NCBI RefSeq assembly: GCF_003609605.1
Contig: NZ_MCHY01000009.1
Coordinates: 1-64,000, forward strand
Direction of reading: 5' to 3'
Source: Ammoniphilus oxalaticus
Lineage (GTDB): Bacteria > Bacillota > Bacilli > Aneurinibacillales > RAOX-1
DNA length: 64,000 nt
Part shown: in pieces, positions 1-64,000 of the stretch
Numbering within the stretch: the first letter of the stretch is position 1
Layout: every line of letters begins with the position of its first letter
The notes under the pieces: generated by a model
Told to the model about the DNA's origin: nothing
What the model saw: the letters and a program-made list of their open reading frames with translations, nothing else
Database searches by the model: none
Made by a program: the position numbers and the translations under genes

Positions 1-666
1 AAGTGTCACATCGCCAGTCCTACCAGCTACACTTTTAACAGGAGCAAACTTATCAATCGCCTGCTTCGTCCTAAGCGGGGTCATATATTTAGCATTAGAG
101 CTGCCCGCCTGTGCTTCCGATTGAGTCGCAACCCCATAGTCTATCAGGTTGCCCAATCCCACTTGTTCTTTAGTAACATTATTCGGATTGTCTCGTCTTG
201 CTGCGTATGCGTCGACCTTGGCCTGTGCTCCTGCTGGCGTCTCTTTGGATTCAAGGGCGGCTTGTAAACCCGTAATTTCTGCGAGCGTATGGCCGTGACT
301 GCTCGGCGTAAAACTACTAGGCTTTCCTGTAATTTGACCCCAGCTATGTGAGTGCGAAGCCGCGGCGAAACGACTGTCTAAATTAGAAAGAGCCTGCCCG
401 CCTACCTTTTCCGCATCCCCTACGCGACCACTCGAATTAGTCACAGCCAATCGATTCGCTTGCGCGCCTCCCGCTGTTGTCTTTGCCGCTGAATCAATTC
501 CAGCTAAAGGTATAGGCGCCCCATCTCCTGCCGCTCCCGTGTGCTTATGGCCCGCTGATCCCGCGAACTTACTGTCAATAATATCGGCGTTTTGGTTTAA
601 ATCATTGATATCTACCGTGTCCGTTCCTTCGGGCTTGTTCAAATTTAAGTTAGATGTTTTTAACAC
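1..666 (-). CDS. Tail fibre protein (3' end missing at window edge)
   Basis: Minus-strand reading frame open to the left edge, 222 codons visible, starting at GTG (666) behind an AAGGGGG ribosome site 7 nt upstream. It begins MLKTSNLNLNKPEG and contains H-x-H and PSSHGH patches, followed by the segment ITGLQAALESKETPAGAQAK. That segment is nearly repeated in the neighbouring fibre gene. It ends in a typical phage fibre stretch with VTKEQVGLGNL and TPLRTKQAID. Such histidine-rich, low-complexity segments are usual in trimeric tail fibres of Firmicute phages. The position immediately downstream of the XkdU-like gene supports a receptor-binding role. An ATG-only gene finder would miss it because of the GTG start and the open end. 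Confidence 0.85.
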   Translation of the reverse strand, partial: MLKTSNLNLNKPEGTDTVDINDLNQNADIIDSKFAGSAGHKHTGAAGDGAPIPLAGIDSAAKTTAGGAQANRLAVTNSSGRVGDAEKVGGQALSNLDSRFAAASHSHSWGQITGKPSSFTPSSHGHTLAEITGLQAALESKETPAGAQAKVDAYAARRDNPNNVTKEQVGLGNLIDYGVATQSEAQAGSSNAKYMTPLRTKQAIDKFAPVKSVAGRTGDVTL

Positions 667-678
667 ATTTCATCCCCC

Positions 679-1290
679 TTACTCATAAACTCGTAAATCA
701 TTCCATGTCATCGTCCGCGCATCGCCCCACGTAAGTTCCGATATTTTATCCCACCATGTGTACGTATACTTAAAGCTGTACGCGAGGTGAGCAGGCTTGA
801 TATTGTCGATGGCGTCAATTAAGCCACTCATGTTAGGCGGGATCCCCCTCACGCCGATAAATTGGATTTCGAAGCGATATTCCCTAGGATATTCGTGAAC
901 CTCGACTTCCCCGCCTGAGAATGCTTGGGCAACGTTCTTAATCATTTCTTTTGTTGTTGTTCCAGCACCGCGCATTTTAGCCCTTATGATTTCACGCCGT
1001 CGCACAAATGTCTTTGAACGGTCCGTATGAATCCCAAACTCACGCTCCCATATATCAAGGCCCCAAGTGGCAGTTTCGATGTAAAGCTGATTCAATATAT
1101 CGTCAATGGACGAGTAGATTTGTTCTAGCTCATCCTCGTTAACCTCTTGTATAGCTCTAATCTCAAGTATGTCTTTATAAAATCGCGGCAGGTACGACAT
1201 CAAATCAGGGCGATAACCTTGAATATCATCGGAGGTAGCGCTAGGTTGTCCGCTGTATAAAAATGTTCCGTACTGACCTGTTCCGTACAT
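679..1290 (-). CDS. xkdU: Baseplate/tail protein, XkdU-like (YmfQ/DUF2313)
   Basis: 203 residues, ATG start behind AGGGGGTG. The N-terminal half contains YLPRFYKDILEIR, a long acidic helix and the WGLDIWEREFGI segment. The second half has the RREIIRAKMRGAGTTTKEMI region typical of the YmfQ/DUF2313 family. In PBSX and Mu-like phages this protein follows the baseplate J protein and links the baseplate wedge to the tail fibre. Here it lies between two fibre genes, so one fibre gene separates it from xkdT. Family assignment is by motif recall and position, both consistent. Confidence 0.88.
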   Translation of the reverse strand: MYGTGQYGTFLYSGQPSATSDDIQGYRPDLMSYLPRFYKDILEIRAIQEVNEDELEQIYSSIDDILNQLYIETATWGLDIWEREFGIHTDRSKTFVRRREIIRAKMRGAGTTTKEMIKNVAQAFSGGEVEVHEYPREYRFEIQFIGVRGIPPNMSGLIDAIDNIKPAHLAYSFKYTYTWWDKISELTWGDARTMTWNDLRVYE

Positions 1291-1293
1291 CGG

Positions 1294-3258
1294 TTACACC
1301 CCCTTTAGCTGATTCCAAGTGATGGGGCCAGCAGGCATCATGTCCTCAGGTGCGGGAGTCCAATCGGTTGCTTTGTGGCCTTTTTCAAGTTTCAGCTCTT
1401 TAAAGTGAACAATATTTCTTTCATATTCATTAGAGTTGAATCGTATCGTGTTAATTGTTAAATAATATCTATTTGCAGGAACAGTAAAAGTCAATTCTGA
1501 ATATCCTTCGCTATTTGGTGTTATCGGATTTCCATAAAAATCATTTCTAGGGGTTGATGAACCTCTTGATTCAGTTAGACGCGCCATAATATATACATTT
1601 TTGGAGTTTATAGAATTAGATTTTAAACACACCTTAACCGTATAAGTTTCTCCTGGTTGTACTGGCATATCAAGATGTGAGCGATCTGAATCCCAATCCC
1701 CCCACCCATGAGTACGATCATAAGTTTTAAATTCATCACTAGTGTTTTTCAATAAATTACGTCCACCTATTTCAATAGCGTCAATCTTTGCCTGTGCCCC
1801 CGCTGGCGTTTCTTTAGAATCCAGTGCGTCTTGCAATCCCGTAATATTTCCAATTATGTGCGGATGGCTAGATGGAGGAAACGTACTCGGCCTGCCCGTT
1901 ACCCCTGCCCAGGGAACGCTATCCGCGGTTTCAGCTGCATCTACTTTTCCGTTATTGTTTTTGTCATAGACAGCTTTCGTCATGTCGCCATAACCCGCGT
2001 TGCCAAGCTCGGATTGCGTCACGTAATTTTCATCATTTGTTAGCTGGCTTACTTTCGTTGGCTTAATGCTATCTGCGTATGATTTGGCATTGGTTTCAGC
2101 CGCATTTGCCTTAGTTTGGGCGCCATTGGTTGTTTCAAGCTCAATCCAACTTCCCCAGACTCTATTTTCCCTTGTACGAAAGAAGAATCTGCTGGCTCTA
2201 CCCACCATTTGAAATGCATATGCATTATTATTCCTATTTATATGAACCCCATAAATAGTACCATTACCTGGCAGACCTCCTGGGGCATTATCTATTCCAT
2301 TATAAAATCCAGTAGCGAGGCTATCATCGTTCCAGTCTATACCTCGAATATCCGATGCACCTAAACCAAAACCCTTCGCCCATTCAATAGCGTTTTGCTC
2401 TGCTTTATCTGCCTTACTTTGGGCACCTAACGGTGTTTCTTTTGCGTTCCATGACGCCTTTTCAACATCGCTAGAGAATCTTTTGTTCGGGGTTTCTGTT
2501 ATCATGTCCGCTGGATGTGTAGATGGATGTGTGTACTTGTTCGCCCCTGCCTCCACTCCCGCGAGCTTGCCCTTTTCGGCTGTCGTAAAGTCCTCGGTAC
2601 TTAATCCTTTGCCAACAACCTTATCAACTTTTTCAGCCAAGGAATTAGTCACAGTCGCGGCAAAGTCTGGGTCCTCATCTAACGCTCTAGCTATCTTGCC
2701 GAGTGTGTCCAGCGCTTCGGGAGCAGCGTCGATGATGTCCTCTATCTTTTGCAACACTTCTTCTTTCGTGTATACCTGATCTTTGTCGTACTTCTTATTC
2801 AATTCCGTATCTACATACGTTTTTTCAGCCTTAGTATCCTCGACGTCGGTTAGTCGTATATCTATTTCATCAACAGTCCGATCATTTTCCGACTTATACC
2901 GATCTACTTCCTCTTGCGTGGCGGTCATACTATCTTGCAAACGGTTAATGTCTTCCGCTTCCACCTGATCACCGATAGTTTCATATGTCACATAAACGAC
3001 GTCCGCGTCCGAGAAGACTTTTACATGCCGTTTCCAAGGAGTTTCTGATGGTGTCGATATAAAATAACTGTCTACTTTCGAGCCTGTTAACTTCGGTCCC
3101 GTATAAAACTGGACGCTTTCATTTCTAGCATTGTCATGCTCTAAATACCCTTCGTAAATCCCACCAACCAACTGCAGCTCTTCTTCAATTACATATACCC
3201 CATCTTGCTTCTTGTTTAATTTATCAACAAAATGATCGATAGATTGAGGATATGTCAA
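1294..3258 (-). CDS. Tail fibre protein with EF-hand-like loop and C-terminal jelly-roll-like domain
   Basis: 654 residues, TTG start behind GGAGGTG. Residues 1-100 form an N-terminal domain expected to attach to the baseplate. About 100-210 is charged and coiled-coil-like (repeated VD, EE and K spacing). The middle carries AEKGKLAGVEAGAN, HPSTHP and PPSSHPH fibre repeats and a calcium-binding-type loop DKNNNGKVDAAE. The C-terminal 150 residues start IGGRNLLKNTS and end KLEKGHKATDWTPAPED, a pattern common in phage fibre modules with a carbohydrate-binding-like jelly roll. It lies between the XkdT and XkdU homologues. The segment ITGLQDALDSKETPAGAQAK is shared with the neighbouring fibre gene, suggesting exchange between the two. 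Confidence 0.85.
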   Translation of the reverse strand: MTYPQSIDHFVDKLNKKQDGVYVIEEELQLVGGIYEGYLEHDNARNESVQFYTGPKLTGSKVDSYFISTPSETPWKRHVKVFSDADVVYVTYETIGDQVEAEDINRLQDSMTATQEEVDRYKSENDRTVDEIDIRLTDVEDTKAEKTYVDTELNKKYDKDQVYTKEEVLQKIEDIIDAAPEALDTLGKIARALDEDPDFAATVTNSLAEKVDKVVGKGLSTEDFTTAEKGKLAGVEAGANKYTHPSTHPADMITETPNKRFSSDVEKASWNAKETPLGAQSKADKAEQNAIEWAKGFGLGASDIRGIDWNDDSLATGFYNGIDNAPGGLPGNGTIYGVHINRNNNAYAFQMVGRASRFFFRTRENRVWGSWIELETTNGAQTKANAAETNAKSYADSIKPTKVSQLTNDENYVTQSELGNAGYGDMTKAVYDKNNNGKVDAAETADSVPWAGVTGRPSTFPPSSHPHIIGNITGLQDALDSKETPAGAQAKIDAIEIGGRNLLKNTSDEFKTYDRTHGWGDWDSDRSHLDMPVQPGETYTVKVCLKSNSINSKNVYIMARLTESRGSSTPRNDFYGNPITPNSEGYSELTFTVPANRYYLTINTIRFNSNEYERNIVHFKELKLEKGHKATDWTPAPEDMMPAGPITWNQLKGV

Positions 3259-3261
3259 TAG

Positions 3262-4302
3262 CTACACCTCCATTGCAATAGCTCCTAAAATCGGCACATC
3301 TTCTTCATGCAACGATACATTAGCCGCCGCATTATTAATGTATAAATCTGAATAGTCCAAAACGCCCGGTGTACTTAATAAGATGGATCCAACTTTACCG
3401 AAGCTAACGTATAAATCTTTAAAAGCAATCTCTTTAAGGTGCTCATCCATTAGGTTCATAAATTTCTCGCGAATGTCCTGCAGGGTAAAACCCTCTACCA
3501 TCCTAATTTTTGAGCTTATATTAATCAGCTTTTCTCTTGCGGAAATAACCGTGACTTCCGCGGTAACTGGACGTACATTTTCAATATGATCAAATGTGGC
3601 TGAAACCAAGACAGGATCAGCAGGCTTCTTTTCAGTATTGACGATCACAACCTTCACAGTGCCCGGGCCATCCCATAGAGGGAAAGCTTTTGCATCCCCA
3701 ACGCCTGGAATCTCTTTCGCCCACATTTCATAATGAGCCTTGTTTCCGCTCGTAGCAGGAAGGCGCACATTCTCAAAGTACCGTTGACGCAACGAATCAT
3801 CCGTTTCTCCATCCTCGCCTGGTATTAAGACTTCTTTCAGTTCGGCTCTCCCTAAGTTTTGGATGGATTCTGTTGGTAGCAAATCTCCAAAATCATGATT
3901 TCCAACAGATCCAGCTGTACCCGATCTAGCCTGATAACTTCCAGGCTCCATCATTTCAATGATTTCATAGGATATATCACCTAAAAAGAACCTACTGCCT
4001 GCAGGAACGTTATGATGCGGATCACCGTCTGCATTTGTGATCAAGACTTTTCGAATAGAGAAAGTAGCTTCTTTGCGGTAAACACCACGCTCTGCCACTC
4101 GACGATCAAGATCCTCACCATCTGCCGTATCTGCAAAAACCCTTCGCAGTAGAAGATCCATATTGGCATAAGCTTCAGCAAGTTCCATTGCGGTCGGGGC
4201 CAGCGAGTCATAAATAATTGAACCTTCCCTTTTATCAACGTTCTCAGGAACCCGATCCAGCATTTCTTTTAGGATAGAATCAAATGTCTTATGACTGAAC
4301 AA
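3262..4302 (-). CDS. xkdT: Baseplate J-like protein (XkdT)
   Basis: 346 residues, close to the PBSX XkdT length. It starts at TTG (4302) with an AGGGGATT-type RBS and overlaps the preceding XkdS-like gene by 14 nt. It begins with FDSILKEMLDRVPENVDKREGSIIYD, typical of the Mu gp47/P2 gpJ family, and contains the EDGETDDSLRQRYFEN motif in mid-protein. This protein forms the baseplate wedge that surrounds the tube end and triggers sheath contraction. Gene order S-T-(fibre)-U confirms the role. Confidence 0.92.
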   Translation of the reverse strand: MFSHKTFDSILKEMLDRVPENVDKREGSIIYDSLAPTAMELAEAYANMDLLLRRVFADTADGEDLDRRVAERGVYRKEATFSIRKVLITNADGDPHHNVPAGSRFFLGDISYEIIEMMEPGSYQARSGTAGSVGNHDFGDLLPTESIQNLGRAELKEVLIPGEDGETDDSLRQRYFENVRLPATSGNKAHYEMWAKEIPGVGDAKAFPLWDGPGTVKVVIVNTEKKPADPVLVSATFDHIENVRPVTAEVTVISAREKLINISSKIRMVEGFTLQDIREKFMNLMDEHLKEIAFKDLYVSFGKVGSILLSTPGVLDYSDLYINNAAANVSLHEEDVPILGAIAMEV

Positions 4303-4708
4303 ATGGAATCCCCTCCCTCAACACTTCAACGTCACCATAGATTGTGATTGCGGTTAGGCTTACATAGGCTTCGTCTTTCTCAAATTCAAGCCTAAAGTTC
4401 TCGATTGAGGTGATTCTTTCGTCTTGCAGCAATGCTTCCTTAATTCGTCTTGGCAGTTCCCCTTGAACAAAAAGGCGCTCGTGCCCGATCATGTTCTGAA
4501 AGCCATAATCATCTGAATAAATTAGATGGGCAAACCGATGGGTATTCAACACTTTATATATCGCTTGTTCCATCGCTTTCCTTCGATCAATAAAACCAAC
4601 GCATCGCCCCCGCTCAAAGTCCAACTTATACGTTCGAGTAGGTAATTCAGCCTCGCTCACAACCTCAAAATCTTCCGTTACCGTTATGTTTCCTGTGGGT
4701 AGGACCAA
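4289..4708 (-). CDS. xkdS: Baseplate wedge protein XkdS-like (DUF2634)
   Basis: 139 residues, read from TTG at 4708. It overlaps the upstream XkdR-like gene by 25 nt and the downstream XkdT gene by 14 nt, so translation is probably coupled. The sequence contains the TYKLDFERGRCVGFIDRRKAM start region, YSDDYGFQNMIG and a closing LTAITIYGDVEV strand. That is the DUF2634 pattern, related to the gp25-like wedge proteins of contractile tails. Length agrees with PBSX XkdS. Confidence 0.88.
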   Translation of the reverse strand: MVLPTGNITVTEDFEVVSEAELPTRTYKLDFERGRCVGFIDRRKAMEQAIYKVLNTHRFAHLIYSDDYGFQNMIGHERLFVQGELPRRIKEALLQDERITSIENFRLEFEKDEAYVSLTAITIYGDVEVLREGIPFVQS

Positions 4709-5112
4709 ACCTCCTCACCTCTCTTATATCGATCTAAAACTAAAAAGCGGTGTCCTCCTTGCACTCGGAGCAACACCACTTTATCACCTGTTTTTAATCC
4801 ATCTTGCATTATTAATTTGACGTAATCGTGCTGATATTTTGTATATGGTGGTTCGCCATCATCGCTATCCAACATGTCGTGATCTGTTCTATCACCAAGG
4901 TTTCGTGTAGCCATTTCCTCATGATGGATAGACACAATTCGTTCATGCCGCGTCAAATGCTCGGCAACATCTAAAAAATCAGCTGTTAGCTTTAATTTCT
5001 CATGGATGCGTACCTCTAACGGCTTCGTGCTCTCAATTGTACCGTATAACACATTGACGGGATTTGTAGCCATGACTGCGGCGACGGCTGCTCTTTTAAC
5101 ATTGTCTAACAT
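4684..5112 (-). CDS. xkdR: Tail/baseplate protein XkdR-like (DUF2577)
   Basis: 142 residues from the ATG at 5112, which has an AAGGTGAT ribosome site 5-8 nt upstream. A longer frame reaching 5175 would run back into the XkdQ gene and is not needed. The N-terminus MLDNVKRAAVAAVMATNPVNV and the central segment with LTADFLDV and VKLIMQDGLKTGDKVVLLR are typical of DUF2577. These are small beta-rich proteins found between the tail hub (XkdQ) and XkdS in PBSX-like phages. They are probably part of the spike or hub. Confidence 0.88.
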   Translation of the reverse strand: MLDNVKRAAVAAVMATNPVNVLYGTIESTKPLEVRIHEKLKLTADFLDVAEHLTRHERIVSIHHEEMATRNLGDRTDHDMLDSDDGEPPYTKYQHDYVKLIMQDGLKTGDKVVLLRVQGGHRFLVLDRYKRGEEVWSYPQET

Positions 5113-5114
5113 TG

Positions 5115-6074
5115 TTATATCACCTTGGCTTTCAATTCCATCGTATGGACGCCCTCGTTCCATTTGTGGGCACATTCGTCAATCATCATGTATTCCTCGA
5201 TCCCAAGCTTCTCGATATACAAATAGACCATTCGACCAGCACGCACTTTCCAATTACCCAAGCACGACAATTCTAGCGTTTTGGTCTCTTTGTTAAGGAC
5301 GTTGATAGACCGCTCCAAAAGTTCCTTGATTTGAGCATCGGTCATCTTCTCGTCAACAATGCGATACTGTTGGAGAAGCCCCCATTTCGCGATGTTGGCG
5401 GAGTCTTGAGCGATAAAGGATTCACGTTTTCCCTTTTCTTTGTTGTCCCGAACAAACTTAATACGGTTGTATGTCTCCTTATCAATCGATTTGATATACT
5501 CCCAATCATAGAGTAGGCTATCTTCCCCTATGTAAAAATCGTCTGCCGGAATGACTAGATTAAGAATATTCCGCAGATCCAACATCCCGTAGTTATCAAA
5601 CAAGACAAAGTTTCTGTTTGACTTGATTAAAGTGGTATCCAAAAATTTAACCACAACATCGAACGCCTCTTTATCATCCTCAACGATGCCTGGGACGACA
5701 TATCCCGTATTCTCAAACACTCCGACCTTTAGGCCCAATCTATTTGCGATGTTCTTTATAGCAACTGTCGCTGTGGAAGAAGGCATCACGTAGGTATCCT
5801 GATTCTTCAAATAGCGAAGTTGGTCATACGCCTTAATGGACATATCGCCGCTTCTCTTGATCCCATCCTCAAAAACATAGCCGTAAAAGATTTTGTTATC
5901 CCCGTCTATTGCGCGGATGATAGCCCCGCTTTCAACAGGGAACTCTAGAGGATTGTCATTGAATAAGCCAGCTTCAAACACACTAGCCTTACCAATCCGC
6001 TCCGTTTTCCACTCGAATTCCTTGACGGGAATATCAAAGACTTCGCCTTTTCGATTATCAAGCAAAATTTCCAT
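5115..6074 (-). CDS. xkdQ: Tail hub protein XkdQ-like
   Basis: 319 residues, ATG start, directly abutting the LysM protein gene upstream. It opens with a beta-strand-rich segment (MEILLDNRKGEVFDIPVKEF) and contains FEWKTERIGKASVFEAG, NRLGLKVGVFENTG and, near the end, VRAGRMVYLYIEKLG. These fit the gpD/gp27-like hub fold of XkdQ proteins, although B. subtilis XkdQ is sometimes labelled a hydrolase. It would form the central hub onto which the spike docks. Size matches PBSX XkdQ (about 325 residues). Confidence 0.88.
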   Translation of the reverse strand: MEILLDNRKGEVFDIPVKEFEWKTERIGKASVFEAGLFNDNPLEFPVESGAIIRAIDGDNKIFYGYVFEDGIKRSGDMSIKAYDQLRYLKNQDTYVMPSSTATVAIKNIANRLGLKVGVFENTGYVVPGIVEDDKEAFDVVVKFLDTTLIKSNRNFVLFDNYGMLDLRNILNLVIPADDFYIGEDSLLYDWEYIKSIDKETYNRIKFVRDNKEKGKRESFIAQDSANIAKWGLLQQYRIVDEKMTDAQIKELLERSINVLNKETKTLELSCLGNWKVRAGRMVYLYIEKLGIEEYMMIDECAHKWNEGVHTMELKAKVI

Positions 6075-6755
6075 TTATTTCACCCACGTTGGCGGGATTT
6101 TCAATTTTAAGCCGATAGGAAGCTTCCTGATCTGGCTGTTTTGAATCCCGTTTAACTTTTGTAGCTCAGGGTAGTTATTCCCGTTACCCGTATACTTTTG
6201 AGCCACCTTCCACAGGCTATCACCTGCAATAAGTGTATATGTCTGCGGAACAACCTTTTTGTTTTGCGGTGGGGGCGCTTCCTTCTTGGTTGCAGTCGTT
6301 GGCGCCGGGGTGTCAGGTTTCGGCGTTTCGATGATTAGCTTCTTCGGAGCAAAAGGGACATACTTCTTTAAAGACATTGTGAAGTTTACGTCAGCGGTTC
6401 CGAAGGATTCGTCGTATTCAAAATTCTCAATTGTAACCAGTTCGTTGATCGCGAAGGAGCCGTTCACGTAGGTATATCGAACCCGTGTTTTTTCTTCCAT
6501 CCACTTTTCAAACTTCTCAATGTAAAAAGATGGATCCTTGAACTCCGTTTCAAGAAAATGATAGTCTTGAGCGGGAAAGAATCCCTCTAGATCAAACTCT
6601 TTTAACTCAACATCCTTGGGCACGTTTACCGTTCCTAGCTTGGCAATCTTAAATGTTTCGCCATCCGCTTGATTCTTCGCATTGATGGTAGGCGGATTCA
6701 CGGGCAGTTGAATCCTTTCCGTATCGTTGTTTACGCTAAAAAAGACACCCCTCAC
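6075..6755 (-). CDS. xkdP: LysM-domain tail protein XkdP-like
   Basis: 226 residues, GTG start 4 nt inside the end of the tape-measure gene. Residues 1-140 are the phage-specific part (IQLPVNPPTINAKNQADGE). A proline- and lysine-rich linker follows at about 145-170, and one LysM domain lies at about 171-222 (YTLIAGDSLWKVAQKYTGNG to LPIGLKLKIP). LysM binds peptidoglycan, so the protein probably anchors the tail tip or hub to the wall during injection. Order tape measure, LysM protein, hub is as in PBSX. Confidence 0.92.
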   Translation of the reverse strand: MRGVFFSVNNDTERIQLPVNPPTINAKNQADGETFKIAKLGTVNVPKDVELKEFDLEGFFPAQDYHFLETEFKDPSFYIEKFEKWMEEKTRVRYTYVNGSFAINELVTIENFEYDESFGTADVNFTMSLKKYVPFAPKKLIIETPKPDTPAPTTATKKEAPPPQNKKVVPQTYTLIAGDSLWKVAQKYTGNGNNYPELQKLNGIQNSQIRKLPIGLKLKIPPTWVK

Positions 6756-9223
6756 GCCTCCACCACCCCTTCAACACTACGCTCCATTTCATCTTCAAAG
6801 TTCTTGTTGATCTTATCGACGATCTTATCTATATCCGCTTCTTCCCGAATTGTGAGATCACCAAAAGAAACTGTTGGGGTTAACGTGATAGATACGTCTT
6901 GAATCGACTTTCTATCCGCGTATTCCAGCAACAGTTTCAAATCCTCATCTGCTATGTTTATTTTATCGTCTATCTTACCGATTTTGTCCAGCTTACCGCC
7001 CGTTGGATTTTTCCCCTTATCACCGCCAGCTAATTCATTAGCCGTTGGATCTAAGTTTTGAGCGGCATCCATTAATTCCAATACCTCTTTAGGTCCGCTG
7101 TCGTAACCCTCTAGCGCATTTGAAATGCCCTTTAGACTTCTTGTAACACCCTTAGATAAATCGGAACCAGCATCATATCCCTTGTTAAATGCGTCCCCCA
7201 TGTTCATGTAGTCAAGTCTTTCTAATTTCTTGTACTCAGGCATGGTTGGCATATTTGACGCGGCATAACTACCAGACATGTTCGACCGCCCGAAACTAAC
7301 AGGCGCGGCTTGAATCGGTTCAGATAATTTTGCTTGCATAGCTGTTATTGCGTTTGTCGCTCGGCTGAAATTTACACTTAGATCCACTTCGCCAACGGAA
7401 TCAATATTTAGTCCAAAGGCACTGTTGAGCCATCCTATAAGTTTGTTCGCGCCACTAATGGCTCCGTTTATAAGATTGGATATAGACTCCAACGCTCTAT
7501 TTACCATGCTTTCTGTACCCGACACAACACCACTCATGACATTAAGCGTGCCTTGTCCCATGTTGTAAAAAGCCATTTGAACCGCGTATGTACCACGATT
7601 CCACGTATTGACTAGGAATTCAGCAGCAACCATCGTGCCATTTATAATGCCATCAAGGATAGATAAGACTAGTACTGATAATCCAAACCACAGCATTTGT
7701 ATTAAAAATATCGTTCCAAACCAACCGTTCATGATTAATTCAAGGACTAATAATATAAAATTGCTAATGCCTATAATGATATTCATAATTGCCGCACCTA
7801 ACCAATAGAAAGATCCCACAATCGCACCAACAACCATCGCTGTTTTTTCGCTCCATGCAATCGTTGCGTAGATCACTAGGGCGATAGCTGCAACGATGGC
7901 TAGGATGATCCATGTTGCAGGATTTGCGGCCATAGCTGTGTTGTAGGCCCACTGTGCTGCAGTTGCTAATAATGTGTACGATCTAATAACCAACATCCGA
8001 AGCGCCACTGCGGATAAAGCAAATCCTATAATAAATAGTATTGGTGCAATCCATGACCAGTTATCAGAGAAGATCCCAGCGACCCATAGGGCTGCTTGTC
8101 CAACGCCTGAAAGAATCCATGCTACAGAGGTTAACCCTATCCCTATAACAGAAAGAATATGATCCAATTTATTTGATTCTACCGCATGGTTGAACATTTC
8201 GATTAACGGTATAAACGCCGCTATCGCGGGACCCAAATGTTGAGGTATTTTTTTAATCAATTCCGTTACAGTGCCAATCCCTTTCGTTATTGGTTCGGTT
8301 AAGTTTTCCAGCATGGCTTCTCCCGCGTTACGAATTGCCGACCGCATAGAATCCAATGCGCCTAATACCGTGCCCTTAACGCCAGCCATTGAACCACCGA
8401 ACTGCTCATTAATGCCTTCAACGACAGCAGCTATTGCTTCGCCAGCACTAACAGCTCCTTTGGTTACTCGCTTTTCCATCTCCTCGATGGACACATCAAA
8501 ATGTTTAGCAAGCATCCCCATAGCCTCTACACCAACATCTTGGAAGCGACGAATCTCCCCTAAAGTAGCCTTACCAGCCAACTGGATGGAACCGAATATA
8601 TCAGCTAGTCTCATCATTTCATCCTTACCTTTACCGAGCCCGGCCACCGCATCACCTATAGACTGCATGATGGGGAAAGTGTTTTGTGCAGCAACGCCCA
8701 TAGCGATCATGTTTCTACTAGATTCCAACAGGTCAGGATATGCAAAAGGGGTTTTTAAAGCGAAAGCATACATATCATCCATGTACTTCTTTGCTTTTTC
8801 GGCACTCCCTAAAAATATAGTGAATGCAGCTTCCGTGCTTTGCCTAAATGCAATCATTTCAAAACCACGTGAAAGCATATTCGATATCATATTTTTAGCT
8901 GCATTGAATGCTTTATAAGCACCCACAGCAGCCAATATCCCAGTTGCATACGACTTTATCGTTGATAGCCCATCACCTAGAGAATTATTAAACCTATCCT
9001 GATTTCGGGTGGCTTGCTCTATAGCACGACCAGTATTTTGCATAGAGGATTGCAGCCGTTCAAGATCTGCCGAAGCATTGGTTATGTTCTTCCTTGCATT
9101 AGCTAAGCTTTTCTGGTCTAGCTGTTGCGTGGTAGAGTCCATTTGCTCCATAACCTTGATCGTACTTTCCATAGCCCGCATGATCTTCATCATCGGACCT
9201 GTTAATCGATCTTGGAGAGACAT
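6752..9223 (-). CDS. xkdO: Tail tape-measure protein (XkdO-like)
   Basis: 823 residues from the ATG at 9223. A TTG at 9244 with a different upstream context is an alternative and the true start is uncertain. The start MSLQDRLTGPMMKIMRAME is typical of Firmicute tape measures. Residues 1-110 are helical with Gln/Asn-rich coiled coil. Several long hydrophobic segments lie in the middle (about residues 360-560), as expected for a protein ejected through the tube into the membrane. It is shorter than PBSX XkdO (about 1,330 residues), which predicts a shorter tail. The gene lies just behind a terminator that follows a lipoprotein gene. Confidence 0.92.
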   Translation of the reverse strand: MSLQDRLTGPMMKIMRAMESTIKVMEQMDSTTQQLDQKSLANARKNITNASADLERLQSSMQNTGRAIEQATRNQDRFNNSLGDGLSTIKSYATGILAAVGAYKAFNAAKNMISNMLSRGFEMIAFRQSTEAAFTIFLGSAEKAKKYMDDMYAFALKTPFAYPDLLESSRNMIAMGVAAQNTFPIMQSIGDAVAGLGKGKDEMMRLADIFGSIQLAGKATLGEIRRFQDVGVEAMGMLAKHFDVSIEEMEKRVTKGAVSAGEAIAAVVEGINEQFGGSMAGVKGTVLGALDSMRSAIRNAGEAMLENLTEPITKGIGTVTELIKKIPQHLGPAIAAFIPLIEMFNHAVESNKLDHILSVIGIGLTSVAWILSGVGQAALWVAGIFSDNWSWIAPILFIIGFALSAVALRMLVIRSYTLLATAAQWAYNTAMAANPATWIILAIVAAIALVIYATIAWSEKTAMVVGAIVGSFYWLGAAIMNIIIGISNFILLVLELIMNGWFGTIFLIQMLWFGLSVLVLSILDGIINGTMVAAEFLVNTWNRGTYAVQMAFYNMGQGTLNVMSGVVSGTESMVNRALESISNLINGAISGANKLIGWLNSAFGLNIDSVGEVDLSVNFSRATNAITAMQAKLSEPIQAAPVSFGRSNMSGSYAASNMPTMPEYKKLERLDYMNMGDAFNKGYDAGSDLSKGVTRSLKGISNALEGYDSGPKEVLELMDAAQNLDPTANELAGGDKGKNPTGGKLDKIGKIDDKINIADEDLKLLLEYADRKSIQDVSITLTPTVSFGDLTIREEADIDKIVDKINKNFEDEMERSVEGVVEA

Positions 9224-9270
9224 GGTCGTTTGTGCTCCTGACAATTTCTCACCAACTTTCGAGTAAAATA

Positions 9271-9303
9271 AAAAGAGAACAACCGATTAAGGCGTTCTCT
9301 TTT
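9271..9303 (-). terminator. Intrinsic terminator inside the tail operon
   Basis: Perfect 10-bp arms, AAAAGAGAAC (9271-9280) and its complement (9294-9303), with a 13-nt loop. Read on the minus strand it ends in TTTTTATTTTA. It follows the lipoprotein gene and precedes the tape-measure gene, so it could stop most late transcripts before the tape measure unless they are antiterminated or re-initiated. Confidence 0.75.
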
Positions 9304-9342
9304 AAAATGAAACACTTTACTTTTTTGGAGCAAAAACTGCTC

Positions 9343-9915
9343 CTATCTTAATTTAATATGAATTTCATCCTTACCGTTTTTTAGGTTAAGGGTTATGCTT
9401 TCGGAAGATGACTCGACTATTTCAGGCACTTTAATAACAACAAAACCGTCAGCTGTAGACAATGGTTGAACATTTTTATTGCTTAGATCCCCGTCTATCA
9501 TAGTAATCAAATGGTTATACTCATATTTATCATCATACATAGCTTTTACTTTAGTACTCCCCGCCAAGCTCGTAAACGAATCTGCCTCCGTTCCATTATT
9601 AGTTACGGAAAACTTAAGAACTAGATACTTATCCCCTTCGTCGGCAGAAGAAGAAAATAAATCATCTTCGACAGATTGGTTAAACTCCCATGAATTTAAC
9701 ACTACTTTCCAATTATTCAAATCGAAATTTTCGCCGAATTCAATTAATGTTCCTTTAGATGATTCTTTTGTTCCTTTTCCATCATTATTGTTAGAATTGC
9801 TTATTTCCTCGCCGATTCCCTCATCGGGTGTATTAGCCACTTCTCCACTACCGCATCCAACCACAGCAACGGATAATGCAGCCGCTAAACTAATTGATTT
9901 CAGAGTTTTTTTCAT
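9343..9915 (-). CDS. Secreted lipoprotein, DUF4352-like, inserted in tail operon
   Basis: 190 residues from the ATG at 9915 (GGGGGAG RBS; the TTG just before it is less well placed). A signal peptide ending in the lipobox AVVGCGSG marks Cys22 as the lipidated residue. A disordered Asn/Ser/Glu/Lys-rich linker reaches about residue 55. The C-terminal domain contains NWKVVLNSWEF, DKYLVLKFSVTNNGTEADSF and IKVPEIV, the immunoglobulin-like pattern of DUF4352 lipoproteins. This is not a tail protein. Its place between the chaperone and tape-measure genes, with its own terminator, makes it a lysogenic-conversion 'moron'. A surface role such as superinfection exclusion is only a guess. Confidence 0.85.
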   Translation of the reverse strand: MKKTLKSISLAAALSVAVVGCGSGEVANTPDEGIGEEISNSNNNDGKGTKESSKGTLIEFGENFDLNNWKVVLNSWEFNQSVEDDLFSSSADEGDKYLVLKFSVTNNGTEADSFTSLAGSTKVKAMYDDKYEYNHLITMIDGDLSNKNVQPLSTADGFVVIKVPEIVESSSESITLNLKNGKDEIHIKLR

Positions 9916-9976
9916 CAATACTCCCCCTAGTTATTTTTTCCTATTTTATCATATATAACTAAAAGAGGATGACTTG

Positions 9977-10569
9977 CTACCTTCTCTTTCTATTAACTCG
10001 TCTCGCTTCTCGATCTTCTTTCTTGACTCGTATACCGATGCTTGCTATTACAAAAGCTTTTTCTTTCCGATCCATCTCGAAAAACTCCCGTGGCCTTATG
10101 CGAAGCTTTTGGAGGGCGTAATGAGCATATCCCGCTTCTGGATCCCGCTCATCAGGCCCTCCCTCTATTAGTTTTTTGCTTCTTCGACATCGTCGTTAAT
10201 ATCGTCCCCGATACCGCTAATCTCCATCACCTCTTCGAGGATTTGATTGGCTTCACCCGCTAAAAACATTTCAGCAAATAGGTTATCAGCCCCTCTAACG
10301 CCGTAGGAATTTTGTAACTCCTCATTGTTTAGGTCGGGTGATACGATAGACGCAACAGAAATTCCACGATTATACTTAATCGGATCGAATACACGCTCTT
10401 GCTTACCTTTACGACCTAGCTTATTAACAAAACAGTTCGATTTAATTTCATCATCTTCCTTAGAGCCAATGGGCCTTAATTCAATTAGTTCGTCAAATCG
10501 CTCCAACTTTAACTTAACATTTTCGGCCTGTCTAACATTACCTTTCATAAACGCCGCAAAACTACCCAT
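9977..10569 (-). CDS. Long tail-assembly chaperone made by -1 frameshift
   Basis: Ribosomes starting at 10569 and slipping -1 at the A AAAAAC heptamer (10177 to 10171) avoid the stop at 10170-10168. They continue for 64 more residues to TAG at 9979-9977. The extension begins LIEGGPDERDPEAGYAHYA and contains LRIRPREFFEMDRKEKAF, then a highly basic tail ending RRVNRKRR. The FFEMDRKEKAFVIASI pattern is typical of the downstream half of tail-chaperone fusions. The expected product is about 197 residues. The extension has no start codon or RBS of its own. In lambda (gpG/gpGT), P2 (E/E') and many other tailed phages the same kind of fusion occurs just before the tape-measure gene. Confidence 0.82.
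10111..10177 (-). other. Programmed -1 ribosomal frameshift signal
   Basis: The slippery heptamer A AAA AAC lies in the correct zero frame (codons AAA AAC) and is followed directly by TAA. After an 8-nt spacer a stem-loop begins: GGAGGGC (10162-10156) pairs with GCCCTCC (10117-10111). An inner stem ATGAGC/GCTCAT (10152-10147 with 10126-10121) encloses a 20-nt loop. Heptamer, spacer length and structure all fit the standard -1 frameshift arrangement. Confidence 0.85.
10168..10569 (-). CDS. xkdN: Tail-assembly chaperone, short form (XkdN-like)
   Basis: 133 residues, ATG start behind AGGAGTGA. It contains FMKGNVRQAENVKLKLERF near the start, a central segment with RKGKQERVFDP, and an acidic C-terminus with EEVMEISGIGDDIN. 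This fits the XkdN family found between tail tube and tape measure in PBSX-like phages. It ends exactly at the slippery sequence, so it is the zero-frame product and the long form shares its whole sequence. The two forms are expected to coat the tape-measure protein during tail assembly and be absent from the mature particle. Confidence 0.9.
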   Translation of the reverse strand: MGSFAAFMKGNVRQAENVKLKLERFDELIELRPIGSKEDDEIKSNCFVNKLGRKGKQERVFDPIKYNRGISVASIVSPDLNNEELQNSYGVRGADNLFAEMFLAGEANQILEEVMEISGIGDDINDDVEEAKN

Positions 10570-10581
10570 TTTAAATCACTC

Positions 10582-11049
10582 CTAATCGTTAATTGGTCTG
10601 AATTGATCTAAGAAATCAAAGTCATCGAATGTGAAATCAGTAGAATCTTGCAAAAAGTCCTCACTGTCTCCATCAAGCGCCGCTATAAGCGCGCTATCAG
10701 GAACAACGTTTTTGATTAGAGCGGTCTGCTTGCCTGCTCTTGATGTAATATCAGCGTTAACCGCCTGTACGTCAAAGATCGGATAGCGACCTGTTCTGAC
10801 ATAATCTAAGGCCATACGGCGCATCTCTGGTCTATGATAGTAAAAGGACATTGAACCTGTACCCTCTGCCCCTACAATCTTAGACCCCTTCATTCGCTTG
10901 CCTACCGCACTAGCGGAAGCCTTAATATATTCAATACGTGCTTCAAAACTAATTAACTCCGCGTATTCATGTACCTGTCCATCAATCGTAATATATACCG
11001 TTCCTTCTTTTGCGCTGATGCCATCAGCATCTTGCATGTTTCTAGACAT
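10582..11049 (-). CDS. xkdM: Tail tube protein (XkdM-like)
   Basis: 155 residues, ATG start behind GGGGGTG. The sequence contains DADGISAKEGTVYITIDGQ, SFYYHRPEMRRMALDY and DFTFDDFDFLDQF, the pattern of XkdM, the tube protein of the PBSX tail. The protein polymerises into the inner tube surrounded by the sheath. It follows the sheath gene at a 13-nt distance, the usual order in contractile tails. Length agrees with PBSX XkdM (about 149). Confidence 0.93.
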   Translation of the reverse strand: MSRNMQDADGISAKEGTVYITIDGQVHEYAELISFEARIEYIKASASAVGKRMKGSKIVGAEGTGSMSFYYHRPEMRRMALDYVRTGRYPIFDVQAVNADITSRAGKQTALIKNVVPDSALIAALDGDSEDFLQDSTDFTFDDFDFLDQFRPIND

Positions 11050-11062
11050 TCGTCAGCACCCC

Positions 11063-12373
11063 CTATTTACAATCAACTGTCATGTACAATTTCTCCATAG
11101 CATCAACAAATTTTAGTCCCATCGTTGCCAATACAGCATCTTTCTCAGCACCCTGCTCAAAGATCAATTCGTCGGGGTTGTAAGGCTCGATGGCCCCACG
11201 ACGAACGAGTGGATCAAGCACAACAGACATGATTTGGCCTTTAAATAGGTTGCGTCCATCCTCGTTGTTATCTACCTTTCCAATGAAGAAGCGCGACCAA
11301 ATGTGCTGTACGTTGTCAGATACAATATCCATCTGACGGACGATCTTACCTTTACGAAAGTCCTGATTCTTCTTCGGCGTGATGGAGCGGAACGTGTTAA
11401 TGTCCTGTTCAACAACGACCTTGTCAATGCCATCCGCACCTTGGTTGTACGTAAAGACGATATGGCCCTCTTTCAAAGCTTTAATGATCTCGTCATTCGT
11501 CAACCGCTCACAATCCGTTGCCCCTGGATACTCCGCATAGGTGAGTGATTGCGTTCCTGCGCTTGCATAAGCCGCGCCATACCAGTAAACCGCTTCATCC
11601 GCGGGGATAAACTCGTCACCTAAGTAAACGCCATTTAAAACAGAAACAACACCCTCAAAATCTGCGGCGTTATAGTCATTCGTTATTAAATTGACGTTTT
11701 TCCCTTCGTTCTCTCTCCATTGTCTAATCTTAAGAGAAAATAACGTCTTGACAGTCTCGTCATCCGTTCCAATGGCGATTGATTTGAAAATCTGTGTATC
11801 CAGTCCTGCAGCAAGATCAGCCCACGCATCATTAGTCGCTTCCGTTGTATCGCCGCCCGTTAGGGTTAGCGTTGCGTCCTCGGTAGGCAAGTCACCACCG
11901 AACGTGACAAAAGCGTTAGGTTCTAGCTCTGCGGCTGTAGCAACCATTTGTGAATCCACTCGATCGCCATTGTAAAACGTTCGCACGATTGCTGAATCAT
12001 CCAACCCAATAGAGACTGTTACCGTGATTTTATTACCGTCCGTGCCGCCATGGTCCGCAGTCGCTGTAAACGTACCGCTCGTTGCGGTTGCTTTGTCTCC
12101 CTCGCCGTTTAGGTTATAGACAATGACATTCCCATTACCTTTAAACGCTTCGCGGATTGGCTTTAACTCACCTAAAGACCTGCCGAGCAATTCAGTAAAT
12201 CGTGTATTAGGCGATACCTTGATAAACTTTCCCGACTCACCCCAATCTAATTTAAGAGGGATGACGACTGCTCCGCCCGAATCTAACCCTGTTGCCACAA
12301 GATCATTGGTTTCAAAGTTCAGATATGCGCCCGGTCTTGCTTTATTTTGATGTTCCCATCGTCCACCAGCCAT
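11063..12373 (-). CDS. xkdK: Contractile tail sheath protein (XkdK-like)
   Basis: 436 residues, ATG start with AAAGGAGAT upstream. It starts MAGGRWEHQNKARPGAYLNF, as in XkdK-type sheath proteins. Other recognisable parts are KVVVEQDINTFRSITP and the C-terminal segment ALEPYNPDEL-like (here RRGAIEPYNPDE), which is part of the conserved sheath core. A variable, Thr/Gly/Asp-rich domain lies at about residues 100-180, the exposed part of the sheath. This gene is the main evidence that the particle has a contractile tail. Confidence 0.95.
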   Translation of the reverse strand: MAGGRWEHQNKARPGAYLNFETNDLVATGLDSGGAVVIPLKLDWGESGKFIKVSPNTRFTELLGRSLGELKPIREAFKGNGNVIVYNLNGEGDKATATSGTFTATADHGGTDGNKITVTVSIGLDDSAIVRTFYNGDRVDSQMVATAAELEPNAFVTFGGDLPTEDATLTLTGGDTTEATNDAWADLAAGLDTQIFKSIAIGTDDETVKTLFSLKIRQWRENEGKNVNLITNDYNAADFEGVVSVLNGVYLGDEFIPADEAVYWYGAAYASAGTQSLTYAEYPGATDCERLTNDEIIKALKEGHIVFTYNQGADGIDKVVVEQDINTFRSITPKKNQDFRKGKIVRQMDIVSDNVQHIWSRFFIGKVDNNEDGRNLFKGQIMSVVLDPLVRRGAIEPYNPDELIFEQGAEKDAVLATMGLKFVDAMEKLYMTVDCK

Positions 12374-12556
12374 CTATTTAATCTCCTTTCGCTTCCAATC
12401 CTTCACGGTTTTGTCAACTTCCGCTTTCGTGTAGGTCTTTCCATCCTCCAACACTACCTGTAAGATCAGGCGCTCTTTTGAGTTGGCTTCTGCATCGATA
12501 AAAGCACTCTTGCTATATCTTCTTTGCTTTGTTTTTGGCGTTTCATCTTTACTCAC
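12374..12556 (-). CDS. Small conserved phage protein before the sheath gene
   Basis: 60 residues, GTG start with GGGGGTG. It overlaps the end of the tail-terminator gene by 8 nt and abuts the sheath gene. Basic N-terminus (TPKTKQRRYSKSAF), then a strand-turn-helix segment LILQVVLEDGKTYTKAEVDK. Small proteins of this kind occupy the same slot in PBSX-like phages. The role is unknown. Conserved spacing and position support a real gene. Confidence 0.75.
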   Translation of the reverse strand: MSKDETPKTKQRRYSKSAFIDAEANSKERLILQVVLEDGKTYTKAEVDKTVKDWKRKEIK

Positions 12557-12962
12557 TCGTCACACCCCCAAACTGCAATCTTTGCATTTTAATTCCTTCT
12601 TCCACTTCGCGAACAAGCTTCCTCACGCTAAACGTTATGACTAGGGTTCCGTCATGCTTTACGGATTCCAATCGATTCACATGGAACTGATTGCCGATGT
12701 AACGGAAATTCTCTTTGAATGTTTCGCTCACAATGTCGCACTCTGTATAAGCGTTGTGCTCGTCTTCTGGAAAGTAGGTCACGCTAATGAGATAGTCCCA
12801 TTGCGACAACCGCCATAATTTACGTTCCTGCGTATCACTAATAATGAGCACCAAAAAAGCAGGAGTTCTAAGCCCCTGCCTGATCGGTTCATCGTATACG
12901 GTTATTCCATCGTAAACTTGCCTTATTTGCTGGATGATGAGCGTTTTTAGATTAGTTACCAA
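12549..12962 (-). CDS. xkdJ: Tail terminator family protein (XkdJ-like)
   Basis: 137 residues, read from TTG at 12962, overlapping the XkdI-like gene by 11 nt. It begins TNLKTLIIQQIRQVYDG and contains YDEPIRQGLRTPAFLVLI and RLSQWDYLISVTYFP, typical of the phage tail-terminator family that includes XkdJ. Such proteins cap the tail tube and connect it to the head. Position between the HK97-gp10-like protein and the sheath is as in PBSX. Confidence 0.85.
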   Translation of the reverse strand: MVTNLKTLIIQQIRQVYDGITVYDEPIRQGLRTPAFLVLIISDTQERKLWRLSQWDYLISVTYFPEDEHNAYTECDIVSETFKENFRYIGNQFHVNRLESVKHDGTLVITFSVRKLVREVEEGIKMQRLQFGGVTSE

Positions 12963-13350
12963 AGATCCTTCTCATCTCCTTTTCAATCTCTTTCTCCCAC
13001 ATGTTAGGAGCGATACGCTGCATTTCCTCTTCTGTGAGCTTGAGCATGAACTTCCCTTCGACCCAACCGACCGTCTTGCCAGCGACCACTTTCCGATGCC
13101 CCTTTTCAACGAAACTCGCGTACTCCGTCTGATTGTAAATCACAATGATGTACGTATCGCCCTTTTTAACCACGTCAGATTTCCAAGTGTTGCGAAGGTT
13201 CCCCGTATCAACGGGTGTCATCAGCTTTACTTTTCTCAATGCTAATTGAGCGATACGGTTAGCTACTCTATCTTGCGCTTTACCTGCTGCAATCCGAAAC
13301 TCTAGCATTTTCTCTTTCAACTTCACTACCTCGCTATATTCAAACCCCAT
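12952..13350 (-). CDS. xkdI: HK97 gp10-like head-tail protein (XkdI-like)
   Basis: 132 residues, ATG start overlapping the upstream stop codon (TAATG), with AAGGGG upstream. The segment KVKLMTPVDTGNLRNTWKSD is the hallmark of the HK97 gp10 family, followed by YIIVIYNQTEYASFVEKGHR. These proteins act at the neck or in tail completion. Synteny with XkdH and XkdJ homologues confirms the call. Confidence 0.92.
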   Translation of the reverse strand: MGFEYSEVVKLKEKMLEFRIAAGKAQDRVANRIAQLALRKVKLMTPVDTGNLRNTWKSDVVKKGDTYIIVIYNQTEYASFVEKGHRKVVAGKTVGWVEGKFMLKLTEEEMQRIAPNMWEKEIEKEMRRIFGN

Positions 13351-13703
13351 TAAGCGTACCCCTTACGTAAAAGCAAAACTTCTTGATGGGAGACATAGAC
13401 AAAAGGCTCTTTAGCGGATTCATAAGAGACGCTATCCACGACAACCCGATCACCAGCTAATATTTCGTAATCGCTAGAGAGAAACATCTTTGTGTCATAC
13501 TGGATCACGTTGGCATCACCTTGAAGGGTGTTGTTTAAGTTCGGGTTGGATAGGCGGCATGGAATATCTTCATGGACAGGAACCCAATCAACCCCCGTTG
13601 CCCGACTCGGTTTTTCGTATTCCATGTGACGGATGATTGTTGCTTTCCTGTCATACATAAACTCAACAGCTTTAGTAGCTTTCTCCATGATCGAGCGAAT
13701 CAT
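13350..13703 (-). CDS. xkdH: Head-tail joining protein (XkdH-like, DUF3599)
   Basis: 117 residues, ATG start with AGGTGG. It contains YDRKATIIRHMEYEKPSRATG, then DIPCRLS and VIQYDTKMFLSSDYEILAGD, the pattern of the DUF3599/XkdH group. These beta-rich proteins act as head-tail stoppers or connectors. The gene overlaps XkdI by 1 nt. Function is by family and position only. Confidence 0.85.
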   Translation of the reverse strand: MIRSIMEKATKAVEFMYDRKATIIRHMEYEKPSRATGVDWVPVHEDIPCRLSNPNLNNTLQGDANVIQYDTKMFLSSDYEILAGDRVVVDSVSYESAKEPFVYVSHQEVLLLRKGYA

Positions 13704-13704
13704 A

Positions 13705-14049
13705 TTACCACCTAATCTTTCGGAATATATTCAATTGTTCTTTGTAGCTATATAGAATCGACTCCATTGAAAATTGGGACAGCTCCTTACGTTGTGCACC
13801 AAACTGAACCGTTGCATCCCCCTCTTTGATAGAGATGACCGAACCCAACGGAGCACTCTCTCCATCAGATTCGTTTTGCTTGTTGTATAGATCGACAACC
13901 ATATTAGCAACGGTGAAATTTAATTCCTCTGGGATTGAACGTATGTTGCAGTAATTTTTTACAACCTGCTCTACTTCCGCTATCAACAAACTCAATTCGT
14001 CTTCTGAAACGTCTTTAAGTTTACTTTGAAGGATTTCGATGATTTTCAC
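13705..14049 (-). CDS. Head-tail adaptor protein (YqbG-like, DUF3199)
   Basis: 114 residues, GTG start with AGGTGGTAAG. Helical protein: EILQSKLKDVSEDELSLLI, NYCNIRSIPEEL and NMVVDLYN are typical of the gp6/gp15-like connector family that includes YqbG of the skin element. It would form the ring below the portal. An acidic and Gly-rich loop SDGESAPLGSVISIKEGD follows. Directly precedes the XkdH homologue, as in skin. Confidence 0.85.
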   Translation of the reverse strand: MKIIEILQSKLKDVSEDELSLLIAEVEQVVKNYCNIRSIPEELNFTVANMVVDLYNKQNESDGESAPLGSVISIKEGDATVQFGAQRKELSQFSMESILYSYKEQLNIFRKIRW

Positions 14050-14057
14050 CTTACCAC

Positions 14058-14327
14058 CTACTGTTCTTGCTCATCAGGTTCAATATGGGATTGGATAACC
14101 GTTAATATCTCATCTTTCTTATCAACACCGGTTAAGTCGATTCCTTTTGTTGCCGCGAACTCTTTTAATTCCGCAACAGTCATTTTAGAAATGTCTGTTT
14201 CAACTTCACCGATAATTTCAACAAGTGAATCATTTACATGTTCTTTATTCATAACAAACTCATCCCCCGCCAAGTATCTATTATCAAGATACCTGACAGG
14301 GAAATTCTTAACTTTAACCTCAACCAT
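14058..14327 (-). CDS. Small head protein with Rho-N/HeH-like C-terminus
   Basis: 89 residues from ATG 14327, which has AGGGGG at a good 8-nt distance. The longer GTG start at 14336 would have no spacing. The N-terminal half is beta-rich (VKVKNFPVRYLDNRYLAG). The C-terminal 35 residues contain MTVAELKEFAATKGID and VDKKDEILTVI, matching the HeH/Rho-N type helix-extended-helix motif often found in small phage head proteins. It lies between the capsid and connector genes. The exact role is not known. Confidence 0.8.
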   Translation of the reverse strand: MVEVKVKNFPVRYLDNRYLAGDEFVMNKEHVNDSLVEIIGEVETDISKMTVAELKEFAATKGIDLTGVDKKDEILTVIQSHIEPDEQEQ

Positions 14328-14339
14328 CCTCCACACCCC

Positions 14340-15362
14340 CTAAGCGATTGGCTGCGCTTGGAAAACTTCATCCGCAGCGGGGAAAGATGGTAATGCCGTA
14401 GCGACAGCCTTTGTCCAAGTAGAAACAGGATCTAAATTCTCCTCATAAACCATCGCGAGAACGTTACCTATCATATTGGTTTCAATCGAAGGATCTCGCG
14501 TTAGTCGAATTTCTTCGGCGGTAGGACCATAAATCGTTTCACCCAGAACATCATCGCCAAACATAACAAAGCTGTTATTCGGGAAATAGCGCACTCGCTC
14601 ATACGTCCCATCCGCTTTTTGACGTCTGTATACTCGGTCATATGTCGCAATGACTGGCAGTTCGTGCTGTGTCATAAATGCGTTTAAATCTGCCCGTGTT
14701 GGAACGCGCATCGAATCCTTTCCGTATAACGCCCCGATAATACGAGGATGACGAAGCAAGGCGTTTAATACAGCTCGTGAAGTAAGGGCGCGTGTCGGTA
14801 GAACATCCAATGACTCTGCCCAACGCTCTAAGTCGCCGATGGGGTCAGAATCCTCGTTCGTCCATAAGCCATCACCTGATAAAGCTTCTTTGTTTTCCGT
14901 CGGAACCCCATAGTTAATCACAGCATTTAGATTGTTTTCGTTTAGCGTCACCGTTCCTTTAGCGAGCACCTCCATGCGCATGGCTTCCACGCGTGCTTTG
15001 ACACCTTGCACCAAAACATCAATGTCGTTAAACACCTCTTGCATAAGGTATTGTTTCTCTGCTGCATCCCTTGGTTTTTCAAGAGCAATAATATCCTTTT
15101 CATCCAATTGTAATTTACGCTTAATCAACGCGAGTTCTAAAGCCTTCTTGCTTGCTTCTCGGCTGCCGATTTCAGCTTCTGTATTAAAAGCGTGAACACT
15201 CGCTACAACAGGAATCTTTCGCGCTCCTTTAATCTGGTCAAACTCTAAACTTTGTCGTTTCACTTCTGGAAACAAAGTCTCTCCAAGCAACGCTGGATAC
15301 TCTCTGTTTTGTAAATAATTCAATACCTCTGCTTGGTTAAATAATTCTAAAACGTTCGGCAT
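14340..15362 (-). CDS. Major capsid protein (Phage_cap_E-like)
   Basis: 340 residues, ATG start with AAGGAGA. The segments FNTEAEIGSREASKKALELA, KRKLQLDEKDIIALEKPRD and VRYFPNNSFVMFGDDVLGET are those of the lambda gpE-like capsid family in Firmicute phages. The position behind a scaffold gene and a small decoration-like gene fits. Assembles the icosahedral shell. It differs from the PBSX capsid type, showing that this element is a mosaic of head and tail modules. Confidence 0.9.
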   Translation of the reverse strand: MPNVLELFNQAEVLNYLQNREYPALLGETLFPEVKRQSLEFDQIKGARKIPVVASVHAFNTEAEIGSREASKKALELALIKRKLQLDEKDIIALEKPRDAAEKQYLMQEVFNDIDVLVQGVKARVEAMRMEVLAKGTVTLNENNLNAVINYGVPTENKEALSGDGLWTNEDSDPIGDLERWAESLDVLPTRALTSRAVLNALLRHPRIIGALYGKDSMRVPTRADLNAFMTQHELPVIATYDRVYRRQKADGTYERVRYFPNNSFVMFGDDVLGETIYGPTAEEIRLTRDPSIETNMIGNVLAMVYEENLDPVSTWTKAVATALPSFPAADEVFQAQPIA

Positions 15363-15375
15363 CTATATCGTCTCC

Positions 15376-15690
15376 TTATCGAAATTTAACTTCTTTCATA
15401 GCTTCTTTCGCTTCTTCTGTCGGTGCTTGTGGAAGTCTTTCCTCTAAGACATACCCCTCAACCAAGACTGCGCCGGGCTGTGGTCCTTGTGTAACATCAA
15501 CGTCGTTAAACAGGATTCCAATCGCCGTTTCGTCATTTGCAGGATAAACAGTACCCGCTGGAACAACCTTTATCCCCTCTGCATTGGCTACAACCCCATC
15601 ACCACTTACCTGATAGGTAAAATTAATAAACTTAGCACTGGCTAAAAAGTTGATTTGCTCTACTTTTCCGTAATCTTTTACGTATGGCAT
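15376..15690 (-). CDS. Probable capsid decoration/head protein
   Basis: 104 residues, ATG start with AAAGGAG. It is beta-rich (FTYQVSGDGVVANAEGIKVV, AGTVYPANDETAIGILFNDV). The segment PGAVLVEGYVLEERLP resembles head-decoration or lambda gpD-like small proteins. The place between scaffold and capsid genes supports a capsid-stabilising role. Family assignment is uncertain. Confidence 0.7.
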   Translation of the reverse strand: MPYVKDYGKVEQINFLASAKFINFTYQVSGDGVVANAEGIKVVPAGTVYPANDETAIGILFNDVDVTQGPQPGAVLVEGYVLEERLPQAPTEEAKEAMKEVKFR

Positions 15691-15710
15691 GTTTGTTTAT
15701 GCTCCTTTCG

Positions 15711-16301
15711 TTAACCCCAAATGGAGTTTTCAGTATTAGTTTTACTTGATTCATTTGCGCTCTTAGCAAAATTGGCACCAACACTTTTTTCTGTTGGTTT
15801 CGTTTTCGTTTGACCATCGGCTGGAGTGAATCCCGCGAGTTTCGTTCCGCCGCCTTCATTTTGGACAAACAAAAAGGACTTCGATTCTTGCAGCGTTTTG
15901 ATCTGCTCATCAAGTCCTTTGGCGACGTTGCCGTCTTCCCCTAATTCAATTGTTTCTTTGTCGATCAGCGAAGCAACCAGATCCGCATCATGCACCTTGC
16001 CAGCTAACGCTAGTTTTAATGCTGCTGATAGCTGAGTATCTTTCAACTTTGTTTCATATTCTGTCTTAGCTGTTTCATTATCTTCCTGCAACTCTGCGAT
16101 TTTGGCTTTCAAACCCTCGGCATCAACCTTCTTCAATTCTTCAAGCTGCTGGTCCCGGTCCGCAATTTGAGTTTTCAAATCGTTAACTTCTTGGATTTTA
16201 TCATCCAATCTGCTTTTAGGAATCATTTGACCAAAACCAGCTACAACTTTATCAGCTTGTTCCTCAGTTAGACCAAGCGCAATTAACTGTTCTTTATTCA
16301 C
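15711..16301 (-). CDS. Phage scaffolding protein (minor structural GP20-like)
   Basis: 196 residues, GTG start with TAGGAGG. Starts KEQLIALGLTEEQADKVV, a Gp20-family signature. A long coiled coil with repeated D/E/Q/K lies at about residues 30-90, followed by LKLALAGKVHDADLVASLID and a Thr/Lys/Ser-rich tail. Scaffold proteins guide capsid assembly and are removed later. Gene order minor head, scaffold, decoration, capsid is normal for SPP1-like head modules. Confidence 0.92.
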   Translation of the reverse strand: MNKEQLIALGLTEEQADKVVAGFGQMIPKSRLDDKIQEVNDLKTQIADRDQQLEELKKVDAEGLKAKIAELQEDNETAKTEYETKLKDTQLSAALKLALAGKVHDADLVASLIDKETIELGEDGNVAKGLDEQIKTLQESKSFLFVQNEGGGTKLAGFTPADGQTKTKPTEKSVGANFAKSANESSKTNTENSIWG

Positions 16302-16397
16302 TTTGTTTTCCTCCTAATTCGTGTTTTACAGGCAACGCCCTGTTAGGTTTGCTTTGTTCTTTAACGTCTGCAAACGCTAAAAAGACGAACGAATGCT

Positions 16398-16430
16398 AAA
16401 AAGCACCTCTTTTTCTAATGGGTGCTTTTT
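16398..16430 (-). terminator. Intrinsic terminator between head genes
   Basis: Perfect arms AAAAAGCACC (16398-16407) and complement (16421-16430), 13-nt loop. T-rich flanks in both directions mean it could act bidirectionally. It separates the 57-aa gene from the scaffold gene within the late operon. Confidence 0.65.
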
Positions 16431-16435
16431 ACAAT

Positions 16436-16609
16436 TTACTTTTCACTTGTCAACTTTTTGAACCTCTCAACAAACTCTGCTTTTTGATCTTCGATTTCTT
16501 TTCTATCCCTTTTTTCATCAATCGAATTATAATGGATGCAGGCTCCTTCCGCTCTTTCCCATTCTCGCAACAAATCAGAGAACAATTTCTCTAGACTATC
16601 CTTTTCCAT
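16436..16609 (-). CDS. Small hypothetical phage protein (57 aa)
   Basis: 57 codons from ATG 16609 with a GGAGG ribosome site 6 nt upstream. Highly charged and helical: MEKDSLEKLFSDLLREWERA, then KRDRKEIEDQKAEFVERF. No family recognised. It sits between the minor head gene and a terminator. Strong RBS and lack of any competing frame support a real gene. Confidence 0.7.
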   Translation of the reverse strand: MEKDSLEKLFSDLLREWERAEGACIHYNSIDEKRDRKEIEDQKAEFVERFKKLTSEK

Positions 16610-16620
16610 CCGAAACCTCC

Positions 16621-17640
16621 TTATTTGACATACTTATCATACCATTCTTCATACGTCATTGACTGAATCAAACCGTTAGCTGACTGCCTACGCTCACCCT
16701 CCATATACTCCGCTTCATCAAAGTAAGGAATGGTCGTTGTCCTACAGTTCGGATGAAAAGGTGGCGCCGTTTTCCCAGGCTCATAATCCTTCTCATCGTA
16801 GACCTGTCCATCTTGCCCGCGACAAATAGCAGATGTGCGCCTGTCCAACGTTGCCAATATCTCGTATTGATCGATACCAGCTTCAACATAAGCTTGTTGA
16901 GCCGCGTTGGTGTGAAAGAAGTTAGTCTCCGTTCGGATCAATGTTTCAGCTCTCGAACGAGAAACATCGGTTACCTCCATGATCGCCTTGGTGGTCCTCT
17001 GAATTGAGCGCCCAGTGGCGAAGCTTCTTTCAAGCTCCTTACGTATAGCCGCCAATGTTTGTTCTTGATGGCCCCATATCCTCTCGGAGAACTCCAATCC
17101 ACTCCAATTGTAGGAAAGAATCTCTTTCATTGTCCTGTCCGTCAATACATCGATCGCACCAGAGACAACCCCCTGCTTCGCCAGATCGAACATCGTGTGA
17201 TAGTAAGTACTTTGGTATACCTCGGTTAATCCGCTGTACGTGTGCTGTTGAAGGCTATTCAATCCGCCATACAACTCGATCATGCGCATTTCAATTTGTG
17301 CGTTCAGTCCTTCTAGTCGCGATATGCGAGTGCGGTAACTGATTTCGTTTAACAATAACTTGTACCTAGGGTTATCCGATAAAGAGAGTTCCCGAAATCT
17401 TTCCAAATCAGTTTCTTTAAAGGCCTGTACCTCTTTGGCAGTTAGATACTTCCTCGCCAATTCTATCGGCACTTGGTTTTCGACTGCATACTTGGCATAG
17501 AAGACCTCGATCTGCTGCAATATGTCCTGCTGTGCTTCACGTAAAGCTTTGTCCATTCGGGCAATGTACTTGCTCGCTATCAGCTGGGATTCGATCTCAC
17601 GTTGCGCGGATCGACCTTCCCAATATTTTTTACTCATCAT
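16621..17640 (-). CDS. Minor head protein (MuF/SPP1 gp7-like)
   Basis: 339 residues starting MMSKKYWEGRSAQREIESQL (the second ATG at 17637 is an equal alternative). Long helical N-terminal part, then VSRSRAETLIRTETNFFH and the C-terminal core CRGQDGQVYDEKDYEPG with FHPNCRTTTIPYF. These are the SPP1 gp7/Mu gpF signatures. The protein binds the portal and is carried into the capsid in few copies. It follows the portal gene with one small gene between. Confidence 0.93.
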   Translation of the reverse strand: MMSKKYWEGRSAQREIESQLIASKYIARMDKALREAQQDILQQIEVFYAKYAVENQVPIELARKYLTAKEVQAFKETDLERFRELSLSDNPRYKLLLNEISYRTRISRLEGLNAQIEMRMIELYGGLNSLQQHTYSGLTEVYQSTYYHTMFDLAKQGVVSGAIDVLTDRTMKEILSYNWSGLEFSERIWGHQEQTLAAIRKELERSFATGRSIQRTTKAIMEVTDVSRSRAETLIRTETNFFHTNAAQQAYVEAGIDQYEILATLDRRTSAICRGQDGQVYDEKDYEPGKTAPPFHPNCRTTTIPYFDEAEYMEGERRQSANGLIQSMTYEEWYDKYVK

Positions 17641-17887
17641 CTGTCACAACTTCATACGTAGCTTTGAAAATATCGGGCTTGCATGGATAGAATTCACCTT
17701 GAATACCCTTGATGATGTAATCGCCTTTATTCACACGCATATCTCCTTCAAGTGTTCTGATATACGTTTCGCCAAATTTGATATAGTACTTCTGATCATA
17801 GATACCATTCATGAACCATAACGGCATTTCGTCTACACAAAACCTAAACGCTTCAACTACAACAGGTTTCTTACGATACTTCGCCAC
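17630..17887 (-). CDS. Small PGDYG-like phage protein
   Basis: 85 residues from GTG 17887, chosen because AAGGAGG lies 9 nt upstream. The ATG at 17893 has only 3 nt of spacing. Starts AKYRKKPVVVEAFRF and contains RVNKGDYIIKGIQGEFYPCK, the pattern of short PGDYG-type proteins frequent in phages (typically M-x-KYRKKPVV). It overlaps the portal stop and the minor head start. Function unknown; a small all-beta protein that may be accessory to the head. Confidence 0.8.
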   Translation of the reverse strand: MAKYRKKPVVVEAFRFCVDEMPLWFMNGIYDQKYYIKFGETYIRTLEGDMRVNKGDYIIKGIQGEFYPCKPDIFKATYEVVTDDE

Positions 17888-19328
17888 CTTCATCACCCTC
17901 CTTTCCAAACGTCTCTTTATAGTCTTCTTCGCCCCCATATTGATTCTTGATACGTTCTAATTCTTCTTGTACGTCTTTCACCCAAGGATGGTTAGCAGCG
18001 ATTGTCTCGTCACTGATCTGACCCGCAGACTTAGCGGCATTTTCAATGACTTCGGATTCATTGATGATGATGTCGCGGTTAAAGATAAAATCAATCTCTG
18101 TGTCCGTTTGGTACTTTCCAGTATTGATCTGTATATCCAGATCAATAAACCATTTCAACTGCTCCAATGACGCTTGAAACTCGGTTTCGATAATATTGCA
18201 GTCCATATCTAGATCAGCATAAAGAAAGCGCAACGCAACACCTGATTGGTCGTTGCCAAACCGATCCGATTGCGTATCCACACCCCGACCCAATTCATAA
18301 AGGTCCTTGCGTTGCATATCCATGTGGGTTTTAAAGGCCTCGGTATCAATGTTGGTTGATATATAATCTAATCCACCATCATCATTGACATTGAGCGCTC
18401 GGTACACAGAAAGATTCTTGCGGAAATCACCCATACCTTCACCAAGGTAGTTTTTAACTACGTAAATCCCGCCAGTAGGTAAATCCTCTAAGTTATTGGC
18501 ATTGTCTGATTTTTGCTTATCGTAATCATCAACCAACGACTTTACAAAGTTTATGATCGGCAATTCCTCATCGTTGTACTTGAAGCACACGAACGGAACG
18601 CGCTGCCAATTCAGTCCTTCCGCACCATCAGTTAGGTGCGATGAGTACTCCCCTTGCTCCACATCGGCTACCAACTCACCATCATGCACAACGTAGCGAT
18701 AGACCCCCGTTGTATCCCAATACTCCACGCGGTGAATTACTTCCTTTTCTTTACCGGTAAAGGCTTCGATCTTATAAGTGCGAATCATTGCAGCTAATTC
18801 CGTGTGATCCGCGTCGCTCCATAGCGGAATTAGCTCTTCGGACGGGATGCGCTTCATACTAAATTCGCCTTGTTCGTTGTAATAGGGATGAATCCATGAC
18901 TTACCTTTATTAATTGATTCCTTCCCCACGTTCTGGAACATACGATAAAAACGTTTAGTGAAGTAGTCCCTTGTTAGGATTTTGATATACTCGTCATCGT
19001 CTGATTGGATTGTAAATGGTAGGCTTAATAAATAACCAACCTTTTGATCTACCAGCTTTCTAACGAAGCCATGCACCAGCTTGTTATTGGCTATATTCTT
19101 GGCTTCCTCCAACCTTCCCCCCTCACCAACTACCATCCTTTTCCGTTCTAATATGTCATGCTGATTCTCATAGTAACGCTGTCCAGTGAGCATTAATTCT
19201 CGTAACGGCGAGCTTTCCCACTCGGTCACTTCGGCAAGGATGACCTCTTTATCACTCATGGCGGTTGCTGCACCCTCGATGATTCGATTGCTAATCACTT
19301 CTGTCTCTGTTGCCGTATTAGGATACAT
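17871..19328 (-). CDS. Portal protein (SPP1 gp6-like)
   Basis: 485 residues, ATG start with AAGGAGGAT. Recognisable segments are LTGQRYYENQHDILERKR, IANNKLVHGFVRKLVDQKVG and YLLSLPFTIQ near the start. KSDNANNLEDLPTGGIYVVKN and GRGVDTQSDRFGNDQSGVALRF lie in the middle, followed by an acidic C-terminus. All are typical of SPP1-family portals. The dodecameric portal forms the DNA entry channel with the terminase. Sits directly behind the terminase large subunit gene. Confidence 0.95.
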   Translation of the reverse strand: MYPNTATETEVISNRIIEGAATAMSDKEVILAEVTEWESSPLRELMLTGQRYYENQHDILERKRMVVGEGGRLEEAKNIANNKLVHGFVRKLVDQKVGYLLSLPFTIQSDDDEYIKILTRDYFTKRFYRMFQNVGKESINKGKSWIHPYYNEQGEFSMKRIPSEELIPLWSDADHTELAAMIRTYKIEAFTGKEKEVIHRVEYWDTTGVYRYVVHDGELVADVEQGEYSSHLTDGAEGLNWQRVPFVCFKYNDEELPIINFVKSLVDDYDKQKSDNANNLEDLPTGGIYVVKNYLGEGMGDFRKNLSVYRALNVNDDGGLDYISTNIDTEAFKTHMDMQRKDLYELGRGVDTQSDRFGNDQSGVALRFLYADLDMDCNIIETEFQASLEQLKWFIDLDIQINTGKYQTDTEIDFIFNRDIIINESEVIENAAKSAGQISDETIAANHPWVKDVQEELERIKNQYGGEEDYKETFGKEGDEGGEVS

Positions 19329-19344
19329 ATCTAAATCCTCCTTC

Positions 19345-20607
19345 CTAGTTAAATGATGATCCTGTTCGTTTCATATCTCTTTCGAATGCGTACCTCGTGG
19401 AATCGATAGCGTGATTCTCTTTGTCCTCTAAGCGTGGAAGAGGGTTTCCATCCCGATCCGTCTGGTAATCGATGTTTTCAAACTCTTTCGCTATATTTGG
19501 CGTTCGTTGTGGATCGATGCATATAAAATCTAAGTCACCAAGCCACTCTTCGCCATACTGTACAGAGTCAGGACCTTTCTTCGCGCCTGTGATCCTGCGG
19601 ATACCATGTTCTAACCTCAATTCGTCAATCGTTCGCGGCTCGGCTGAATCCGCCGTAGTTTCTCGTGTTTCATATCCTTTTGATCGCATCCAGTTAGCTA
19701 ATGTGCGGCTACTGATCTTCTGACCGTATAACTCATCAATCGCATAAATGCCGTTACGCCGCTTATCGTAATGCCAACGTACAAACGCCAGCGGATCAGG
19801 GCCGTACCCAAAGTCAACACCCTGCCGGATATTATCGAATCCGGCGATCATCTCGTCTGTAATGCAACCAGCTCCAACTTGCAGGTTGTCGAACGGAACA
19901 ACACCCGAACCAATCGCCCTACCTTCGTACTCCCATTCATATCGCTTCGGATTACGTACTTTCGCGGCCTCTGCTTCCTCTATGAACTGTTTAGATATGA
20001 AGGGGTTATCTTGATACGTCGAATGGTGAACGAACGTATTATCGGGCTGGAAAGAGCTTTCGTACTTCTTGTTGACCCAGGACTGTCTACGTTTAGGCGG
20101 GTTATAACTAAAGAAGAACTTATAAAAAAGACCGTTCCCCAAATCCCCACGTAAGAGAGAGTTAGTAATGGTCGTGACTTCTTCTTCCGTTTTGAACTCC
20201 GCTAATTCCTCGATCCAAGCAATAGCAAAAGGGAAATTTGCCGACTTCAAAGACTTGATCCTCTCTGGATTCATGGCCCCTCGGAACACCATATAATTTC
20301 CTCGCGGAATGTATGTCACCCGCATAGGTGATTTATTAATTCTAAATAGGTGAGAGACTCCTTGTTCGCTGATAGCCCACTTGATCTGCTCGAATATGGA
20401 TAACTCGATTGAATTGTCTACCTTCCGTATCCCTACAGCGTTTACTGGATATCTCATGAGCATTTGAACGATGATATGGCTTATGTCGGATGACTTACCA
20501 GATCCCCTGCCGCCCTTACACACGATGTTTAGGATGTCAGGATCAATGGCTGCCCTCCAAACGGAATGAAAGGCTTTCGGAAGAAACTCTGATAATTTAC
20601 GTTTCAT
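19345..20607 (-). CDS. Terminase large subunit (PBSX family)
   Basis: 420 residues from the last ATG (20607) of an ATG-ATG-ATG run. The upstream frame to 20643 lies inside the small-subunit gene. Walker A GGRGSGKSS lies at residues 32-40 and the Walker B region AIAWIEELAEF near 120. The nuclease part contains GVDFGYGPDPLAFVRWHYD and later DSAEPRTIDELR and NHAIDSTRYAFE. It packages DNA as the ATPase-nuclease of a headful or cos motor. Overlaps the small subunit by 11 nt. Confidence 0.95.
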   Translation of the reverse strand: MKRKLSEFLPKAFHSVWRAAIDPDILNIVCKGGRGSGKSSDISHIIVQMLMRYPVNAVGIRKVDNSIELSIFEQIKWAISEQGVSHLFRINKSPMRVTYIPRGNYMVFRGAMNPERIKSLKSANFPFAIAWIEELAEFKTEEEVTTITNSLLRGDLGNGLFYKFFFSYNPPKRRQSWVNKKYESSFQPDNTFVHHSTYQDNPFISKQFIEEAEAAKVRNPKRYEWEYEGRAIGSGVVPFDNLQVGAGCITDEMIAGFDNIRQGVDFGYGPDPLAFVRWHYDKRRNGIYAIDELYGQKISSRTLANWMRSKGYETRETTADSAEPRTIDELRLEHGIRRITGAKKGPDSVQYGEEWLGDLDFICIDPQRTPNIAKEFENIDYQTDRDGNPLPRLEDKENHAIDSTRYAFERDMKRTGSSFN

Positions 20608-21457
20608 CATCATCTTCTCTAATATCATCAACAAAGGTAACATTGGTTAACGTTTCACTAGTAGTCAGTTTCTCAACCTCAATCTTAGTCTTTTCAATAT
20701 CCATTCGTAACTTCTCTTCCCGCAACCGCTTTTTGTCATTATCAGAGAGTAAGTCGGTATACTTGGCCAGCATATCCATTGCTTTCATTTTGTCAGCAAG
20801 CTTAACGGATATCCCATCTTTACCTTGTCTGACTTCGGTGATGATCGTGCCGTCGACCTCTGCTGATTCCTTGAAGTCCACATAGTTGACCTCTTTCATC
20901 AGTTGATTTCCGTCCGCGTCTTTCACAGGACCCACCATGCTAATAACAGGGACCTCTCTTTTTCCAAATTTAGCAAAGTCAGTAATATCAGCACGGGCTA
21001 TGTCGATATACATTTGTAAAACATCATCAGCACTTAATTTCTTCTCGCTTAATGTCTCCTCGCGCATCCTATCGATCTCCGCGGAAATCTTGGGGTTTCT
21101 AAGGTGCCTATGGCCTTCGGACATCGCCGTTGTATATGCACACTCATACGCCTTTTGGTACGCTTTAGTCGCATTGAAGTATTTAATGTAGTAAATGCAA
21201 AAAAGCCTTTGTTTATCGGTTAAATCCTCCGACTCAACAACAGGCTCATATTGTTCTTTTTTCGGTTGCATCTTTTTTGAAATGGTTGCAACCTTCTTAG
21301 GTTTAGTTGCATCCTTTTTCTTGGTTGCTCGGGACCACTTCTCGCGACTGCGGCGGCTCTTTAGCGTCCCCTCTTTAACCCCATGCTTCTCAGCCAATGC
21401 CCTGAACGTGATCTTGGTTGTTTCCCACTCATTTCTAATTTCATCCCAGTTAGGCAT
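20597..21457 (-). CDS. Terminase small subunit (XtmA-like)
   Basis: 286 residues. N-terminal helix-turn-helix TFRALAEKHGVKEGTLKSRR followed by a basic linker. Then comes the Terminase_2 core LTDKQRLFCIYYIKYFNATKAYQKA and DVLQMYIDIARADITDFAKF, and a charged coiled-coil C-terminus. Binds the packaging start site and recruits the large subunit. ATG start with AGGAGG 13 nt upstream, somewhat distant. Confidence 0.95.
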   Translation of the reverse strand: MPNWDEIRNEWETTKITFRALAEKHGVKEGTLKSRRSREKWSRATKKKDATKPKKVATISKKMQPKKEQYEPVVESEDLTDKQRLFCIYYIKYFNATKAYQKAYECAYTTAMSEGHRHLRNPKISAEIDRMREETLSEKKLSADDVLQMYIDIARADITDFAKFGKREVPVISMVGPVKDADGNQLMKEVNYVDFKESAEVDGTIITEVRQGKDGISVKLADKMKAMDMLAKYTDLLSDNDKKRLREEKLRMDIEKTKIEVEKLTTSETLTNVTFVDDIREDDDET

Positions 21458-21504
21458 CTACATAACACCGCCTCCTACCGCTAATTGCTTGCCTCTATTT
21501 TGAA

Positions 21505-21533
21505 CAAAAGAAAGAGCACCGCGATGGGTGCCC
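21505..21533 (-). terminator. Intrinsic terminator before terminase genes
   Basis: Stem GGGCACC/GGTGCTC (21533-21527 with 21520-21514, one wobble pair) with a 6-nt loop, followed on the minus strand by TTTCTTTTGTT. It closes the 74-aa gene. Terminase transcription would need read-through or its own promoter. Confidence 0.6.
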
Positions 21534-21542
21534 TGTAATTGC

Positions 21543-21767
21543 TTATCTCTTTATCTTACTTAATATTTCTTCTGGTATGAATTCATCTAAAAGAGACGAA
21601 TGCTTTGAACCAACTGCTTTGGCTAATGCATAAAATTCAGAGTATAGTTTTTTCAATTCTTCCGGATCGGTTATAAAGTTCGCTTTTGCTGTATACAATG
21701 TTAATTCAGTTGCAACATCCAAAAGGTTTCTTTGTGAATTTTGAACAACCTCAACTTTATCTGACAT
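21543..21767 (-). CDS. Hypothetical phage protein (74 aa)
   Basis: 74 residues from ATG 21767 with GGGGGGTGAT at good distance; a longer frame to 21782 is not supported. Helical: EVVQNSQRNLLDVATELTLY, then DPEELKKLYSEFYALAKAV. No family recognised. It lies between the sigma-like regulator and the terminase genes and is followed by a terminator, so it may form a short transcript of its own. Confidence 0.72.
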   Translation of the reverse strand: MSDKVEVVQNSQRNLLDVATELTLYTAKANFITDPEELKKLYSEFYALAKAVGSKHSSLLDEFIPEEILSKIKR

Positions 21768-21957
21768 AATATCACCCCCCACTATCGAACCAATTCGACA
21801 AAAGGAGATATTTACCTGCTACTAATTCCCTAGCAACAAGGTTTTAAATAAAGATCTATATATGACAGGAAGGTCTAGTTGTTTTAAGATGGGCTTGTTG
21901 GTAACACGCACCCTCCACCAAACCTCCCCCCTCAAATCTAACCACATTTTTCGCATA

Positions 21958-22026
21958 TTGAACATTTTTGAACTAACTGCAACTTTGAACCTTTTGAACA
22001 TCCTGAACGTTTTGAACATATTGAAC
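21958..22026. repeat. Tandem 9-bp repeats (TTGAACNTN) at and beyond the regulator stop codon
   Basis: The hexamer TTGAAC (once CTGAAC) starts at 21985, 21994, 22003, 22012 and 22021, exactly 9 nt apart. Further copies at 21968 and 21958 lie beyond the stop codon. The in-frame copies encode NVQ-YVQ-NVQ-DVQ-KVQ. Copies past the stop suggest a function or origin at DNA level, for example a binding array. Confidence 0.8.
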
Positions 22027-22422
22027 ATTTTTAGCTATCTTACTGGCTATCGATTTGCTAATCCTGTTTATGTGAGTGTGCGATAATCCCATATGACGAG
22101 ATATCCATGCGTGTCCTTTACCTTCAAGCAACCAATGAAGTATTTCTATTTCTCTTTCGTCGGAGATAACGTGAATGTTGCTCTGAATGAGCTCAACTTT
22201 CTTCTCATACCCCTCTATTCTTTCATGATGTTTACTGCGCCTTATAACTTCACGATAGACTGGATCACCTGTCTGCCCTTTCCCTTTTGGCATTACTGCT
22301 TCGATCCCGTATTGTGCGGTAAGATTATCCCCAGCTTGCTCCATTGACTTGCGCATGATTTTAATCGAGTTCAACATCCAGTGATAATCTTTCAATGTAT
22401 TTTCGATTTCTTTTTTATCCAA
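21973..22422 (-). CDS. Late-gene regulator, sigma region 4-like (Xpf/ArpU-type position)
   Basis: 149 residues, TTG start with AAGGT. N-terminal part is helical (LKDYHWMLNSIKIMRKSMEQ). The C-terminal half has ISDEREIEILHWLLEGKGHA followed by WISRHMGLSHTHINRISKSI, a helix-turn-helix of the sigma-70 region 4 type. Proteins of this design sit just before the terminase genes in many Firmicute phages (Xpf in PBSX, ArpU/RinA types) and switch on late transcription. The last 20 residues are five V-Q triplet repeats encoded by a 9-bp DNA repeat, which is unusual. Assignment to Xpf itself is by position, not by clear sequence identity. Confidence 0.8.
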   Translation of the reverse strand: MDKKEIENTLKDYHWMLNSIKIMRKSMEQAGDNLTAQYGIEAVMPKGKGQTGDPVYREVIRRSKHHERIEGYEKKVELIQSNIHVISDEREIEILHWLLEGKGHAWISRHMGLSHTHINRISKSIASKIAKNVQYVQNVQDVQKVQSCS

Positions 22423-22442
22423 ACCTTACCGCCCCCTCATAT

Positions 22443-22640
22443 TTACCTTTGACGATATGCCCCGCCTCTTCCCCTTGCGTATGTGGGTCTGTTGACGCCC
22501 ATTAGGCCTTCTATATCCCGAGTGGACAAACGCTCACTGCGGCGTTTCTGTGGCTTCCTGCGCTTCTTCTTTTTAGAAACAGGCGGCTTCATGTTCTCTT
22601 TTTTCCACTGTTGAAGCTGGTCCCTAAATGCTTGATTCAT
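22443..22640 (-). CDS. Small basic phage protein
   Basis: 65 residues from ATG 22640 (GAGGAGG RBS, 6-7 nt spacing). Very basic centre (PPVSKKKKRRKPQKRRSERL) and a C-terminus TRDIEGLMGVNRPTYARGRG that looks conserved. Probably binds nucleic acid, judging only from charge. Immediately upstream of the late regulator gene and likely co-transcribed with it. Family not recognised. Confidence 0.75.
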   Translation of the reverse strand: MNQAFRDQLQQWKKENMKPPVSKKKKRRKPQKRRSERLSTRDIEGLMGVNRPTYARGRGGAYRQR

Positions 22641-22710
22641 CCCGATCTCCTCCTCGGTTGCAAAAATAGGTACTAAATTGTAGATTAGTTGCATTGCGGT
22701 TGCTTGCTGA

Positions 22711-22758
22711 AAAAAAGAAAAAGGACACCAAACAACGCTTGTGCGTCATTCAGTGTCC
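22711..22758 (-). terminator. Intrinsic terminator of early small-gene block
   Basis: Outer stem GGACAC/GTGTCC (22758-22753 with 22728-22723) and inner ACGC/GCGT stem, followed on the minus strand by TTTTTCTTTTTTT. It ends the early operon before the 65-aa gene and the late regulator. Confidence 0.78.
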
Positions 22759-22777
22759 GTCGGTTCTTCCGTAAGGA

Positions 22778-23074
22778 CTATTTCCAAGTAATTAGAAGCT
22801 TGTATTTATAGTATTTATTGTTGTAAAGCCAGTTCGTATATTCGACTTTTTCGATGGTTGCCTTGCAACCTTCCAATAATAATTCAATATTCTCCAAAAA
22901 CAGTGGACTTTTAAGGATGTGCGCATCCTCTCGCTTATCCAAATCTATTGAACGAGCAGAGTAACCTTTTTGTGCTGATTCTATTAAAAGTGGCTCGATT
23001 TTCTCAGCGAATTCAATCGCATAGTCTATTATTTTATTATCTCGATCAATCTTTAATTTCGTTGCAAAACTCAT
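22778..23074 (-). CDS. Hypothetical phage protein (98 aa)
   Basis: 98 residues from ATG 23074, which overlaps the TGA of the preceding XtrA-like gene by one base (TGATG), so translation is probably coupled. Mixed helix/strand: DYAIEFAEKIEPLLIESAQK, EDAHILKSPLFLENIELLL and a Tyr/Lys-rich end (NKYYKYKLLITWK). No family recognised. Last gene before a terminator. Confidence 0.75.
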   Translation of the reverse strand: MSFATKLKIDRDNKIIDYAIEFAEKIEPLLIESAQKGYSARSIDLDKREDAHILKSPLFLENIELLLEGCKATIEKVEYTNWLYNNKYYKYKLLITWK

Positions 23075-23247
23075 CAAATTACCTCCTGCCCTTCGATCCG
23101 CACGCGCTCGCTGCGGTCAATGTCCAAAACCTTGCCATTTTTCCATATGATCAGGTCTTTCCCATGTTCTTTCGGTGTTACTTTTATCATTTTTTCGTTT
23201 TGCACGATGTATATTGCGTTCTCTTTCAAGTCAATATTCGCTTTCAC
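23074..23247 (-). CDS. xtrA: XtrA/YqaO-like small phage protein
   Basis: 57 residues, GTG start (23247) with GGGGAGGGG 5-6 nt upstream; too short and non-ATG, so easily missed. Sequence runs MKANIDLKENAIYIVQNEKM, then VTPKEHGKDLIIWKNGKV and a closing ERVRIEGQEV. A small beta protein with the T-x-x-NGKV-type ending that I associate with the XtrA/YqaO group of PBSX and skin. That link is from memory and moderate. Position just before the late regulator fits xtrA. Confidence 0.65.
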   Translation of the reverse strand: MKANIDLKENAIYIVQNEKMIKVTPKEHGKDLIIWKNGKVLDIDRSERVRIEGQEVI

Positions 23248-23264
23248 TCGGACCCCTCCCCATA

Positions 23265-23318
23265 TGCTATAATCATATTGCCGATAAGATTAGCTGGGAG
23301 AGATCCTGGCTATTTTTT
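23265..23318 (+). ncRNA. Candidate plus-strand short transcript 1 (extended -10 plus terminator)
   Basis: TGCTATAAT (23265-23273) is a full extended -10 on the plus strand; no -35 is evident. Eighteen bases on, an 8-bp hairpin (23292-23299 with 23304-23311, two wobble pairs) ends in TATTTTTT. The predicted RNA is about 35-40 nt, antisense to the leader of the XtrA-like gene. The same layout recurs near 33.0 and 33.5 kb. Confidence 0.45.
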
Positions 23319-23320
23319 GT

Positions 23321-23512
23321 TCACTTGGTGTAATTCAAAAAATGAAGTAATTCAGTTTGGGTTTTGCCTGTCTTTATAATAGTTTCCGCGGCCGCTTTAA
23401 CGAGGATACTGACCGCTTCATATTTATCGGGGTGCATGGCCACCAAATGAACTTCCCCACCTAGCTCCAGCAATACATTAACCGTCGAGCTTTCGATATT
23501 TACTTTGCTCAT
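23321..23512 (-). CDS. Hypothetical small phage protein (63 aa)
   Basis: 63 residues, ATG start with GGGGGCGGG. NIESSTVNVLLELGGEVHLV followed by HPDKYEAVSILVKAAAETII, a compact alpha/beta protein. No family recognised. One of several short genes between the replication genes and the late regulator, each with a strong RBS. Confidence 0.7.
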   Translation of the reverse strand: MSKVNIESSTVNVLLELGGEVHLVAMHPDKYEAVSILVKAAAETIIKTGKTQTELLHFLNYTK

Positions 23513-23543
23513 AATCCCGCCCCCATTTGGTTGAACTGTAACA

Positions 23544-23714
23544 CTACATAAATTTCATACCGAATTCTACAAACAGTGATTTTGGTATCATAACAACCTT
23601 TGCATTTCCTTCTTCGTCTTTTTGGTTAGGGTAGACTATATACACCGTATCCCCTTTGTGCATTAGAGCAATTTCATCATCAAAGAACCCGCGTCCTCTC
23701 GTTACATCTTCCAT
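23544..23714 (-). CDS. Hypothetical small phage protein (56 aa)
   Basis: 56 residues from ATG 23714 with GGGGTGAT. Sequence MEDVTRGRGFFDDEIALMHK, then GDTVYIVYPNQKDEEGNAK and a Met/Phe-rich end. Beta-rich. No family recognised. Clear RBS and the absence of overlap with other genes support it. Confidence 0.7.
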   Translation of the reverse strand: MEDVTRGRGFFDDEIALMHKGDTVYIVYPNQKDEEGNAKVVMIPKSLFVEFGMKFM

Positions 23715-23755
23715 GATAATCACCCCTTACTACGCTTAATCAACGTACTGTGTAG

Positions 23756-23989
23756 TTAATCCCAATGGGAAACCGCTCCCCTGCTCCAAGACCAAACGCC
23801 TTTATTGATAGATTCAATCTCAATTTCTACAGGTACATATTGAATACTCAATTCATCATCAATAATCTGTTGTGCCATTTCCTTTGTTGGCAAAAAACAA
23901 GTTGAACGCAAGTCGAAACTATCTTCTTTCTTTTCTAAGTCGTACCAAACATCCTCTTGATATAAATAGGCGATCGCATAAAATGTCAC
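23756..23989 (-). CDS. Hypothetical phage protein (77 aa)
   Basis: 77 residues, GTG start behind AAAAGGGG. Contains FYAIAYLYQEDVWYDLEKKE and AQQIIDDELSIQYVPVEIEI, with a Trp-rich C-terminus (GVWSWSRGAVSHWD). Family not recognised. The composition is that of a folded protein. Confidence 0.7.
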   Translation of the reverse strand: MTFYAIAYLYQEDVWYDLEKKEDSFDLRSTCFLPTKEMAQQIIDDELSIQYVPVEIEIESINKGVWSWSRGAVSHWD

Positions 23990-24069
23990 ACTCTTTACCC
24001 CTTTTCATTTTTATTTGTGTCGCAGTTATCGTCTACCATGTCGTTAGCTCCAACGAGTCGATCAAAACT

Positions 24070-24240
24070 CTAAAAAACAAACTTTCCTAAAACTAATCCT
24101 ATTGCAACACCTATAAATAAAAGCCCGAAGGTTACCGCTATGAGTGGAGTAAATAAGTCGTAATCTGCAGATCTTGCATTGATTACCAAACAGCCAATCA
24201 ACCCGATAACAACTATCGATATAACTACAATCCAAAACAA
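24070..24240 (-). CDS. Small two-helix membrane protein
   Basis: 56 residues if started at TTG 24240, which has AAAGGAGG about 10 nt upstream. An in-frame upstream ATG at 24291 would overlap the zinc-ribbon gene and lies before that RBS. Two hydrophobic helices: FWIVVISIVVIGLIGCLVI and, after a short Asp/Tyr loop, LIAVTFGLLFIGVAIGLVL. Probably inserted in the cell membrane; function unknown. Small membrane proteins of this type are common in phage early regions. Confidence 0.62.
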   Translation of the reverse strand: MFWIVVISIVVIGLIGCLVINARSADYDLFTPLIAVTFGLLFIGVAIGLVLGKFVF

Positions 24241-24265
24241 CAGGAATCCTACCTCCTTTCTCTTC

Positions 24266-24430
24266 CTACACCGTTGCCGTGAAAAACCCATACGACTCGT
24301 CCCTCAGATACTCCTCATACTGACAATGCGGGCAAACAATCGCATCCTGATCCATTTCATCGCAATCTTTTACGCCGAAGACGCATGAACATTTCGCGCA
24401 TTCGTATAGGTGCATGTGTAACTTTTTCAT
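24266..24430 (-). CDS. Small zinc-ribbon protein
   Basis: 54 residues from ATG 24430, which overlaps the preceding stop (ATGA) and has GGGGGTG upstream. Two cysteine pairs, YECAKCSCVF and VCPHCQYEEY, spaced as in a rubredoxin-like zinc ribbon, so it probably binds one zinc ion. Role unknown. It is translationally coupled to the ABA-sandwich protein gene. Confidence 0.78.
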   Translation of the reverse strand: MKKLHMHLYECAKCSCVFGVKDCDEMDQDAIVCPHCQYEEYLRDESYGFFTATV

Positions 24431-24717
24431 TCCACTTCCACCCCCACAGCCTCTAGCGCAGCGAGACATATCGCAAGCGGTAATGATTCATTTTCGGATG
24501 ATCCGGACCAACCACCACTCATCCAATCTTTGTCACTTACGTCCACATGCCAATGATCTTGCATATCAAACATGTCGACTTCGTAATTCTCTCTTAGTTT
24601 CTCTACCACTTTCCAAGCGTCGGCAATTTCTGTTGATGGAAAGAATGGATGCCACACATCCTTCAACCCCATAACCTTCCTAGCAACTAACACATCTAAT
24701 TCATGACCAGTCTTCAT
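24427..24717 (-). CDS. Phage ABA-sandwich domain protein
   Basis: 96 residues, ATG start. HELDVLVARKVMGLKDVWHP, then FFPSTEIADAWKVVEKLREN and the end LAICLAALEAVGVEVE. These are the start, middle and end signatures of the ABA-sandwich family common in Firmicute phages. No biochemical function is established for the family. Confidence 0.85.
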   Translation of the reverse strand: MKTGHELDVLVARKVMGLKDVWHPFFPSTEIADAWKVVEKLRENYEVDMFDMQDHWHVDVSDKDWMSGGWSGSSENESLPLAICLAALEAVGVEVE

Positions 24718-24729
24718 TCTGATTCCTCC

Positions 24730-24828
24730 TTACAATCGTCCTGCCCCAACAATAAACACGGCCATCATCATGGCCCCGAAGATCCCCGCCAATATTGATG
24801 CGGGCAACAGCCACCATACGTTGATCAT
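24730..24828 (-). CDS. Tiny membrane protein (32 aa, DUF3789-like)
   Basis: 32 residues from ATG 24828 behind AAGAGGAGG (7-nt spacing). Its ATG overlaps the stop of the Cys-rich gene (ATGA). Sequence MINVWWLLPASILAGIFGAM and then MMAVFIVGAGRL, a single membrane helix with small residues. Resembles the very short DUF3789 proteins of phages. Function unknown. Confidence 0.65.
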   Translation of the reverse strand: MINVWWLLPASILAGIFGAMMMAVFIVGAGRL

Positions 24829-24938
24829 TCCGCTTCCTCCTCTTGTTCACCTTCTTGATCACCGCATGACGGACAAAACGATGCTTCACAGCAAGGACAT
24901 TGCGCCCGCCATTCCAAACACTCCCAACACCTATCCAT
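24825..24938 (-). CDS. Tiny cysteine-rich protein (37 aa)
   Basis: 37 residues from ATG 24938 behind GGAGGGG. MDRCWECLEWRAQCPCCEAS, then FCPSCGDQEG and an acidic tail. Seven Cys in C-x2-C-type pairs suggest zinc or metal binding. Coupled to its neighbours on both sides (3 nt after the previous stop, ATGA with the next). Function unknown. Confidence 0.68.
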   Translation of the reverse strand: MDRCWECLEWRAQCPCCEASFCPSCGDQEGEQEEEAE

Positions 24939-25172
24939 TTACTTCCCCTCCAATGCTTTTCTGGCTCTTTCTCCGCCGTCTTCATTTATCGGAACCACAG
25001 GTCGCCACTGATCGAGTACGTTTTCCTTGTAATTGTTTTCATCCGCATAGAACCGTAATTCTTTACGAAGTCTTTCGTTTTCCTCGACCAGTTGTTTAAT
25101 CGTTTCGTCAAACGGACTCCCATATCCGTCAAAATATATTAATAATTTTTCTATTTCTTCTTTACTCAACAT
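24939..25172 (-). CDS. Hypothetical phage protein with coiled coil (77 aa)
   Basis: 77 residues, ATG start behind AGGAGGGAACAGGG. EEIEKLLIYFDGYGSPFDET followed by a heptad-rich stretch IKQLVEENERLRKELRFYAD and WRPVVPINEDGG. This pattern is frequent in small phage proteins with a leucine-zipper-like segment. Function unknown. A GC-rich hairpin (25188-25212) without a T-run lies just upstream. Confidence 0.72.
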   Translation of the reverse strand: MLSKEEIEKLLIYFDGYGSPFDETIKQLVEENERLRKELRFYADENNYKENVLDQWRPVVPINEDGGERARKALEGK

Positions 25173-25223
25173 CCCTGTTCCCTCCTAGGACCGCGTGGGT
25201 AACGGTCCTGCGCTTTAATTTCA

Positions 25224-25886
25224 TTAAGCTCTTGCTTCGAAGAAGTTTCCAAAGTCGTTACGAGCAGGTATGCCATCTTTTATTTCGTCCGTTGCTGCCT
25301 CTACATCAATTTCCAGTTCGCAATCATGACAATGGACAACATCGGTCCCTAGCGGTATATAGCGATTCCCTCGTTTGCCGCAATAGCACCAGTACCGACA
25401 TTTGTAACGCTCCGTCCCGTCTTCATCTACTTTGATTCCTGTATCCCAATGCTCAGGACGACCAGGTTCATACTCAGCATCAATGGTTTCATTGTCTGTC
25501 TTAATGTCCGCTGTTTCTGACAAGGAGAATGCCGATCTTTCACTAGCACCCAGCAAGGGAAGTGTTTTTGGTCTTGGTGCTTTCATTTCTTTCACACGCT
25601 TCAATCCTTGATCGAATTGATCTGGAGTTTTATTGGATTCAATCTCTTTCGATTCGGAAGCTTCCTTTGCCTTGCTCAAGATCCTGTCAACAATTGCTTT
25701 GGTTGACTCTTTGAGTTTTGGTCTGTCGATGTCGGATTTTTCAATTTTGTGCTCAATGATTTTATCCGATCCTTTGATTGAGCTGAAAAACCCCTCAATG
25801 ATTAGCTTTTCGTTATCTGTTGACGCGCCATTCATTTCAAGCCTACTTTGTTTAATACCCTCTTTTACCTCAATTATTATTTCCAT
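25224..25886 (-). CDS. Hypothetical phage protein with C-terminal zinc ribbon (220 aa)
   Basis: 220 residues, ATG start with AAAGGGGGAT. The first 100 residues are charged and helical (KLIIEGFFSSIKGSDKIIEH). A linker with KAPRPKTLPLLGA follows. The last 70 residues carry YKCRYWCYCGKRGNRY and VVHCHDCELEID, a four-Cys zinc ribbon. Looks like a DNA- or protein-binding accessory protein of the replication region. Family not recognised. Confidence 0.78.
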   Translation of the reverse strand: MEIIIEVKEGIKQSRLEMNGASTDNEKLIIEGFFSSIKGSDKIIEHKIEKSDIDRPKLKESTKAIVDRILSKAKEASESKEIESNKTPDQFDQGLKRVKEMKAPRPKTLPLLGASERSAFSLSETADIKTDNETIDAEYEPGRPEHWDTGIKVDEDGTERYKCRYWCYCGKRGNRYIPLGTDVVHCHDCELEIDVEAATDEIKDGIPARNDFGNFFEARA

Positions 25887-25902
25887 CCTAGTTATCCCCC
25901 TT

Positions 25903-26079
25903 TTATATTGACTGCCTGTAAGGACAGTCTGTATTTGTTGTTTGTGCGGCAGGCATACACTCTTTCAATCGCCTACATTGCAGCTCCCTAGCCGCTTGGT
26001 ACCGCATTTCCATCGGCGCGCTGTCGTCTAATGCGACGACCAACAGCTGAATTCTTGTCACTGTCCCCATTTTTCGCAT
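25903..26079 (-). CDS. Hypothetical phage protein (58 aa)
   Basis: 58 residues from ATG 26079, 9 nt after AGGAGG. MRKMGTVTRIQLLVVALDDS, then a conserved-looking APMEMRYQAARELQCRRLKE and a Cys/Pro-containing end. It overlaps the preceding small frame by about 90 nt in another frame. The good RBS spacing makes it the better supported of the two. Confidence 0.6.
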   Translation of the reverse strand: MRKMGTVTRIQLLVVALDDSAPMEMRYQAARELQCRRLKECMPAAQTTNTDCPYRQSI

Positions 26080-26158
26080 CCCTGTCATCCTCCTGAAAAG
26101 CCAATTGATCGTATTCCCTACCGTACATGTCGGTCATCTTCTCGATCCCGAACTTCAT
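25988..26158 (-). CDS. Possible small coupled gene (56 aa)
   Basis: Frame of 56 residues starting at ATG 26158, which shares a base with the stop of the zinc-finger gene (TGATG). MKFGIEKMTDMYGREYDQLA looks protein-like. The C-terminal half (SAVGRRIRRQRADGNAVPSG) lies over the next gene in another frame and is less convincing. Either an overlapping gene or a gene whose end was altered by frameshift. Confidence 0.4.
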   Translation of the reverse strand: MKFGIEKMTDMYGREYDQLAFQEDDRDAKNGDSDKNSAVGRRIRRQRADGNAVPSG

Positions 26159-26475
26159 CAAACAGCTTGAGCCGCCCATTCTTGTCTTATATTCCTTAGC
26201 TTCTCTTTGCTAATGTTGAATTTTCTTGCAATCGCCGCAAACGTCATCCCCTGTGATCTGAGAGACTCTAGTTTTTCTTTGGTCAAGTCTTGTAAATACG
26301 GCCGACCTAGCAACTTGCAACCTAATCTCTTAAGTTCAATGCCTATCGCGCATTCGACTTGACATATCCGCGTTTTTTTCGTTAGGCTTTTTCCTACAAC
26401 ACGTTCGCATCCCGCACACTGATCGAGAAGCTTACAAATCTGTAATCTGATCTTTCGTTTTTCCAACCTTTGCAT
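26158..26475 (-). CDS. Zinc-finger and helix-turn-helix phage protein
   Basis: 105 residues, ATG start. N-terminal part LLDQCAGCERVVG and RICQVECAIG give two Cys pairs of a zinc finger. C-terminal part YLQDLTKEKLESLRSQGMTF with AAIARKFNISKEKLRNIRQE is a resolvase-type helix-turn-helix. A similar Cys-finger plus HTH layout occurs in small Bacillales phage regulators. Target unknown. Confidence 0.75.
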   Translation of the reverse strand: MQRLEKRKIRLQICKLLDQCAGCERVVGKSLTKKTRICQVECAIGIELKRLGCKLLGRPYLQDLTKEKLESLRSQGMTFAAIARKFNISKEKLRNIRQEWAAQAV

Positions 26476-26534
26476 GGAATGATTCCGTCCCTTCCGTGGT
26501 ATACTAATACCGTCAATGTTTTTTCACACGGACT

Positions 26535-26753
26535 CTATGGGGTTCCCGCCCCTGAGTCCTCCTCTGTTCTAATCTTCGGGATGATGCTTCCTCCCAATCT
26601 CCGACAGTCATATCCAACCCTCGACATACAACGACGCCATAAGTGGCAGCGGCTCAGGCACGCCATTTGATTGTCCTCTCTAACCACCCAATCAGGTCTT
26701 GCGTCAGTAATCCCCACCCCTCCGATCACACTCTTTCTCACAACACACGTCAC
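26535..26753 (-). CDS. Small Cys-containing phage protein (72 aa)
   Basis: 72 residues from GTG 26753 with AGGGGAG upstream; the GTG at 26762 lies too close to that site. VIGGVGITDARPDWVVREDN, then ACLSRCHLWRRCMSRVGYDC and RRLGGSIIPKIR. The C-x3-C-x5-C spacing suggests metal binding. No family named, but the D-x-W and CHLW patterns look conserved. It follows RusA in the same operon. Confidence 0.6.
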   Translation of the reverse strand: MTCVVRKSVIGGVGITDARPDWVVREDNQMACLSRCHLWRRCMSRVGYDCRRLGGSIIPKIRTEEDSGAGTP

Positions 26754-26766
26754 GACAATCACTCCC

Positions 26767-27195
26767 CTAATTGATTTCCAGCAACTCTACCTCAATTTCG
26801 ATCCGCGGCTGCTCGCTATAAAACTTGGAGACGCGCAGATCGACGACTTGGCTGTCATCCTTCCAGATGATCTTGTTTAGAGCGTCACTTATTGATTTCA
26901 CGTAATTGTCGAGGTCTGGTTTGGTTGTTGGACGATATAGTCCTTGTTCTGCCAGCCCCATTCGCCGCCTGCTGAATGATTTGAGCATGGGCCGATATAT
27001 TGCCATCCTCACTTTCAACGGTCCCTCTAACGGCTTCCTGGGGGCGTGTTGAGAAGCAACCAATCCAACATACTGTTTAAAATCCCTTGAATTCTGAGGG
27101 TCGTACATTCGGATGCGCCCCCTATGCGTTGTTGCTCTCGCCCGTTCTTGGGCTACCGCTTCCCCTAACACGGTAAATTTAATTTTGTTTTTCAA
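26767..27195 (-). CDS. rusA: RusA-type Holliday-junction resolvase
   Basis: 142 residues from TTG 27195 (AGGAG 8 nt upstream; a GTG at 27204 overlaps the RBS). Contains KIKFTVLGEAVAQERARATT, KPDLDNYVKSISDALNKIIW and KDDSQVVDLRVSK, the three conserved acidic motifs of RusA. Cleaves four-way junctions in phage replication intermediates before packaging. Near the replication genes, as usual. Confidence 0.92.
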   Translation of the reverse strand: MKNKIKFTVLGEAVAQERARATTHRGRIRMYDPQNSRDFKQYVGLVASQHAPRKPLEGPLKVRMAIYRPMLKSFSRRRMGLAEQGLYRPTTKPDLDNYVKSISDALNKIIWKDDSQVVDLRVSKFYSEQPRIEIEVELLEIN

Positions 27196-27206
27196 GCTAT
27201 ACACTC

Positions 27207-27395
27207 CTAAATGGCTTTTTCTTGTTGGACCATACCGAACCTTCGATCTGCATCAGCGATCATTTGCCGTAACTCTTCCTCAGCCGCCACCACTTGCTCT
27301 TTGGTTCGAGGTCCGCAATCAGGGCAGGTCATGAAGAACACCGAAGAACTAAACGGAATCAGCATGGCGTTCGTGTTATTGCAAAGGTTACACAT
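27207..27395 (-). CDS. Small zinc-ribbon protein (62 aa)
   Basis: 62 residues, ATG start with GAGGAGG. CNLCNN at the start and CPDCGPRTKEQ in the middle form a zinc ribbon, followed by a helix (VVAAEEELRQMIADADRRFG). Sits between the helicase loader and RusA. Role unknown. Confidence 0.75.
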   Translation of the reverse strand: MCNLCNNTNAMLIPFSSSVFFMTCPDCGPRTKEQVVAAEEELRQMIADADRRFGMVQQEKAI

Positions 27396-27417
27396 TGGTT
27401 TTAGCCTCCTCTTTTAG

Positions 27418-28323
27418 TTACCCAAGTAGCAAGTTCAGCATGTCCTCATTCTCTTTTTCCGCAAGCATGCTCCGTATTTGTTCTTCTGGCATCTTAACTG
27501 GGAAGGCCATCTTTTTTATACGGTCCCTTACTCGACCCTCGGGATATTTTGAATCCAATTCATCGATTGCCAGGTTACTTGTAAAGATGGTTAATTTCAT
27601 GTTCAGCAATCGGTGTTCTAGTATTCTAGTAAATGTCTCTTCTACCCAATCACCTGTCTTCTCAACGCCAATGTCATCGAGGACCAGCAGATCCACGTTA
27701 CGAACAGCGTCGATAACGTCTGATGACTTAACATCGGCATCTTTGTCAAATCCCCTTCTAATTTCGCCCAACAGGTCGGCTGTGGAAGAGTAGTAAACAC
27801 TCACTCGACGCCCGTCCTTGTCGTAAACTTTCACAATCGCATTTAAAATACTTGCAGCCAGTCGAGTTTTTCCGCTGCCCTTCGTTCGGCTGTACAGGTA
27901 AAGACCCTTACCCTCCTCTCTAATCAGATCGAAATTTTTAACGAAGTTTCCAGCGTACCTCTTCGCCAGGGTAGCCTGTTCCTGCGATTCTGCTTTTTCG
28001 TAAATCTCAACATCGAAGGAATTTATTGTTGTGTCTGCAAACTCACTTGGCAGTTGAGCGTTGGATAATTTGAACCTTAACTTCTTGAACTCTTTACAGT
28101 CACACTCTCTAGCAAAGTCCCTGCCCTCCTCGTGATCCATAATCCAGATCAAGCTTGAGCCATCGCATTTTTTATAGGGACACTTATCAGAAATCGAACT
28201 CAATGTCTCGTAGCGTTCCGTGTAATCCTTTTTCTCTGGCAATGGCTTCGAGTCTTTTAACCTCTTGGCTAGTCTCGGATTCTCTTTCATCATTTGTTGA
28301 ATCGCGCTCCCTATGCTCTGCAT
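27418..28323 (-). CDS. xkdC: DnaC/DnaI-like helicase loader (XkdC-like)
   Basis: 301 residues from ATG 28323 with AAGGAG 9 nt upstream. Cys pairs CPYKKCDG and CDCKEFKKL in the N-terminal part; AAA+ core with Walker A TKGSGKTRLA, Walker B DLLVLDDIGVEK and sensor region TIFTSNLAIDEL. Loads the host replicative helicase onto the phage origin with the initiator protein. Its first 137 nt lie inside the initiator gene in another frame, a long overlap. Confidence 0.92.
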   Translation of the reverse strand: MQSIGSAIQQMMKENPRLAKRLKDSKPLPEKKDYTERYETLSSISDKCPYKKCDGSSLIWIMDHEEGRDFARECDCKEFKKLRFKLSNAQLPSEFADTTINSFDVEIYEKAESQEQATLAKRYAGNFVKNFDLIREEGKGLYLYSRTKGSGKTRLAASILNAIVKVYDKDGRRVSVYYSSTADLLGEIRRGFDKDADVKSSDVIDAVRNVDLLVLDDIGVEKTGDWVEETFTRILEHRLLNMKLTIFTSNLAIDELDSKYPEGRVRDRIKKMAFPVKMPEEQIRSMLAEKENEDMLNLLLG

Positions 28324-29161
28324 GGTTACCAACTCCTTGATTCTTAAGTTTTATAAGGCCTCTGAGCGCTTCATGCTGATCCGTGCCCCGCAGGATACCC
28401 AGCGTGTAGTTCTCGCGCTTGTCATCGTGCTTATCGAAATGAGTCCATAAAGCAAAGTTAATTTGTTCGGGAGAATATCTACTCATTTTGTCGATATGGT
28501 TTGATAAGACGTTTTCTGAAATCCTGCATGTGGATCTAGTCAATCGGATGCAGTCTAGATATTTAATTAAAATTTTTCTAGAGACTCCCGAAGGTAAGGC
28601 GTTGATTTGAAAATCAACAAAGGTCTTTATCTCATCTATCGAACTGATGTTTTTAGGTGAATTGCTCGTTTCGTTGGCATTAGTCTTAATATCTTTCTTT
28701 TCATTCTTCTCATTCTTTACATTCTTTTCATTCTTGTTTGTGTTCAACTGTTGTTCATTTGATGTTCGTTTGCTGTTCAACTGTTGTTCATCTGTGTGTT
28801 CACTATCCTTATCATCACCTTGATAGAACCCCCATTTAACAAGGGTTACAACAGAATATTTGTTGTTCGATTTGATGTTCAACATTCCCCATGTTTCTAA
28901 ATTTTCTAAGTACCTCCACCAAGTGGATTCACTGAGCTTTTTCTTTGGAGGGGTGCCCTTGTTAAGCTCTTCGGACAAGGAGATCCGACCGGTAATAAAC
29001 TGACCGGGTTGCAAATCTATAACTTCGTTTCCAACAAGGTACTTGTGATCCGAATGGGTTGCCTGCAACAAACAGTGGACCCATAACTTTAGATAATGCG
29101 GATCTTGCCAAACGGGATCCCCTTGAATTTTTCTATGAAGTTTTATCCAACCTTTTTCCAC
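28187..29161 (-). CDS. xkdB: Phage replication initiator (XkdB-like)
   Basis: 324 residues from GTG 29161 (GGGAG upstream). Winged-helix N-terminal part: GWIKLHRKIQGDPVWQDPHY, LQPGQFITGRISLSEELNKG and WWRYLENLETWGMLNIKSN. A low-complexity Asn/Lys/Glu/Gln stretch at about residues 125-155 is encoded by DNA repeats (possible origin iterons). The C-terminal part FVDFQINALPSGVSRKILI resembles the loader-binding half of such initiators. Directly precedes the DnaC-like loader. Confidence 0.88.
   Translation of the reverse strand: MEKGWIKLHRKIQGDPVWQDPHYLKLWVHCLLQATHSDHKYLVGNEVIDLQPGQFITGRISLSEELNKGTPPKKKLSESTWWRYLENLETWGMLNIKSNNKYSVVTLVKWGFYQGDDKDSEHTDEQQLNSKRTSNEQQLNTNKNEKNVKNEKNEKKDIKTNANETSNSPKNISSIDEIKTFVDFQINALPSGVSRKILIKYLDCIRLTRSTCRISENVLSNHIDKMSRYSPEQINFALWTHFDKHDDKRENYTLGILRGTDQHEALRGLIKLKNQGVGNHAEHRERDSTNDERESETSQEVKRLEAIAREKGLHGTLRDIEFDF
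28702..28791. repeat. Iteron-like repeats inside initiator gene (candidate phage origin)
   Basis: CATTCTT occurs at 28702, 28711, 28720 and 28729, exactly 9 bp apart. An 18-bp direct repeat TGTTCAACTGTTGTTCAT follows at 28741-28758 and 28774-28791. Origins embedded in the initiator gene are known from lambda (gene O) and several Gram-positive phages. Confidence 0.6.
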
Positions 29162-29177
29162 ACGTTTCACTCCCTGC

Positions 29178-29879
29178 CTATGGAACAATAACCATTTTCC
29201 CAGTCAGCCCTTGAATCTCTCTCTTAAACAATTCTTCATCGCTATTCGTGTCTGATAAATGAAGCAACCAAATCTGTTCAACCTTGCTTAAATCGTTCGC
29301 TTTCAGAAATTCTTTGACGTTTTCTAAACTGAAATGAGACTGCATTAACCGTCGTTTCATAGCCCTATGTACGCGTCCTGACACAATGTTTTCGTTAAGA
29401 ATGTCCATGCTGTAATTTGCCTCGACCATGATGTGAGTTAATCCAGTGAAACGATATCTGATGTAATAGGTATCTGTTGCAAAGAGAACCTTGGCGCCAC
29501 TCTTGTTTAGAAGCAGAAAGCCATAGGGTTCGCTTACATCGTGCTGTACGTCAAAGGGGATAATGTCCCACGTTCCAATCTTTATCCGCTCCTGCGTCGA
29601 TACACGGTGGATGCGGTGATGATCATGACCAATCGCTTCGGCCGTCCCTGCGGACATGTAACAATCAATGCCTGCTGCCGTAACCTCTTTGATCGCCTTG
29701 CTATGGTCCTTGTGCTCATGGCTGATAAGGCATGCGGCGATATCCGATGTCTTAAAGTCCAGGGCCTTTTGAATGTCCTTGTAGCGGATCCCCGCCTCGA
29801 GGAGCAGGGAGGTTTCACCATCTGTAATGTGATAGCAATTCCCCGCGCTCCCCGATGCAAGGGCTTTGATTTCAATCAC
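29178..29879 (-). CDS. MBL-fold hydrolase, YycJ/WalJ-like
   Basis: 233 residues, GTG start overlapping the RecT stop (GTGA). Starts MIEIKALASGSAGNCYHITD and has the metal site SHEHKDHSKAI (H54, H56, D58, H59), then FATDTYYIRYRF and a C-terminal HLSDTNSDEELFKREI. This is the YycJ/WalJ type of metallo-beta-lactamase fold, for which DNA exonuclease activity has been reported. Coupled to recT, so it may supply the nuclease that pairs with RecT. Activity on DNA is inferred, not shown. Confidence 0.88.
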   Translation of the reverse strand: MIEIKALASGSAGNCYHITDGETSLLLEAGIRYKDIQKALDFKTSDIAACLISHEHKDHSKAIKEVTAAGIDCYMSAGTAEAIGHDHHRIHRVSTQERIKIGTWDIIPFDVQHDVSEPYGFLLLNKSGAKVLFATDTYYIRYRFTGLTHIMVEANYSMDILNENIVSGRVHRAMKRRLMQSHFSLENVKEFLKANDLSKVEQIWLLHLSDTNSDEELFKREIQGLTGKMVIVP

Positions 29880-30835
29880 CAGGTCGGTTCGTCCGTTCCC
29901 GTTTTATCGAAACTGATTTCTTGATCATCCGACTCGCTTGTGGGGGCCTCTATCGGGTCCTGATCTTTATCAAACGGAAGTTCATCTACTTCTTCATATT
30001 CCGCATCAATGATCTCCTGATTCGCATTTTCGTTAATCTCTCGCATTACAGCAGAATCCTTCTCTTGCCCCTCAACGTAGGCGTAAGATGCAGCGTTTAC
30101 CTTTTTCGGGTCGACTTCTAAGTGTTCCGTAACTCGGTGAACCAACGTTTTATATCTCATTTCAGCAGGGTGTCCATCCCAAAACGTTTTGCTTTGTGCT
30201 GCGCTTCTAGACTTTTGGAAATCATCCTCTGTTACGATGACAAGTTTGTTTTTCTTCGGATCCTCGAATGCCAGATAACCAAATCCACCGATTATCTCTC
30301 CGCGGTCAAATGGATTTTTAACATCGAATTCATAAGACTCAACCTCATTTGAGAATGACTTTTTAATTGGTTTGAAATGGTCATTACTGTAAACGAGCTC
30401 ATAAACGATATCGATTGGCGGATCGACTGCAACCTGTGCCCTGTAGTACGCCTCCCCCACATAACCAACACGCAAATCCAAATCGTACTTACCTTCTCGC
30501 TTATTGAAATAAGGAACCGGATGGATGTGGTTGGGGATTAGAGCATCTAACCCCAGCTTCACGCGATGGACCGCATCCAAAGCTAATTTCCTCATGTTAA
30601 CGTTGTTCCATGTATAAGATGATTGCTTGTCGTTACTTCGCTTCGTTTCTAAATCTTTCAACACGTTGTCTACTTTCAAAAACAAGTGTTGTGCTAATGT
30701 CTTTTCGTAATCCGTGAAAGCTACTGGCGCACCCGCTTCTGCTGCGAACTGCTGCTGTACGCTTGCCAAAAACCTTTCTGATTGCGTGGCTTGTAGGCTA
30801 GTGTCTTTGTTTGCTACTTCGTTTTTATTGCTCAT
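29876..30835 (-). CDS. recT: RecT-type single-strand annealing recombinase
   Basis: 319 residues, ATG start with AGGAGGT. Typical RecT core: YTWNNVNMRKLALDAVHRVK, then LDALIPNHIHPVPYFN and the KRE-x-YDL-x-RVGYVGEA stretch, followed by HRVTEHLEVDPKKVNAASYA. C-terminal 70 residues acidic. Anneals single strands during phage recombination. In the skin element the homologue is YqaK, where the neighbour is the YqaJ nuclease. Here the neighbours are a Rad50-like ATPase and an MBL protein instead. Confidence 0.94.
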   Translation of the reverse strand: MSNKNEVANKDTSLQATQSERFLASVQQQFAAEAGAPVAFTDYEKTLAQHLFLKVDNVLKDLETKRSNDKQSSYTWNNVNMRKLALDAVHRVKLGLDALIPNHIHPVPYFNKREGKYDLDLRVGYVGEAYYRAQVAVDPPIDIVYELVYSNDHFKPIKKSFSNEVESYEFDVKNPFDRGEIIGGFGYLAFEDPKKNKLVIVTEDDFQKSRSAAQSKTFWDGHPAEMRYKTLVHRVTEHLEVDPKKVNAASYAYVEGQEKDSAVMREINENANQEIIDAEYEEVDELPFDKDQDPIEAPTSESDDQEISFDKTGTDEPTW

Positions 30836-31022
30836 TTGTTGTTACCTCCTGTTTTTGTTCCTTCTGTACCAAAGTGATAGTGCCGTCAAATTCTCCTTTA
30901 TTTAATAAAGTCAAGAATCGTATACGATCAATTAAACTATCGAAAAACATTCTGTTTCTACCGCGCTTACCTGATAACTCCACTCCGTAAATCTTTTTCA
31001 ATTTACGCCACCACACTTTCAT
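30825..31022 (-). CDS. Small basic protein between ATPase and RecT
   Basis: 65 residues from ATG 31022 (GTG 31016 also possible); the frame upstream of it lies inside the ATPase gene. KVWWRKLKKIYGVELSGKRG, then FFDSLIDRIRFLTLLNKGEF and a Gln/Glu-rich end overlapping the RecT start. Overlaps on both sides suggest coupled translation. Function unknown, possibly an accessory subunit. Confidence 0.65.
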   Translation of the reverse strand: MKVWWRKLKKIYGVELSGKRGRNRMFFDSLIDRIRFLTLLNKGEFDGTITLVQKEQKQEVTTNEQ

Positions 31023-32988
31023 CGCTTGTCTTTGTTTCAACTCTCAGCTGCTTGTCCTGCTCAGACACAATCAACCTGATCAGCTGAGCCTCGGTATCGA
31101 TCAGCTGGGTAACGGCTTCCGCATTATCCACAAAGATTGGAGCGTAGAAACCATAGTGCTCTGACAGCGTGTTGATGATGTCCAAGCCAACGTTGATCTT
31201 CGCTGCATTATTTAGCCCTGAATCATAAGGGACACCGTCAAAAGTAGTCGTGCAATCCTCTCTTAAGCCGCCATTGACTTGCTCTTCAAATAAACGGAAA
31301 CGAGCGTACTTGAATTTGCTGTTGATCTTATCTTCCAGAAACTCAACCTTTGTTCGAGTAAATTCTTCTGTCAGGAACAACTGTCTTTGCAATTCCTCAT
31401 ATTCCTTCGCGAGTTTACGTTCCTGCCCTTTCAGTTCATCGATCCGATCCTGCGCCTGTTTAACAAAGGCGAACTTGCTCAAATCTTCCTGTAGTTGATC
31501 GCGCTCTGCTCTTAGTTCCACAATCTTCAACTGGATCGATTGAATCTCTTGATCCGCTGAACTTCTAATGCCTTCTAGCTCGGTGCTAAGCTGTTGTTTT
31601 TCTGTGAGCTTCGCGACATATTCCGCATTCTCGGTAATATCAACGACCATGTTTTCCAACTTAGAAAGCTGTTCTTGGAGCTTTTTAATCAACTTCTGCT
31701 TGTCAGCAATCCGCTCGTTGACCTTTTCCGTTTCTTTATCTAAGCCCACGTTTTCTTGCTCTAGCTTTTTCTTGCGTTCGGATTCTTGATTACCTTCCGC
31801 GTCTAATCCTTCCAAGCGATTGGACCTTTTAAGATTGAATTCTTCCAATGCTTTGTCGCGGGCTGCTTGCACTTGATCATTTGGCAAGGCTTGTCCGCAC
31901 GTTGGGCATTCGCACTCATCATTGTGTGTAAACTCAACAGCGTTAACCTCTTTCCAAATTCCCCGCAATTCCGCAAGCTTGCTCTCAATCGACTTAATCC
32001 GCTCATTGTTGTGTTTCTTTTGTTGCTCAATACTTTGGAGATCGCGGTTGAATATAGTTACGTTCGACTGTTCCTCTTGCAACCTAGCTTTCAGCTTATA
32101 AACTTCATCCTGGGAACCGGACTCGTGGGCGCTCTTGATCCTCATCAGCTCGATCTCGACCTCTTGGATCTGCTTTTGTTTCTCGGTGATCGCGTTCCCG
32201 TTCCGAATACTAGAGATTTGATCTTGTTTGGCGTCGATCCGCGTGTTGACCACACTTATCTTCGCTTGCAATCCATCTTTATCCAGACCGCCAATGTCGG
32301 GCATGCCTCGATCAACCTCTGAAATACGAGTTGGAATTGCATCCAATTCTTTTTTAATAGCTGATAGCTTGGAAGCAATAACCTTTTTGTGATCTTCGAT
32401 TGACCTGCCACTTAAAATGTCCGGTAGCTCAACCAGCTTATCGTTAGATGAAATGACCTCTTCATCCGTTACGTCTCCACAGACTCCCATGAGGACTTTG
32501 CGGCGCTCGTCTTTCTTTAACTGCTCGTTGAAATAAGCAGGGTTCGTAATAAGTTTGAACACGTCTTCCTCAATCATATTTGAAATGAATTCGTCATAAT
32601 CCCGTTTCTTGGTAGGCACACCATCTATGAAGTAATCCGTTGTATGACCCCCGAACACTGCGACTGGTTGGTTGCGTGGCTTCGTCCACACTTCCTTATA
32701 AATTCGTTTTAGGGTGACGGTTCGTTTATCGATGTCAAAGACTCCTTCAACCTCATGCTCCAAGCCATTGATCGGTCGACCCTCTGAATCAAGAGTTTTG
32801 ATTGAAAAGTCCGATCGATTATTAGTGTCTTTACCAAAGAGCAACCACAAAAAGGAATCGGGCACCGTTGTTTTCCCTGTACCATTGTCTCCATACGCAT
32901 CTGCGTTTCCGCCGTTAGTATTAAATAAGAAATCCTTAATACCTTTGAAATTGCGAATTGTTAAAGATAACAAAGTGATTTTCTTCAT
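31003..32988 (-). CDS. Rad50/SbcC-like recombination ATPase
   Basis: 661 residues, ATG start with AAGGGGTG. Walker A GDNGTGKTT at about 33-41 in an SMC-like N-terminus (LTIRNFKGIKDF). Long coiled coils flank a zinc hook CECPTCGQ near residue 360, and the C-terminal Walker B region is YAPIFVDNAEAV. Shorter than cellular SbcC (about 1,000 residues). Such phage ATPases (for example T4 gp46) work with a nuclease. No SbcD-like nuclease is present, which points to the MBL-fold protein two genes on as a possible partner. Confidence 0.9.
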   Translation of the reverse strand: MKKITLLSLTIRNFKGIKDFLFNTNGGNADAYGDNGTGKTTVPDSFLWLLFGKDTNNRSDFSIKTLDSEGRPINGLEHEVEGVFDIDKRTVTLKRIYKEVWTKPRNQPVAVFGGHTTDYFIDGVPTKKRDYDEFISNMIEEDVFKLITNPAYFNEQLKKDERRKVLMGVCGDVTDEEVISSNDKLVELPDILSGRSIEDHKKVIASKLSAIKKELDAIPTRISEVDRGMPDIGGLDKDGLQAKISVVNTRIDAKQDQISSIRNGNAITEKQKQIQEVEIELMRIKSAHESGSQDEVYKLKARLQEEQSNVTIFNRDLQSIEQQKKHNNERIKSIESKLAELRGIWKEVNAVEFTHNDECECPTCGQALPNDQVQAARDKALEEFNLKRSNRLEGLDAEGNQESERKKKLEQENVGLDKETEKVNERIADKQKLIKKLQEQLSKLENMVVDITENAEYVAKLTEKQQLSTELEGIRSSADQEIQSIQLKIVELRAERDQLQEDLSKFAFVKQAQDRIDELKGQERKLAKEYEELQRQLFLTEEFTRTKVEFLEDKINSKFKYARFRLFEEQVNGGLREDCTTTFDGVPYDSGLNNAAKINVGLDIINTLSEHYGFYAPIFVDNAEAVTQLIDTEAQLIRLIVSEQDKQLRVETKTSDESVVA

Positions 32989-33004
32989 GCTTTACACCCC
33001 TTCA

Positions 33005-33059
33005 TGTTATAATTGGATTGTGTTTATTTTTAATGGGCCGTTCACACGGCTATTTTTTT
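33005..33059 (+). ncRNA. Candidate plus-strand short transcript 2
   Basis: TGTTATAAT (33005-33013) is an extended -10. The hairpin GCCGT/ACGGC (33037-33041 with 33046-33050) is followed by TATTTTTTT. Predicted RNA is about 40 nt, antisense to the leader of the Rad50-like gene. The 3' end GGCTATTTTTT is shared with the element at 23.3 kb. Confidence 0.48.
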
Positions 33060-33272
33060 ATGTCTTTTTACAAAATTAACAAGGTAATTCAGATCACCGT
33101 CTGCGATTGTGTTCTTGTAGCTATATAGCTTGTGATCAATCAAGCAGTAATGCATGGTCAACACGCTCGTTCCTGCGAGTACTCGCGCAAAGAAATTTAG
33201 TTGTATGAAATCATGAGCAACAGTCTCGTTTACCAGCTCATATTCAAGACCCCAATACATTACAGTTTTCAC
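33042..33272 (-). CDS. Hypothetical phage protein (76 aa)
   Basis: 76 residues, GTG start with GAGGGGGTG, overlapping the stop of the preceding small membrane protein (GTGA). KTVMYWGLEYELVNETVAHD, then FIQLNFFARVLAGTSVLTMH and a basic C-terminus. No family recognised. Its 3' end overlaps the hairpin of the plus-strand element. Confidence 0.65.
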   Translation of the reverse strand: MKTVMYWGLEYELVNETVAHDFIQLNFFARVLAGTSVLTMHYCLIDHKLYSYKNTIADGDLNYLVNFVKRHKKIAV

Positions 33273-33409
33273 TTCCTCACCCCCTCTCGCTTTTGGTCAG
33301 CAATGGAGAAAACTAGAGAAACTAATAATCCAAGCATCCCCGGAAGCCAATGACCGTTGACCATTGCTGCGCCCGAAATAGCCGCTAACAAAATACATCC
33401 GCCTATCAT
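33269..33409 (-). CDS. Small membrane protein (46 aa)
   Basis: 46 residues from ATG 33409 (AGGTGAGTGA upstream). MIGGCILLAAISGAAMVNGH, then WLPGMLGLLVSLVFSIADQK and a basic end. Two hydrophobic stretches separated by a short polar turn. Ends in a GTGA overlap with the next gene. Function unknown. Confidence 0.6.
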   Translation of the reverse strand: MIGGCILLAAISGAAMVNGHWLPGMLGLLVSLVFSIADQKREGVRK

Positions 33410-33436
33410 TCACTCACCTGCTCCCTATTATTTTTA

Positions 33437-33514
33437 ATGGATTGGATCCATCGTCACGACCAGGAACCACAGGAGGGAGATTCCCGATCATGACGACAGG
33501 ACCAAACCTGTCGT
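33437..33514. repeat. Cluster of small perfect inverted repeats
   Basis: ATGGAT-TGG-ATCCAT (33437-33451) and ACGACAGG-6 nt-CCTGTCGT (33493-33514) lie 41 bp apart in a gene-free stretch just before the third plus-strand unit. May be operators or RNA structure. Confidence 0.5.
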
Positions 33515-33603
33515 TGCTGGACGATCCAGCAGATGTTATAATGTGATTACCTATTTATGAACAGTAAGCCGGTCCTCCAACCTAGCTTGCTGTTTTTCTT
33601 TTT
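33514..33603 (+). ncRNA. Candidate plus-strand short transcript 3
   Basis: TTGCTG (33514-33519), a 17-bp spacer and TATAAT (33537-33542) with the TG extension at 33534-33535, so both a -35 and an extended -10. A 9-bp hairpin (33561-33569 with 33585-33593) is followed by TTTTTCTTTTTT. Predicted RNA runs from about 33549 to 33602. Its terminator overlaps the 3' end of the opposing 50-aa gene. Confidence 0.55.
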
Positions 33604-33734
33604 TCACGGGAAACCCTAACCTTTATGACCTCATCCAAGCATGCAAGGTGATTCGGATTATCCAACGCCTGCCTACACATCTGCCGCACCCTCCATGCGG
33701 GCATTAACTTACTAACCGCAATTACAATTACCAC
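33582..33734 (-). CDS. Small basic phage protein (50 aa)
   Basis: 50 residues from GTG 33734 with AAAGGAG 8 nt upstream. MVIVIAVSKLMPAWRVRQMC, then RQALDNPNHLACLDEVIKV and a basic end. Looks helical and protein-like. No family recognised. Follows the XRE-like gene at 16 nt. Confidence 0.5.
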   Translation of the reverse strand: MVIVIAVSKLMPAWRVRQMCRQALDNPNHLACLDEVIKVRVSREKRKTAS

Positions 33735-33750
33735 TGAACATTCTCCTTTC

Positions 33751-34020
33751 CTATGTAAAGAGCGCCCACACGACCATCGTCGATACCGTTGATATGATTT
33801 GCATGACAGCCGCTACATCGACACCGCATATGATTGCGGCCGCTATCTCTGGGGCTCCCGTCACTTGAAACCAATCGACTAAATCCCTTACCTTTAAAGC
33901 CAAGTAATTGTTCTCAAGCCTTGATACATTACTCCTTGATAGGTGTAACTTTTCTGCCATTTCCTCTTGGCTGAGCCCCGCTTTAAGTCTTGCTTCTTTA
34001 AGCAATGGACCATACATCAT
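33751..34020 (-). CDS. XRE-type DNA-binding protein with hydrophobic C-terminus
   Basis: 89 residues, ATG start with GGGGGTGA. Residues 5-50 form a Cro/C1-type helix-turn-helix (LKEARLKAGLSQEEMAEKLH, LSRSNVSRLENN). The last 35 residues (AAAIICGVDVAAVMQIISTV to WALFT) are strongly hydrophobic, like a membrane helix. Two perfect 26-bp palindromes lie directly upstream. May be a membrane-tethered or oligomerising regulator; the target is not known. Confidence 0.82.
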   Translation of the reverse strand: MMYGPLLKEARLKAGLSQEEMAEKLHLSRSNVSRLENNYLALKVRDLVDWFQVTGAPEIAAAIICGVDVAAVMQIISTVSTMVVWALFT

Positions 34021-34047
34021 CGTTACGATTCACCCCCTTCCAATGTG

Positions 34048-34073
34048 CAGGATTTGCACACTTGCAAATCCTG
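34048..34073. promoter_or_regulatory. Perfect 26-bp palindrome (11-4-11), likely operator
   Basis: Arm CAGGATTTGCA (34048-34058) and its exact complement (34063-34073) around CACT. Lies 28 bp upstream of the XRE-type gene. No T-run follows, so an operator is more likely than a terminator. Confidence 0.55.
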
Positions 34074-34092
34074 GACAGTCGAATCTATTTCT

Positions 34093-34118
34093 ATCTACTA
34101 AAATTAGTTTTAGTAGAT
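34093..34118. promoter_or_regulatory. Second perfect 26-bp palindrome (11-4-11)
   Basis: Arm ATCTACTAAAA (34093-34103) and its exact complement (34108-34118) around TTAG. Same arm and loop length as its neighbour 45 bp away but unrelated sequence. Sits at the 3' end of the excisionase-like gene. Confidence 0.55.
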
Positions 34119-34120
34119 TC

Positions 34121-34441
34121 CTAGATCACTCGGAACGGTGCTCGGTTTAAATTCGGAGCGTTTGCATTCACCCAACCCGCGTTTAGGTCGATCCACTCGA
34201 ACAAAAGTCGTGTCGGAACCCGTGGGTGTCCAAAATCACGTATAACCGGGAAATCTGCTCTATTGAAAAGTTCAGCACATTTTGTCCCGCTGATCCCCAC
34301 CAATTCCATAAACTCCTTTCGCGTTAATAGCGGAGGTAGTTCTTTTTGGACATTGATCTCTTGGAGAATCAGCGGCGCCAATTGCTTTTTAATTTCTGTT
34401 GCTAACGATTCAATCATTTCGTTTGAAAATTTAACTTGCAT
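34121..34441 (-). CDS. Excisionase/MerR-like small DNA-binding protein
   Basis: 106 residues from ATG 34441 (AAGGAGG, 7 nt). The N-terminal part is helical (IKKQLAPLILQEINVQKELP). The core PPLLTRKEFMELVGISGTKC then AELFNRADFPVIRDFGHPRV is a winged helix of the HTH_17 type found in excisionases and small phage regulators, and it ends LFEWIDLNAGW. Could be the excisionase or an early regulator. Confidence 0.8.
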   Translation of the reverse strand: MQVKFSNEMIESLATEIKKQLAPLILQEINVQKELPPLLTRKEFMELVGISGTKCAELFNRADFPVIRDFGHPRVPTRLLFEWIDLNAGWVNANAPNLNRAPFRVI

Positions 34442-34471
34442 CATATGACCTCCTTGAAAGGATGATTTGAT

Positions 34472-34651
34472 ATGCCCGAATTACTTATTCATCAACTGAT
34501 GGATAAAATACATATTCTTAAAACTGAACTTGCAACTATTATACAAAGCCAAGAATCCACTAATGAACTACTCACATTGCTTGCCGAAGACGCGAACGAC
34601 ATTAAGGCTGATTTACACTCACTTAGATTGCAGTCGGTCACGGATCGCTAG
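34472..34651 (+). CDS. Small plus-strand gene in the early region (59 aa)
   Basis: 59 residues from ATG 34472 with AAAGGATGA upstream, divergent from the excisionase-like gene. MPELLIHQLMDKIHILKTEL, then ATIIQSQESTNELLTLLAED and a polar end. Looks like a helical coiled-coil protein. Followed at once by a bidirectional terminator, which supports a separate plus-strand unit inside the minus-strand early operon. No family recognised. Confidence 0.62.
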   Translation: MPELLIHQLMDKIHILKTELATIIQSQESTNELLTLLAEDANDIKADLHSLRLQSVTDR

Positions 34652-34652
34652 A

Positions 34653-34682
34653 GGTCAGCCGCTTAATTAGCTGACCTTTCTC
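34653..34682. terminator. Bidirectional terminator between opposing genes
   Basis: GGTCAGC (34653-34659) and GCTGACC (34670-34676) with a 10-nt loop, followed on plus by TTTCTC. Serves the plus-strand 59-aa gene and overlaps the last codons of the antirepressor gene. Confidence 0.6.
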
Positions 34683-35362
34683 GGAATCCAGTTTGCAACG
34701 TATCGGATCGCGACCTGTAACTCCTTGCGCTTAACATCTTTATAGGAAGCAACCGCAAACCGGTCTTTGATCTCGCGATAAATTTCACGAAACAGTTGTG
34801 AGCGTTCATTTGGTTCGTCGCTCAGTTCATAGACTTTAGTTGCAACAGCCTTTTGTAATCGGCGTTGTTCACCGTGATCGAGAGTGATCTGTTCTTCGAC
34901 CTTCTCGTCGATCTGGGTCACTAACTTTCTGATCTCGTGTTGTTCCTTGACAATTTCATCATGGCCTTCGACTAAATCGGCAGTAGTTCTGAGGACGGTA
35001 ACCAGGGCTTGATCTTTTGAAAGTGGAACAACATTTTCGGTTTTATAAGATCCTGTGTTTCTTATAGAAGGAATGACCTCAATCGCTAACCAATCTTGAA
35101 ACTGTTCAGCTACTTCGTTTGAAGCTTTGAATGCTAACTTGTAAACAAGCGGCTCGGGTATTAGGTCACCTTTCCCCACTTCTGGGGAATTTGGTGGCAG
35201 GTATTCATTTACCCGTTCCCAACGAACATACTCTCTATTATTCTTTTCTTGTGTGATACCAAGGCATTTAGCGACTTGTTCAATCTCGAAAAGGATTTGT
35301 CCGTTTTCGTTTTTGGCAGATACCTTGAATAATTCATTTTCGAAGACTTGTAATTGACTCAT
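34667..35362 (-). CDS. Phage antirepressor (BRO-N and ORF6C domains)
   Basis: 231 residues from ATG 35362 (AAAGGAGGTAACT). N-terminal BRO domain: VFENELFKVSAKNENGQILF, IEQVAKCLGITQEKNNREYV, and EPLVYKLAFKASNEVAEQFQ with DWLAIEVIPSIRNTGSY. C-terminal ORF6C-like part LRTTADLVEGHDEIVKEQHE to RQLFREIYREIKDRF-like region (here RSQLFREIYREIKDRF). Antirepressors of this kind inactivate CI-like repressors during induction. Encoded in the leftward early operon. Confidence 0.9.
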   Translation of the reverse strand: MSQLQVFENELFKVSAKNENGQILFEIEQVAKCLGITQEKNNREYVRWERVNEYLPPNSPEVGKGDLIPEPLVYKLAFKASNEVAEQFQDWLAIEVIPSIRNTGSYKTENVVPLSKDQALVTVLRTTADLVEGHDEIVKEQHEIRKLVTQIDEKVEEQITLDHGEQRRLQKAVATKVYELSDEPNERSQLFREIYREIKDRFAVASYKDVKRKELQVAIRYVANWIPRKVS

Positions 35363-35383
35363 AGTTACCTCCTTTGTTTTATC

Positions 35384-35420
35384 CCCCCTCTCATGTGGTA
35401 CTATTTTCATAGAGAGGGGG
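35384..35420 (+). promoter_or_regulatory. Plus-strand promoter within an inverted repeat
   Basis: TGGTACTAT (35396-35404) is an extended -10-like box in the 19-nt centre between perfect 9-bp arms CCCCCTCTC (35384-35392) and its complement (35412-35420). The right arm carries the ribosome site of the 66-aa plus-strand gene. No -35 is evident. Confidence 0.45.
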
Positions 35421-35428
35421 TGAAATGA

Positions 35429-35629
35429 ATGCTAAAAAGAATAGACCCAGAAAAATTTGCTTTATCCGTTGTTAGTTCATCTTCTGCAATAAGCGACTCC
35501 CCAGAAGCTATTGCAAAAGAAAAAGTTGAAATTTACGTAGCTTCATATAAAGAAGCTGAGGATTATAACAGAACTGTTGTTAAAGCAAATCGTCTAGAAG
35601 ATCACAAAAAGTTTTATGGTGAAAAGTAG
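35429..35629 (+). CDS. Small plus-strand gene, divergent from antirepressor (66 aa)
   Basis: 66 residues, ATG 35429 with GAGGGGGTGA. MLKRIDPEKFALSVVSSSSA, then SPEAIAKEKVEIYVASYKEA and EDYNRTVVKANRLEDHKKFY. A helical, charged protein with no recognised family. Runs against the leftward early transcript between the antirepressor and the Cro-like genes, so it may be expressed in the lysogen. Confidence 0.7.
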   Translation: MLKRIDPEKFALSVVSSSSAISDSPEAIAKEKVEIYVASYKEAEDYNRTVVKANRLEDHKKFYGEK

Positions 35630-35631
35630 GT

Positions 35632-35775
35632 TTAATTTTCTTTGATGTGTACGAGGATGGTCTTTGCTATAAGGTAAAGATCATCTTCGTCCCAACCTAG
35701 CTCATGAGCGAGTTTAAGCACTCTTTCAACCATCGGAAACACCTCTAACGGATGAGCAAGAAACTGCTTCGCCAC
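35632..35775 (-). CDS. Small phage protein after the Cro-like gene (47 aa)
   Basis: 47 residues from GTG 35775, one base after the Cro-like stop, with AAAGGAGGTGAG inside that gene's end. MAKQFLAHPLEVFPMVERVL, then KLAHELGWDEDDLYLIAKTI. Helical. Translationally coupled first-operon gene; function unknown. Confidence 0.62.
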   Translation of the reverse strand: MAKQFLAHPLEVFPMVERVLKLAHELGWDEDDLYLIAKTILVHIKEN

Positions 35776-36036
35776 CTAACTCACCTCCTTTCGGGGGTTG
35801 GATTGGTTTTCAGGAGTTGGATTGTGCGTATCGCTTAATTCATACTCAAAAAAATTTCGAATGTCCGTTTCCAAGGCTTTGGCTATTTGCTGTAAAGCCT
35901 CAACATTCGGTTGCCTTCTTCCTGTTGAAATGCCGTGATACCAAGCAACTGTTCTACCGCACTTGTTAGCGATGTGTGTCTTTGTCACACCTTTCCGAAT
36001 CCTAATTTCCTCTATTTTCAGATGAACAGGTTTCAT
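35776..36036 (-). CDS. Cro-like XRE regulator, first gene of the early operon
   Basis: 86 residues from ATG 36036 (AAAGGAGA). Helix-turn-helix: LKIEEIRIRKGVTKTHIANK with TVAWYHGISTGRRQPNVEAL and IAKALETDIRNFFEYEL. First gene behind the leftward promoter with four operators, so it takes the position of cro. Expected to compete with the CI-like repressor at the same operators. Confidence 0.88.
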   Translation of the reverse strand: MKPVHLKIEEIRIRKGVTKTHIANKCGRTVAWYHGISTGRRQPNVEALQQIAKALETDIRNFFEYELSDTHNPTPENQSNPRKEVS

Positions 36037-36059
36037 CAAGTTTCTCCTTTCTGCCCATA

Positions 36060-36169
36060 TAAGCGTAACGCTTAATCTGCTTTTAAGTATATTTGAGCGT
36101 TACGCTTAAGTCAAGTGTTTTGTTTATATTATTTAGCTATTCGCTTAATTTATTAAACGGAACGCTTAA
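36060..36169. promoter_or_regulatory. Four related 17-bp operators in the immunity region
   Basis: Consensus TTAAGCGTAACGCTTAA. O1 (36060-36075) carries a perfect palindrome; O2 (36093-36109) differs at two bases; O4 (36153-36169) differs at two; O3 (36132-36148) at five. O2 lies in the spacer of the leftward promoter, O1 downstream of its start, O3 and O4 toward the repressor gene. Confidence 0.82.
36086..36114 (-). promoter_or_regulatory. Leftward early promoter
   Basis: TTGACT (36114-36109), 17-bp spacer, TATACT (36091-36086). The whole spacer is operator O2, so repressor binding would directly block it. Drives the Cro-like gene and the early operon. Confidence 0.85.
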
Positions 36170-36199
36170 AAGTGTTATATTTATTTTGAGGTGCTGAAT

Positions 36200-36565
36200 A
36201 TGTCTGTGCTAGGAAAGAGATTAAAAAAAGCAAGAGAATCTAAAGGGTTGACCCAGTTAAGTGCGGCTAAAAAGTTAGGTATATCTAACGGAACACTATC
36301 GGGCTATGAAAGAAATTACAGAGACCCCGATACGGCCATATTAGATAAAATGGCTGAGTTGTATGAGGTTAACGTTGATTGGCTCCTCGGCCGCACCGAC
36401 GATCCAGGCAGTGAATCTTCAGCCAAGGAAGAATTCCCTTTCGATCCAGAAGCAAATCTATTCTTTTACGAATTCGAGAAGTTGAGCGAAGAGGATAAGC
36501 AAAAAGCCATTGAACATATAAAGTTTCTGCAACATATGGCAAAGGAAGTAAACAAGAAGAAGTAA
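36200..36565 (+). CDS. CI-like phage repressor (XRE family)
   Basis: 121 residues from ATG 36200 (GAGGTG 6 nt upstream). N-terminal helix-turn-helix LGKRLKKARESKGLTQLSAA, LGISNGTLSGYERNYRDPD and MAELYEVNVDWLLGRTDDPG. The C-terminal part with FEKLSEEDKQKAIEHIKFL is the usual dimerising end. No LexA-type protease domain, so induction probably depends on the adjacent ImmA protease. Diverges from the Cro-like gene across the operators. Confidence 0.9.
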   Translation: MSVLGKRLKKARESKGLTQLSAAKKLGISNGTLSGYERNYRDPDTAILDKMAELYEVNVDWLLGRTDDPGSESSAKEEFPFDPEANLFFYEFEKLSEEDKQKAIEHIKFLQHMAKEVNKKK

Positions 36566-36566
36566 A

Positions 36567-36595
36567 TGCCCGTCTAGTGAGGGCTTTTATTTTAT
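36567..36595 (+). terminator. Terminator after repressor gene
   Basis: GCCC (36568-36571), 9-nt loop, GGGC (36581-36584), then TTTTATTTTAT. Short stem, so possibly partial, letting some transcripts reach immA. Confidence 0.5.
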
Positions 36596-36637
36596 AAACA
36601 AAACGAACAAACGTTCCTTTGTGTAGGAGGGTTGACT

Positions 36638-37132
36638 TTGAAAGTAATTTATACGCCAACACATCTAGAAGAATGGGTCTCACGTTTATATTTAAGACAA
36701 CGGATCCGTGAGCCACATGATATTTGTGAGGAGTCTATATGTCGGTTTTTAGATATTTTCCTATTTTACAAAGAAGCTCCTAGTCTGGCCTTTGAAAGCG
36801 GTAGGTTTAAAAGCATAACAATTAACTCGAGACTGCCGAAAAGAAAACAGCGGGAACGCTTTTACCATGAGCTATGTCATCTACTGCGTCACGTTGGATG
36901 GCAGCTCATGTTACCTAAGGCATTCAAAGAGTTGCAGGAATATGATTCTCAAAATTTTACTCGATATGCCGCCATTCCCTTTCACATGTTAAAGTACTTT
37001 GATTTCCGAGATCCAAACATTATTCCGCTAATGGCCGATCGTTTTAAGGTCACAGAAGAATTATGCAATGAAAGACTGAGTATGATTAAAAACAGTTTAA
37101 TTATGAACAACAAAATTCTAGAAAGGACGTGA
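36638..37132 (+). CDS. immA: ImmA/IrrE-type metalloprotease (XkdA-like)
   Basis: 164 residues from TTG 36638 (GGAGG at 7 nt; a TTG at 36632 lies too close). Zinc motif FYHELCHLLRH with H77, E78 and H81. The N-terminal half SICRFLDIFLFYKEAPSLAF and the C-terminal FKVTEELCNERLSMI are typical. ImmA enzymes cleave XRE-type repressors upon induction. Placed directly behind the repressor, as xkdA relative to xre in PBSX. Confidence 0.9.
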   Translation: MKVIYTPTHLEEWVSRLYLRQRIREPHDICEESICRFLDIFLFYKEAPSLAFESGRFKSITINSRLPKRKQRERFYHELCHLLRHVGWQLMLPKAFKELQEYDSQNFTRYAAIPFHMLKYFDFRDPNIIPLMADRFKVTEELCNERLSMIKNSLIMNNKILERT

Positions 37133-37216
37133 CTTAATATGAGCGCTATTTTCTACATAACCTTCAATCACCAAAAGGAGGGTGAGATATAAATATTGAA
37201 CCTTACCCAAGGCAAC

Positions 37217-37240
37217 GCCCCTTAATCGGGCTTTTCTTTC
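37217..37240 (+). terminator. Weak terminator after immA
   Basis: GCCC (37217-37220), loop CTTAATC, GGGC (37228-37231), then TTTTCTTTC. Short stem, modest support. Confidence 0.45.
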
Positions 37241-37282
37241 ACCCTGAATTAGAACATACATTCCTATAAGGAGTTGATATTC

Positions 37283-38497
37283 ATGTTTTGCGAAAAAATC
37301 ACACTGAAATCAGGTCAAACAAGATGGGTTTGTGTCGCGGATGGTCCTCCCGATTCAGCGACCGGTAGAAGAAATCAAATCCGACGACGTGGAAAAACAA
37401 GAAGAGAAGCGATGAATAAAGTAAACGAGGTCATCAGGGGGTTTGAAATAGATGGAATCGATCAAAGAGTTGGAAAGAATATATCTTTCGATTCCCTCGC
37501 GGCAGAGTGGATTTCGACCTATGCCTTAACAGGAGTAAAGCGAAATACTGTGCGAATTCGAGAAAAAGAGATCAATATTTTGAATCGACATATTGCGAAC
37601 ATGCCCATTTCGGATATATCCCACTCCATGTATCAAAGGCTGGTCAATGAATTATCCGCCCAGTATGCTAGAACGACTGTCCAGGGGGTAAATACGACGG
37701 CTGGAATGATCTTTAAATATGCGGTGAGAGACAAGTTGGTTAAGGACGATCCAACCGCAGGCGTCATTGTTCCGAGGAAAAAGAGAACGGTTGAGGAGAT
37801 CGAATCTGATCCCATTGAAGAAAGGTATCTAGACACGAATGAATTAAACGACTTTTTAGATGTTGTTTTAAAGCATGGTCTGGATTTAGACATTGAGCGT
37901 TTCTATCTCTTAGCCTTTACAGGAATGCGCTCTGGTGAATTGTGCGCGCTTAAATGGTCAGACGTTGATTTTGAGAAGAATACAATCAGGATTACAAAGA
38001 CGATTTATAACGAAAGCAATAATATGAGGGAGTATGAATTGACGCCGCCTAAGACGGAGGGCTCTATTCGCCAAATTGAATTAGAAGAGGAGATCATGCA
38101 ACTGCTTAAGTCGCACCGCAGGCGCCGATTAAAAATAAAATTAAGCTTTCAACATGAGTTAGAGGAATACCATGATGAGGATTTTGTTTTTTGCAGACCG
38201 AACGGTTACCCATTCATTCAAAAGAACATCGGCGATCGAATGCGCCGACTATTGGCATACACAAACATTAAAAAGAATGCTACTCCGCATATTTTTAGGC
38301 ACTCGCACATCAGCATGATGGCAGAAGCTGAAATTGATTTAGCGACAATCATGGAGCGAGTCGGTCATGACGATCCGCAAACGACTTTAAGAATCTATAC
38401 GCATGTTACCAAGAAAATGAAAGAGGATGCTTCCCATAAGATTTCCACCTTATACGAAAGCACCCTCAAAAACATTGATTTTAGACAGTCACAATAA
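37283..38497 (+). CDS. Prophage integrase (tyrosine recombinase)
   Basis: 404 residues from ATG 37283 (AAGGAG, 9 nt; the TTG at 37274 is not needed). AP2-like DNA-binding start KITLKSGQTRWVCVADGPPD, then a SAM-like core-binding domain (LAAEWISTYALTGVKRNTVR). Catalytic residues: R in TGMRSGELCALKW (about 213), H-x-x-R in HIFRHSH (336-339), H in VGHDDP and Tyr at about 372 (LRIYTHV). Last gene of the element, next to groEL, so it defines the right end. Confidence 0.96.
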   Translation: MFCEKITLKSGQTRWVCVADGPPDSATGRRNQIRRRGKTRREAMNKVNEVIRGFEIDGIDQRVGKNISFDSLAAEWISTYALTGVKRNTVRIREKEINILNRHIANMPISDISHSMYQRLVNELSAQYARTTVQGVNTTAGMIFKYAVRDKLVKDDPTAGVIVPRKKRTVEEIESDPIEERYLDTNELNDFLDVVLKHGLDLDIERFYLLAFTGMRSGELCALKWSDVDFEKNTIRITKTIYNESNNMREYELTPPKTEGSIRQIELEEEIMQLLKSHRRRRLKIKLSFQHELEEYHDEDFVFCRPNGYPFIQKNIGDRMRRLLAYTNIKKNATPHIFRHSHISMMAEAEIDLATIMERVGHDDPQTTLRIYTHVTKKMKEDASHKISTLYESTLKNIDFRQSQ

Positions 38498-38586
38498 ATA
38501 ATGTTATCTTTCTGTGACTTTTATTGAAATTCACCTTTAAAAAGGTGGGTTAAACCCTTGATACTACTGGGTTTTTGTGGCGGTCA
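38498..38586. other. Prophage-groEL junction, probable attachment region
   Basis: The 89 bp between integrase and groEL stops hold a perfect repeat CACCTTT-AA-AAAGGTG (38532-38547) and a second AAACCC-11 nt-GGGTTT (38552-38574). The second reads TTTTTG on plus and is a likely integrase terminator. The core attachment sequence cannot be set because the other prophage end is outside the window. Confidence 0.55.
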
Positions 38587-40278
<1,692 letters not shown>

Positions 40279-40283
40279 CTATA

Positions 40284-40565
40284 TTATTGAATAATAGCCA
40301 GAATATCGCTTTCACGCATAATTAGTAGTTCTTTGTCTCCGAACTCAACTTCTGTGCCAGCATATTTTGAGAAAATTACCTTATCGCCTTCTTTTACTTC
40401 AAGCGCAACGCGCTCCCCGTTTTCAATGATGCCAGGGCCAACGGCTACAACCCGACCTTCTTGAGGCTTTTCCTTAGCTGTGTCTGGTAATACAATGCCA
40501 CTTGCAGTAGTTTCTTCTTGAGCGATAGCTTCGATAACTACGCGATCACCTAATGGTCTTAACAC
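40284..40565 (-). CDS. groES: Co-chaperonin GroES
   Basis: 93 residues, ATG start with [27 protein letters not shown], the mobile loop [18 protein letters not shown] and [19 protein letters not shown] are typical. Caps the GroEL chamber. Promoter and a perfect CIRCE operator lie immediately upstream. Confidence 0.98.
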
Positions 40566-40600
40566 TTTGAAACACCCTCCTTAAAAGACTTACGGTTTTG

Positions 40601-40627
40601 TTAGCACTCTGATATCGTGAGTGCTAA
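40601..40627. promoter_or_regulatory. CIRCE operator (HrcA binding site)
   Basis: Perfect TTAGCACTC, 9-bp spacer, GAGTGCTAA. Bound by HrcA in Firmicutes; derepressed by heat shock through GroEL titration. Confidence 0.98.
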
Positions 40628-40637
40628 TACAATTATT

Positions 40638-40666
40638 ATATTAGTCATTTTTCCCAAACTTTGCAA
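40638..40666 (-). promoter_or_regulatory. groESL promoter (sigma A type)
   Basis: TTGCAA (40666-40661), 17-bp spacer, TAATAT (40643-40638). Transcription would start inside or at the edge of the CIRCE element, as in other Bacillales. Confidence 0.75.
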
Positions 40667-40775
40667 GCCCTTTTTGCTTTTTTATTAAAAAAACTTGCTA
40701 AGTTGAAAAAATATCCCTTTCCATCCTATCCTTTTTATTTTATTTCATACCCCATACCTAAATTAAACAACAGAA

Positions 40776-40802
40776 AGAACCCGACACAGTTTATCGGGTT
40801 CT
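40776..40802. terminator. Terminator after tatC
   Basis: AGAACCCGA (40776-40784) and exact complement (40794-40802), 9-nt loop. T-rich on both sides; read on minus it follows the tatC stop. Confidence 0.65.
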
Positions 40803-40804
40803 TG

Positions 40805-41578
40805 TTAGTCGTCATCCGTTCGAATCGTTGCGAACTCTTCTTCATATCGCGCTTGTCTCGCAAGCTGTTTTCGATAGATTCGTTTAGAAAGAATAATACT
40901 AATCTCATAAAGAATGATGATTGGAATCGTAACGACAATATTAGATATAAAATCAGGCGGTGTGATCATTGCCGCAACAATCACGGATAGCAACATGGCG
41001 TACTTACGAAATTTAATCAATAGCGGCGGATTGACAACGCGAATCGATGTTAAGAACAAGATGATGATCGGCAGCTCAAACAATAGACTAATCGGTAAGA
41101 TTAGATTAAACAGAAATTGAAAGTATTGCGTTAGTCCATATGTTTCGCTCGCCCCCAACATTTGGGAAAAACCGGATAAAAACCCAATAATCAATGGAAA
41201 AAGGAAATAATATCCGAATAATAATCCAATAATGAGTAATAGAAAAGAAAAGGGAATATACGCCGCGATTGCCTTCCGCTCTTCCTCCATCAAGCCTGGG
41301 GATACAAATCTCCAAATATGGTATAGGATTAGCGGCAACGTGAACGCTAAGGCAATCACAAACGCCACTTGCATATAAATACGCAACGCATCCGACAGAC
41401 CAAACACATACCAGTCCTCAATATTTACGGCAATCGGATCATTTTTGATATGTTCTACTACCGGACCCGCGACAAGAAAGCCAAATATAAGGGCAACGAC
41501 AAAGCCGCTAATGATCCAGATCAAGCGTTTTCGTAACTCGGAAAGATGCTCTACGACGGACATTTGATTATCATTCAT
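40805..41578 (-). CDS. tatC: Sec-independent translocase subunit TatC
   Basis: 257 residues; ATG 41578 overlaps the rex stop (an internal ATG at 41563 is also possible). Conserved start SVVEHLSELRKRL, six hydrophobic helices, and the first-loop motif with WYVFGLSDAL and FWRFVSPGLMEEERK-like text (here IWRFVSPGLMEEER). Core receptor of the twin-arginine export pathway for folded proteins. No tatA is adjacent, unlike B. subtilis tatAY-tatCY, so TatA must be encoded elsewhere. Confidence 0.95.
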   Translation of the reverse strand: MNDNQMSVVEHLSELRKRLIWIISGFVVALIFGFLVAGPVVEHIKNDPIAVNIEDWYVFGLSDALRIYMQVAFVIALAFTLPLILYHIWRFVSPGLMEEERKAIAAYIPFSFLLLIIGLLFGYYFLFPLIIGFLSGFSQMLGASETYGLTQYFQFLFNLILPISLLFELPIIILFLTSIRVVNPPLLIKFRKYAMLLSVIVAAMITPPDFISNIVVTIPIIILYEISIILSKRIYRKQLARQARYEEEFATIRTDDD

Positions 41579-42218
41579 CTTCGTCTACAATCCCCGCGTT
41601 CGTATTTTTCATAAAGTAAATCAGCGATTGAAGTTCGATGCTTAAATCAATGTGATGAATAACAACTTCCTCAGGAACTTGCAGGCGAGTAGGCGTAAAA
41701 TTAAGGACTCCTTTAATGCCTGATCTGACTAACTGATTGGTTACCCCCTGAGCCGCATGAACAGGAACAGCGAGAACAGCGACGAGCACATCTTCCTTTT
41801 TAATGATACCCTCCATACGATCTAACGAGTAAATTGGAACCCCGTTTATTTCCTGCCCAATCTTCGTCGGATCGGTCTCAAACGCGGCGACAATCAACGC
41901 GTTATTTTTAAGAAAATCATATTGAATCAACGCGGTCCCAAGATTCCCAACCCCTATTAGCACAACATGGGTCATTTCATCTTGTTTTAAAAACTCCCGC
42001 AAAAATTGGATGAGATATTGCACATCATAGCCGTACCCCTTTTTTCCAAGAGCGCCTAAATACGAAAGATCTCGACGAATCGTAGCTGGATCAATGTTTA
42101 AGGACCGACTAATCTCCGCTGACGAGATTCTACGCACACCTAGCGAGGCTAGCCGATCCAAATATCGGTAATACACAGGAAGTCTTCTTGCAGTCACCTT
42201 TGGAATCTGTTGGCCCAC
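41571..42218 (-). CDS. rex: Redox-sensing repressor Rex
   Basis: 215 residues from GTG 42218 (AGGGGG 8 nt upstream). That length equals B. subtilis Rex, while the longer frame to 42269 lies in the upstream gene. Winged helix RRLPVYYRYLDRLASLG and SAEISRSLNIDPATIRRDLS; NADH-binding Rossmann motif GVGNLG; C-terminal IHHIDLSIELQSLIYF for domain swapping. Senses the NADH/NAD+ ratio and represses fermentative and respiratory genes. Confidence 0.96.
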   Translation of the reverse strand: MGQQIPKVTARRLPVYYRYLDRLASLGVRRISSAEISRSLNIDPATIRRDLSYLGALGKKGYGYDVQYLIQFLREFLKQDEMTHVVLIGVGNLGTALIQYDFLKNNALIVAAFETDPTKIGQEINGVPIYSLDRMEGIIKKEDVLVAVLAVPVHAAQGVTNQLVRSGIKGVLNFTPTRLQVPEEVVIHHIDLSIELQSLIYFMKNTNAGIVDEDE

Positions 42219-42243
42219 TTTATTCACCCCCTTGAACCTGTCA

Positions 42244-43236
42244 TCAGGTATGAAACCCTCCGTATCCAATGGAGATAATATCAGACTCCGTTATTTTCTC
42301 TCCGACCAATACTCTGGGCAGAAAGACATCAAACGACGTGAATGAATCATGAATAACACAGCCTGGCAGTCCTAGAATCGGAATTTCTCCTAAATAAGCA
42401 ACGAGCAACATCGAGCCGGGCAGCATCGGTATACCATACCGAACGATATCCGCGCCAACAGCCTTGATCGCTCCTGGGGTGCGATCGTCTGGGTCTACTG
42501 ACATCCCCCCCGTTACGAGGATCAAATCCGCCTTTTCTTGCTCAACAAAATAACGAATTTCCGCTTGAATCGCGTCTAGTTCATCGTCAGCAAATCGTTG
42601 TCCCAAAACTTTCGAGCCGAATGCTTTCAACTTGTCTTTTAGAACGGGACCAAATCGGTCCTCAATCCGTCCTGTAAATACTTCGCTGCCGGTCGTTACG
42701 ATTCCAACCTTTTTCTTTTGAAAAGGCTTCACCTCGATCGCCGGTAAAGATTGAAGTTGTTCGACTCGTTTGACCTTCTCTTCCTCAATAATCAGTGGAA
42801 TCGGTCGAATCCCCGCTAACGATTGATCAGCTTGAACGACTCGGTCAGACAATAACGTGGATACAGAGATCCCTTCAATCTGGTTCGCTTGTTCAACAGC
42901 CGTTGGGTCCACCTTCAATAGACCGTGGATGGCGGATTTTAAAGTCATCTTCCCTTCAACGGGACCTGTCAAATACACATGCTCCCCCGCAAATGCGCGG
43001 GCCATTCGTTCCGCCGCTTCGTTTTCATGCAGAAAACCTTGCGGAGTATCCATAATGTAAATATGGCGCTTACCGATGTCGAGCAGCAGTGGAATGTCCT
43101 CCTCTGTGATGACATGCCCCGCTTGAAAGACCCGCCCCTTAAAAGCGCCTGGAACAATCTGTGTCAGGTCATGTCCCAATTTCATTCCAATCGCATCTTC
43201 AACCCGAACTTCTTTCAAGTACGTCGGTTTCACCAC
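42244..43236 (-). CDS. MoeA-like molybdopterin-binding protein
   Basis: 330 residues. The second half contains KKVGIVTTGSEVFTGRIEDR, VTGGMSVDPDDRTPGAIKAV and GLPGCVIHDSFTSFDVFLPR, the MoCF-binding fold. The N-terminal half (VRVEDAIGMKLGHDLTQIVP) is short compared with MoeA, and no complete MoeA domain II/IV layout is seen. It belongs to a Firmicute family related to MoeA/MoaB of unclear exact reaction. Overlaps the MoaB gene by 7 nt, suggesting a shared role in molybdenum cofactor handling. Confidence 0.85.
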   Translation of the reverse strand: MVKPTYLKEVRVEDAIGMKLGHDLTQIVPGAFKGRVFQAGHVITEEDIPLLLDIGKRHIYIMDTPQGFLHENEAAERMARAFAGEHVYLTGPVEGKMTLKSAIHGLLKVDPTAVEQANQIEGISVSTLLSDRVVQADQSLAGIRPIPLIIEEEKVKRVEQLQSLPAIEVKPFQKKKVGIVTTGSEVFTGRIEDRFGPVLKDKLKAFGSKVLGQRFADDELDAIQAEIRYFVEQEKADLILVTGGMSVDPDDRTPGAIKAVGADIVRYGIPMLPGSMLLVAYLGEIPILGLPGCVIHDSFTSFDVFLPRVLVGEKITESDIISIGYGGFHT

Positions 43237-43745
43237 GTTTCCTCCCTAGTAATTGAGCCCTCTCCAACCTTTCCTTGAATGATGTTAAGGGCATGAGGGA
43301 TTTGATCTACAATTGCTGTAAAGCACTCCTCAACCCCCTTTGGGTTCCCAGGGAAGTTAATAACCAGCGTGTTGCCGCGTGTGCCCGAAACGGCGCGCGT
43401 TAACATCGCTCGTCTTGAGTTCTCTAGTGAAGCGCGTCTCATCTCCTCCGCTAAACCAGGCACCGTTCGATCGATGATAGATTCCGTTGCTTCGGGCGTA
43501 ACGTCTTCAGGACTTAATCCTGTGCCGCCGACGGTAATCAGCAGTTCCACTTTCTCTCTATCGATCAATTCAATAAACGCCTCTTTTAGGTGTTCAATAT
43601 CGTCTGGCACTACACGATGCAAACAGATTTCACTATCAAGCTCTCTTTTTAACAGTTCAACTAATTTAGCTACGCTATCATTCTCTCTTTCACCGCGATA
43701 AATAGAGTTACTTGAGGTAATGACGCCGATTTTATACGTAGACAT
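43230..43745 (-). CDS. moaB: MoaB/Mog-type molybdopterin adenylyltransferase
   Basis: 171 residues from ATG 43745 (AAGGAGGATACT). YKIGVITSSNSIYRGEREND, the binding loop LITVGGTGLSPEDVTPEATE and LVINFPGNPKGVEECF are diagnostic. Adenylylates or binds molybdopterin during cofactor synthesis. Where B. subtilis has moaC next to rex, this organism has MoaB and a MoeA-like protein. Confidence 0.92.
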   Translation of the reverse strand: MSTYKIGVITSSNSIYRGERENDSVAKLVELLKRELDSEICLHRVVPDDIEHLKEAFIELIDREKVELLITVGGTGLSPEDVTPEATESIIDRTVPGLAEEMRRASLENSRRAMLTRAVSGTRGNTLVINFPGNPKGVEECFTAIVDQIPHALNIIQGKVGEGSITREETW

Positions 43746-43811
43746 AGTATCCTCCTTCGTTAGTACCAAGAATCACTTATATTGTACATGATTTCACAAC
43801 TGATTTCTTGC

Positions 43812-44384
43812 TCATTTTTTACAAATAATTGTTTCCTGTTCGGTAATAATTAAATCAACCCGAAAATCATGTTCTTCCATCGGCGCTTCCTCCATCAATT
43901 GTTCCGAAAAACAAGGCGCAAGCAAAGGTGGACGCGGATCTAACTTTGCTAGAAACCGATCATAAAAACCGCCGCCATACCCGATTCTTCCTCCCTTACG
44001 ATCAAAACCGACACCCGGCATGACGATGAGATCGATTTCACTCGGGTCAACCTGTTTTGAACGCAGCGGATCAGGTTCTAAAATACCGTAAACGCCAGGT
44101 TGGAGTTGGTCCCATCGTTCAAAATAGTAAAGTGTCATCTGTTTATTTTTCATATCGGCAAGTGGAATAGCGACCTGTTTCCCATCCGCTAACGCCTGTT
44201 CTAGCAAAGAACGTAGATCTATCTCATGGTCAAACGGTACAAAGCTAAATAACAGCTTAGATTTCTGATAGAGAGTATTACGCAAGATCTGTTCAACAAT
44301 CAACGATGACTTCGCTTGTCGAACGTCAGCTGGCATTTCCCCGCGTCTTGTTAAAATTTGTTTTCTTATTTCCTTCTTTATCAA
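43812..44384 (-). CDS. fthC: 5-formyltetrahydrofolate cyclo-ligase
   Basis: 190 residues, TTG start (44384) with AAAGGGGG. Basic ATP-binding start KKEIRKQILTRRGEMPADVR. Substrate region DLIVMPGVGFDRKGGRIGYG followed by GFYDRFL. Converts 5-formyl-THF to methenyl-THF with ATP. Divergent from ydiF; close to the rex cluster but with its own upstream region. Confidence 0.94.
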   Translation of the reverse strand: MIKKEIRKQILTRRGEMPADVRQAKSSLIVEQILRNTLYQKSKLLFSFVPFDHEIDLRSLLEQALADGKQVAIPLADMKNKQMTLYYFERWDQLQPGVYGILEPDPLRSKQVDPSEIDLIVMPGVGFDRKGGRIGYGGGFYDRFLAKLDPRPPLLAPCFSEQLMEEAPMEEHDFRVDLIITEQETIICKK

Positions 44385-44464
44385 GAAGAAACCCCCTTTC
44401 CTCTTCTACTTTTATGAATGGAATATGATAAACTAGAATGGTAATCTGACTTGAGGTGACAACC

Positions 44465-46402
44465 ATGATTTTATTACAAACGGTTAACGTTTCCAAATCG
44501 TTTGGAGCGGATCCGATTCTTTCAGATATTAGTTTACAAATCCAAACGGGAGATCGGATCGGCCTCGTCGGTGTGAATGGAGCCGGAAAATCCACACTAC
44601 TTAAAATAATAACAGGGCAAATGTTACCCGATCAAGGCGAAGTCCGGAAATCGCGGGATATTCAACTCATATACTTAGCCCAGGATAGCGGCCTTGAATC
44701 TGACAAAACGATCTGGGATGAAATGATCTCGGTTTTTGCGGCGCTCCAAGAGAAAGAAAGAGAATTACGCGAGATTGAAGCGAGTATGGGGCAAAAAATG
44801 TCCGAACAAGACCATGAGCGGCTTTTGCAACAGTACGCCATTTTATCGGAGGAGTTCTCCGATGCGGGCGGCTACCAATATGAGGCGAATATTCGCGGCG
44901 TGTTACACGGTCTCCGTTTTTATGAAGACGATTACGGCGCCCAAATCTCTTCCCTCAGCGGCGGACAAAAGACACGTTTAGCTTTATGCAAGTTGTTGCT
45001 TACCCAACCAGAAGTGCTCGTCCTGGATGAACCGACAAACTACCTTGACATTGAAACGCTAACCTGGATGGAACGATATCTGCATCATTATTCCGGGGCT
45101 GTTTTAGTCGTCTCGCATGATCGCTACTTCCTAGACGCGCTTGTCACAATGATCTATGAGATCGAACGAACCCAATGTCAACGCTTTGTCGGCAATTACA
45201 CAAAGTATTTAGAACAAAAGGCCGAGCAAATTCAACGACAAATGGCCACATTTGAAAAGCAACAAGCGGAAATTAACCGGATGGAGGATTTTATCGCCCG
45301 AAACATCGCGCGCGCCTCAACAACTGGACGGGCTCAGAGTCGCAGAAGAATGCTAGATAAGATCGATCGAGTCGAACGACCTATTTCCGCGGAGAGAAGG
45401 GTTCATTTTACGTTTGATATTGATCGCGTCAGCGGCAACGAGGTGCTCAAGATAAATAATCTTTCCATTGGATATCCGTTGAACACATTAAGTTCAGGGC
45501 TTTCCTTTGATATCAATCGCGGTGAACGCGTCGCATTATTAGGTCCGAATGGGATCGGTAAATCAACGCTTCTTAAAACAATCATCGGCGAGCTGTCGCC
45601 GCTCAAAGGCGATTTCCAACTCGGTTCGAACGTTTCAATCGGTTATTATGATCAGGAGCAACAGGAGCTTGATTCCGATAAAACGGTTCTTCATGAGTTG
45701 TGGGATGAATATCGTCAACTTACTGAACAGGAAATACGAACGGTGCTTGGTAACTTCTTGTTTAGCGGTGACGATGTTTTAAAGAAAGTTTCTGCCCTTA
45801 GCGGCGGAGAAAAAGCGCGGATCAGCCTTGCTAAACTGATGCTGCAAAATTCCAACTTTCTGATCCTAGATGAGCCTACTAACCACCTGGACATTTACAG
45901 TAAAGAGGTGCTTGAAAACGCGTTAGAGGACTACCCCGGAACGATTTTATTCGTTTCTCACGATCGTTATTTTTTGAATCGAATGGCGACCAGAGTGATC
46001 GAATTATCTGCGAGCGGTTCCGCTAGTTATCTTGGTAACTATGATTACTATGTAGAGAAGAAACAAGAGTTAGATGAGTTAGGAAAACTTCCAGCGCCGA
46101 AAGAGAAAGCCCCTACCGCAGCCGAACAAGATTCAGATAAAAAGGCTACCGATAAAGAAGCTTTTTTTGCGGATAAAGAACAACAACGTATTGAAAGACA
46201 ACGTAAACGAAAAATTGAAGAAGTGGAGCGCCAAATTGATTTGTTAGAATCCAAGATTAGTGACTTTGAACTTGAACTTTGTAAACCTGAAGTATTTGAA
46301 GATCCTTTAAGAGCTCTTGAAATTAATGAACAATTAGAATCCAAACAACAACAAGTAGAAGAGCTGATGTTTAAATGGGAACAACTTCAAGAAGAAAACT
46401 GA
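44465..46402 (+). CDS. ydiF: ABC-F family ATPase YdiF
   Basis: 645 residues from ATG 44465 (GAGGTGACAACC). Two ATP-binding domains: Walker [10 protein letters not shown] and GPNGIGKST, signatures LSGGQKTR and LSGGEKAR, and Walker [12 protein letters not shown] and [11 protein letters not shown]. The linker between them contains [20 protein letters not shown] (ribosome-contacting part). A charged coiled-coil C-terminal extension follows. ABC-F proteins act on the ribosome, not in transport. Same neighbourhood as ydiF in B. subtilis. Confidence 0.95.
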
Positions 46403-46409
46403 ATTTAAA

Positions 46410-46439
46410 TTGAGCCTATTCGCGCAAAAATAGGCTCAA
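46410..46439. terminator. Bidirectional terminator
   Basis: TTGAGCCTATT and exact complement (46410-46420 with 46429-46439), 8-nt loop, between the converging ydiF and the membrane-phosphatase gene. Confidence 0.7.
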
Positions 46440-48646
46440 TCATTTGTTAAACGGTCGTCATGCGGTTTGAATCCTTCTTGTAAGCCAAGAAAGAGCATCG
46501 GCGCAATCATATAAATAATCGTTGTAGCTGCCGCCACAATTCCCGAATCATTGACAAGCAACGCCGTAACCGCTCCGATCGCGATACCAAAAAAGCCGCG
46601 AATGACATAAGGGCGCTGCTGCGCAAAAATGTGAATCATCCCGAATGGGCGGTAGCAAATAAATCCGAGCAAAAGAATCGAAGTAATAAATACTTTGCTC
46701 CATGCGGAAACGCCGATCAACTTCCAATTCATTTCCAATTTCCGTTGAATAATATTTTTAATCTCTAGTAAATCCCCTTGCATTAACTTTGTCATCGCCC
46801 TTCCAATATGTGACTGCGTCTGATCATCCCCGACTACATTCGCCATGAACATAACACCGATCGAAATCACAACCGCGCAGACTCCCCAAAAAAAGTAACG
46901 ACGGTTTAAACGCACATCAAACAAACGGAAGAAGGAAGCGCTGTACGCGGTCATCGCCGTAATCGCTCCACCCGCATTTGTGCCCCACCGAGGCAACGCG
47001 AAAAATAAAAGATACAGCCCGAAAACAAACACTGAGATCTGCTTTACCCACTTTTCTCTCCATTTTGTCAATTCTAACAACATCGCTAGGCTAAGGATCG
47101 AACTCCCAATCACAACTCCCATATACTCGTTTCCAATTCCATAAAATCGAGCCCCGATTACAGAATCATAGCCTAAATACGATCGTTTCATTAGCATCGA
47201 ATCAAATAACAGACCATCTATTAAAATAGGAAGCCAATTAACTACACTCACGATTAGAAAAATCCATGGAAAAGAAAGTCGAATTACGGCCGCAGCTAAT
47301 CCCATCCCAAGCGTTAACAAAAATAAAACAGTCCAACGCACGCTAAATAGGAACGGAAATAGCGGAAGGATCAAAAACAAAAATGGCGATAACGTAATTA
47401 AAAGCAGCAAAAACCGAATGAGCGCATTTCCCGTCCGATAGAAAACATGATTCGGCTTACTAAAATACCAGAAAGCTGTTGCCAATATTAAAATGACAAT
47501 TTGAAAAGTGACGTAGCCTGTCAAAACATCGGAGCGGGTGGCATAAATATGCTTGATCGATGTCCAATCCTTCCAAAAGTCAGCTTGACCCGCAATTGTT
47601 GTTATCGGTCGCCCCATCATTTGCTGTGGAACGGGTAGTTCAAGCCAAGATAAGATAGTCGGGGCAATATCAACATTGGTCACAATATTCGGTTGTCTTG
47701 TCGTCGACGAACTTAATATGCCCTGTTCTTGATTCGGATTCATTTGAACAAACGGCGCCATCATCGAACGGCTTTGCTCCGCATCTGGTGAAACCATTGG
47801 CGCTAACAATAAAATCATTTGCGATTCAGTCTGTTGCTCAACAAGCGTTTTCATGAACCGATTCAGCTCGGTAAGCGCCATCAATTTAGTCGTTTGAAAT
47901 TGCTGAGCATCCATCATTTCCTTTGCAGAAGAAAGTCGATACAAATCGCCCAATTCAACCGTAAGTAAAGAACTCTGTTTATCTTCCTCTATTTTCTTCA
48001 GTAGATAATCATAGTCTGTCACTACTCCATACACACGATCGGGTGCTTCACGGTTCGTATTTAGAGATATATCGCCTCCATTCAACAATCCGCGTTGATC
48101 CATTGCAATTAAAGGGGCAAACCTTATCTTCTTCTCTCCGACATCCGAATTTCCGTAAGCAGCTGCCTGTAACCCATGTTGACGAAGCGTCTCCCCTAGC
48201 AACCCCGCGCTCATCGTATAACCCGAGCTACGATTACTCTCTAAGATGGATTGAATACCCGGAACGACAATTCCTTCTTGAGTGACCTCATGCCCAGTCA
48301 ATTGTCGATACCAATCTTTTGCGGATGTCGCATGCAGTTCATCGCTTGTCATATACGATTCCACAGCGTTATTCGGACCGATCGCCCGAACACCGCTGCC
48401 AATCGTTATCGCGTTATTCACACCATTAATTTTCCCAGCCGTTCGAAGATTCATCGCCCCAATGGTTCCCTTATTCAACCAGTTAGCATCGGGCAAACCC
48501 TCTATTTGTCGAATATCCTCTAAAGAAAGGTGGTTGGCAAGAACAAGGATGACTCTTTTTGTCCGATCCATCGCGCTCGTCTCGATTGGAATAGACAAAA
48601 TCAAGCAACAAAACACCATTATTGTGGATAACCAATTCCTATTCAT
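46436..48646 (-). CDS. Large membrane protein with alkaline-phosphatase-like extracellular domain
   Basis: 736 residues, ATG start. Signal peptide at 1-25 (LSTIMVFCCLILSIPIETSA). A 350-residue extracellular part follows with VILVLANHLSLEDI at the start and NVDIAPTILSWLELPVPQQM then MGRPI, the end motif of phosphatase/sulfatase-fold proteins. The second half has about ten membrane helices. The catalytic residues of a phosphatase cannot be confirmed by eye. It lies between tsaD and ydiF, which are neighbours in B. subtilis, so it is an insertion in that order. Function unknown, possibly cell-envelope related. Confidence 0.78.
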   Translation of the reverse strand: MNRNWLSTIMVFCCLILSIPIETSAMDRTKRVILVLANHLSLEDIRQIEGLPDANWLNKGTIGAMNLRTAGKINGVNNAITIGSGVRAIGPNNAVESYMTSDELHATSAKDWYRQLTGHEVTQEGIVVPGIQSILESNRSSGYTMSAGLLGETLRQHGLQAAAYGNSDVGEKKIRFAPLIAMDQRGLLNGGDISLNTNREAPDRVYGVVTDYDYLLKKIEEDKQSSLLTVELGDLYRLSSAKEMMDAQQFQTTKLMALTELNRFMKTLVEQQTESQMILLLAPMVSPDAEQSRSMMAPFVQMNPNQEQGILSSSTTRQPNIVTNVDIAPTILSWLELPVPQQMMGRPITTIAGQADFWKDWTSIKHIYATRSDVLTGYVTFQIVILILATAFWYFSKPNHVFYRTGNALIRFLLLLITLSPFLFLILPLFPFLFSVRWTVLFLLTLGMGLAAAVIRLSFPWIFLIVSVVNWLPILIDGLLFDSMLMKRSYLGYDSVIGARFYGIGNEYMGVVIGSSILSLAMLLELTKWREKWVKQISVFVFGLYLLFFALPRWGTNAGGAITAMTAYSASFFRLFDVRLNRRYFFWGVCAVVISIGVMFMANVVGDDQTQSHIGRAMTKLMQGDLLEIKNIIQRKLEMNWKLIGVSAWSKVFITSILLLGFICYRPFGMIHIFAQQRPYVIRGFFGIAIGAVTALLVNDSGIVAAATTIIYMIAPMLFLGLQEGFKPHDDRLTND

Positions 48647-48681
48647 TCAGTTATTACACCTCCTCCACAGTGTCCACATAG

Positions 48682-48843
48682 TTATACACAGTATAATCCG
48701 TGATATAACTGAGTTTCCCCATATTATCCACAGTTTCGACAATGTTCGCGCCCATTTTTATACACGGACTCGAAAGTCAACAAACGTTGTTAAATTCAAT
48801 AACAACAGAGTTATTAACATTATCCACAATCACCTATGGATAA
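48682..48843. promoter_or_regulatory. DnaA-box cluster upstream of the membrane-phosphatase gene
   Basis: Three perfect TTATNCACA boxes (48682-48690, 48724-48732, 48820-48828) and one-mismatch boxes at 48758-48766 and 48835-48843 (opposite strand), plus an inverted repeat GTTGTTA/TAACAAC (48786-48806). No gene overlaps. Confidence 0.82.
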
Positions 48844-48879
48844 CTTGTCCACGGGAACGTACGATCGAAATTATGTAAT

Positions 48880-48907
48880 AAAAAAGACAACTATTAATAT
48901 AGTTGCC
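48880..48907 (-). terminator. Terminator after tsaD
   Basis: GGCAACTAT/ATAGTTGTC (48907-48899 with 48894-48886), then TTTTTTATT on the minus strand. Ends the tsaE-tsaB-rimI-tsaD operon. Confidence 0.82.
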
Positions 48908-48913
48908 TCTTTA

Positions 48914-49981
48914 TTACAGGGATAAACCCGGAGTTCCATTCAAATCAAGATCAGAGAAGTCCCCTTGTTGATATTGAATTGTTCCCGCCGCCGCAATCAT
49001 TGCCGCATTGTCTGTGCATAACTTCAAAGGAGGAACAACGAGCTCTACACCTTCCTGAGCGCTCCGTTCTATCAAAGCTTGTCGTAAAGCCGAATTCGCT
49101 GCTACACCACCGGCTAATAATAGTTGACTAACCCCATATTCACTTACCGCTCGAAATGTTTTTTCAACCAATACTTCTACAACAGACGCTTGAAAACTAG
49201 CGGCAACATTTTCCGCAGCTAATTGTTCGCCTCGTTGATCTGCATTATGCAACGCATTTAACACGGCAGATTTTAAACCGCTAAAACTAAAATCATAGGA
49301 ATTCGCCTCTAACCAAGCGCGTGGGAAAGGAATATTCGCCGTTCCTTGATGCGCTAATCGATCGATCTGCGGTCCGCCGGGATAAGGCAAATTCAACGAG
49401 CGAGCCACCTTATCATACGCCTCACCCGCCGCGTCATCTCTCGTTTGTCCGAGTATCTCAAAGGAACCGTGCTCTCGCATATAGATCAATTCCGTATGTC
49501 CTCCCGAAACAACAAGCGAAATCAACGGGAAACGCATCTCTTTTATTAATCGATTTGCATAGATGTGCCCCGCAATGTGATGAACTCCAATCAAAGGGAT
49601 TCCTCTTGCAAATGCAATCGCTTTAGCCGCTGAAACCCCAACGAGTAACGCTCCGACAAGACCAGGTCCACGCGTTACCGCAATGGCGGAAATGTCATCT
49701 AGTGTTAGCTTTGCTTCATCTAAAGCTTCTTGGACAATATAAGTGATACTTTCCACATGCCTCCTTGAAGCAACTTCTGGCACGACCCCTCCGAATCGTT
49801 TATGTATCTCTACTTGAGAAGAAACGATATTCGACAAGATCACAGTTCCGTCCTTAACAATCGCCGCTGATGTTTCATCGCAGCTCGTCTCGATCCCTAA
49901 AATGTAACATGGCTTGTTCTGATCCCGCGCTTGCCTATACGTATCTAGAGTTTTCTTCTTCCAGTTGCTGTTCTGCTTCAT
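48914..49981 (-). CDS. tsaD: tRNA threonylcarbamoyladenosine synthase TsaD
   Basis: 355 residues, ATG 49981 overlapping rimI by 47 nt; no other start fits. [20 protein letters not shown], metal site [23 protein letters not shown] and [15 protein letters not shown] are diagnostic of the Kae1/Gcp family. Together with TsaB and TsaE it transfers the threonylcarbamoyl group to A37 of ANN-decoding tRNAs. Confidence 0.98.
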
Positions 49982-50429
49982 CTCTAAAATTCACCCACAT
50001 GATTAGGGCATCTTCGCCATTATCCGAATAATACCGAGGACGAATCCCTGTTTTATTAAATCCAAACTTCTCATATAAACGCTGAGCAACGATATTTGTG
50101 ACCCGGACTTCTAGCGTCATCGCGCTTGCCCCATGTTTCACAGCGTAAAGAATCATCGACATCAACAGTTTTTCTCCCCATCTTTGCCCGCGATAAGGGG
50201 CAGCAATGGCAATATTAGTTATTTGCGCTTCATCAATAACGATCCACATTCCGCCATAACCGATTACATTGCCATCAGATTCTAAAACAAGGTAATGCGC
50301 GAAATCATTTTCCGTGATCTCATGCAACAAAGCTCCTATTGACCAAGGATCCGGAAATGCCTCCTGTTGAATATCATGAATCACTTCAAGGTCTTCACGT
50401 CTCATCGGACGTATTGAGTAGTTATCCAT
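49935..50429 (-). CDS. rimI: Ribosomal protein S18 alanine N-acetyltransferase RimI
   Basis: 164 residues, ATG start. GNAT fold with [40 protein letters not shown], acetyl-CoA loop [13 protein letters not shown] and [20 protein letters not shown]. Acetylates the N-terminus of S18. Within the tsa operon, as in B. subtilis (ydiD). Confidence 0.95.
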
Positions 50430-50431
50430 GT

Positions 50432-51133
50432 TTATGTTTCCTTAGCCTGTTGAGCAGCCAGCCACTTTGCTTCAGCCTCGGCCAATTGCAAGTAACGCGG
50501 GGCAAATAGATTCGGATCCGATAATTCTCCCTGTTGAATTTTTCGACTGCCCTCTCTTGCAATATAGCTTGCCCGCGGAACATTCCAGTCAGGCGGACCA
50601 AATCTAGCTTGATTCCCTAATTTTTCCGATATAACAGATTGGTGCATCGATACATCATCACCTAAAAACAAAACAGGCTTCTGCAATGCGGCAAGCTGAT
50701 CCGCCCAAGATTCCATCATTGTAATCTGATCATTCTCGCTACGTTCCCCATTTTCAAACAGGGCTGTATACACCTGACCGCGCCGCGCGTCAAACAAGGG
50801 GCAAACATATCCTGAAAAATAATTACCGTTACCAGCCAACGCTTCAAGACTTGAAACCCCCACTAAGGGGATTCCGAGCGACCAGGCCATTGATTTAGCC
50901 GTTGTGACACCAATCCGAACGCCTGTATAAGAACCAGGTCCTTGCGCAATGGCAATTCCGTCCAAGGCGGATGGTTCAACGTCCAACTCATCCAACAATA
51001 AGGAAATCGCGGGCATCAATCGAATCGAGTGGTTCTTTTTCAGATTGGTCGTATACTCCCCTAACAATTGCTGATTATTGATTACAGCCAAACTCATCAC
51101 TAGATTTGAAGTATCTATGCCAAGTATCTTCAT
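50432..51133 (-). CDS. tsaB: TsaB, partner of TsaD
   Basis: 233 residues, ATG start overlapping tsaE by 4 nt. MKILGIDTSNLVMSLAVINN, LDGIAIAQGPGSYTGVRIGV and TTAKSMAWSLGIPLVGVSSL are characteristic of the inactive Kae1-like partner TsaB. Second half with FDARRGQVYTALFENGE. Confidence 0.97.
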   Translation of the reverse strand: MKILGIDTSNLVMSLAVINNQQLLGEYTTNLKKNHSIRLMPAISLLLDELDVEPSALDGIAIAQGPGSYTGVRIGVTTAKSMAWSLGIPLVGVSSLEALAGNGNYFSGYVCPLFDARRGQVYTALFENGERSENDQITMMESWADQLAALQKPVLFLGDDVSMHQSVISEKLGNQARFGPPDWNVPRASYIAREGSRKIQQGELSDPNLFAPRYLQLAEAEAKWLAAQQAKET

Positions 51134-51597
51134 TCCAACAACTCCTTGCGTAGTTGTTCAAAACGCTCTCCATGCGGGTAAATTATAATTTCTCTTTCGT
51201 CCCCCGTTAGACGTTTCAACTCAATTTCCAAACGTTGTTCAGGCAACGCCGCTTGAATTCGACTGGCCCATTCCACGACTGTAACGCCTTCTCCATAAAA
51301 ATATTCCTCAAACCCTAACTCTTCAAACTCATCCTCAATTCGATAAACATCCATATGATAAAGCGGCATCCGCCCTGCGTATTCTTTTACAATCGTGAAG
51401 GTAGGACTGTTTACTACACCCGACACACCTAAGCCCTTAGCAAACCCTTGTGTGAATGTTGTTTTACCCGCCCCTAAATCCCCTTCCAATGTAATTACAT
51501 CTCTAGCTTGGACTCGCTCCGCCAATCGCCGCGCCCATTGCTTGGTTTCTTCCGCAGAACGAGTAGTAACCTTATATTCTCGCTTCAAGTTAGACAC
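51130..51597 (-). CDS. tsaE: TsaE ATPase
   Basis: 155 residues, ATG start. Walker A LEGDLGAGKTTFTQGFAKGL, then VNSPTFTIVKEY and MDVYRIEDEFEELGFEEYF, as in TsaE (YjeE family). First gene of the operon tsaE-tsaB-rimI-tsaD. Confidence 0.97.
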   Translation of the reverse strand: MSNLKREYKVTTRSAEETKQWARRLAERVQARDVITLEGDLGAGKTTFTQGFAKGLGVSGVVNSPTFTIVKEYAGRMPLYHMDVYRIEDEFEELGFEEYFYGEGVTVVEWASRIQAALPEQRLEIELKRLTGDEREIIIYPHGERFEQLRKELLE

Positions 51598-51741
51598 TCC
51601 TTATGCTTGACCGATGCTTGCGTTCCTAATATATTATAACTTTGACCATTCCCTGCCGCAATTAAACGATGTAGAACTTGAAAAGAAACGGACGATTTAT
51701 TACACTTTACAATATGATAAGAAATAGATGGAGGAAAAATT

Positions 51742-52077
51742 ATGCGATATTGCCTGCTTCAAGGAGAAAATGGCCTTCAATTTATAGCTATTCCAAAAGA
51801 TCACATGTATCAACTCGTTGCTCTCATTCACCGCTTACATAAAGAGATTGACAAACTTACGGCAAAAGAAAAGCCAACGTTACCGATTGTCCTCGCGGAA
51901 TGTAGTGAACTCGAGATCCTTTCGCCTCATTGCGAAATTATTTCGGGCTTAGACTATATTAATGAACTGGAGAAAAGTTTTAATGATGTGCAAGAAACCG
52001 AGTACCCGCTTATTTCACTACTAACAGAAATTCGCGCTTTCCAAGCGCAATTAGAATATTTAGCAGAAGAAGTCTAA
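51742..52077 (+). CDS. Conserved hypothetical protein (111 aa)
   Basis: 111 residues, ATG start with GGAGGAAA. MRYCLLQGENGLQFIAIPKD, then YQLVALIHRLHKEIDKLTAK and a C-terminal ISLLTEIRAFQAQLEYLAEE. Looks alpha/beta with a helical end. No family recognised. It lies between the divergent tsa operon and cmpA. Confidence 0.75.
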   Translation: MRYCLLQGENGLQFIAIPKDHMYQLVALIHRLHKEIDKLTAKEKPTLPIVLAECSELEILSPHCEIISGLDYINELEKSFNDVQETEYPLISLLTEIRAFQAQLEYLAEEV

Positions 52078-52155
52078 AATCAGTTCACCCTCGCCCATTG
52101 TTTGAATATCCTAGAAAGAAGGATGTGATGAATTCGGTAGAGGGGGGACTATATC

Positions 52156-52284
52156 ATGCCGGGGTGGTTACGCAGACAATTAATGCGGGCCTTTCAGGGT
52201 AAAGATCATCGACAAATCAGATTGCTCAATGATTGTTGGTTCGGTTACAAACAAAAAAACAACCAAAAGTCAATCAGCGTCTAG
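52156..52284 (+). CDS. cmpA: Cortex morphogenetic protein CmpA (SafeA-pathway regulator)
   Basis: 42 residues, ATG start with AGGGGGGA. MPGWLRRQLMRAFQGKDHRQ, then IRLLNDCWFGYKQKN: the P-x-WL-x-x-Q-x-x-RAF and L-N-x-CW-F-x-Y pattern of CmpA (37 residues in B. subtilis). CmpA holds back spore cortex assembly until the coat is made correctly. Next to tex, as in B. subtilis. Strong evidence for a spore-former. Confidence 0.88.
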   Translation: MPGWLRRQLMRAFQGKDHRQIRLLNDCWFGYKQKNNQKSISV

Positions 52285-52313
52285 CTCTCACATAAACGAC
52301 ATACAAAACAAAG

Positions 52314-52339
52314 GTGGGTCCCCCATAAAAGGGACCCAC
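52314..52339. terminator. Bidirectional terminator between cmpA and tex
   Basis: GTGGGTCCC and exact complement GGGACCCAC with an 8-nt loop (52315-52339). Between converging genes. Confidence 0.75.
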
Positions 52340-52347
52340 ATTTCTCA

Positions 52348-54516
52348 TTATGCGCCCGCTTCATGCGGCTCAATCATCGTCAAGCCAACACGCATTTTCT
52401 TTACATCTACCTCCGAAACCCACACCGTCACAATCTGTCCGACTGATACGACATCCAGTGGGTGTTTCACATAGCTTGAACTTAACTTCGATATGTGGAC
52501 AAGTCCATCATTTTTTAAGCCAACATCGACAAAAGCGCCGAAATCAACAACGTTTCTAATCGTACCCTGCAACTCCATACCCAGCTTTAAATCCTCGATC
52601 GTCAATACGTCTTTCATTAGTAAGGGTTTTGACAGTTCATCCCGCGGATCACGCCCAGGTCTAAGCAAGCTGTCGATAATATCCCGCAATGTCGGTTCAC
52701 CAATCTCCAATTGTTCAGCCATCGAAACTAATTCTACTTTTTGTAATTTTTCTTTGCTTTCCGGCTGATTTATCGCCCGCGGCTCAATTTGCAATCGTTG
52801 CAGCAATTCCTCCACTTTTTCATACGATTCAGGATGGATCGGCGTCTTATCCAACGGGTTATCCCCCTCCATAATCCGTAAAAAACCGACACACTGTTCA
52901 AACGTTTTAGCCCCTAAACGAGGCACCTTTTTTAATTGTGTTCTTGAGGAGAATTTACCAGCCTCTTCCCTTAGCTTCACGATATTATTTGCCACTTGGC
53001 GACTGACTCCCGACACATGCTGCAAAAGTGACGGAGATGCGGTGTTCACATCGACACCGACATAGTTTACCGCGGACTCTACTACAAACTGTAGACTTTC
53101 AGTGAGTCGTGTTTGACTGACATCATGTTGATATTGCCCAACCCCGATTGACTTTGGATCGATTTTAACCAATTCAGCTAATGGATCCTGCAATCTCCTT
53201 GCAATAGAAACCGCGCTCCGTTCCGCGACGTCTAAATCTGGAAATTCTTCTCCCGCTAACTTTGAAGCAGAATAAACGCTGGCGCCTGCTTCATTGACAA
53301 TAATGTAGGAAACATCTCGATCGATATCCCTTAACATCGCAGCTGTAAATTCTTCTGTTTCCCTTGACGCCGTACCATTACCGATCGCGATGATATCAAT
53401 TTGATATGAATCAATAACATCAATTAACACACGCTTCGCTTCTTCCACCCGATTATGCGGCGGAGTCGGATAAACGACGCCAACTTGATGCAGTTTTCCT
53501 GTCTCATCCACAACCGCAAACTTACAGCCTGTCCGATAAGCGGGATCAAGTCCCAGAACCATACTCCCTTTGATCGGCGCTTGTAATAATAGTTGACGTA
53601 AATTCTCTGAGAAAATATGGATCGCTTGTTCTTCCGCTATCTGCGTTAATTCATTGCGCGCTTCCCGTTCCACAGCTGGAGCAATTAAACGCTTATAACT
53701 ATCTTCTAGAGCCGCGCTCAAATAAGGCCGCGCCGCAGTAGGAGCGGGGATATACCTTTTTTCTAAGAATTCCATAATAGATTCCACGTCAACTTCAAGT
53801 CTAACCCGTAAGATTCCTTCCTTTTCGCCTCGATTGATCGCCAATGTTCGATGCGGCACAATGCGCTTAATCGGTTCGGCGTATTCATAGTACATTTCAA
53901 ACACATTTTTTTCGGCTTCTTCATCGTTTTTCTTTTCCGCTTGCAGCGTACCTCGTTCAAATGTAAAACGTCGAATCCATTTACGTGTATCAGGATCATC
54001 TGAAACGACTTCGGCAATAATATCCATTGCGCCCTGCAACGCATCTTCCGCTGTCATCACTTGTTTTTCCTCGTTTATATATTCGTTCGCTACCGTAGCT
54101 GGATCTTCTTTAACGGGTAAACTCATAATAAAAGCGGCTAACGGCTCCAAGCCTTTTTCCTTCGCCATGGTCGCTCTTGTTCTTCTCTTTTGACGAAATG
54201 GTCGATACAGGTCTTCTACTTCTTGCAACTTCACGGCCTGAGCAATCTGACATTCAAGCTCGTCCGTCAATTTTTCTTGCTCAGCGATCAGTCGAATGAC
54301 TTCCGTCTTTCTCTCTTCAAGATTGCGGAGATACGTCAATCGTTCTTGAATCAAACGAATTTGGTTTTCATCCAACGCGCCTGTCGCTTCCTTCCGATAT
54401 CGGGCGATAAACGGAACTGTATTGCCCGCATCCAGTAGCTCGACCACACTAATTACATGTTGATTCGCGATACCAGCCTCTTTTGAAATAACGCCGATCA
54501 TCTGATTTATATCCAT
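52348..54516 (-). CDS. tex: RNA-binding transcription accessory protein Tex
   Basis: 722 residues from ATG 54516 (AGGAG, 9-nt spacing); a longer frame to 54591 is not needed. B. subtilis YdcI has 719. N-terminal helical domain (GVISKEAGIANQHVISVVEL), YqgF-like domain (VLGLDPAYRTGCKFAVVDET), helix-hairpin-helix (VGVDVNTASPSLLQHVSGVS) and C-terminal S1 domain (LQGTIRNVVDFGAFVDVGLK). Involved in transcription and RNA metabolism. Confidence 0.97.
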   Translation of the reverse strand: MDINQMIGVISKEAGIANQHVISVVELLDAGNTVPFIARYRKEATGALDENQIRLIQERLTYLRNLEERKTEVIRLIAEQEKLTDELECQIAQAVKLQEVEDLYRPFRQKRRTRATMAKEKGLEPLAAFIMSLPVKEDPATVANEYINEEKQVMTAEDALQGAMDIIAEVVSDDPDTRKWIRRFTFERGTLQAEKKNDEEAEKNVFEMYYEYAEPIKRIVPHRTLAINRGEKEGILRVRLEVDVESIMEFLEKRYIPAPTAARPYLSAALEDSYKRLIAPAVEREARNELTQIAEEQAIHIFSENLRQLLLQAPIKGSMVLGLDPAYRTGCKFAVVDETGKLHQVGVVYPTPPHNRVEEAKRVLIDVIDSYQIDIIAIGNGTASRETEEFTAAMLRDIDRDVSYIIVNEAGASVYSASKLAGEEFPDLDVAERSAVSIARRLQDPLAELVKIDPKSIGVGQYQHDVSQTRLTESLQFVVESAVNYVGVDVNTASPSLLQHVSGVSRQVANNIVKLREEAGKFSSRTQLKKVPRLGAKTFEQCVGFLRIMEGDNPLDKTPIHPESYEKVEELLQRLQIEPRAINQPESKEKLQKVELVSMAEQLEIGEPTLRDIIDSLLRPGRDPRDELSKPLLMKDVLTIEDLKLGMELQGTIRNVVDFGAFVDVGLKNDGLVHISKLSSSYVKHPLDVVSVGQIVTVWVSEVDVKKMRVGLTMIEPHEAGA

Positions 54517-54639
54517 ACGCATCTTCTCCTCTATTTGTTTCATGAGAACAGATTTAGTTGTTGCTTCCGCAGTACCTAAGTTACTCCTCATAGTTTAACA
54601 TAATCTGTAAACATTAGCCTGATCCGAACAAACAGGGCG

Positions 54640-54667
54640 AAAAAAAAAGCCCACCATTTAGGGAGCT
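54640..54667 (-). terminator. Terminator after ndoA
   Basis: Hairpin of AGCTCCC with TGGGCT (54666-54648, one bulge), then TTTTTTTT on the minus strand. Ends the ndoAI-ndoA transcript. Confidence 0.65.
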
Positions 54668-54696
54668 CCTTCTCGTTTACCTTAAACCACCGTTTT

Positions 54697-55047
54697 TTAA
54701 AAATCAATAAGACCGAGACTAATCTGAAGCGCTTCATTGACCTTTTCCATCATTTCATCATCAAGATGGGTAATCTTATCCGTCAATCGTTGTTTATCAA
54801 TCGTTCTAATCTGCTCAAGAAGAATCACAGAATCTCTATCGAATCCGTATACCTTGGCATCAATCTCGACGTGAGTAGGGAGCTTCGCCTTCTGGATCTG
54901 AGCTGTTATGGCTGCGACGATGACCGTCGGACTGAACCGGTTTCCTATATCATTCTGAATGATGAGAACTGGACGAACACCGCCTTGCTCTGAGCCGACG
55001 ACAGGAGACAGGTCCGCAAAATAGACATCGCCACGCTTAACAATCAC
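54697..55047 (-). CDS. ndoA: mRNA interferase EndoA (MazF family toxin)
   Basis: 116 residues, start behind a well-placed [45 protein letters not shown] and [19 protein letters not shown] are near-identical in all Bacillales EndoA. Cuts mRNA at specific short motifs when free of antitoxin. Three nt downstream of its antitoxin gene. Confidence 0.98.
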
Positions 55048-55050
55048 AAG

Positions 55051-55329
55051 TTACACCCCGCTTACTAAGCGGCATAAGGTATGGTCAGCCTCCTCTTCTG
55101 CTTGAAAAGCCTCCGACGCTATGTTGAGATTAATGTTGGCCATCTCCATGTATCCTTTCTGCATGGTTTCACGAATCTGGCTCTTCTTCCGCTCTCTAAG
55201 ATAGAGTTTCATCGCTTGTCTAATAAATTCACTTCGATCTGATTGTTCTCTTTCCACTAGACCATCCACCTCTTCCAGAAGATGGTGAGGCAAACTAATC
55301 ATAATACGCTTGGTATCCATCCTAGACAA
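55051..55329 (-). CDS. ndoAI: Antitoxin EndoAI (MazE-like)
   Basis: 92 residues from TTG 55329 (GGAGGT, 8-9 nt), matching the 93 of B. subtilis; ATG 55320 is an alternative. Ribbon-helix-helix KRIMISLPHHLLEEVDGLVE with RSEFIRQAMKLYLRE, then the toxin-binding GYMEMANINLNIASEAF. Neutralises EndoA and probably represses its own promoter. Confidence 0.93.
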   Translation of the reverse strand: MSRMDTKRIMISLPHHLLEEVDGLVEREQSDRSEFIRQAMKLYLRERKKSQIRETMQKGYMEMANINLNIASEAFQAEEEADHTLCRLVSGV

Positions 55330-55419
55330 GACAAACGCACCTCCAACGACACTTAACGACTCATAATCTGCATAAAAACACATACTAACTTAGTACCATT
55401 ATGTCGAATTGCATGAAAA

Positions 55420-55447
55420 ATTATACTGTAAGATCAAGATCTTACAG
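55420..55447 (-). promoter_or_regulatory. ndoAI promoter with palindromic operator
   Basis: TATAAT (55425-55420) on the minus strand is preceded directly by a perfect 10-2-10 palindrome CTGTAAGATC-AA-complement (55426-55447), which fills the -35 spacer. The position suits autorepression by the antitoxin-toxin complex. Binding protein not shown. Confidence 0.55.
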
Positions 55448-55589
55448 AACCCATTCCATCTCTAGATGTCTGCATATTCTGTTATTATAGTCGTTTCTTT
55501 ACCTATTTTGTAGAATACTAATCCATCGACACGTACACCATTCAATTGTACCATTATACCTATTCAAACGACAAGGATATACGACAAAT

Positions 55590-56750
55590 TCATAGCAAAT
55601 AATTTTTTGTAAATAGTTCGGAGCCATTCCTCTTGTACACTCTAGGAACGCGCCTACTAATCATACAAGTTACTTCATAATTAATTGTTTGCAGTAATTC
55701 AGCTACATCGTCAACCGTAATGATCGCATTTCCTTGCCGCCCAATCAAGACAACTTCGTCTCCAACGAAACACGTTGATAGGTTGGAAACATCGAGCATG
55801 CACTGGTCCATGCAAATTCTCCCAACAACCGACACCTTCTGGCCCCCGACCAAAGCTTTGCCGCGATTAGATAACGCGCGTGAATAGCCATCGGCATAGC
55901 CAATCGGTATAGAGGCAATTTTTGCTTTACTTGTTGTTTGATAGGTTGCCCCATAACTAATAAATGTTCCCTTGGAGACGTCCTTCACATAAGAGATCTT
56001 TGACTTTAAAGCAAAGGCTGCTGTCAATTCGATTCCCTGCCCACGCGCTTGAGGGGACGGGTATTGTCCATATAAGCTTATTCCCAATCTAACCATGTTA
56101 TAACCCCAGCTTGGAAACATAATACCGGCGGCGCTATTGTTGCAATGGATAATAGGAATCGAACGCAGTGAGTTTTGAATCACTCTCATAAAGGTATGAT
56201 GCTGAGCTTCGGAATATGACGAATCTACTTCATCCGCGCAAGAAAAATGAGTGAACGCCCCTTCGAGCACAATCAAGGGACATTTATCAACAGCCGAAAT
56301 AAGGGCCCGAAACTCCGCTTCCGACCTTACTCCTATCCTACCCATTCCCGAATCCACTTTCAAGTGGATTTTTACAGGAATACGAAGACGTCGCGTCAGT
56401 TCATCCAACGCAGCGATCACATCTAAGTCAAATACGGTTAATGTGATGTTGCGCAACGCCGCGATCTCCAAAAAGGGCGGAGCAGTATAGCCCATCACAA
56501 GAATCGGAGCGTCAATCCCCGCAGCTCGCAATTCAAGAGCTTCATCAAGCGTAGCCACACCCAAATATTGAACGCCGGCGGCCAAAGCTTCCTCGGCAAC
56601 TGGAATCGCGCCATGACCATAGCCATCCGCTTTTACAACAGCCATTAACTTCGTTTGTTCTGGCAGATGTTTTCGGAAAGCGTTCACATTAGCGGAAATC
56701 GCATCTAAATCTACTTCAACCCAAGTATGGCGATAAAAATCCTCTCCCAT
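55590..56750 (-). CDS. alr: Alanine racemase
   Basis: 386 residues from ATG 56750 (AAGGTGAT). PLP motif AVVKADGYGHG with the catalytic Lys. IHLKVDSGMGRIGVRSEAEF, FTHFSCADEVDSSYSEAQHH and YGATYQTTSKAKIASIPIGY (second catalytic Tyr region), VVGRICMDQCMLDVSNLS. Makes D-alanine for peptidoglycan. Order alr-ndoAI-ndoA is that of B. subtilis. Confidence 0.97.
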   Translation of the reverse strand: MGEDFYRHTWVEVDLDAISANVNAFRKHLPEQTKLMAVVKADGYGHGAIPVAEEALAAGVQYLGVATLDEALELRAAGIDAPILVMGYTAPPFLEIAALRNITLTVFDLDVIAALDELTRRLRIPVKIHLKVDSGMGRIGVRSEAEFRALISAVDKCPLIVLEGAFTHFSCADEVDSSYSEAQHHTFMRVIQNSLRSIPIIHCNNSAAGIMFPSWGYNMVRLGISLYGQYPSPQARGQGIELTAAFALKSKISYVKDVSKGTFISYGATYQTTSKAKIASIPIGYADGYSRALSNRGKALVGGQKVSVVGRICMDQCMLDVSNLSTCFVGDEVVLIGRQGNAIITVDDVAELLQTINYEVTCMISRRVPRVYKRNGSELFTKNYLL

Positions 56751-56758
56751 GTTGGATA

Positions 56759-57205
56759 TCACCTTTTTCTCCCTTTACGAACTTTAGCCAATTGATCGTC
56801 AAGTCTCTGCGCAAAATCTTTGGAAACCATTAAATTTTCCTTCTTGCCATTCAAATTAAAAATAGGTTTCCATTGCGAAAGAGATTCTACATCTGTCAAA
56901 TTGTACTGCCGTTCTTTTTTACCGAGTTTTACAATTAGTTCATCTCTCGTTAGAGTATATGTGGGCGATAACAAAAACTTGTACAAAAGGGGAGCGCCGC
57001 CGAGAAAAACAAACAGGGATCCGAATAAAAGAACTTTATATACCCCGCTATCAGGCGACATATAAACAGTCAATAAAAATACGGCGGTGATAAAGACAAG
57101 CGTTTCAACAACGCGATATAAGACCGGCCGATTTTGAAATATGCTTGAATAGGAAGCAAATTCTCTATAAAGCACTTGTTGTTTTGTCACTTTTGGTTTA
57201 GCCAT
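56759..57205 (-). CDS. Membrane protein, PH-domain-like
   Basis: 148 residues from ATG 57205 (GGAGGTG, 9 nt). The longer frame to 57331 runs into the terminator of the next gene and is not used. Two membrane helices (VVETLVFITAVFLLTVYM and VLLFGSLFVFLGGAPLLYKF), then a beta-rich cytoplasmic part LTRDELIVKLGKKERQYNLT resembling a bacterial PH domain. Function unknown. Probably co-transcribed with alr. Confidence 0.75.
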   Translation of the reverse strand: MAKPKVTKQQVLYREFASYSSIFQNRPVLYRVVETLVFITAVFLLTVYMSPDSGVYKVLLFGSLFVFLGGAPLLYKFLLSPTYTLTRDELIVKLGKKERQYNLTDVESLSQWKPIFNLNGKKENLMVSKDFAQRLDDQLAKVRKGRKR

Positions 57206-57313
57206 TTCAACATCCACCTCCCCCAACTGACGATATTTTATTTCACTCTTAGAGTACCATATCCATGTCCATAAGCCAACAATCATGATCACAGTCACTT
57301 CCCTATAAGCAAG

Positions 57314-57343
57314 CAAAAAAAGGGCTTGCAAGGAAGCCCTTTT
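57314..57343 (-). terminator. Terminator after the LolA-like lipoprotein gene
   Basis: AGGGCTT (57340-57334) pairs with AAGCCCT (57327-57321), then TTTTTTTGC on the minus strand. Confidence 0.82.
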
Positions 57344-57345
57344 AC

Positions 57346-58365
57346 TTATTTTCCAACTTGATTCAGAGTCGATTTGGCTACAGACATAAGCTCTTCCCGC
57401 GGAAGATCGCCAACGAGTAAATACTCAACGCCGTCGTGAGTCCACGTCATCGTTTTCTGTTTGTCTCCTACCATGACCGCAAGTGTCTCACCGAGATCAA
57501 TGATTTCCCCGCTCGGAAAACTAGCGTGCGTCGCCTTCGGTCTTTCTTCAATTAGCGTATAGTTAAAATCTCCTTTATAACGAAGCACAAGTTGTGGTCC
57601 ATCCGTCCCTTCCACTTTTTCAACGCCAAGGAAATTGACGCCGTGTGGTGTGTAAGAAGGTTGAATCACCCCAAAACTTCCCTGAACTTCTTCATCCGTT
57701 TTAGCCATCGTTGGCATACTCGAAGTTAGGCTGCTCGTCTCCAAATTCCGATCCTTACTAAATGAATTTTCATCAAATTGCGCGTCTTTCTCAAAATGTG
57801 TAAAATTGACCGTAACCATCACATTTTTGTTGGCATCCATCACATCCACTTTAACAGGCTGAAAGTCTTGCGTAAATACAACCTTTTGAGAAATAAGCGA
57901 ATGGTTGTGGTAGTCTGCTTTCACGTCGAACACATAGTTCCCTTCATCCTCGACAAATTCTCTTTGCTCATCATCTGTGACACTCTTCACCAGCGATTCA
58001 TAAAGGTAAACTTGGGCGTGGTTTTCAGGCCACCCGCTTTGGAAACGAAAACTTTTATTGAGATGCGGCGTTAACAGGAACACTCCTTCTTCATTGCGAA
58101 GGATCAACTGTGTAACATCTTTCGTCTTGGAAGTGAGCGCCACCCGATAGTAGTCGGGTTTTTGGTACCATACTTCCACATCATAGTTTTGTGGTTCCTT
58201 ACCCGTTTGCAACGTTAATTCAGCATTCAATTTATATCCCGACATCTTTTCCATTTGCTTATTTAAATCAGCAACCGCATCACTGGCGCCTTTTGGACCA
58301 CAACCAGTAGCTACTAGGGACAGTATAGCTATCAACATAACTAGCCATTTAAATCTTCTTCTCAT
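57346..58365 (-). CDS. ydcC: LolA-like lipoprotein (YdcC family)
   Basis: 339 residues, ATG start with AGGGGATG. Signal peptide with lipobox LVATGCGPKG (Cys22). Then LNKQMEKMSGYKLNAELTLQ, VWYQKPDYYRVALTSK and FTQDFQPVKVDVMDANKNVM, the LolA/DUF4367-type fold. B. subtilis ydcC occupies the same place between acpS and alr. In a Gram-positive it cannot carry lipoproteins to an outer membrane; a role in sporulation or envelope has been suggested for the family. Confidence 0.88.
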   Translation of the reverse strand: MRRRFKWLVMLIAILSLVATGCGPKGASDAVADLNKQMEKMSGYKLNAELTLQTGKEPQNYDVEVWYQKPDYYRVALTSKTKDVTQLILRNEEGVFLLTPHLNKSFRFQSGWPENHAQVYLYESLVKSVTDDEQREFVEDEGNYVFDVKADYHNHSLISQKVVFTQDFQPVKVDVMDANKNVMVTVNFTHFEKDAQFDENSFSKDRNLETSSLTSSMPTMAKTDEEVQGSFGVIQPSYTPHGVNFLGVEKVEGTDGPQLVLRYKGDFNYTLIEERPKATHASFPSGEIIDLGETLAVMVGDKQKTMTWTHDGVEYLLVGDLPREELMSVAKSTLNQVGK

Positions 58366-58463
58366 TACACCAACATCCCCTTCGTCTGATTTTTACAACA
58401 ATGACTTGAAGCGCGTATCAAGCTGTTTATTTAGACAAAGGAGGGTTTCCCCCGCGAGCGGGG

Positions 58464-60014
58464 TTAAAGTGTATGGTTATCGCGATCTTTTTGCGCGAGC
58501 GCTTGAAGGGCTTGACCGATCCATAAACCGAGATCAGATGCGCCGCCGCTATATTCATCCATCAGTTCCCCGGCCATTCCATGTACATAGACTGCGCACT
58601 GAAGACCCGCTAAAACATCGCCCGTCTGATTAATAAAAGAAGCGATCATTCCTGACAATACATCTCCTGAGCCACCTTTGGCTAAAGAAGAGCTCCCGCG
58701 CGGACTGACAAAACAAGTCCCTTGCGGAGTGGCAATGATCGAATAAGTCCCCTTTAACACCAGGTACACTCGATGTTGACGGGCAAATTTCACGGCAATT
58801 TGCTGGCGGTTTTCTTCCACTTCCTGTACGGTCATTTTCATTATGCGGGCGATTTCTCCAGGATGCGGCGTGAGAATCACAGGCATCCGATTTTCAGTCA
58901 GCGTGAGGTCTTGACCTAGCAGATTCAATGCATCCGCATCGAGCAATAACGGACCTGACGTGCGGTCAATCACTTGCTTTAACCAGTCAATATCCACTTC
59001 ATGCCCAAGTCCTGGACCGACGACAACGCAATCATAACGAGGTTGATTCGTTGCCCGCAACGCTTCCCAGCTATGCGGGGCAAAGCTGCCTGCTTTATCC
59101 GCCCATGGCCAATAAACAGCTTCAGGTGTTAGACCGACAACCATCGATTGAATTGACTCAGGCAACGCAAGCGTCACCATCCCCGCTCCCGAACGAATCG
59201 CTCCTAATGCGGTTAACGCTGGGGCGCCGACATAAGATTGAGAACCCGCTATAACCAACACATGTCCATAGGAACCTTTATGGGAATGTCTCGCTCGTTT
59301 TGGGATCAATGTAGATATAAATTCATCTTGAAGCAAACGAGCCTTGATTCCCAACTCCTCCCCCACCCACGCGGGGATGCCAATATCGCGAACAATCAAG
59401 CGACCACAATGGCCCGCCCCCGGAAACAAAAAATGTCCCCATCTCGGACAAGCAAACGTAACGGTTAGGTCCGCGCTCACGGCCACGGAAGAAATGACGC
59501 CATTATCCGCGTTAATTCCGCTTGGGATATCGACCGAAACGATTGCAGCCCGATCTTTGCGCTTGTTTATTTCCATAACTACGCGCGCAGCCTCTTCGCG
59601 GAGGGACCCTTTTATCCCCGTACCGACAAGTCCATCGATAATAACGTCCGCCCCGCTAAGTTCGCGACAGAATAGATTCCACGATTTGGGTGTGAGTTTT
59701 TGGACATGGACACGACTTTGAACCAACGCCCGATAGGCGATCGCCGTATCTGCTGTCATCTTCTCTTCAGAACCGACCAGCCATGTGTTAACCGCAAAAC
59801 CTCTATTTTGCAAATGCCTGGATAGCACGAACGCATCCCCGCCATTATTCCCGTGACCAGCAATGACGACAAGGCGCGCTTGCGGGTACCTCTGTTCCAC
59901 TTCTTGGGCAACGGCTTGACCCGCCGTTTCCATGAGTACAATGCTAGGAATGCCGATTTTCTCTATGGCGAAGCGATCCATTTCTCGCATTTGCCGCGCA
60001 TTCACCAAATACAC
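58464..60014 (-). CDS. nnr: Bifunctional NAD(P)HX epimerase/dehydratase
   Basis: 516 residues. N-terminal epimerase half (1-215) with MRDMDRFAIEKIGIP-like text (here MREMDRFAIEKIGI), VVIAGHGNNGGDAFVLSRHL and VSVDIPSGINADNG. C-terminal dehydratase half (225-510) with SYGHVLVIAGSQSYVGAPAL, LLLDADALNLLGQ, TPHPGEIARIM and GSGDVLSGMIASFINQ. Repairs hydrated NADH and NADPH. Confidence 0.96.
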   Translation of the reverse strand: MYLVNARQMREMDRFAIEKIGIPSIVLMETAGQAVAQEVEQRYPQARLVVIAGHGNNGGDAFVLSRHLQNRGFAVNTWLVGSEEKMTADTAIAYRALVQSRVHVQKLTPKSWNLFCRELSGADVIIDGLVGTGIKGSLREEAARVVMEINKRKDRAAIVSVDIPSGINADNGVISSVAVSADLTVTFACPRWGHFLFPGAGHCGRLIVRDIGIPAWVGEELGIKARLLQDEFISTLIPKRARHSHKGSYGHVLVIAGSQSYVGAPALTALGAIRSGAGMVTLALPESIQSMVVGLTPEAVYWPWADKAGSFAPHSWEALRATNQPRYDCVVVGPGLGHEVDIDWLKQVIDRTSGPLLLDADALNLLGQDLTLTENRMPVILTPHPGEIARIMKMTVQEVEENRQQIAVKFARQHRVYLVLKGTYSIIATPQGTCFVSPRGSSSLAKGGSGDVLSGMIASFINQTGDVLAGLQCAVYVHGMAGELMDEYSGGASDLGLWIGQALQALAQKDRDNHTL

Positions 60015-60088
60015 AATTTTCCCTCCTAATCCTGCGATATATATTTATGTATGAACATGTCCAATTATGCTGACAAGTCTTATTCACG

Positions 60089-60469
60089 TTAAATTTCTTC
60101 GATAATCGCCTGCGCGACAGCATAGTCTTTTTCATGACTGATAGAAATATGAAAACGCATCCGATGCTGCGGATCATACGTTTCCAACCACTTCTCCGAA
60201 AGAAGCAGAACGGGCTTTCCCCATTCGTCGCTCGTAATCGTCATATCTTGCCAGCTCAATCTCTCTCCGATTCCCCAGCCCGTTGCTTTTGCGAAAGCTT
60301 CCTTAGTTGCGAATCTTCCCGCCACATAACTGATCCGACGAGTGCCCTGCGGCATCTCTTCTATTTCGCGAGGAGTTAATATGCGCGTCAAAAACTGATC
60401 GCCTAATCGCGAGACAGATGATTCAATGCGTCGTTTGTCACTAATATCAATGCCAATTCCTTTAATCAT
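60089..60469 (-). CDS. acpS: Holo-[acyl-carrier-protein] synthase
   Basis: 126 residues, start behind AGGAGG. MIKGIGIDISDKRRIESSVS, RFATKEAFAKATGWGIG and FHISISHEKDYAVAQAI are typical of AcpS. Transfers phosphopantetheine to ACP in fatty-acid synthesis. First gene of the acpS-nnr-ydcC-alr order shared with B. subtilis. Confidence 0.97.
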   Translation of the reverse strand: MIKGIGIDISDKRRIESSVSRLGDQFLTRILTPREIEEMPQGTRRISYVAGRFATKEAFAKATGWGIGERLSWQDMTITSDEWGKPVLLLSEKWLETYDPQHRMRFHISISHEKDYAVAQAIIEEI

Positions 60470-60521
60470 TGCTATAAACCTCCTTCACTCATTCAATCAT
60501 TCATACATTTTTAAATAAAGA

Positions 60522-60566
60522 AGAAAAAAGGCCTCCTCCAAACCAATCGTGGTTAGAAGAAGCCCC
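60522..60566 (-). terminator. Terminator after pyk
   Basis: Long hairpin GGCTTCTTCTAACCA paired with TGGTTTGGAGGAGGCC (60565-60530, wobble pairs allowed), then TTTTTTCTTC on the minus strand. Confidence 0.82.
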
Positions 60567-60587
60567 TCTCTCTTACTAAATAATCTC

Positions 60588-62336
60588 TTATAGTACGCTT
60601 GAAAAGCCGTGGTAAATATGTCCTTGATGAGGGTCTACCGTTACTTCATCACCCTGTTTCAATAACGTGGTTACCGATTCAGCGCCGATGATTACTGGCT
60701 TGTCTAAATTTAGGCCAACGATTGCGGCGTGTGATGTGAGACCGCCTTCTTCCGTAACCAAAGCAGCCGCCTTTTCAATAAAGGAAATGACTCCTTTATC
60801 GGTCGATTTAGCGACAAGCACAGTTGTTTCATCAACAAGATCTTGCCAACCAGGCTCGCCCATAATGACAACTTTACCCGTGACAGACGTATCGCCAAAA
60901 CCACGTCCGCGCGCCACAACTTTTCCAACGACATGAACTTTCAACATATTTGTATTACCCGGTTCTCTTACAGGCACTCCCGCTGAAATAACGATTAGAT
61001 CACCATGCTTAATAATCTTTTCGCCAACAGCAGCTTGGATCGCCTTTTCCATCATCTCATCCGTGTTATCCGCGCTATCAAATAAAATCGGATAAACGCC
61101 CCAATTCAATAACAGTTGGTTTACAACATGCTTATGCGGAGTTACCGCTACAATAGGACAAGATGGACGTAGTCTGGAAACTGTATTTGCTGTGTAACCA
61201 CTCTCAGTCGGAGTTAAAATCGCAGCCGCGTGTAAAGAGGATGCAGCTGAATAAACAGCCTGCCCCATCACATCCGTAATCGTCATCTTGTCACCTTGCC
61301 AGTCCCTTGCGCGCTCTTGATAAAGCGGAGAATTTTCAACACTGCGAGCAATTCGATCCATTGTTTTTACCGATTCAACCGGATATTTACCCGCTGCAGA
61401 CTCGCCCGACAACATGATCGCGTCAGTACCGTCAAAGATAGCATTGGCTACGTCTGTTGCTTCCGCGCGCGTTGGTCGCGGATTCTTTTCCATTGAATCA
61501 AGCATGTGAGTAGCTGTAACGACAGGTTTACCGACTCGATTACACGCCTCAATTAACTTCTTTTGAATCAATGGCACATCTTCCGCCGGAATCTCCACTC
61601 CTAAATCACCGCGGGCAACCATTACACTGTCAACTGCCGCCAAGATTTCATCGGTGTTCCTTACGCCTTCTTCGTTTTCTATTTTAGCCATGATCGAGAT
61701 ATGGTTACCGCCATGCTCTTGTAATAATTGACGCATCTCAAACACGTCCGCCGCTTTTTGCACAAAGGAAGCCGCAATAATATCGACACCTTTGCTAACG
61801 CCAAACGCAATATCTTCAACATCTTTTGCCGTAATACTTGGTAGGTTCACCTTAACTCCAGGCAAGTTAACGCCTTTTCGGTTTTTAACAACACCGCCAT
61901 CGACTACGCGGCAAACGATATCATTCCCTTTAATTTCTTCTACCACCAATTCAACATGTCCGTCATCAATTAAGACAGTCGATCCGACATGAACGTCGTT
62001 GGCAATATTTTGATACGAAACACTTACTTTTTCCTGTGTTCCTTCAATTTTCTCTGGTGTTAAAGTAAAAATATCACCGTCGTTTAAAACAATTTGATCG
62101 TCTTCAAACACACCGATTCGAATTTCAGGTCCTTGCGTATCCAACATAATCGCAATGTTATGATTTAATTCTTTAGCCACTTCTCGAATGCGATCAATTC
62201 GCATTGCATGGTCCTCATGCGTTCCGTGGGAGAAGTTAAGTCGAGCAACATTCATTCCCGCTAACATAAGCTCTCTTAATACTTCCGGTTGTTCACTTGC
62301 TGGTCCAATTGTACATACGATCTTCGTCTTTCTCAT
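60588..62336 (-). CDS. pyk: Pyruvate kinase with C-terminal PEP-utiliser domain
   Basis: 582 residues from ATG 62336 (GAGGTG). RKTKIVCTIGPASEQPEVLR, MLDTQGPEIRIG, VMVARGDLGVEIP and GKPVVTATHMLDSM are the core motifs. The last 110 residues form the extra phosphohistidine-like domain (TEEGGLTSHAAIVGLNLDKP) known from Bacillus and Geobacillus enzymes. Last ATP-yielding step of glycolysis. Nine nt downstream of pfkA. Confidence 0.98.
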   Translation of the reverse strand: MRKTKIVCTIGPASEQPEVLRELMLAGMNVARLNFSHGTHEDHAMRIDRIREVAKELNHNIAIMLDTQGPEIRIGVFEDDQIVLNDGDIFTLTPEKIEGTQEKVSVSYQNIANDVHVGSTVLIDDGHVELVVEEIKGNDIVCRVVDGGVVKNRKGVNLPGVKVNLPSITAKDVEDIAFGVSKGVDIIAASFVQKAADVFEMRQLLQEHGGNHISIMAKIENEEGVRNTDEILAAVDSVMVARGDLGVEIPAEDVPLIQKKLIEACNRVGKPVVTATHMLDSMEKNPRPTRAEATDVANAIFDGTDAIMLSGESAAGKYPVESVKTMDRIARSVENSPLYQERARDWQGDKMTITDVMGQAVYSAASSLHAAAILTPTESGYTANTVSRLRPSCPIVAVTPHKHVVNQLLLNWGVYPILFDSADNTDEMMEKAIQAAVGEKIIKHGDLIVISAGVPVREPGNTNMLKVHVVGKVVARGRGFGDTSVTGKVVIMGEPGWQDLVDETTVLVAKSTDKGVISFIEKAAALVTEEGGLTSHAAIVGLNLDKPVIIGAESVTTLLKQGDEVTVDPHQGHIYHGFSSVL

Positions 62337-62350
62337 AACCACACCTCATC

Positions 62351-63307
<957 letters not shown>

Positions 63308-63311
63308 TCAG

Positions 63312-64000
63312 TTAATTTCCTCCATCTTCTCCTAGATTTCTATGTACAAGCCAAGCCGCGCCTAGCCAACCTGCCGTATTCCCAAGTTCAGCCGGCAAGA
63401 GCTCAACGCTCCGAGCCACTTGATCTAACGCATATGTACGAAATTGATCCCGAATCGGATTGAGGAAAAAAGAACCCGCGCGCGACACGCCGCCACCGAT
63501 AACAATCTTTTCTGGATTAAGCGTATTCGAGAGATTAGCTAGCGCTAAACCAAGATAGTGACTCACTCGCTCCATGATCTTAATGGAAACTAAATCACCG
63601 TTCTTCGCCGCGTCAACCACGTCCCTCGCTGTAAGGGAACCTCTCGATTGGTCTAAAATCTGCCGTAACTGGGTAGCTTCTCCCGATTCAACAGCCGTCC
63701 GACCATAAAAAACGATCGCCGTAGCGGAAGCCTCTGTTTCTAGGCAACCGATGTTCCCGCAATTACAACGGCGTCCGATTTCAGGCCTAACCTTAAGATG
63801 CCCGATTTCACCCGCTAATCCGACAGCTCCGTGAAAAATATCGCCATTTAAAATGAGGCCGCCGCCAATTCCCGTTCCAACGGTCACACAGATTAAATGC
63901 GCAGCCCCTCTTCCGGCCCCTTGCCACATCTCGCCTAAAGCAGCAACGTTGGCGTCATTGTCTACAAAACAGGATACCCCTAAATATCGCTCAAGTTCAA
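63312..64000 (-). CDS. glcK: ROK-family glucokinase (5' end beyond window)
   Basis: 229 codons visible, open to the right edge: the frame continues upstream of the internal ATG (63929) with ERYLGVSCFVDNDANVAALG. Sugar-binding region VTVGTGIGGGLILNGDIFHG and GEIGHLKVRPEIGRRCNCGN with the ROK zinc-site cysteines. C-terminal KIVIGGGVSRAG. Phosphorylates glucose to feed the pfkA-pyk pathway encoded just downstream. Confidence 0.95.
   Translation of the reverse strand, partial: ELERYLGVSCFVDNDANVAALGEMWQGAGRGAAHLICVTVGTGIGGGLILNGDIFHGAVGLAGEIGHLKVRPEIGRRCNCGNIGCLETEASATAIVFYGRTAVESGEATQLRQILDQSRGSLTARDVVDAAKNGDLVSIKIMERVSHYLGLALANLSNTLNPEKIVIGGGVSRAGSFFLNPIRDQFRTYALDQVARSVELLPAELGNTAGWLGAAWLVHRNLGEDGGN

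Follow-up and report, generated by a model that had tools for sequence, protein, structure and literature searches.

Programmed -1 ribosomal frameshifting is a textbook and well-known route by which long-tailed phages obtain two tail-assembly helpers from one gene. In phage lambda, a -1 shift yields gpG and gpGT at about 30:1; the tape measure protein is bound by gpG, the T part serves to bring in the tail tube, and the same arrangement is broadly conserved in phages with long tails (PMC5009743). A_AAA_AAC is among the consensus bacterial shift heptamers in the GeneTack study, in which 6 to 7% shifting is given as measured for an HK97-like chaperone (PMC3711429).

Here we describe a locus of this kind in the first 64,000 nucleotides of Ammoniphilus oxalaticus contig NZ_MCHY01000009.1 (the whole stretch that was analyzed, referred to below as the window), where an earlier note had proposed such a signal. 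Sequence comparisons make us highly confident that a programmed -1 ribosomal frameshift signal ends the XkdN-type chaperone gene of a PBSX-like contractile-tail prophage.

Results

Gene identity and prophage context

The prophage was assigned to the PBSX-like contractile-tail type on the basis of terminase, capsid and sheath profile matches, and each of its genes from the terminase through the baseplate is an intact open reading frame (ORF) in the window. The gene order is sheath, tube, XkdN, extension, lipoprotein, tape measure, with the tube, XkdN, lipoprotein and tape measure genes on the minus strand. The gene for the XkdN-type tail assembly chaperone (10168..10569, TAA included; 133 amino acids [aa]) encodes a protein that matches PF08890 (Phage_TAC_5) over residues 5 to 132 (E = 3.5e-28; 98.6 bits, cut-off 27), phrog_389 (E = 1.9e-33) and the YqbN structure 3klu (E = 0.0018). 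The gene sits between those for an XkdM-like (DUF2001) tail tube protein (10582..11049; PF09393, E = 3e-33) and an 830-aa tape measure protein (6752..9244; PF20155 TMP_3, E = 3.8e-17; phrog_1068, E = 1.8e-93), with a lipoprotein gene intervening on the tape measure side. The latter (9343..9918), recognized from the ORF list and profile matches, has the lipobox VVGC, a weak DUF4352 match and a match to phrog_806 (unknown function), and it begins just beyond the end of the -1 frame, as had been noted earlier. It is possibly an added cargo gene; tblastn at E = 1e-3 found no relatives of the lipoprotein in 50,697 phage records.

Anatomy of the proposed frameshift site

Read directly, the minus strand around the site is ...GAC GAT GTC GAA GAA GCA AAA AAC TAA TAG AGG GAG GGC C.... 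The slippery heptamer A_AAA_AAC (letters AAAAAAC; 10171..10177) lies in the zero frame of the 133-codon ORF and abuts its stop, which is the first of two tandem zero-frame stops (10165..10170), TAA at 10168-10170 and TAG at 10165-10167. An 8-nt spacer (10163..10170), placed by sequence and folding, separates the heptamer from a presumed stimulatory hairpin (10111..10162); this length is inside the 5-to-9-nt range for stimulatory structures, and the mode in homologs is 7 to 8 nt. The heptamer, the structure and a coding -1 frame by which frameshift sites are recognized are all present. The outer stem of the hairpin comprises 7 bp (GGAGGGC/GCCCTCC, 10156-10162 with 10111-10117), the inner stem 9 bp (10146-10154 with 10119-10127) and the apical stem 4 bp (10140-10143 with 10129-10132). 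The heptamer in its frame against the stop, the spacer and the GC-rich 7-bp outer stem are as the earlier note had read them; its nested 6-bp stem is replaced by the 9-bp inner stem and the apical stem. The minimum free energy of the heptamer plus the downstream 81 nt is -34.3 kcal/mol, compared with -20.8 +/- 3.3 kcal/mol for shuffled sequences (z = -4.09; 0 of 200 as stable), and z is -4.13 against codon shuffles. An Rfam scan of the window gave no match.

The -1 frame extension (9977..10171), identified by translation, homologs and dN/dS, consists of 64 codons (9980-10171) followed by TAG (9977-9979) and translates as LIEGGPDERDPEAGYAHYALQKLRIRPREFFEMDRKEKAFVIASIGIRVKKEDREARRVNRKRR. With tandem slippage, the predicted junction is ...EEAKN-LIEGG... 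and the predicted fusion has 133 + 64 = 197 aa, in agreement with the lengths originally proposed for the open frame and the total product. The accompanying statement that this frame has no start codon stands for codons 1 to 32 and for the upstream overlap, where none was found in the window, and fails at codon 33, an in-frame ATG (10073..10075) with GGGAG 9 nt upstream; this ATG is not conserved, and we do not regard it as a genuine start.

The window has 109 stop-to-stop ORFs with at least 100 codons, and of these the XkdN-type ORF alone has an X_XXY_YYZ motif (Y = A or T) at -7 or -10 of its stop. The bare heptamer occurs 19 times in the window versus 26 expected and is therefore not enriched, so that the evidence is carried by its position, frame and conservation.

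The heptamer is nearly fixed among XkdN loci

Searches by tblastn matched 46 phage records with XkdN and 28 with the -1 extension, and in the closest of the latter the extension and the XkdN frame share exactly one base; extension relatives were found in 19 of the 200 genomes searched. As few loci came from scanning viral and genomic contigs with XkdN peptides, whole genomes were instead searched for the PF08890 family, with Bacillus subtilis as a control genome, which was recovered. The ends of all XkdN ORFs were extracted, the heptamer never being a search criterion. The loci comprise 96 non-redundant and 40 weak-scoring ones, 135 being distinct overall with Streptococcus phage EJ-1 included. 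Those numbered L003 to L026 were found via the extension, so that its presence there is not independent, and most of them were also found in the family search.

A_AAA_AAC is present in 132 of the 135 distinct loci, G_GGA_AAG in two and an in-frame fusion in one; in 134, thus, a canonical heptamer leads into a -1 extension that is open, with a median length of 58 codons. The heptamer is always in the zero frame and within the overlap, either at or one codon before the stop (125 loci) or further upstream (9 loci), and in these nine, where its position is shifted upstream by 10 to 25 codons, the overlap is likewise free of -1 frame stops. The A run is exactly six, followed by C, in 132/132 A_AAA_AAC loci and is never longer. 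A heptamer lost while the -1 frame stays intact, the finding in close relatives that the earlier note had named as refuting its proposal, was not seen in any of these loci. The comparison with PBSX/skin relatives that it had suggested points the same way: YqbN of the B. subtilis skin element ends ...EEAAKN, sharing the AKN end with the window protein, and YqbN-like loci (L050 to L055 and L075) retain both the heptamer and the extension, as does a near relative of YqbN (E = 3e-81).

The exception is phage EJ-1 (NC_005294, about 1370-1390), which keeps the letters AAAAAAC and has one extra A upstream in comparison with phage MismyG. Chaperone and extension there are encoded by one 198-codon ORF (stop excluded), the sole fused XkdN locus; since the extra A joins both parts in frame, the fusion is kept despite the exception. 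The one-base insertion is either a real fusion mutation, by which control through frameshifting was naturally lost, or an error of sequencing within a short homopolymer. The two G_GGA_AAG loci (L174 and L176) come from the order of the window's host and have a strong Shine-Dalgarno-like AAGGAGG overlapping the heptamer, which we take to be that of lambda. The extension is broken in one locus (L013) and undergoes a late frame change in another (L099), and both are possibly decayed prophages. The genome of the window itself holds a second, divergent XkdN-like locus (contig C2, 8991-9200) with its own A_AAA_AAC and a 52-codon extension.

RNA structure in relatives

Just after the heptamer, the mean folding z across 44 loci is -2.5, with 24 of the 44 below -2, and two control sites elsewhere in these genes give -0.13 and 0.07, so that structure is enriched at the site only. 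The first paired base lies 7 to 8 nt past the heptamer in 25/44 loci, and four loci (L110, L122, L126 and L127) have no structure beyond chance. The outer stem shows weak covariation among 22 aligned relatives (paired cells, 79.5% versus 77.8% shuffled, 15/500; covariation score, 89/500), partly because the arms of the outer stem encode conserved residues (EGD and ALH). The case for the hairpin, which we presume stimulates shifting, accordingly rests on energy and position.

Selection on the heptamer and the extension

Constraint on the heptamer was evaluated with 41 clusters below 60% identity, treated as independent, with codon usage taken from the genes themselves. The synonymous choice at the three codons of the heptamer is invariant in all 41 (chance, about 1e-42). 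AAA AAC is never changed to AAG or AAT, and the codon before AAA varies and always ends in A (GCA in 23, GTA in 11, ATA in 5, CTA in 1 and TTA in 1), which indicates constraint on the letters and not on the residues. Elsewhere in frame in the genes of these clusters, A_AAA_AAC was found at 0 of 5,120 positions.

The dN/dS values of the extension indicate that it is under purifying selection: the median over 40 independent pairs is 0.43, none of the 15 pairs away from saturation (pS below 0.5) exceeds 0.38, and Geobacillus phage phiOH2 and a close relative give 0.03. As the -1 frame is the only one conserved as protein past the zero-frame stop, the extension appears to be translated.

Profile comparisons of the extension protein

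No match of the extension to lambda gpT was found by profile comparison, and that to P2 E' is a marginal local one (17 columns, 47% probability), so that its function is assigned by position and analogy. Pfam gave no convincing family for the extension, and a PDB search returned only a designed repeat protein, which is not meaningful. Four PHROG clusters of "unknown function" (10943, 5646, 20560 and 33439) match the extension, and these are probably extension fragments called from internal start codons.

Discussion

Alternatives to programmed frameshifting

The -1 frame might be a separate small gene with its own start, at the codon 33 ATG or by reinitiation after the xkdN stop, next to which the heptamer would be incidental. 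The in-frame ATG at 10075-10073 with its GGGAG is in keeping with this, as are the hypothetical proteins annotated for such fragments in Brevibacillus phages Osiris and Abouo and Clostridioides difficile phage phiCDKH02, and a small gene, xkzB, is reported to adjoin xkdO in Bacillus PBSX regions (PMC9406221). However, in most homologs the codon 33 ATG is replaced by Leu or other residues, the first possible start is scattered from codon 2 to codon 52 and is absent in 6/134 loci, starts mostly lie well within the conserved part, and only 31/134 loci have one in the overlap or among codons 1 to 10, yet conserved residues are present from codon 1. As a separate gene would also leave the invariant heptamer unexplained, we consider it very unlikely.

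The six-A run would also permit transcriptional slippage, with mRNAs one base shorter or longer joining the frames without any slipping by the ribosome. Polymerase slippage generally requires runs longer than A6, whereas the run here never departs from A6 and C; moreover, a hairpin at 7 to 8 nt suits ribosomal slipping, and the G_GGA_AAG of the two relatives is a poor substrate for polymerase slippage, all of which makes this explanation highly improbable. That the site is in a prophage, and that broken extensions such as those in L013 and L099 exist among relatives, could point to a chance alignment or, in a defective prophage, to the decayed remnant of a fusion, with no product made. Given the family-wide conservation, the purifying selection, the enrichment of structure and the intact prophage ORFs of the window, we regard this reading as barely credible.

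Proposed mechanism and significance

With programmed ribosomal frameshifting as the preferred explanation, ribosomes would decode ...Ala-Lys-Asn, and most would terminate at TAA to give the 133-aa product. Facing the GC-rich hairpin 8 nt downstream, on the mRNA entry side, a minority would slip back one base at A_AAA_AAC and read 64 more codons to give the 197-aa fusion. A_AAA_AAC slips less well than A_AAA_AAG in Escherichia coli, so the shift rate in this prophage could be low. By analogy with lambda gpG/gpGT, the two products may be a chaperone pair with a division of labor in which the abundant short form coats the tape measure protein, the presumed client of both forms, and the rare long form brings in subunits of the tail tube protein, the presumed partner of the extension, via its C-terminal domain.

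The near-complete fixation of A_AAA_AAC in XkdN-type chaperones from phages of Bacillota, as the hairpin and the extension drift, raises the tentative possibility, which we hold to be somewhat doubtful, that this comparatively weak bacterial heptamer is retained so that the long form stays at a fixed, low proportion to the short one; the heptamer and not the hairpin would then be the conserved dial. If so, the branch with G_GGA_AAG would be a natural swap experiment.

A 197-aa form of the chaperone, absent from annotation, is very probably encoded by the prophage, and essentially every XkdN-type gene sampled very probably has such a form as well. The earlier expectation that a standard annotation would show only the short form is borne out in relatives, since a joined frameshift product for the xkdN-type gene is marked in 0 of 15 annotated records. 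The comparison gives a simple annotation rule for xkdN-type genes in PBSX-like prophages and phage-tail bacteriocins. Our additions to the known mechanism are modest, namely, that A_AAA_AAC is almost completely fixed in the XkdN family and that orphan clusters can be identified as the extension. We found no open-access paper stating a rule of one fixed heptamer across the XkdN family, which may be undescribed, and no open-access report of a frameshift in xkdN, which is not proof of absence, as the survey of Xu et al. (2004) may include XkdN-type phages.

Comparison with known systems

As in lambda G/GT, a small gene between the tube and tape measure genes carries near its end a -1 shift that adds a C-terminal domain, and the window pair is likened by analogy to the two lambda products, which are made in unequal amounts. 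The window differs from lambda in having A_AAA_AAC, a clear downstream hairpin, a contractile tail and a short, 64-aa extension with no detectable sequence relation to gpT. Contractile-tailed phage P2 (NC_001895) resembles the window in that the annotated -1 frameshift of gpE/gpE+E' likewise lies after the sheath and tube genes and before the tape measure gene; its extension is about 57 aa versus 64 in the window, and its heptamer is T_TTT_TTG versus A_AAA_AAC. XkdN and YqbN of B. subtilis PBSX and skin (PF08890) belong to the same family as the window protein, with low overall identity (E = 0.0018 to 3klu), and the lipoprotein gene ahead of the tape measure gene is a feature of the window in comparison with them. 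In C. difficile phage phiCD508, virions yielded no sign of the XkdN-like chaperone (PMC11948020). In Geobacillus phage phiOH2, XkdN is 62% and the -1 extension 59% identical to those of the window, with the same one-base overlap and the same heptamer; the phiOH2 extension is 4 codons shorter, the difference falling within the hairpin loop region, and its tape measure gene follows directly, the slot occupied by the lipoprotein gene in the window being empty.
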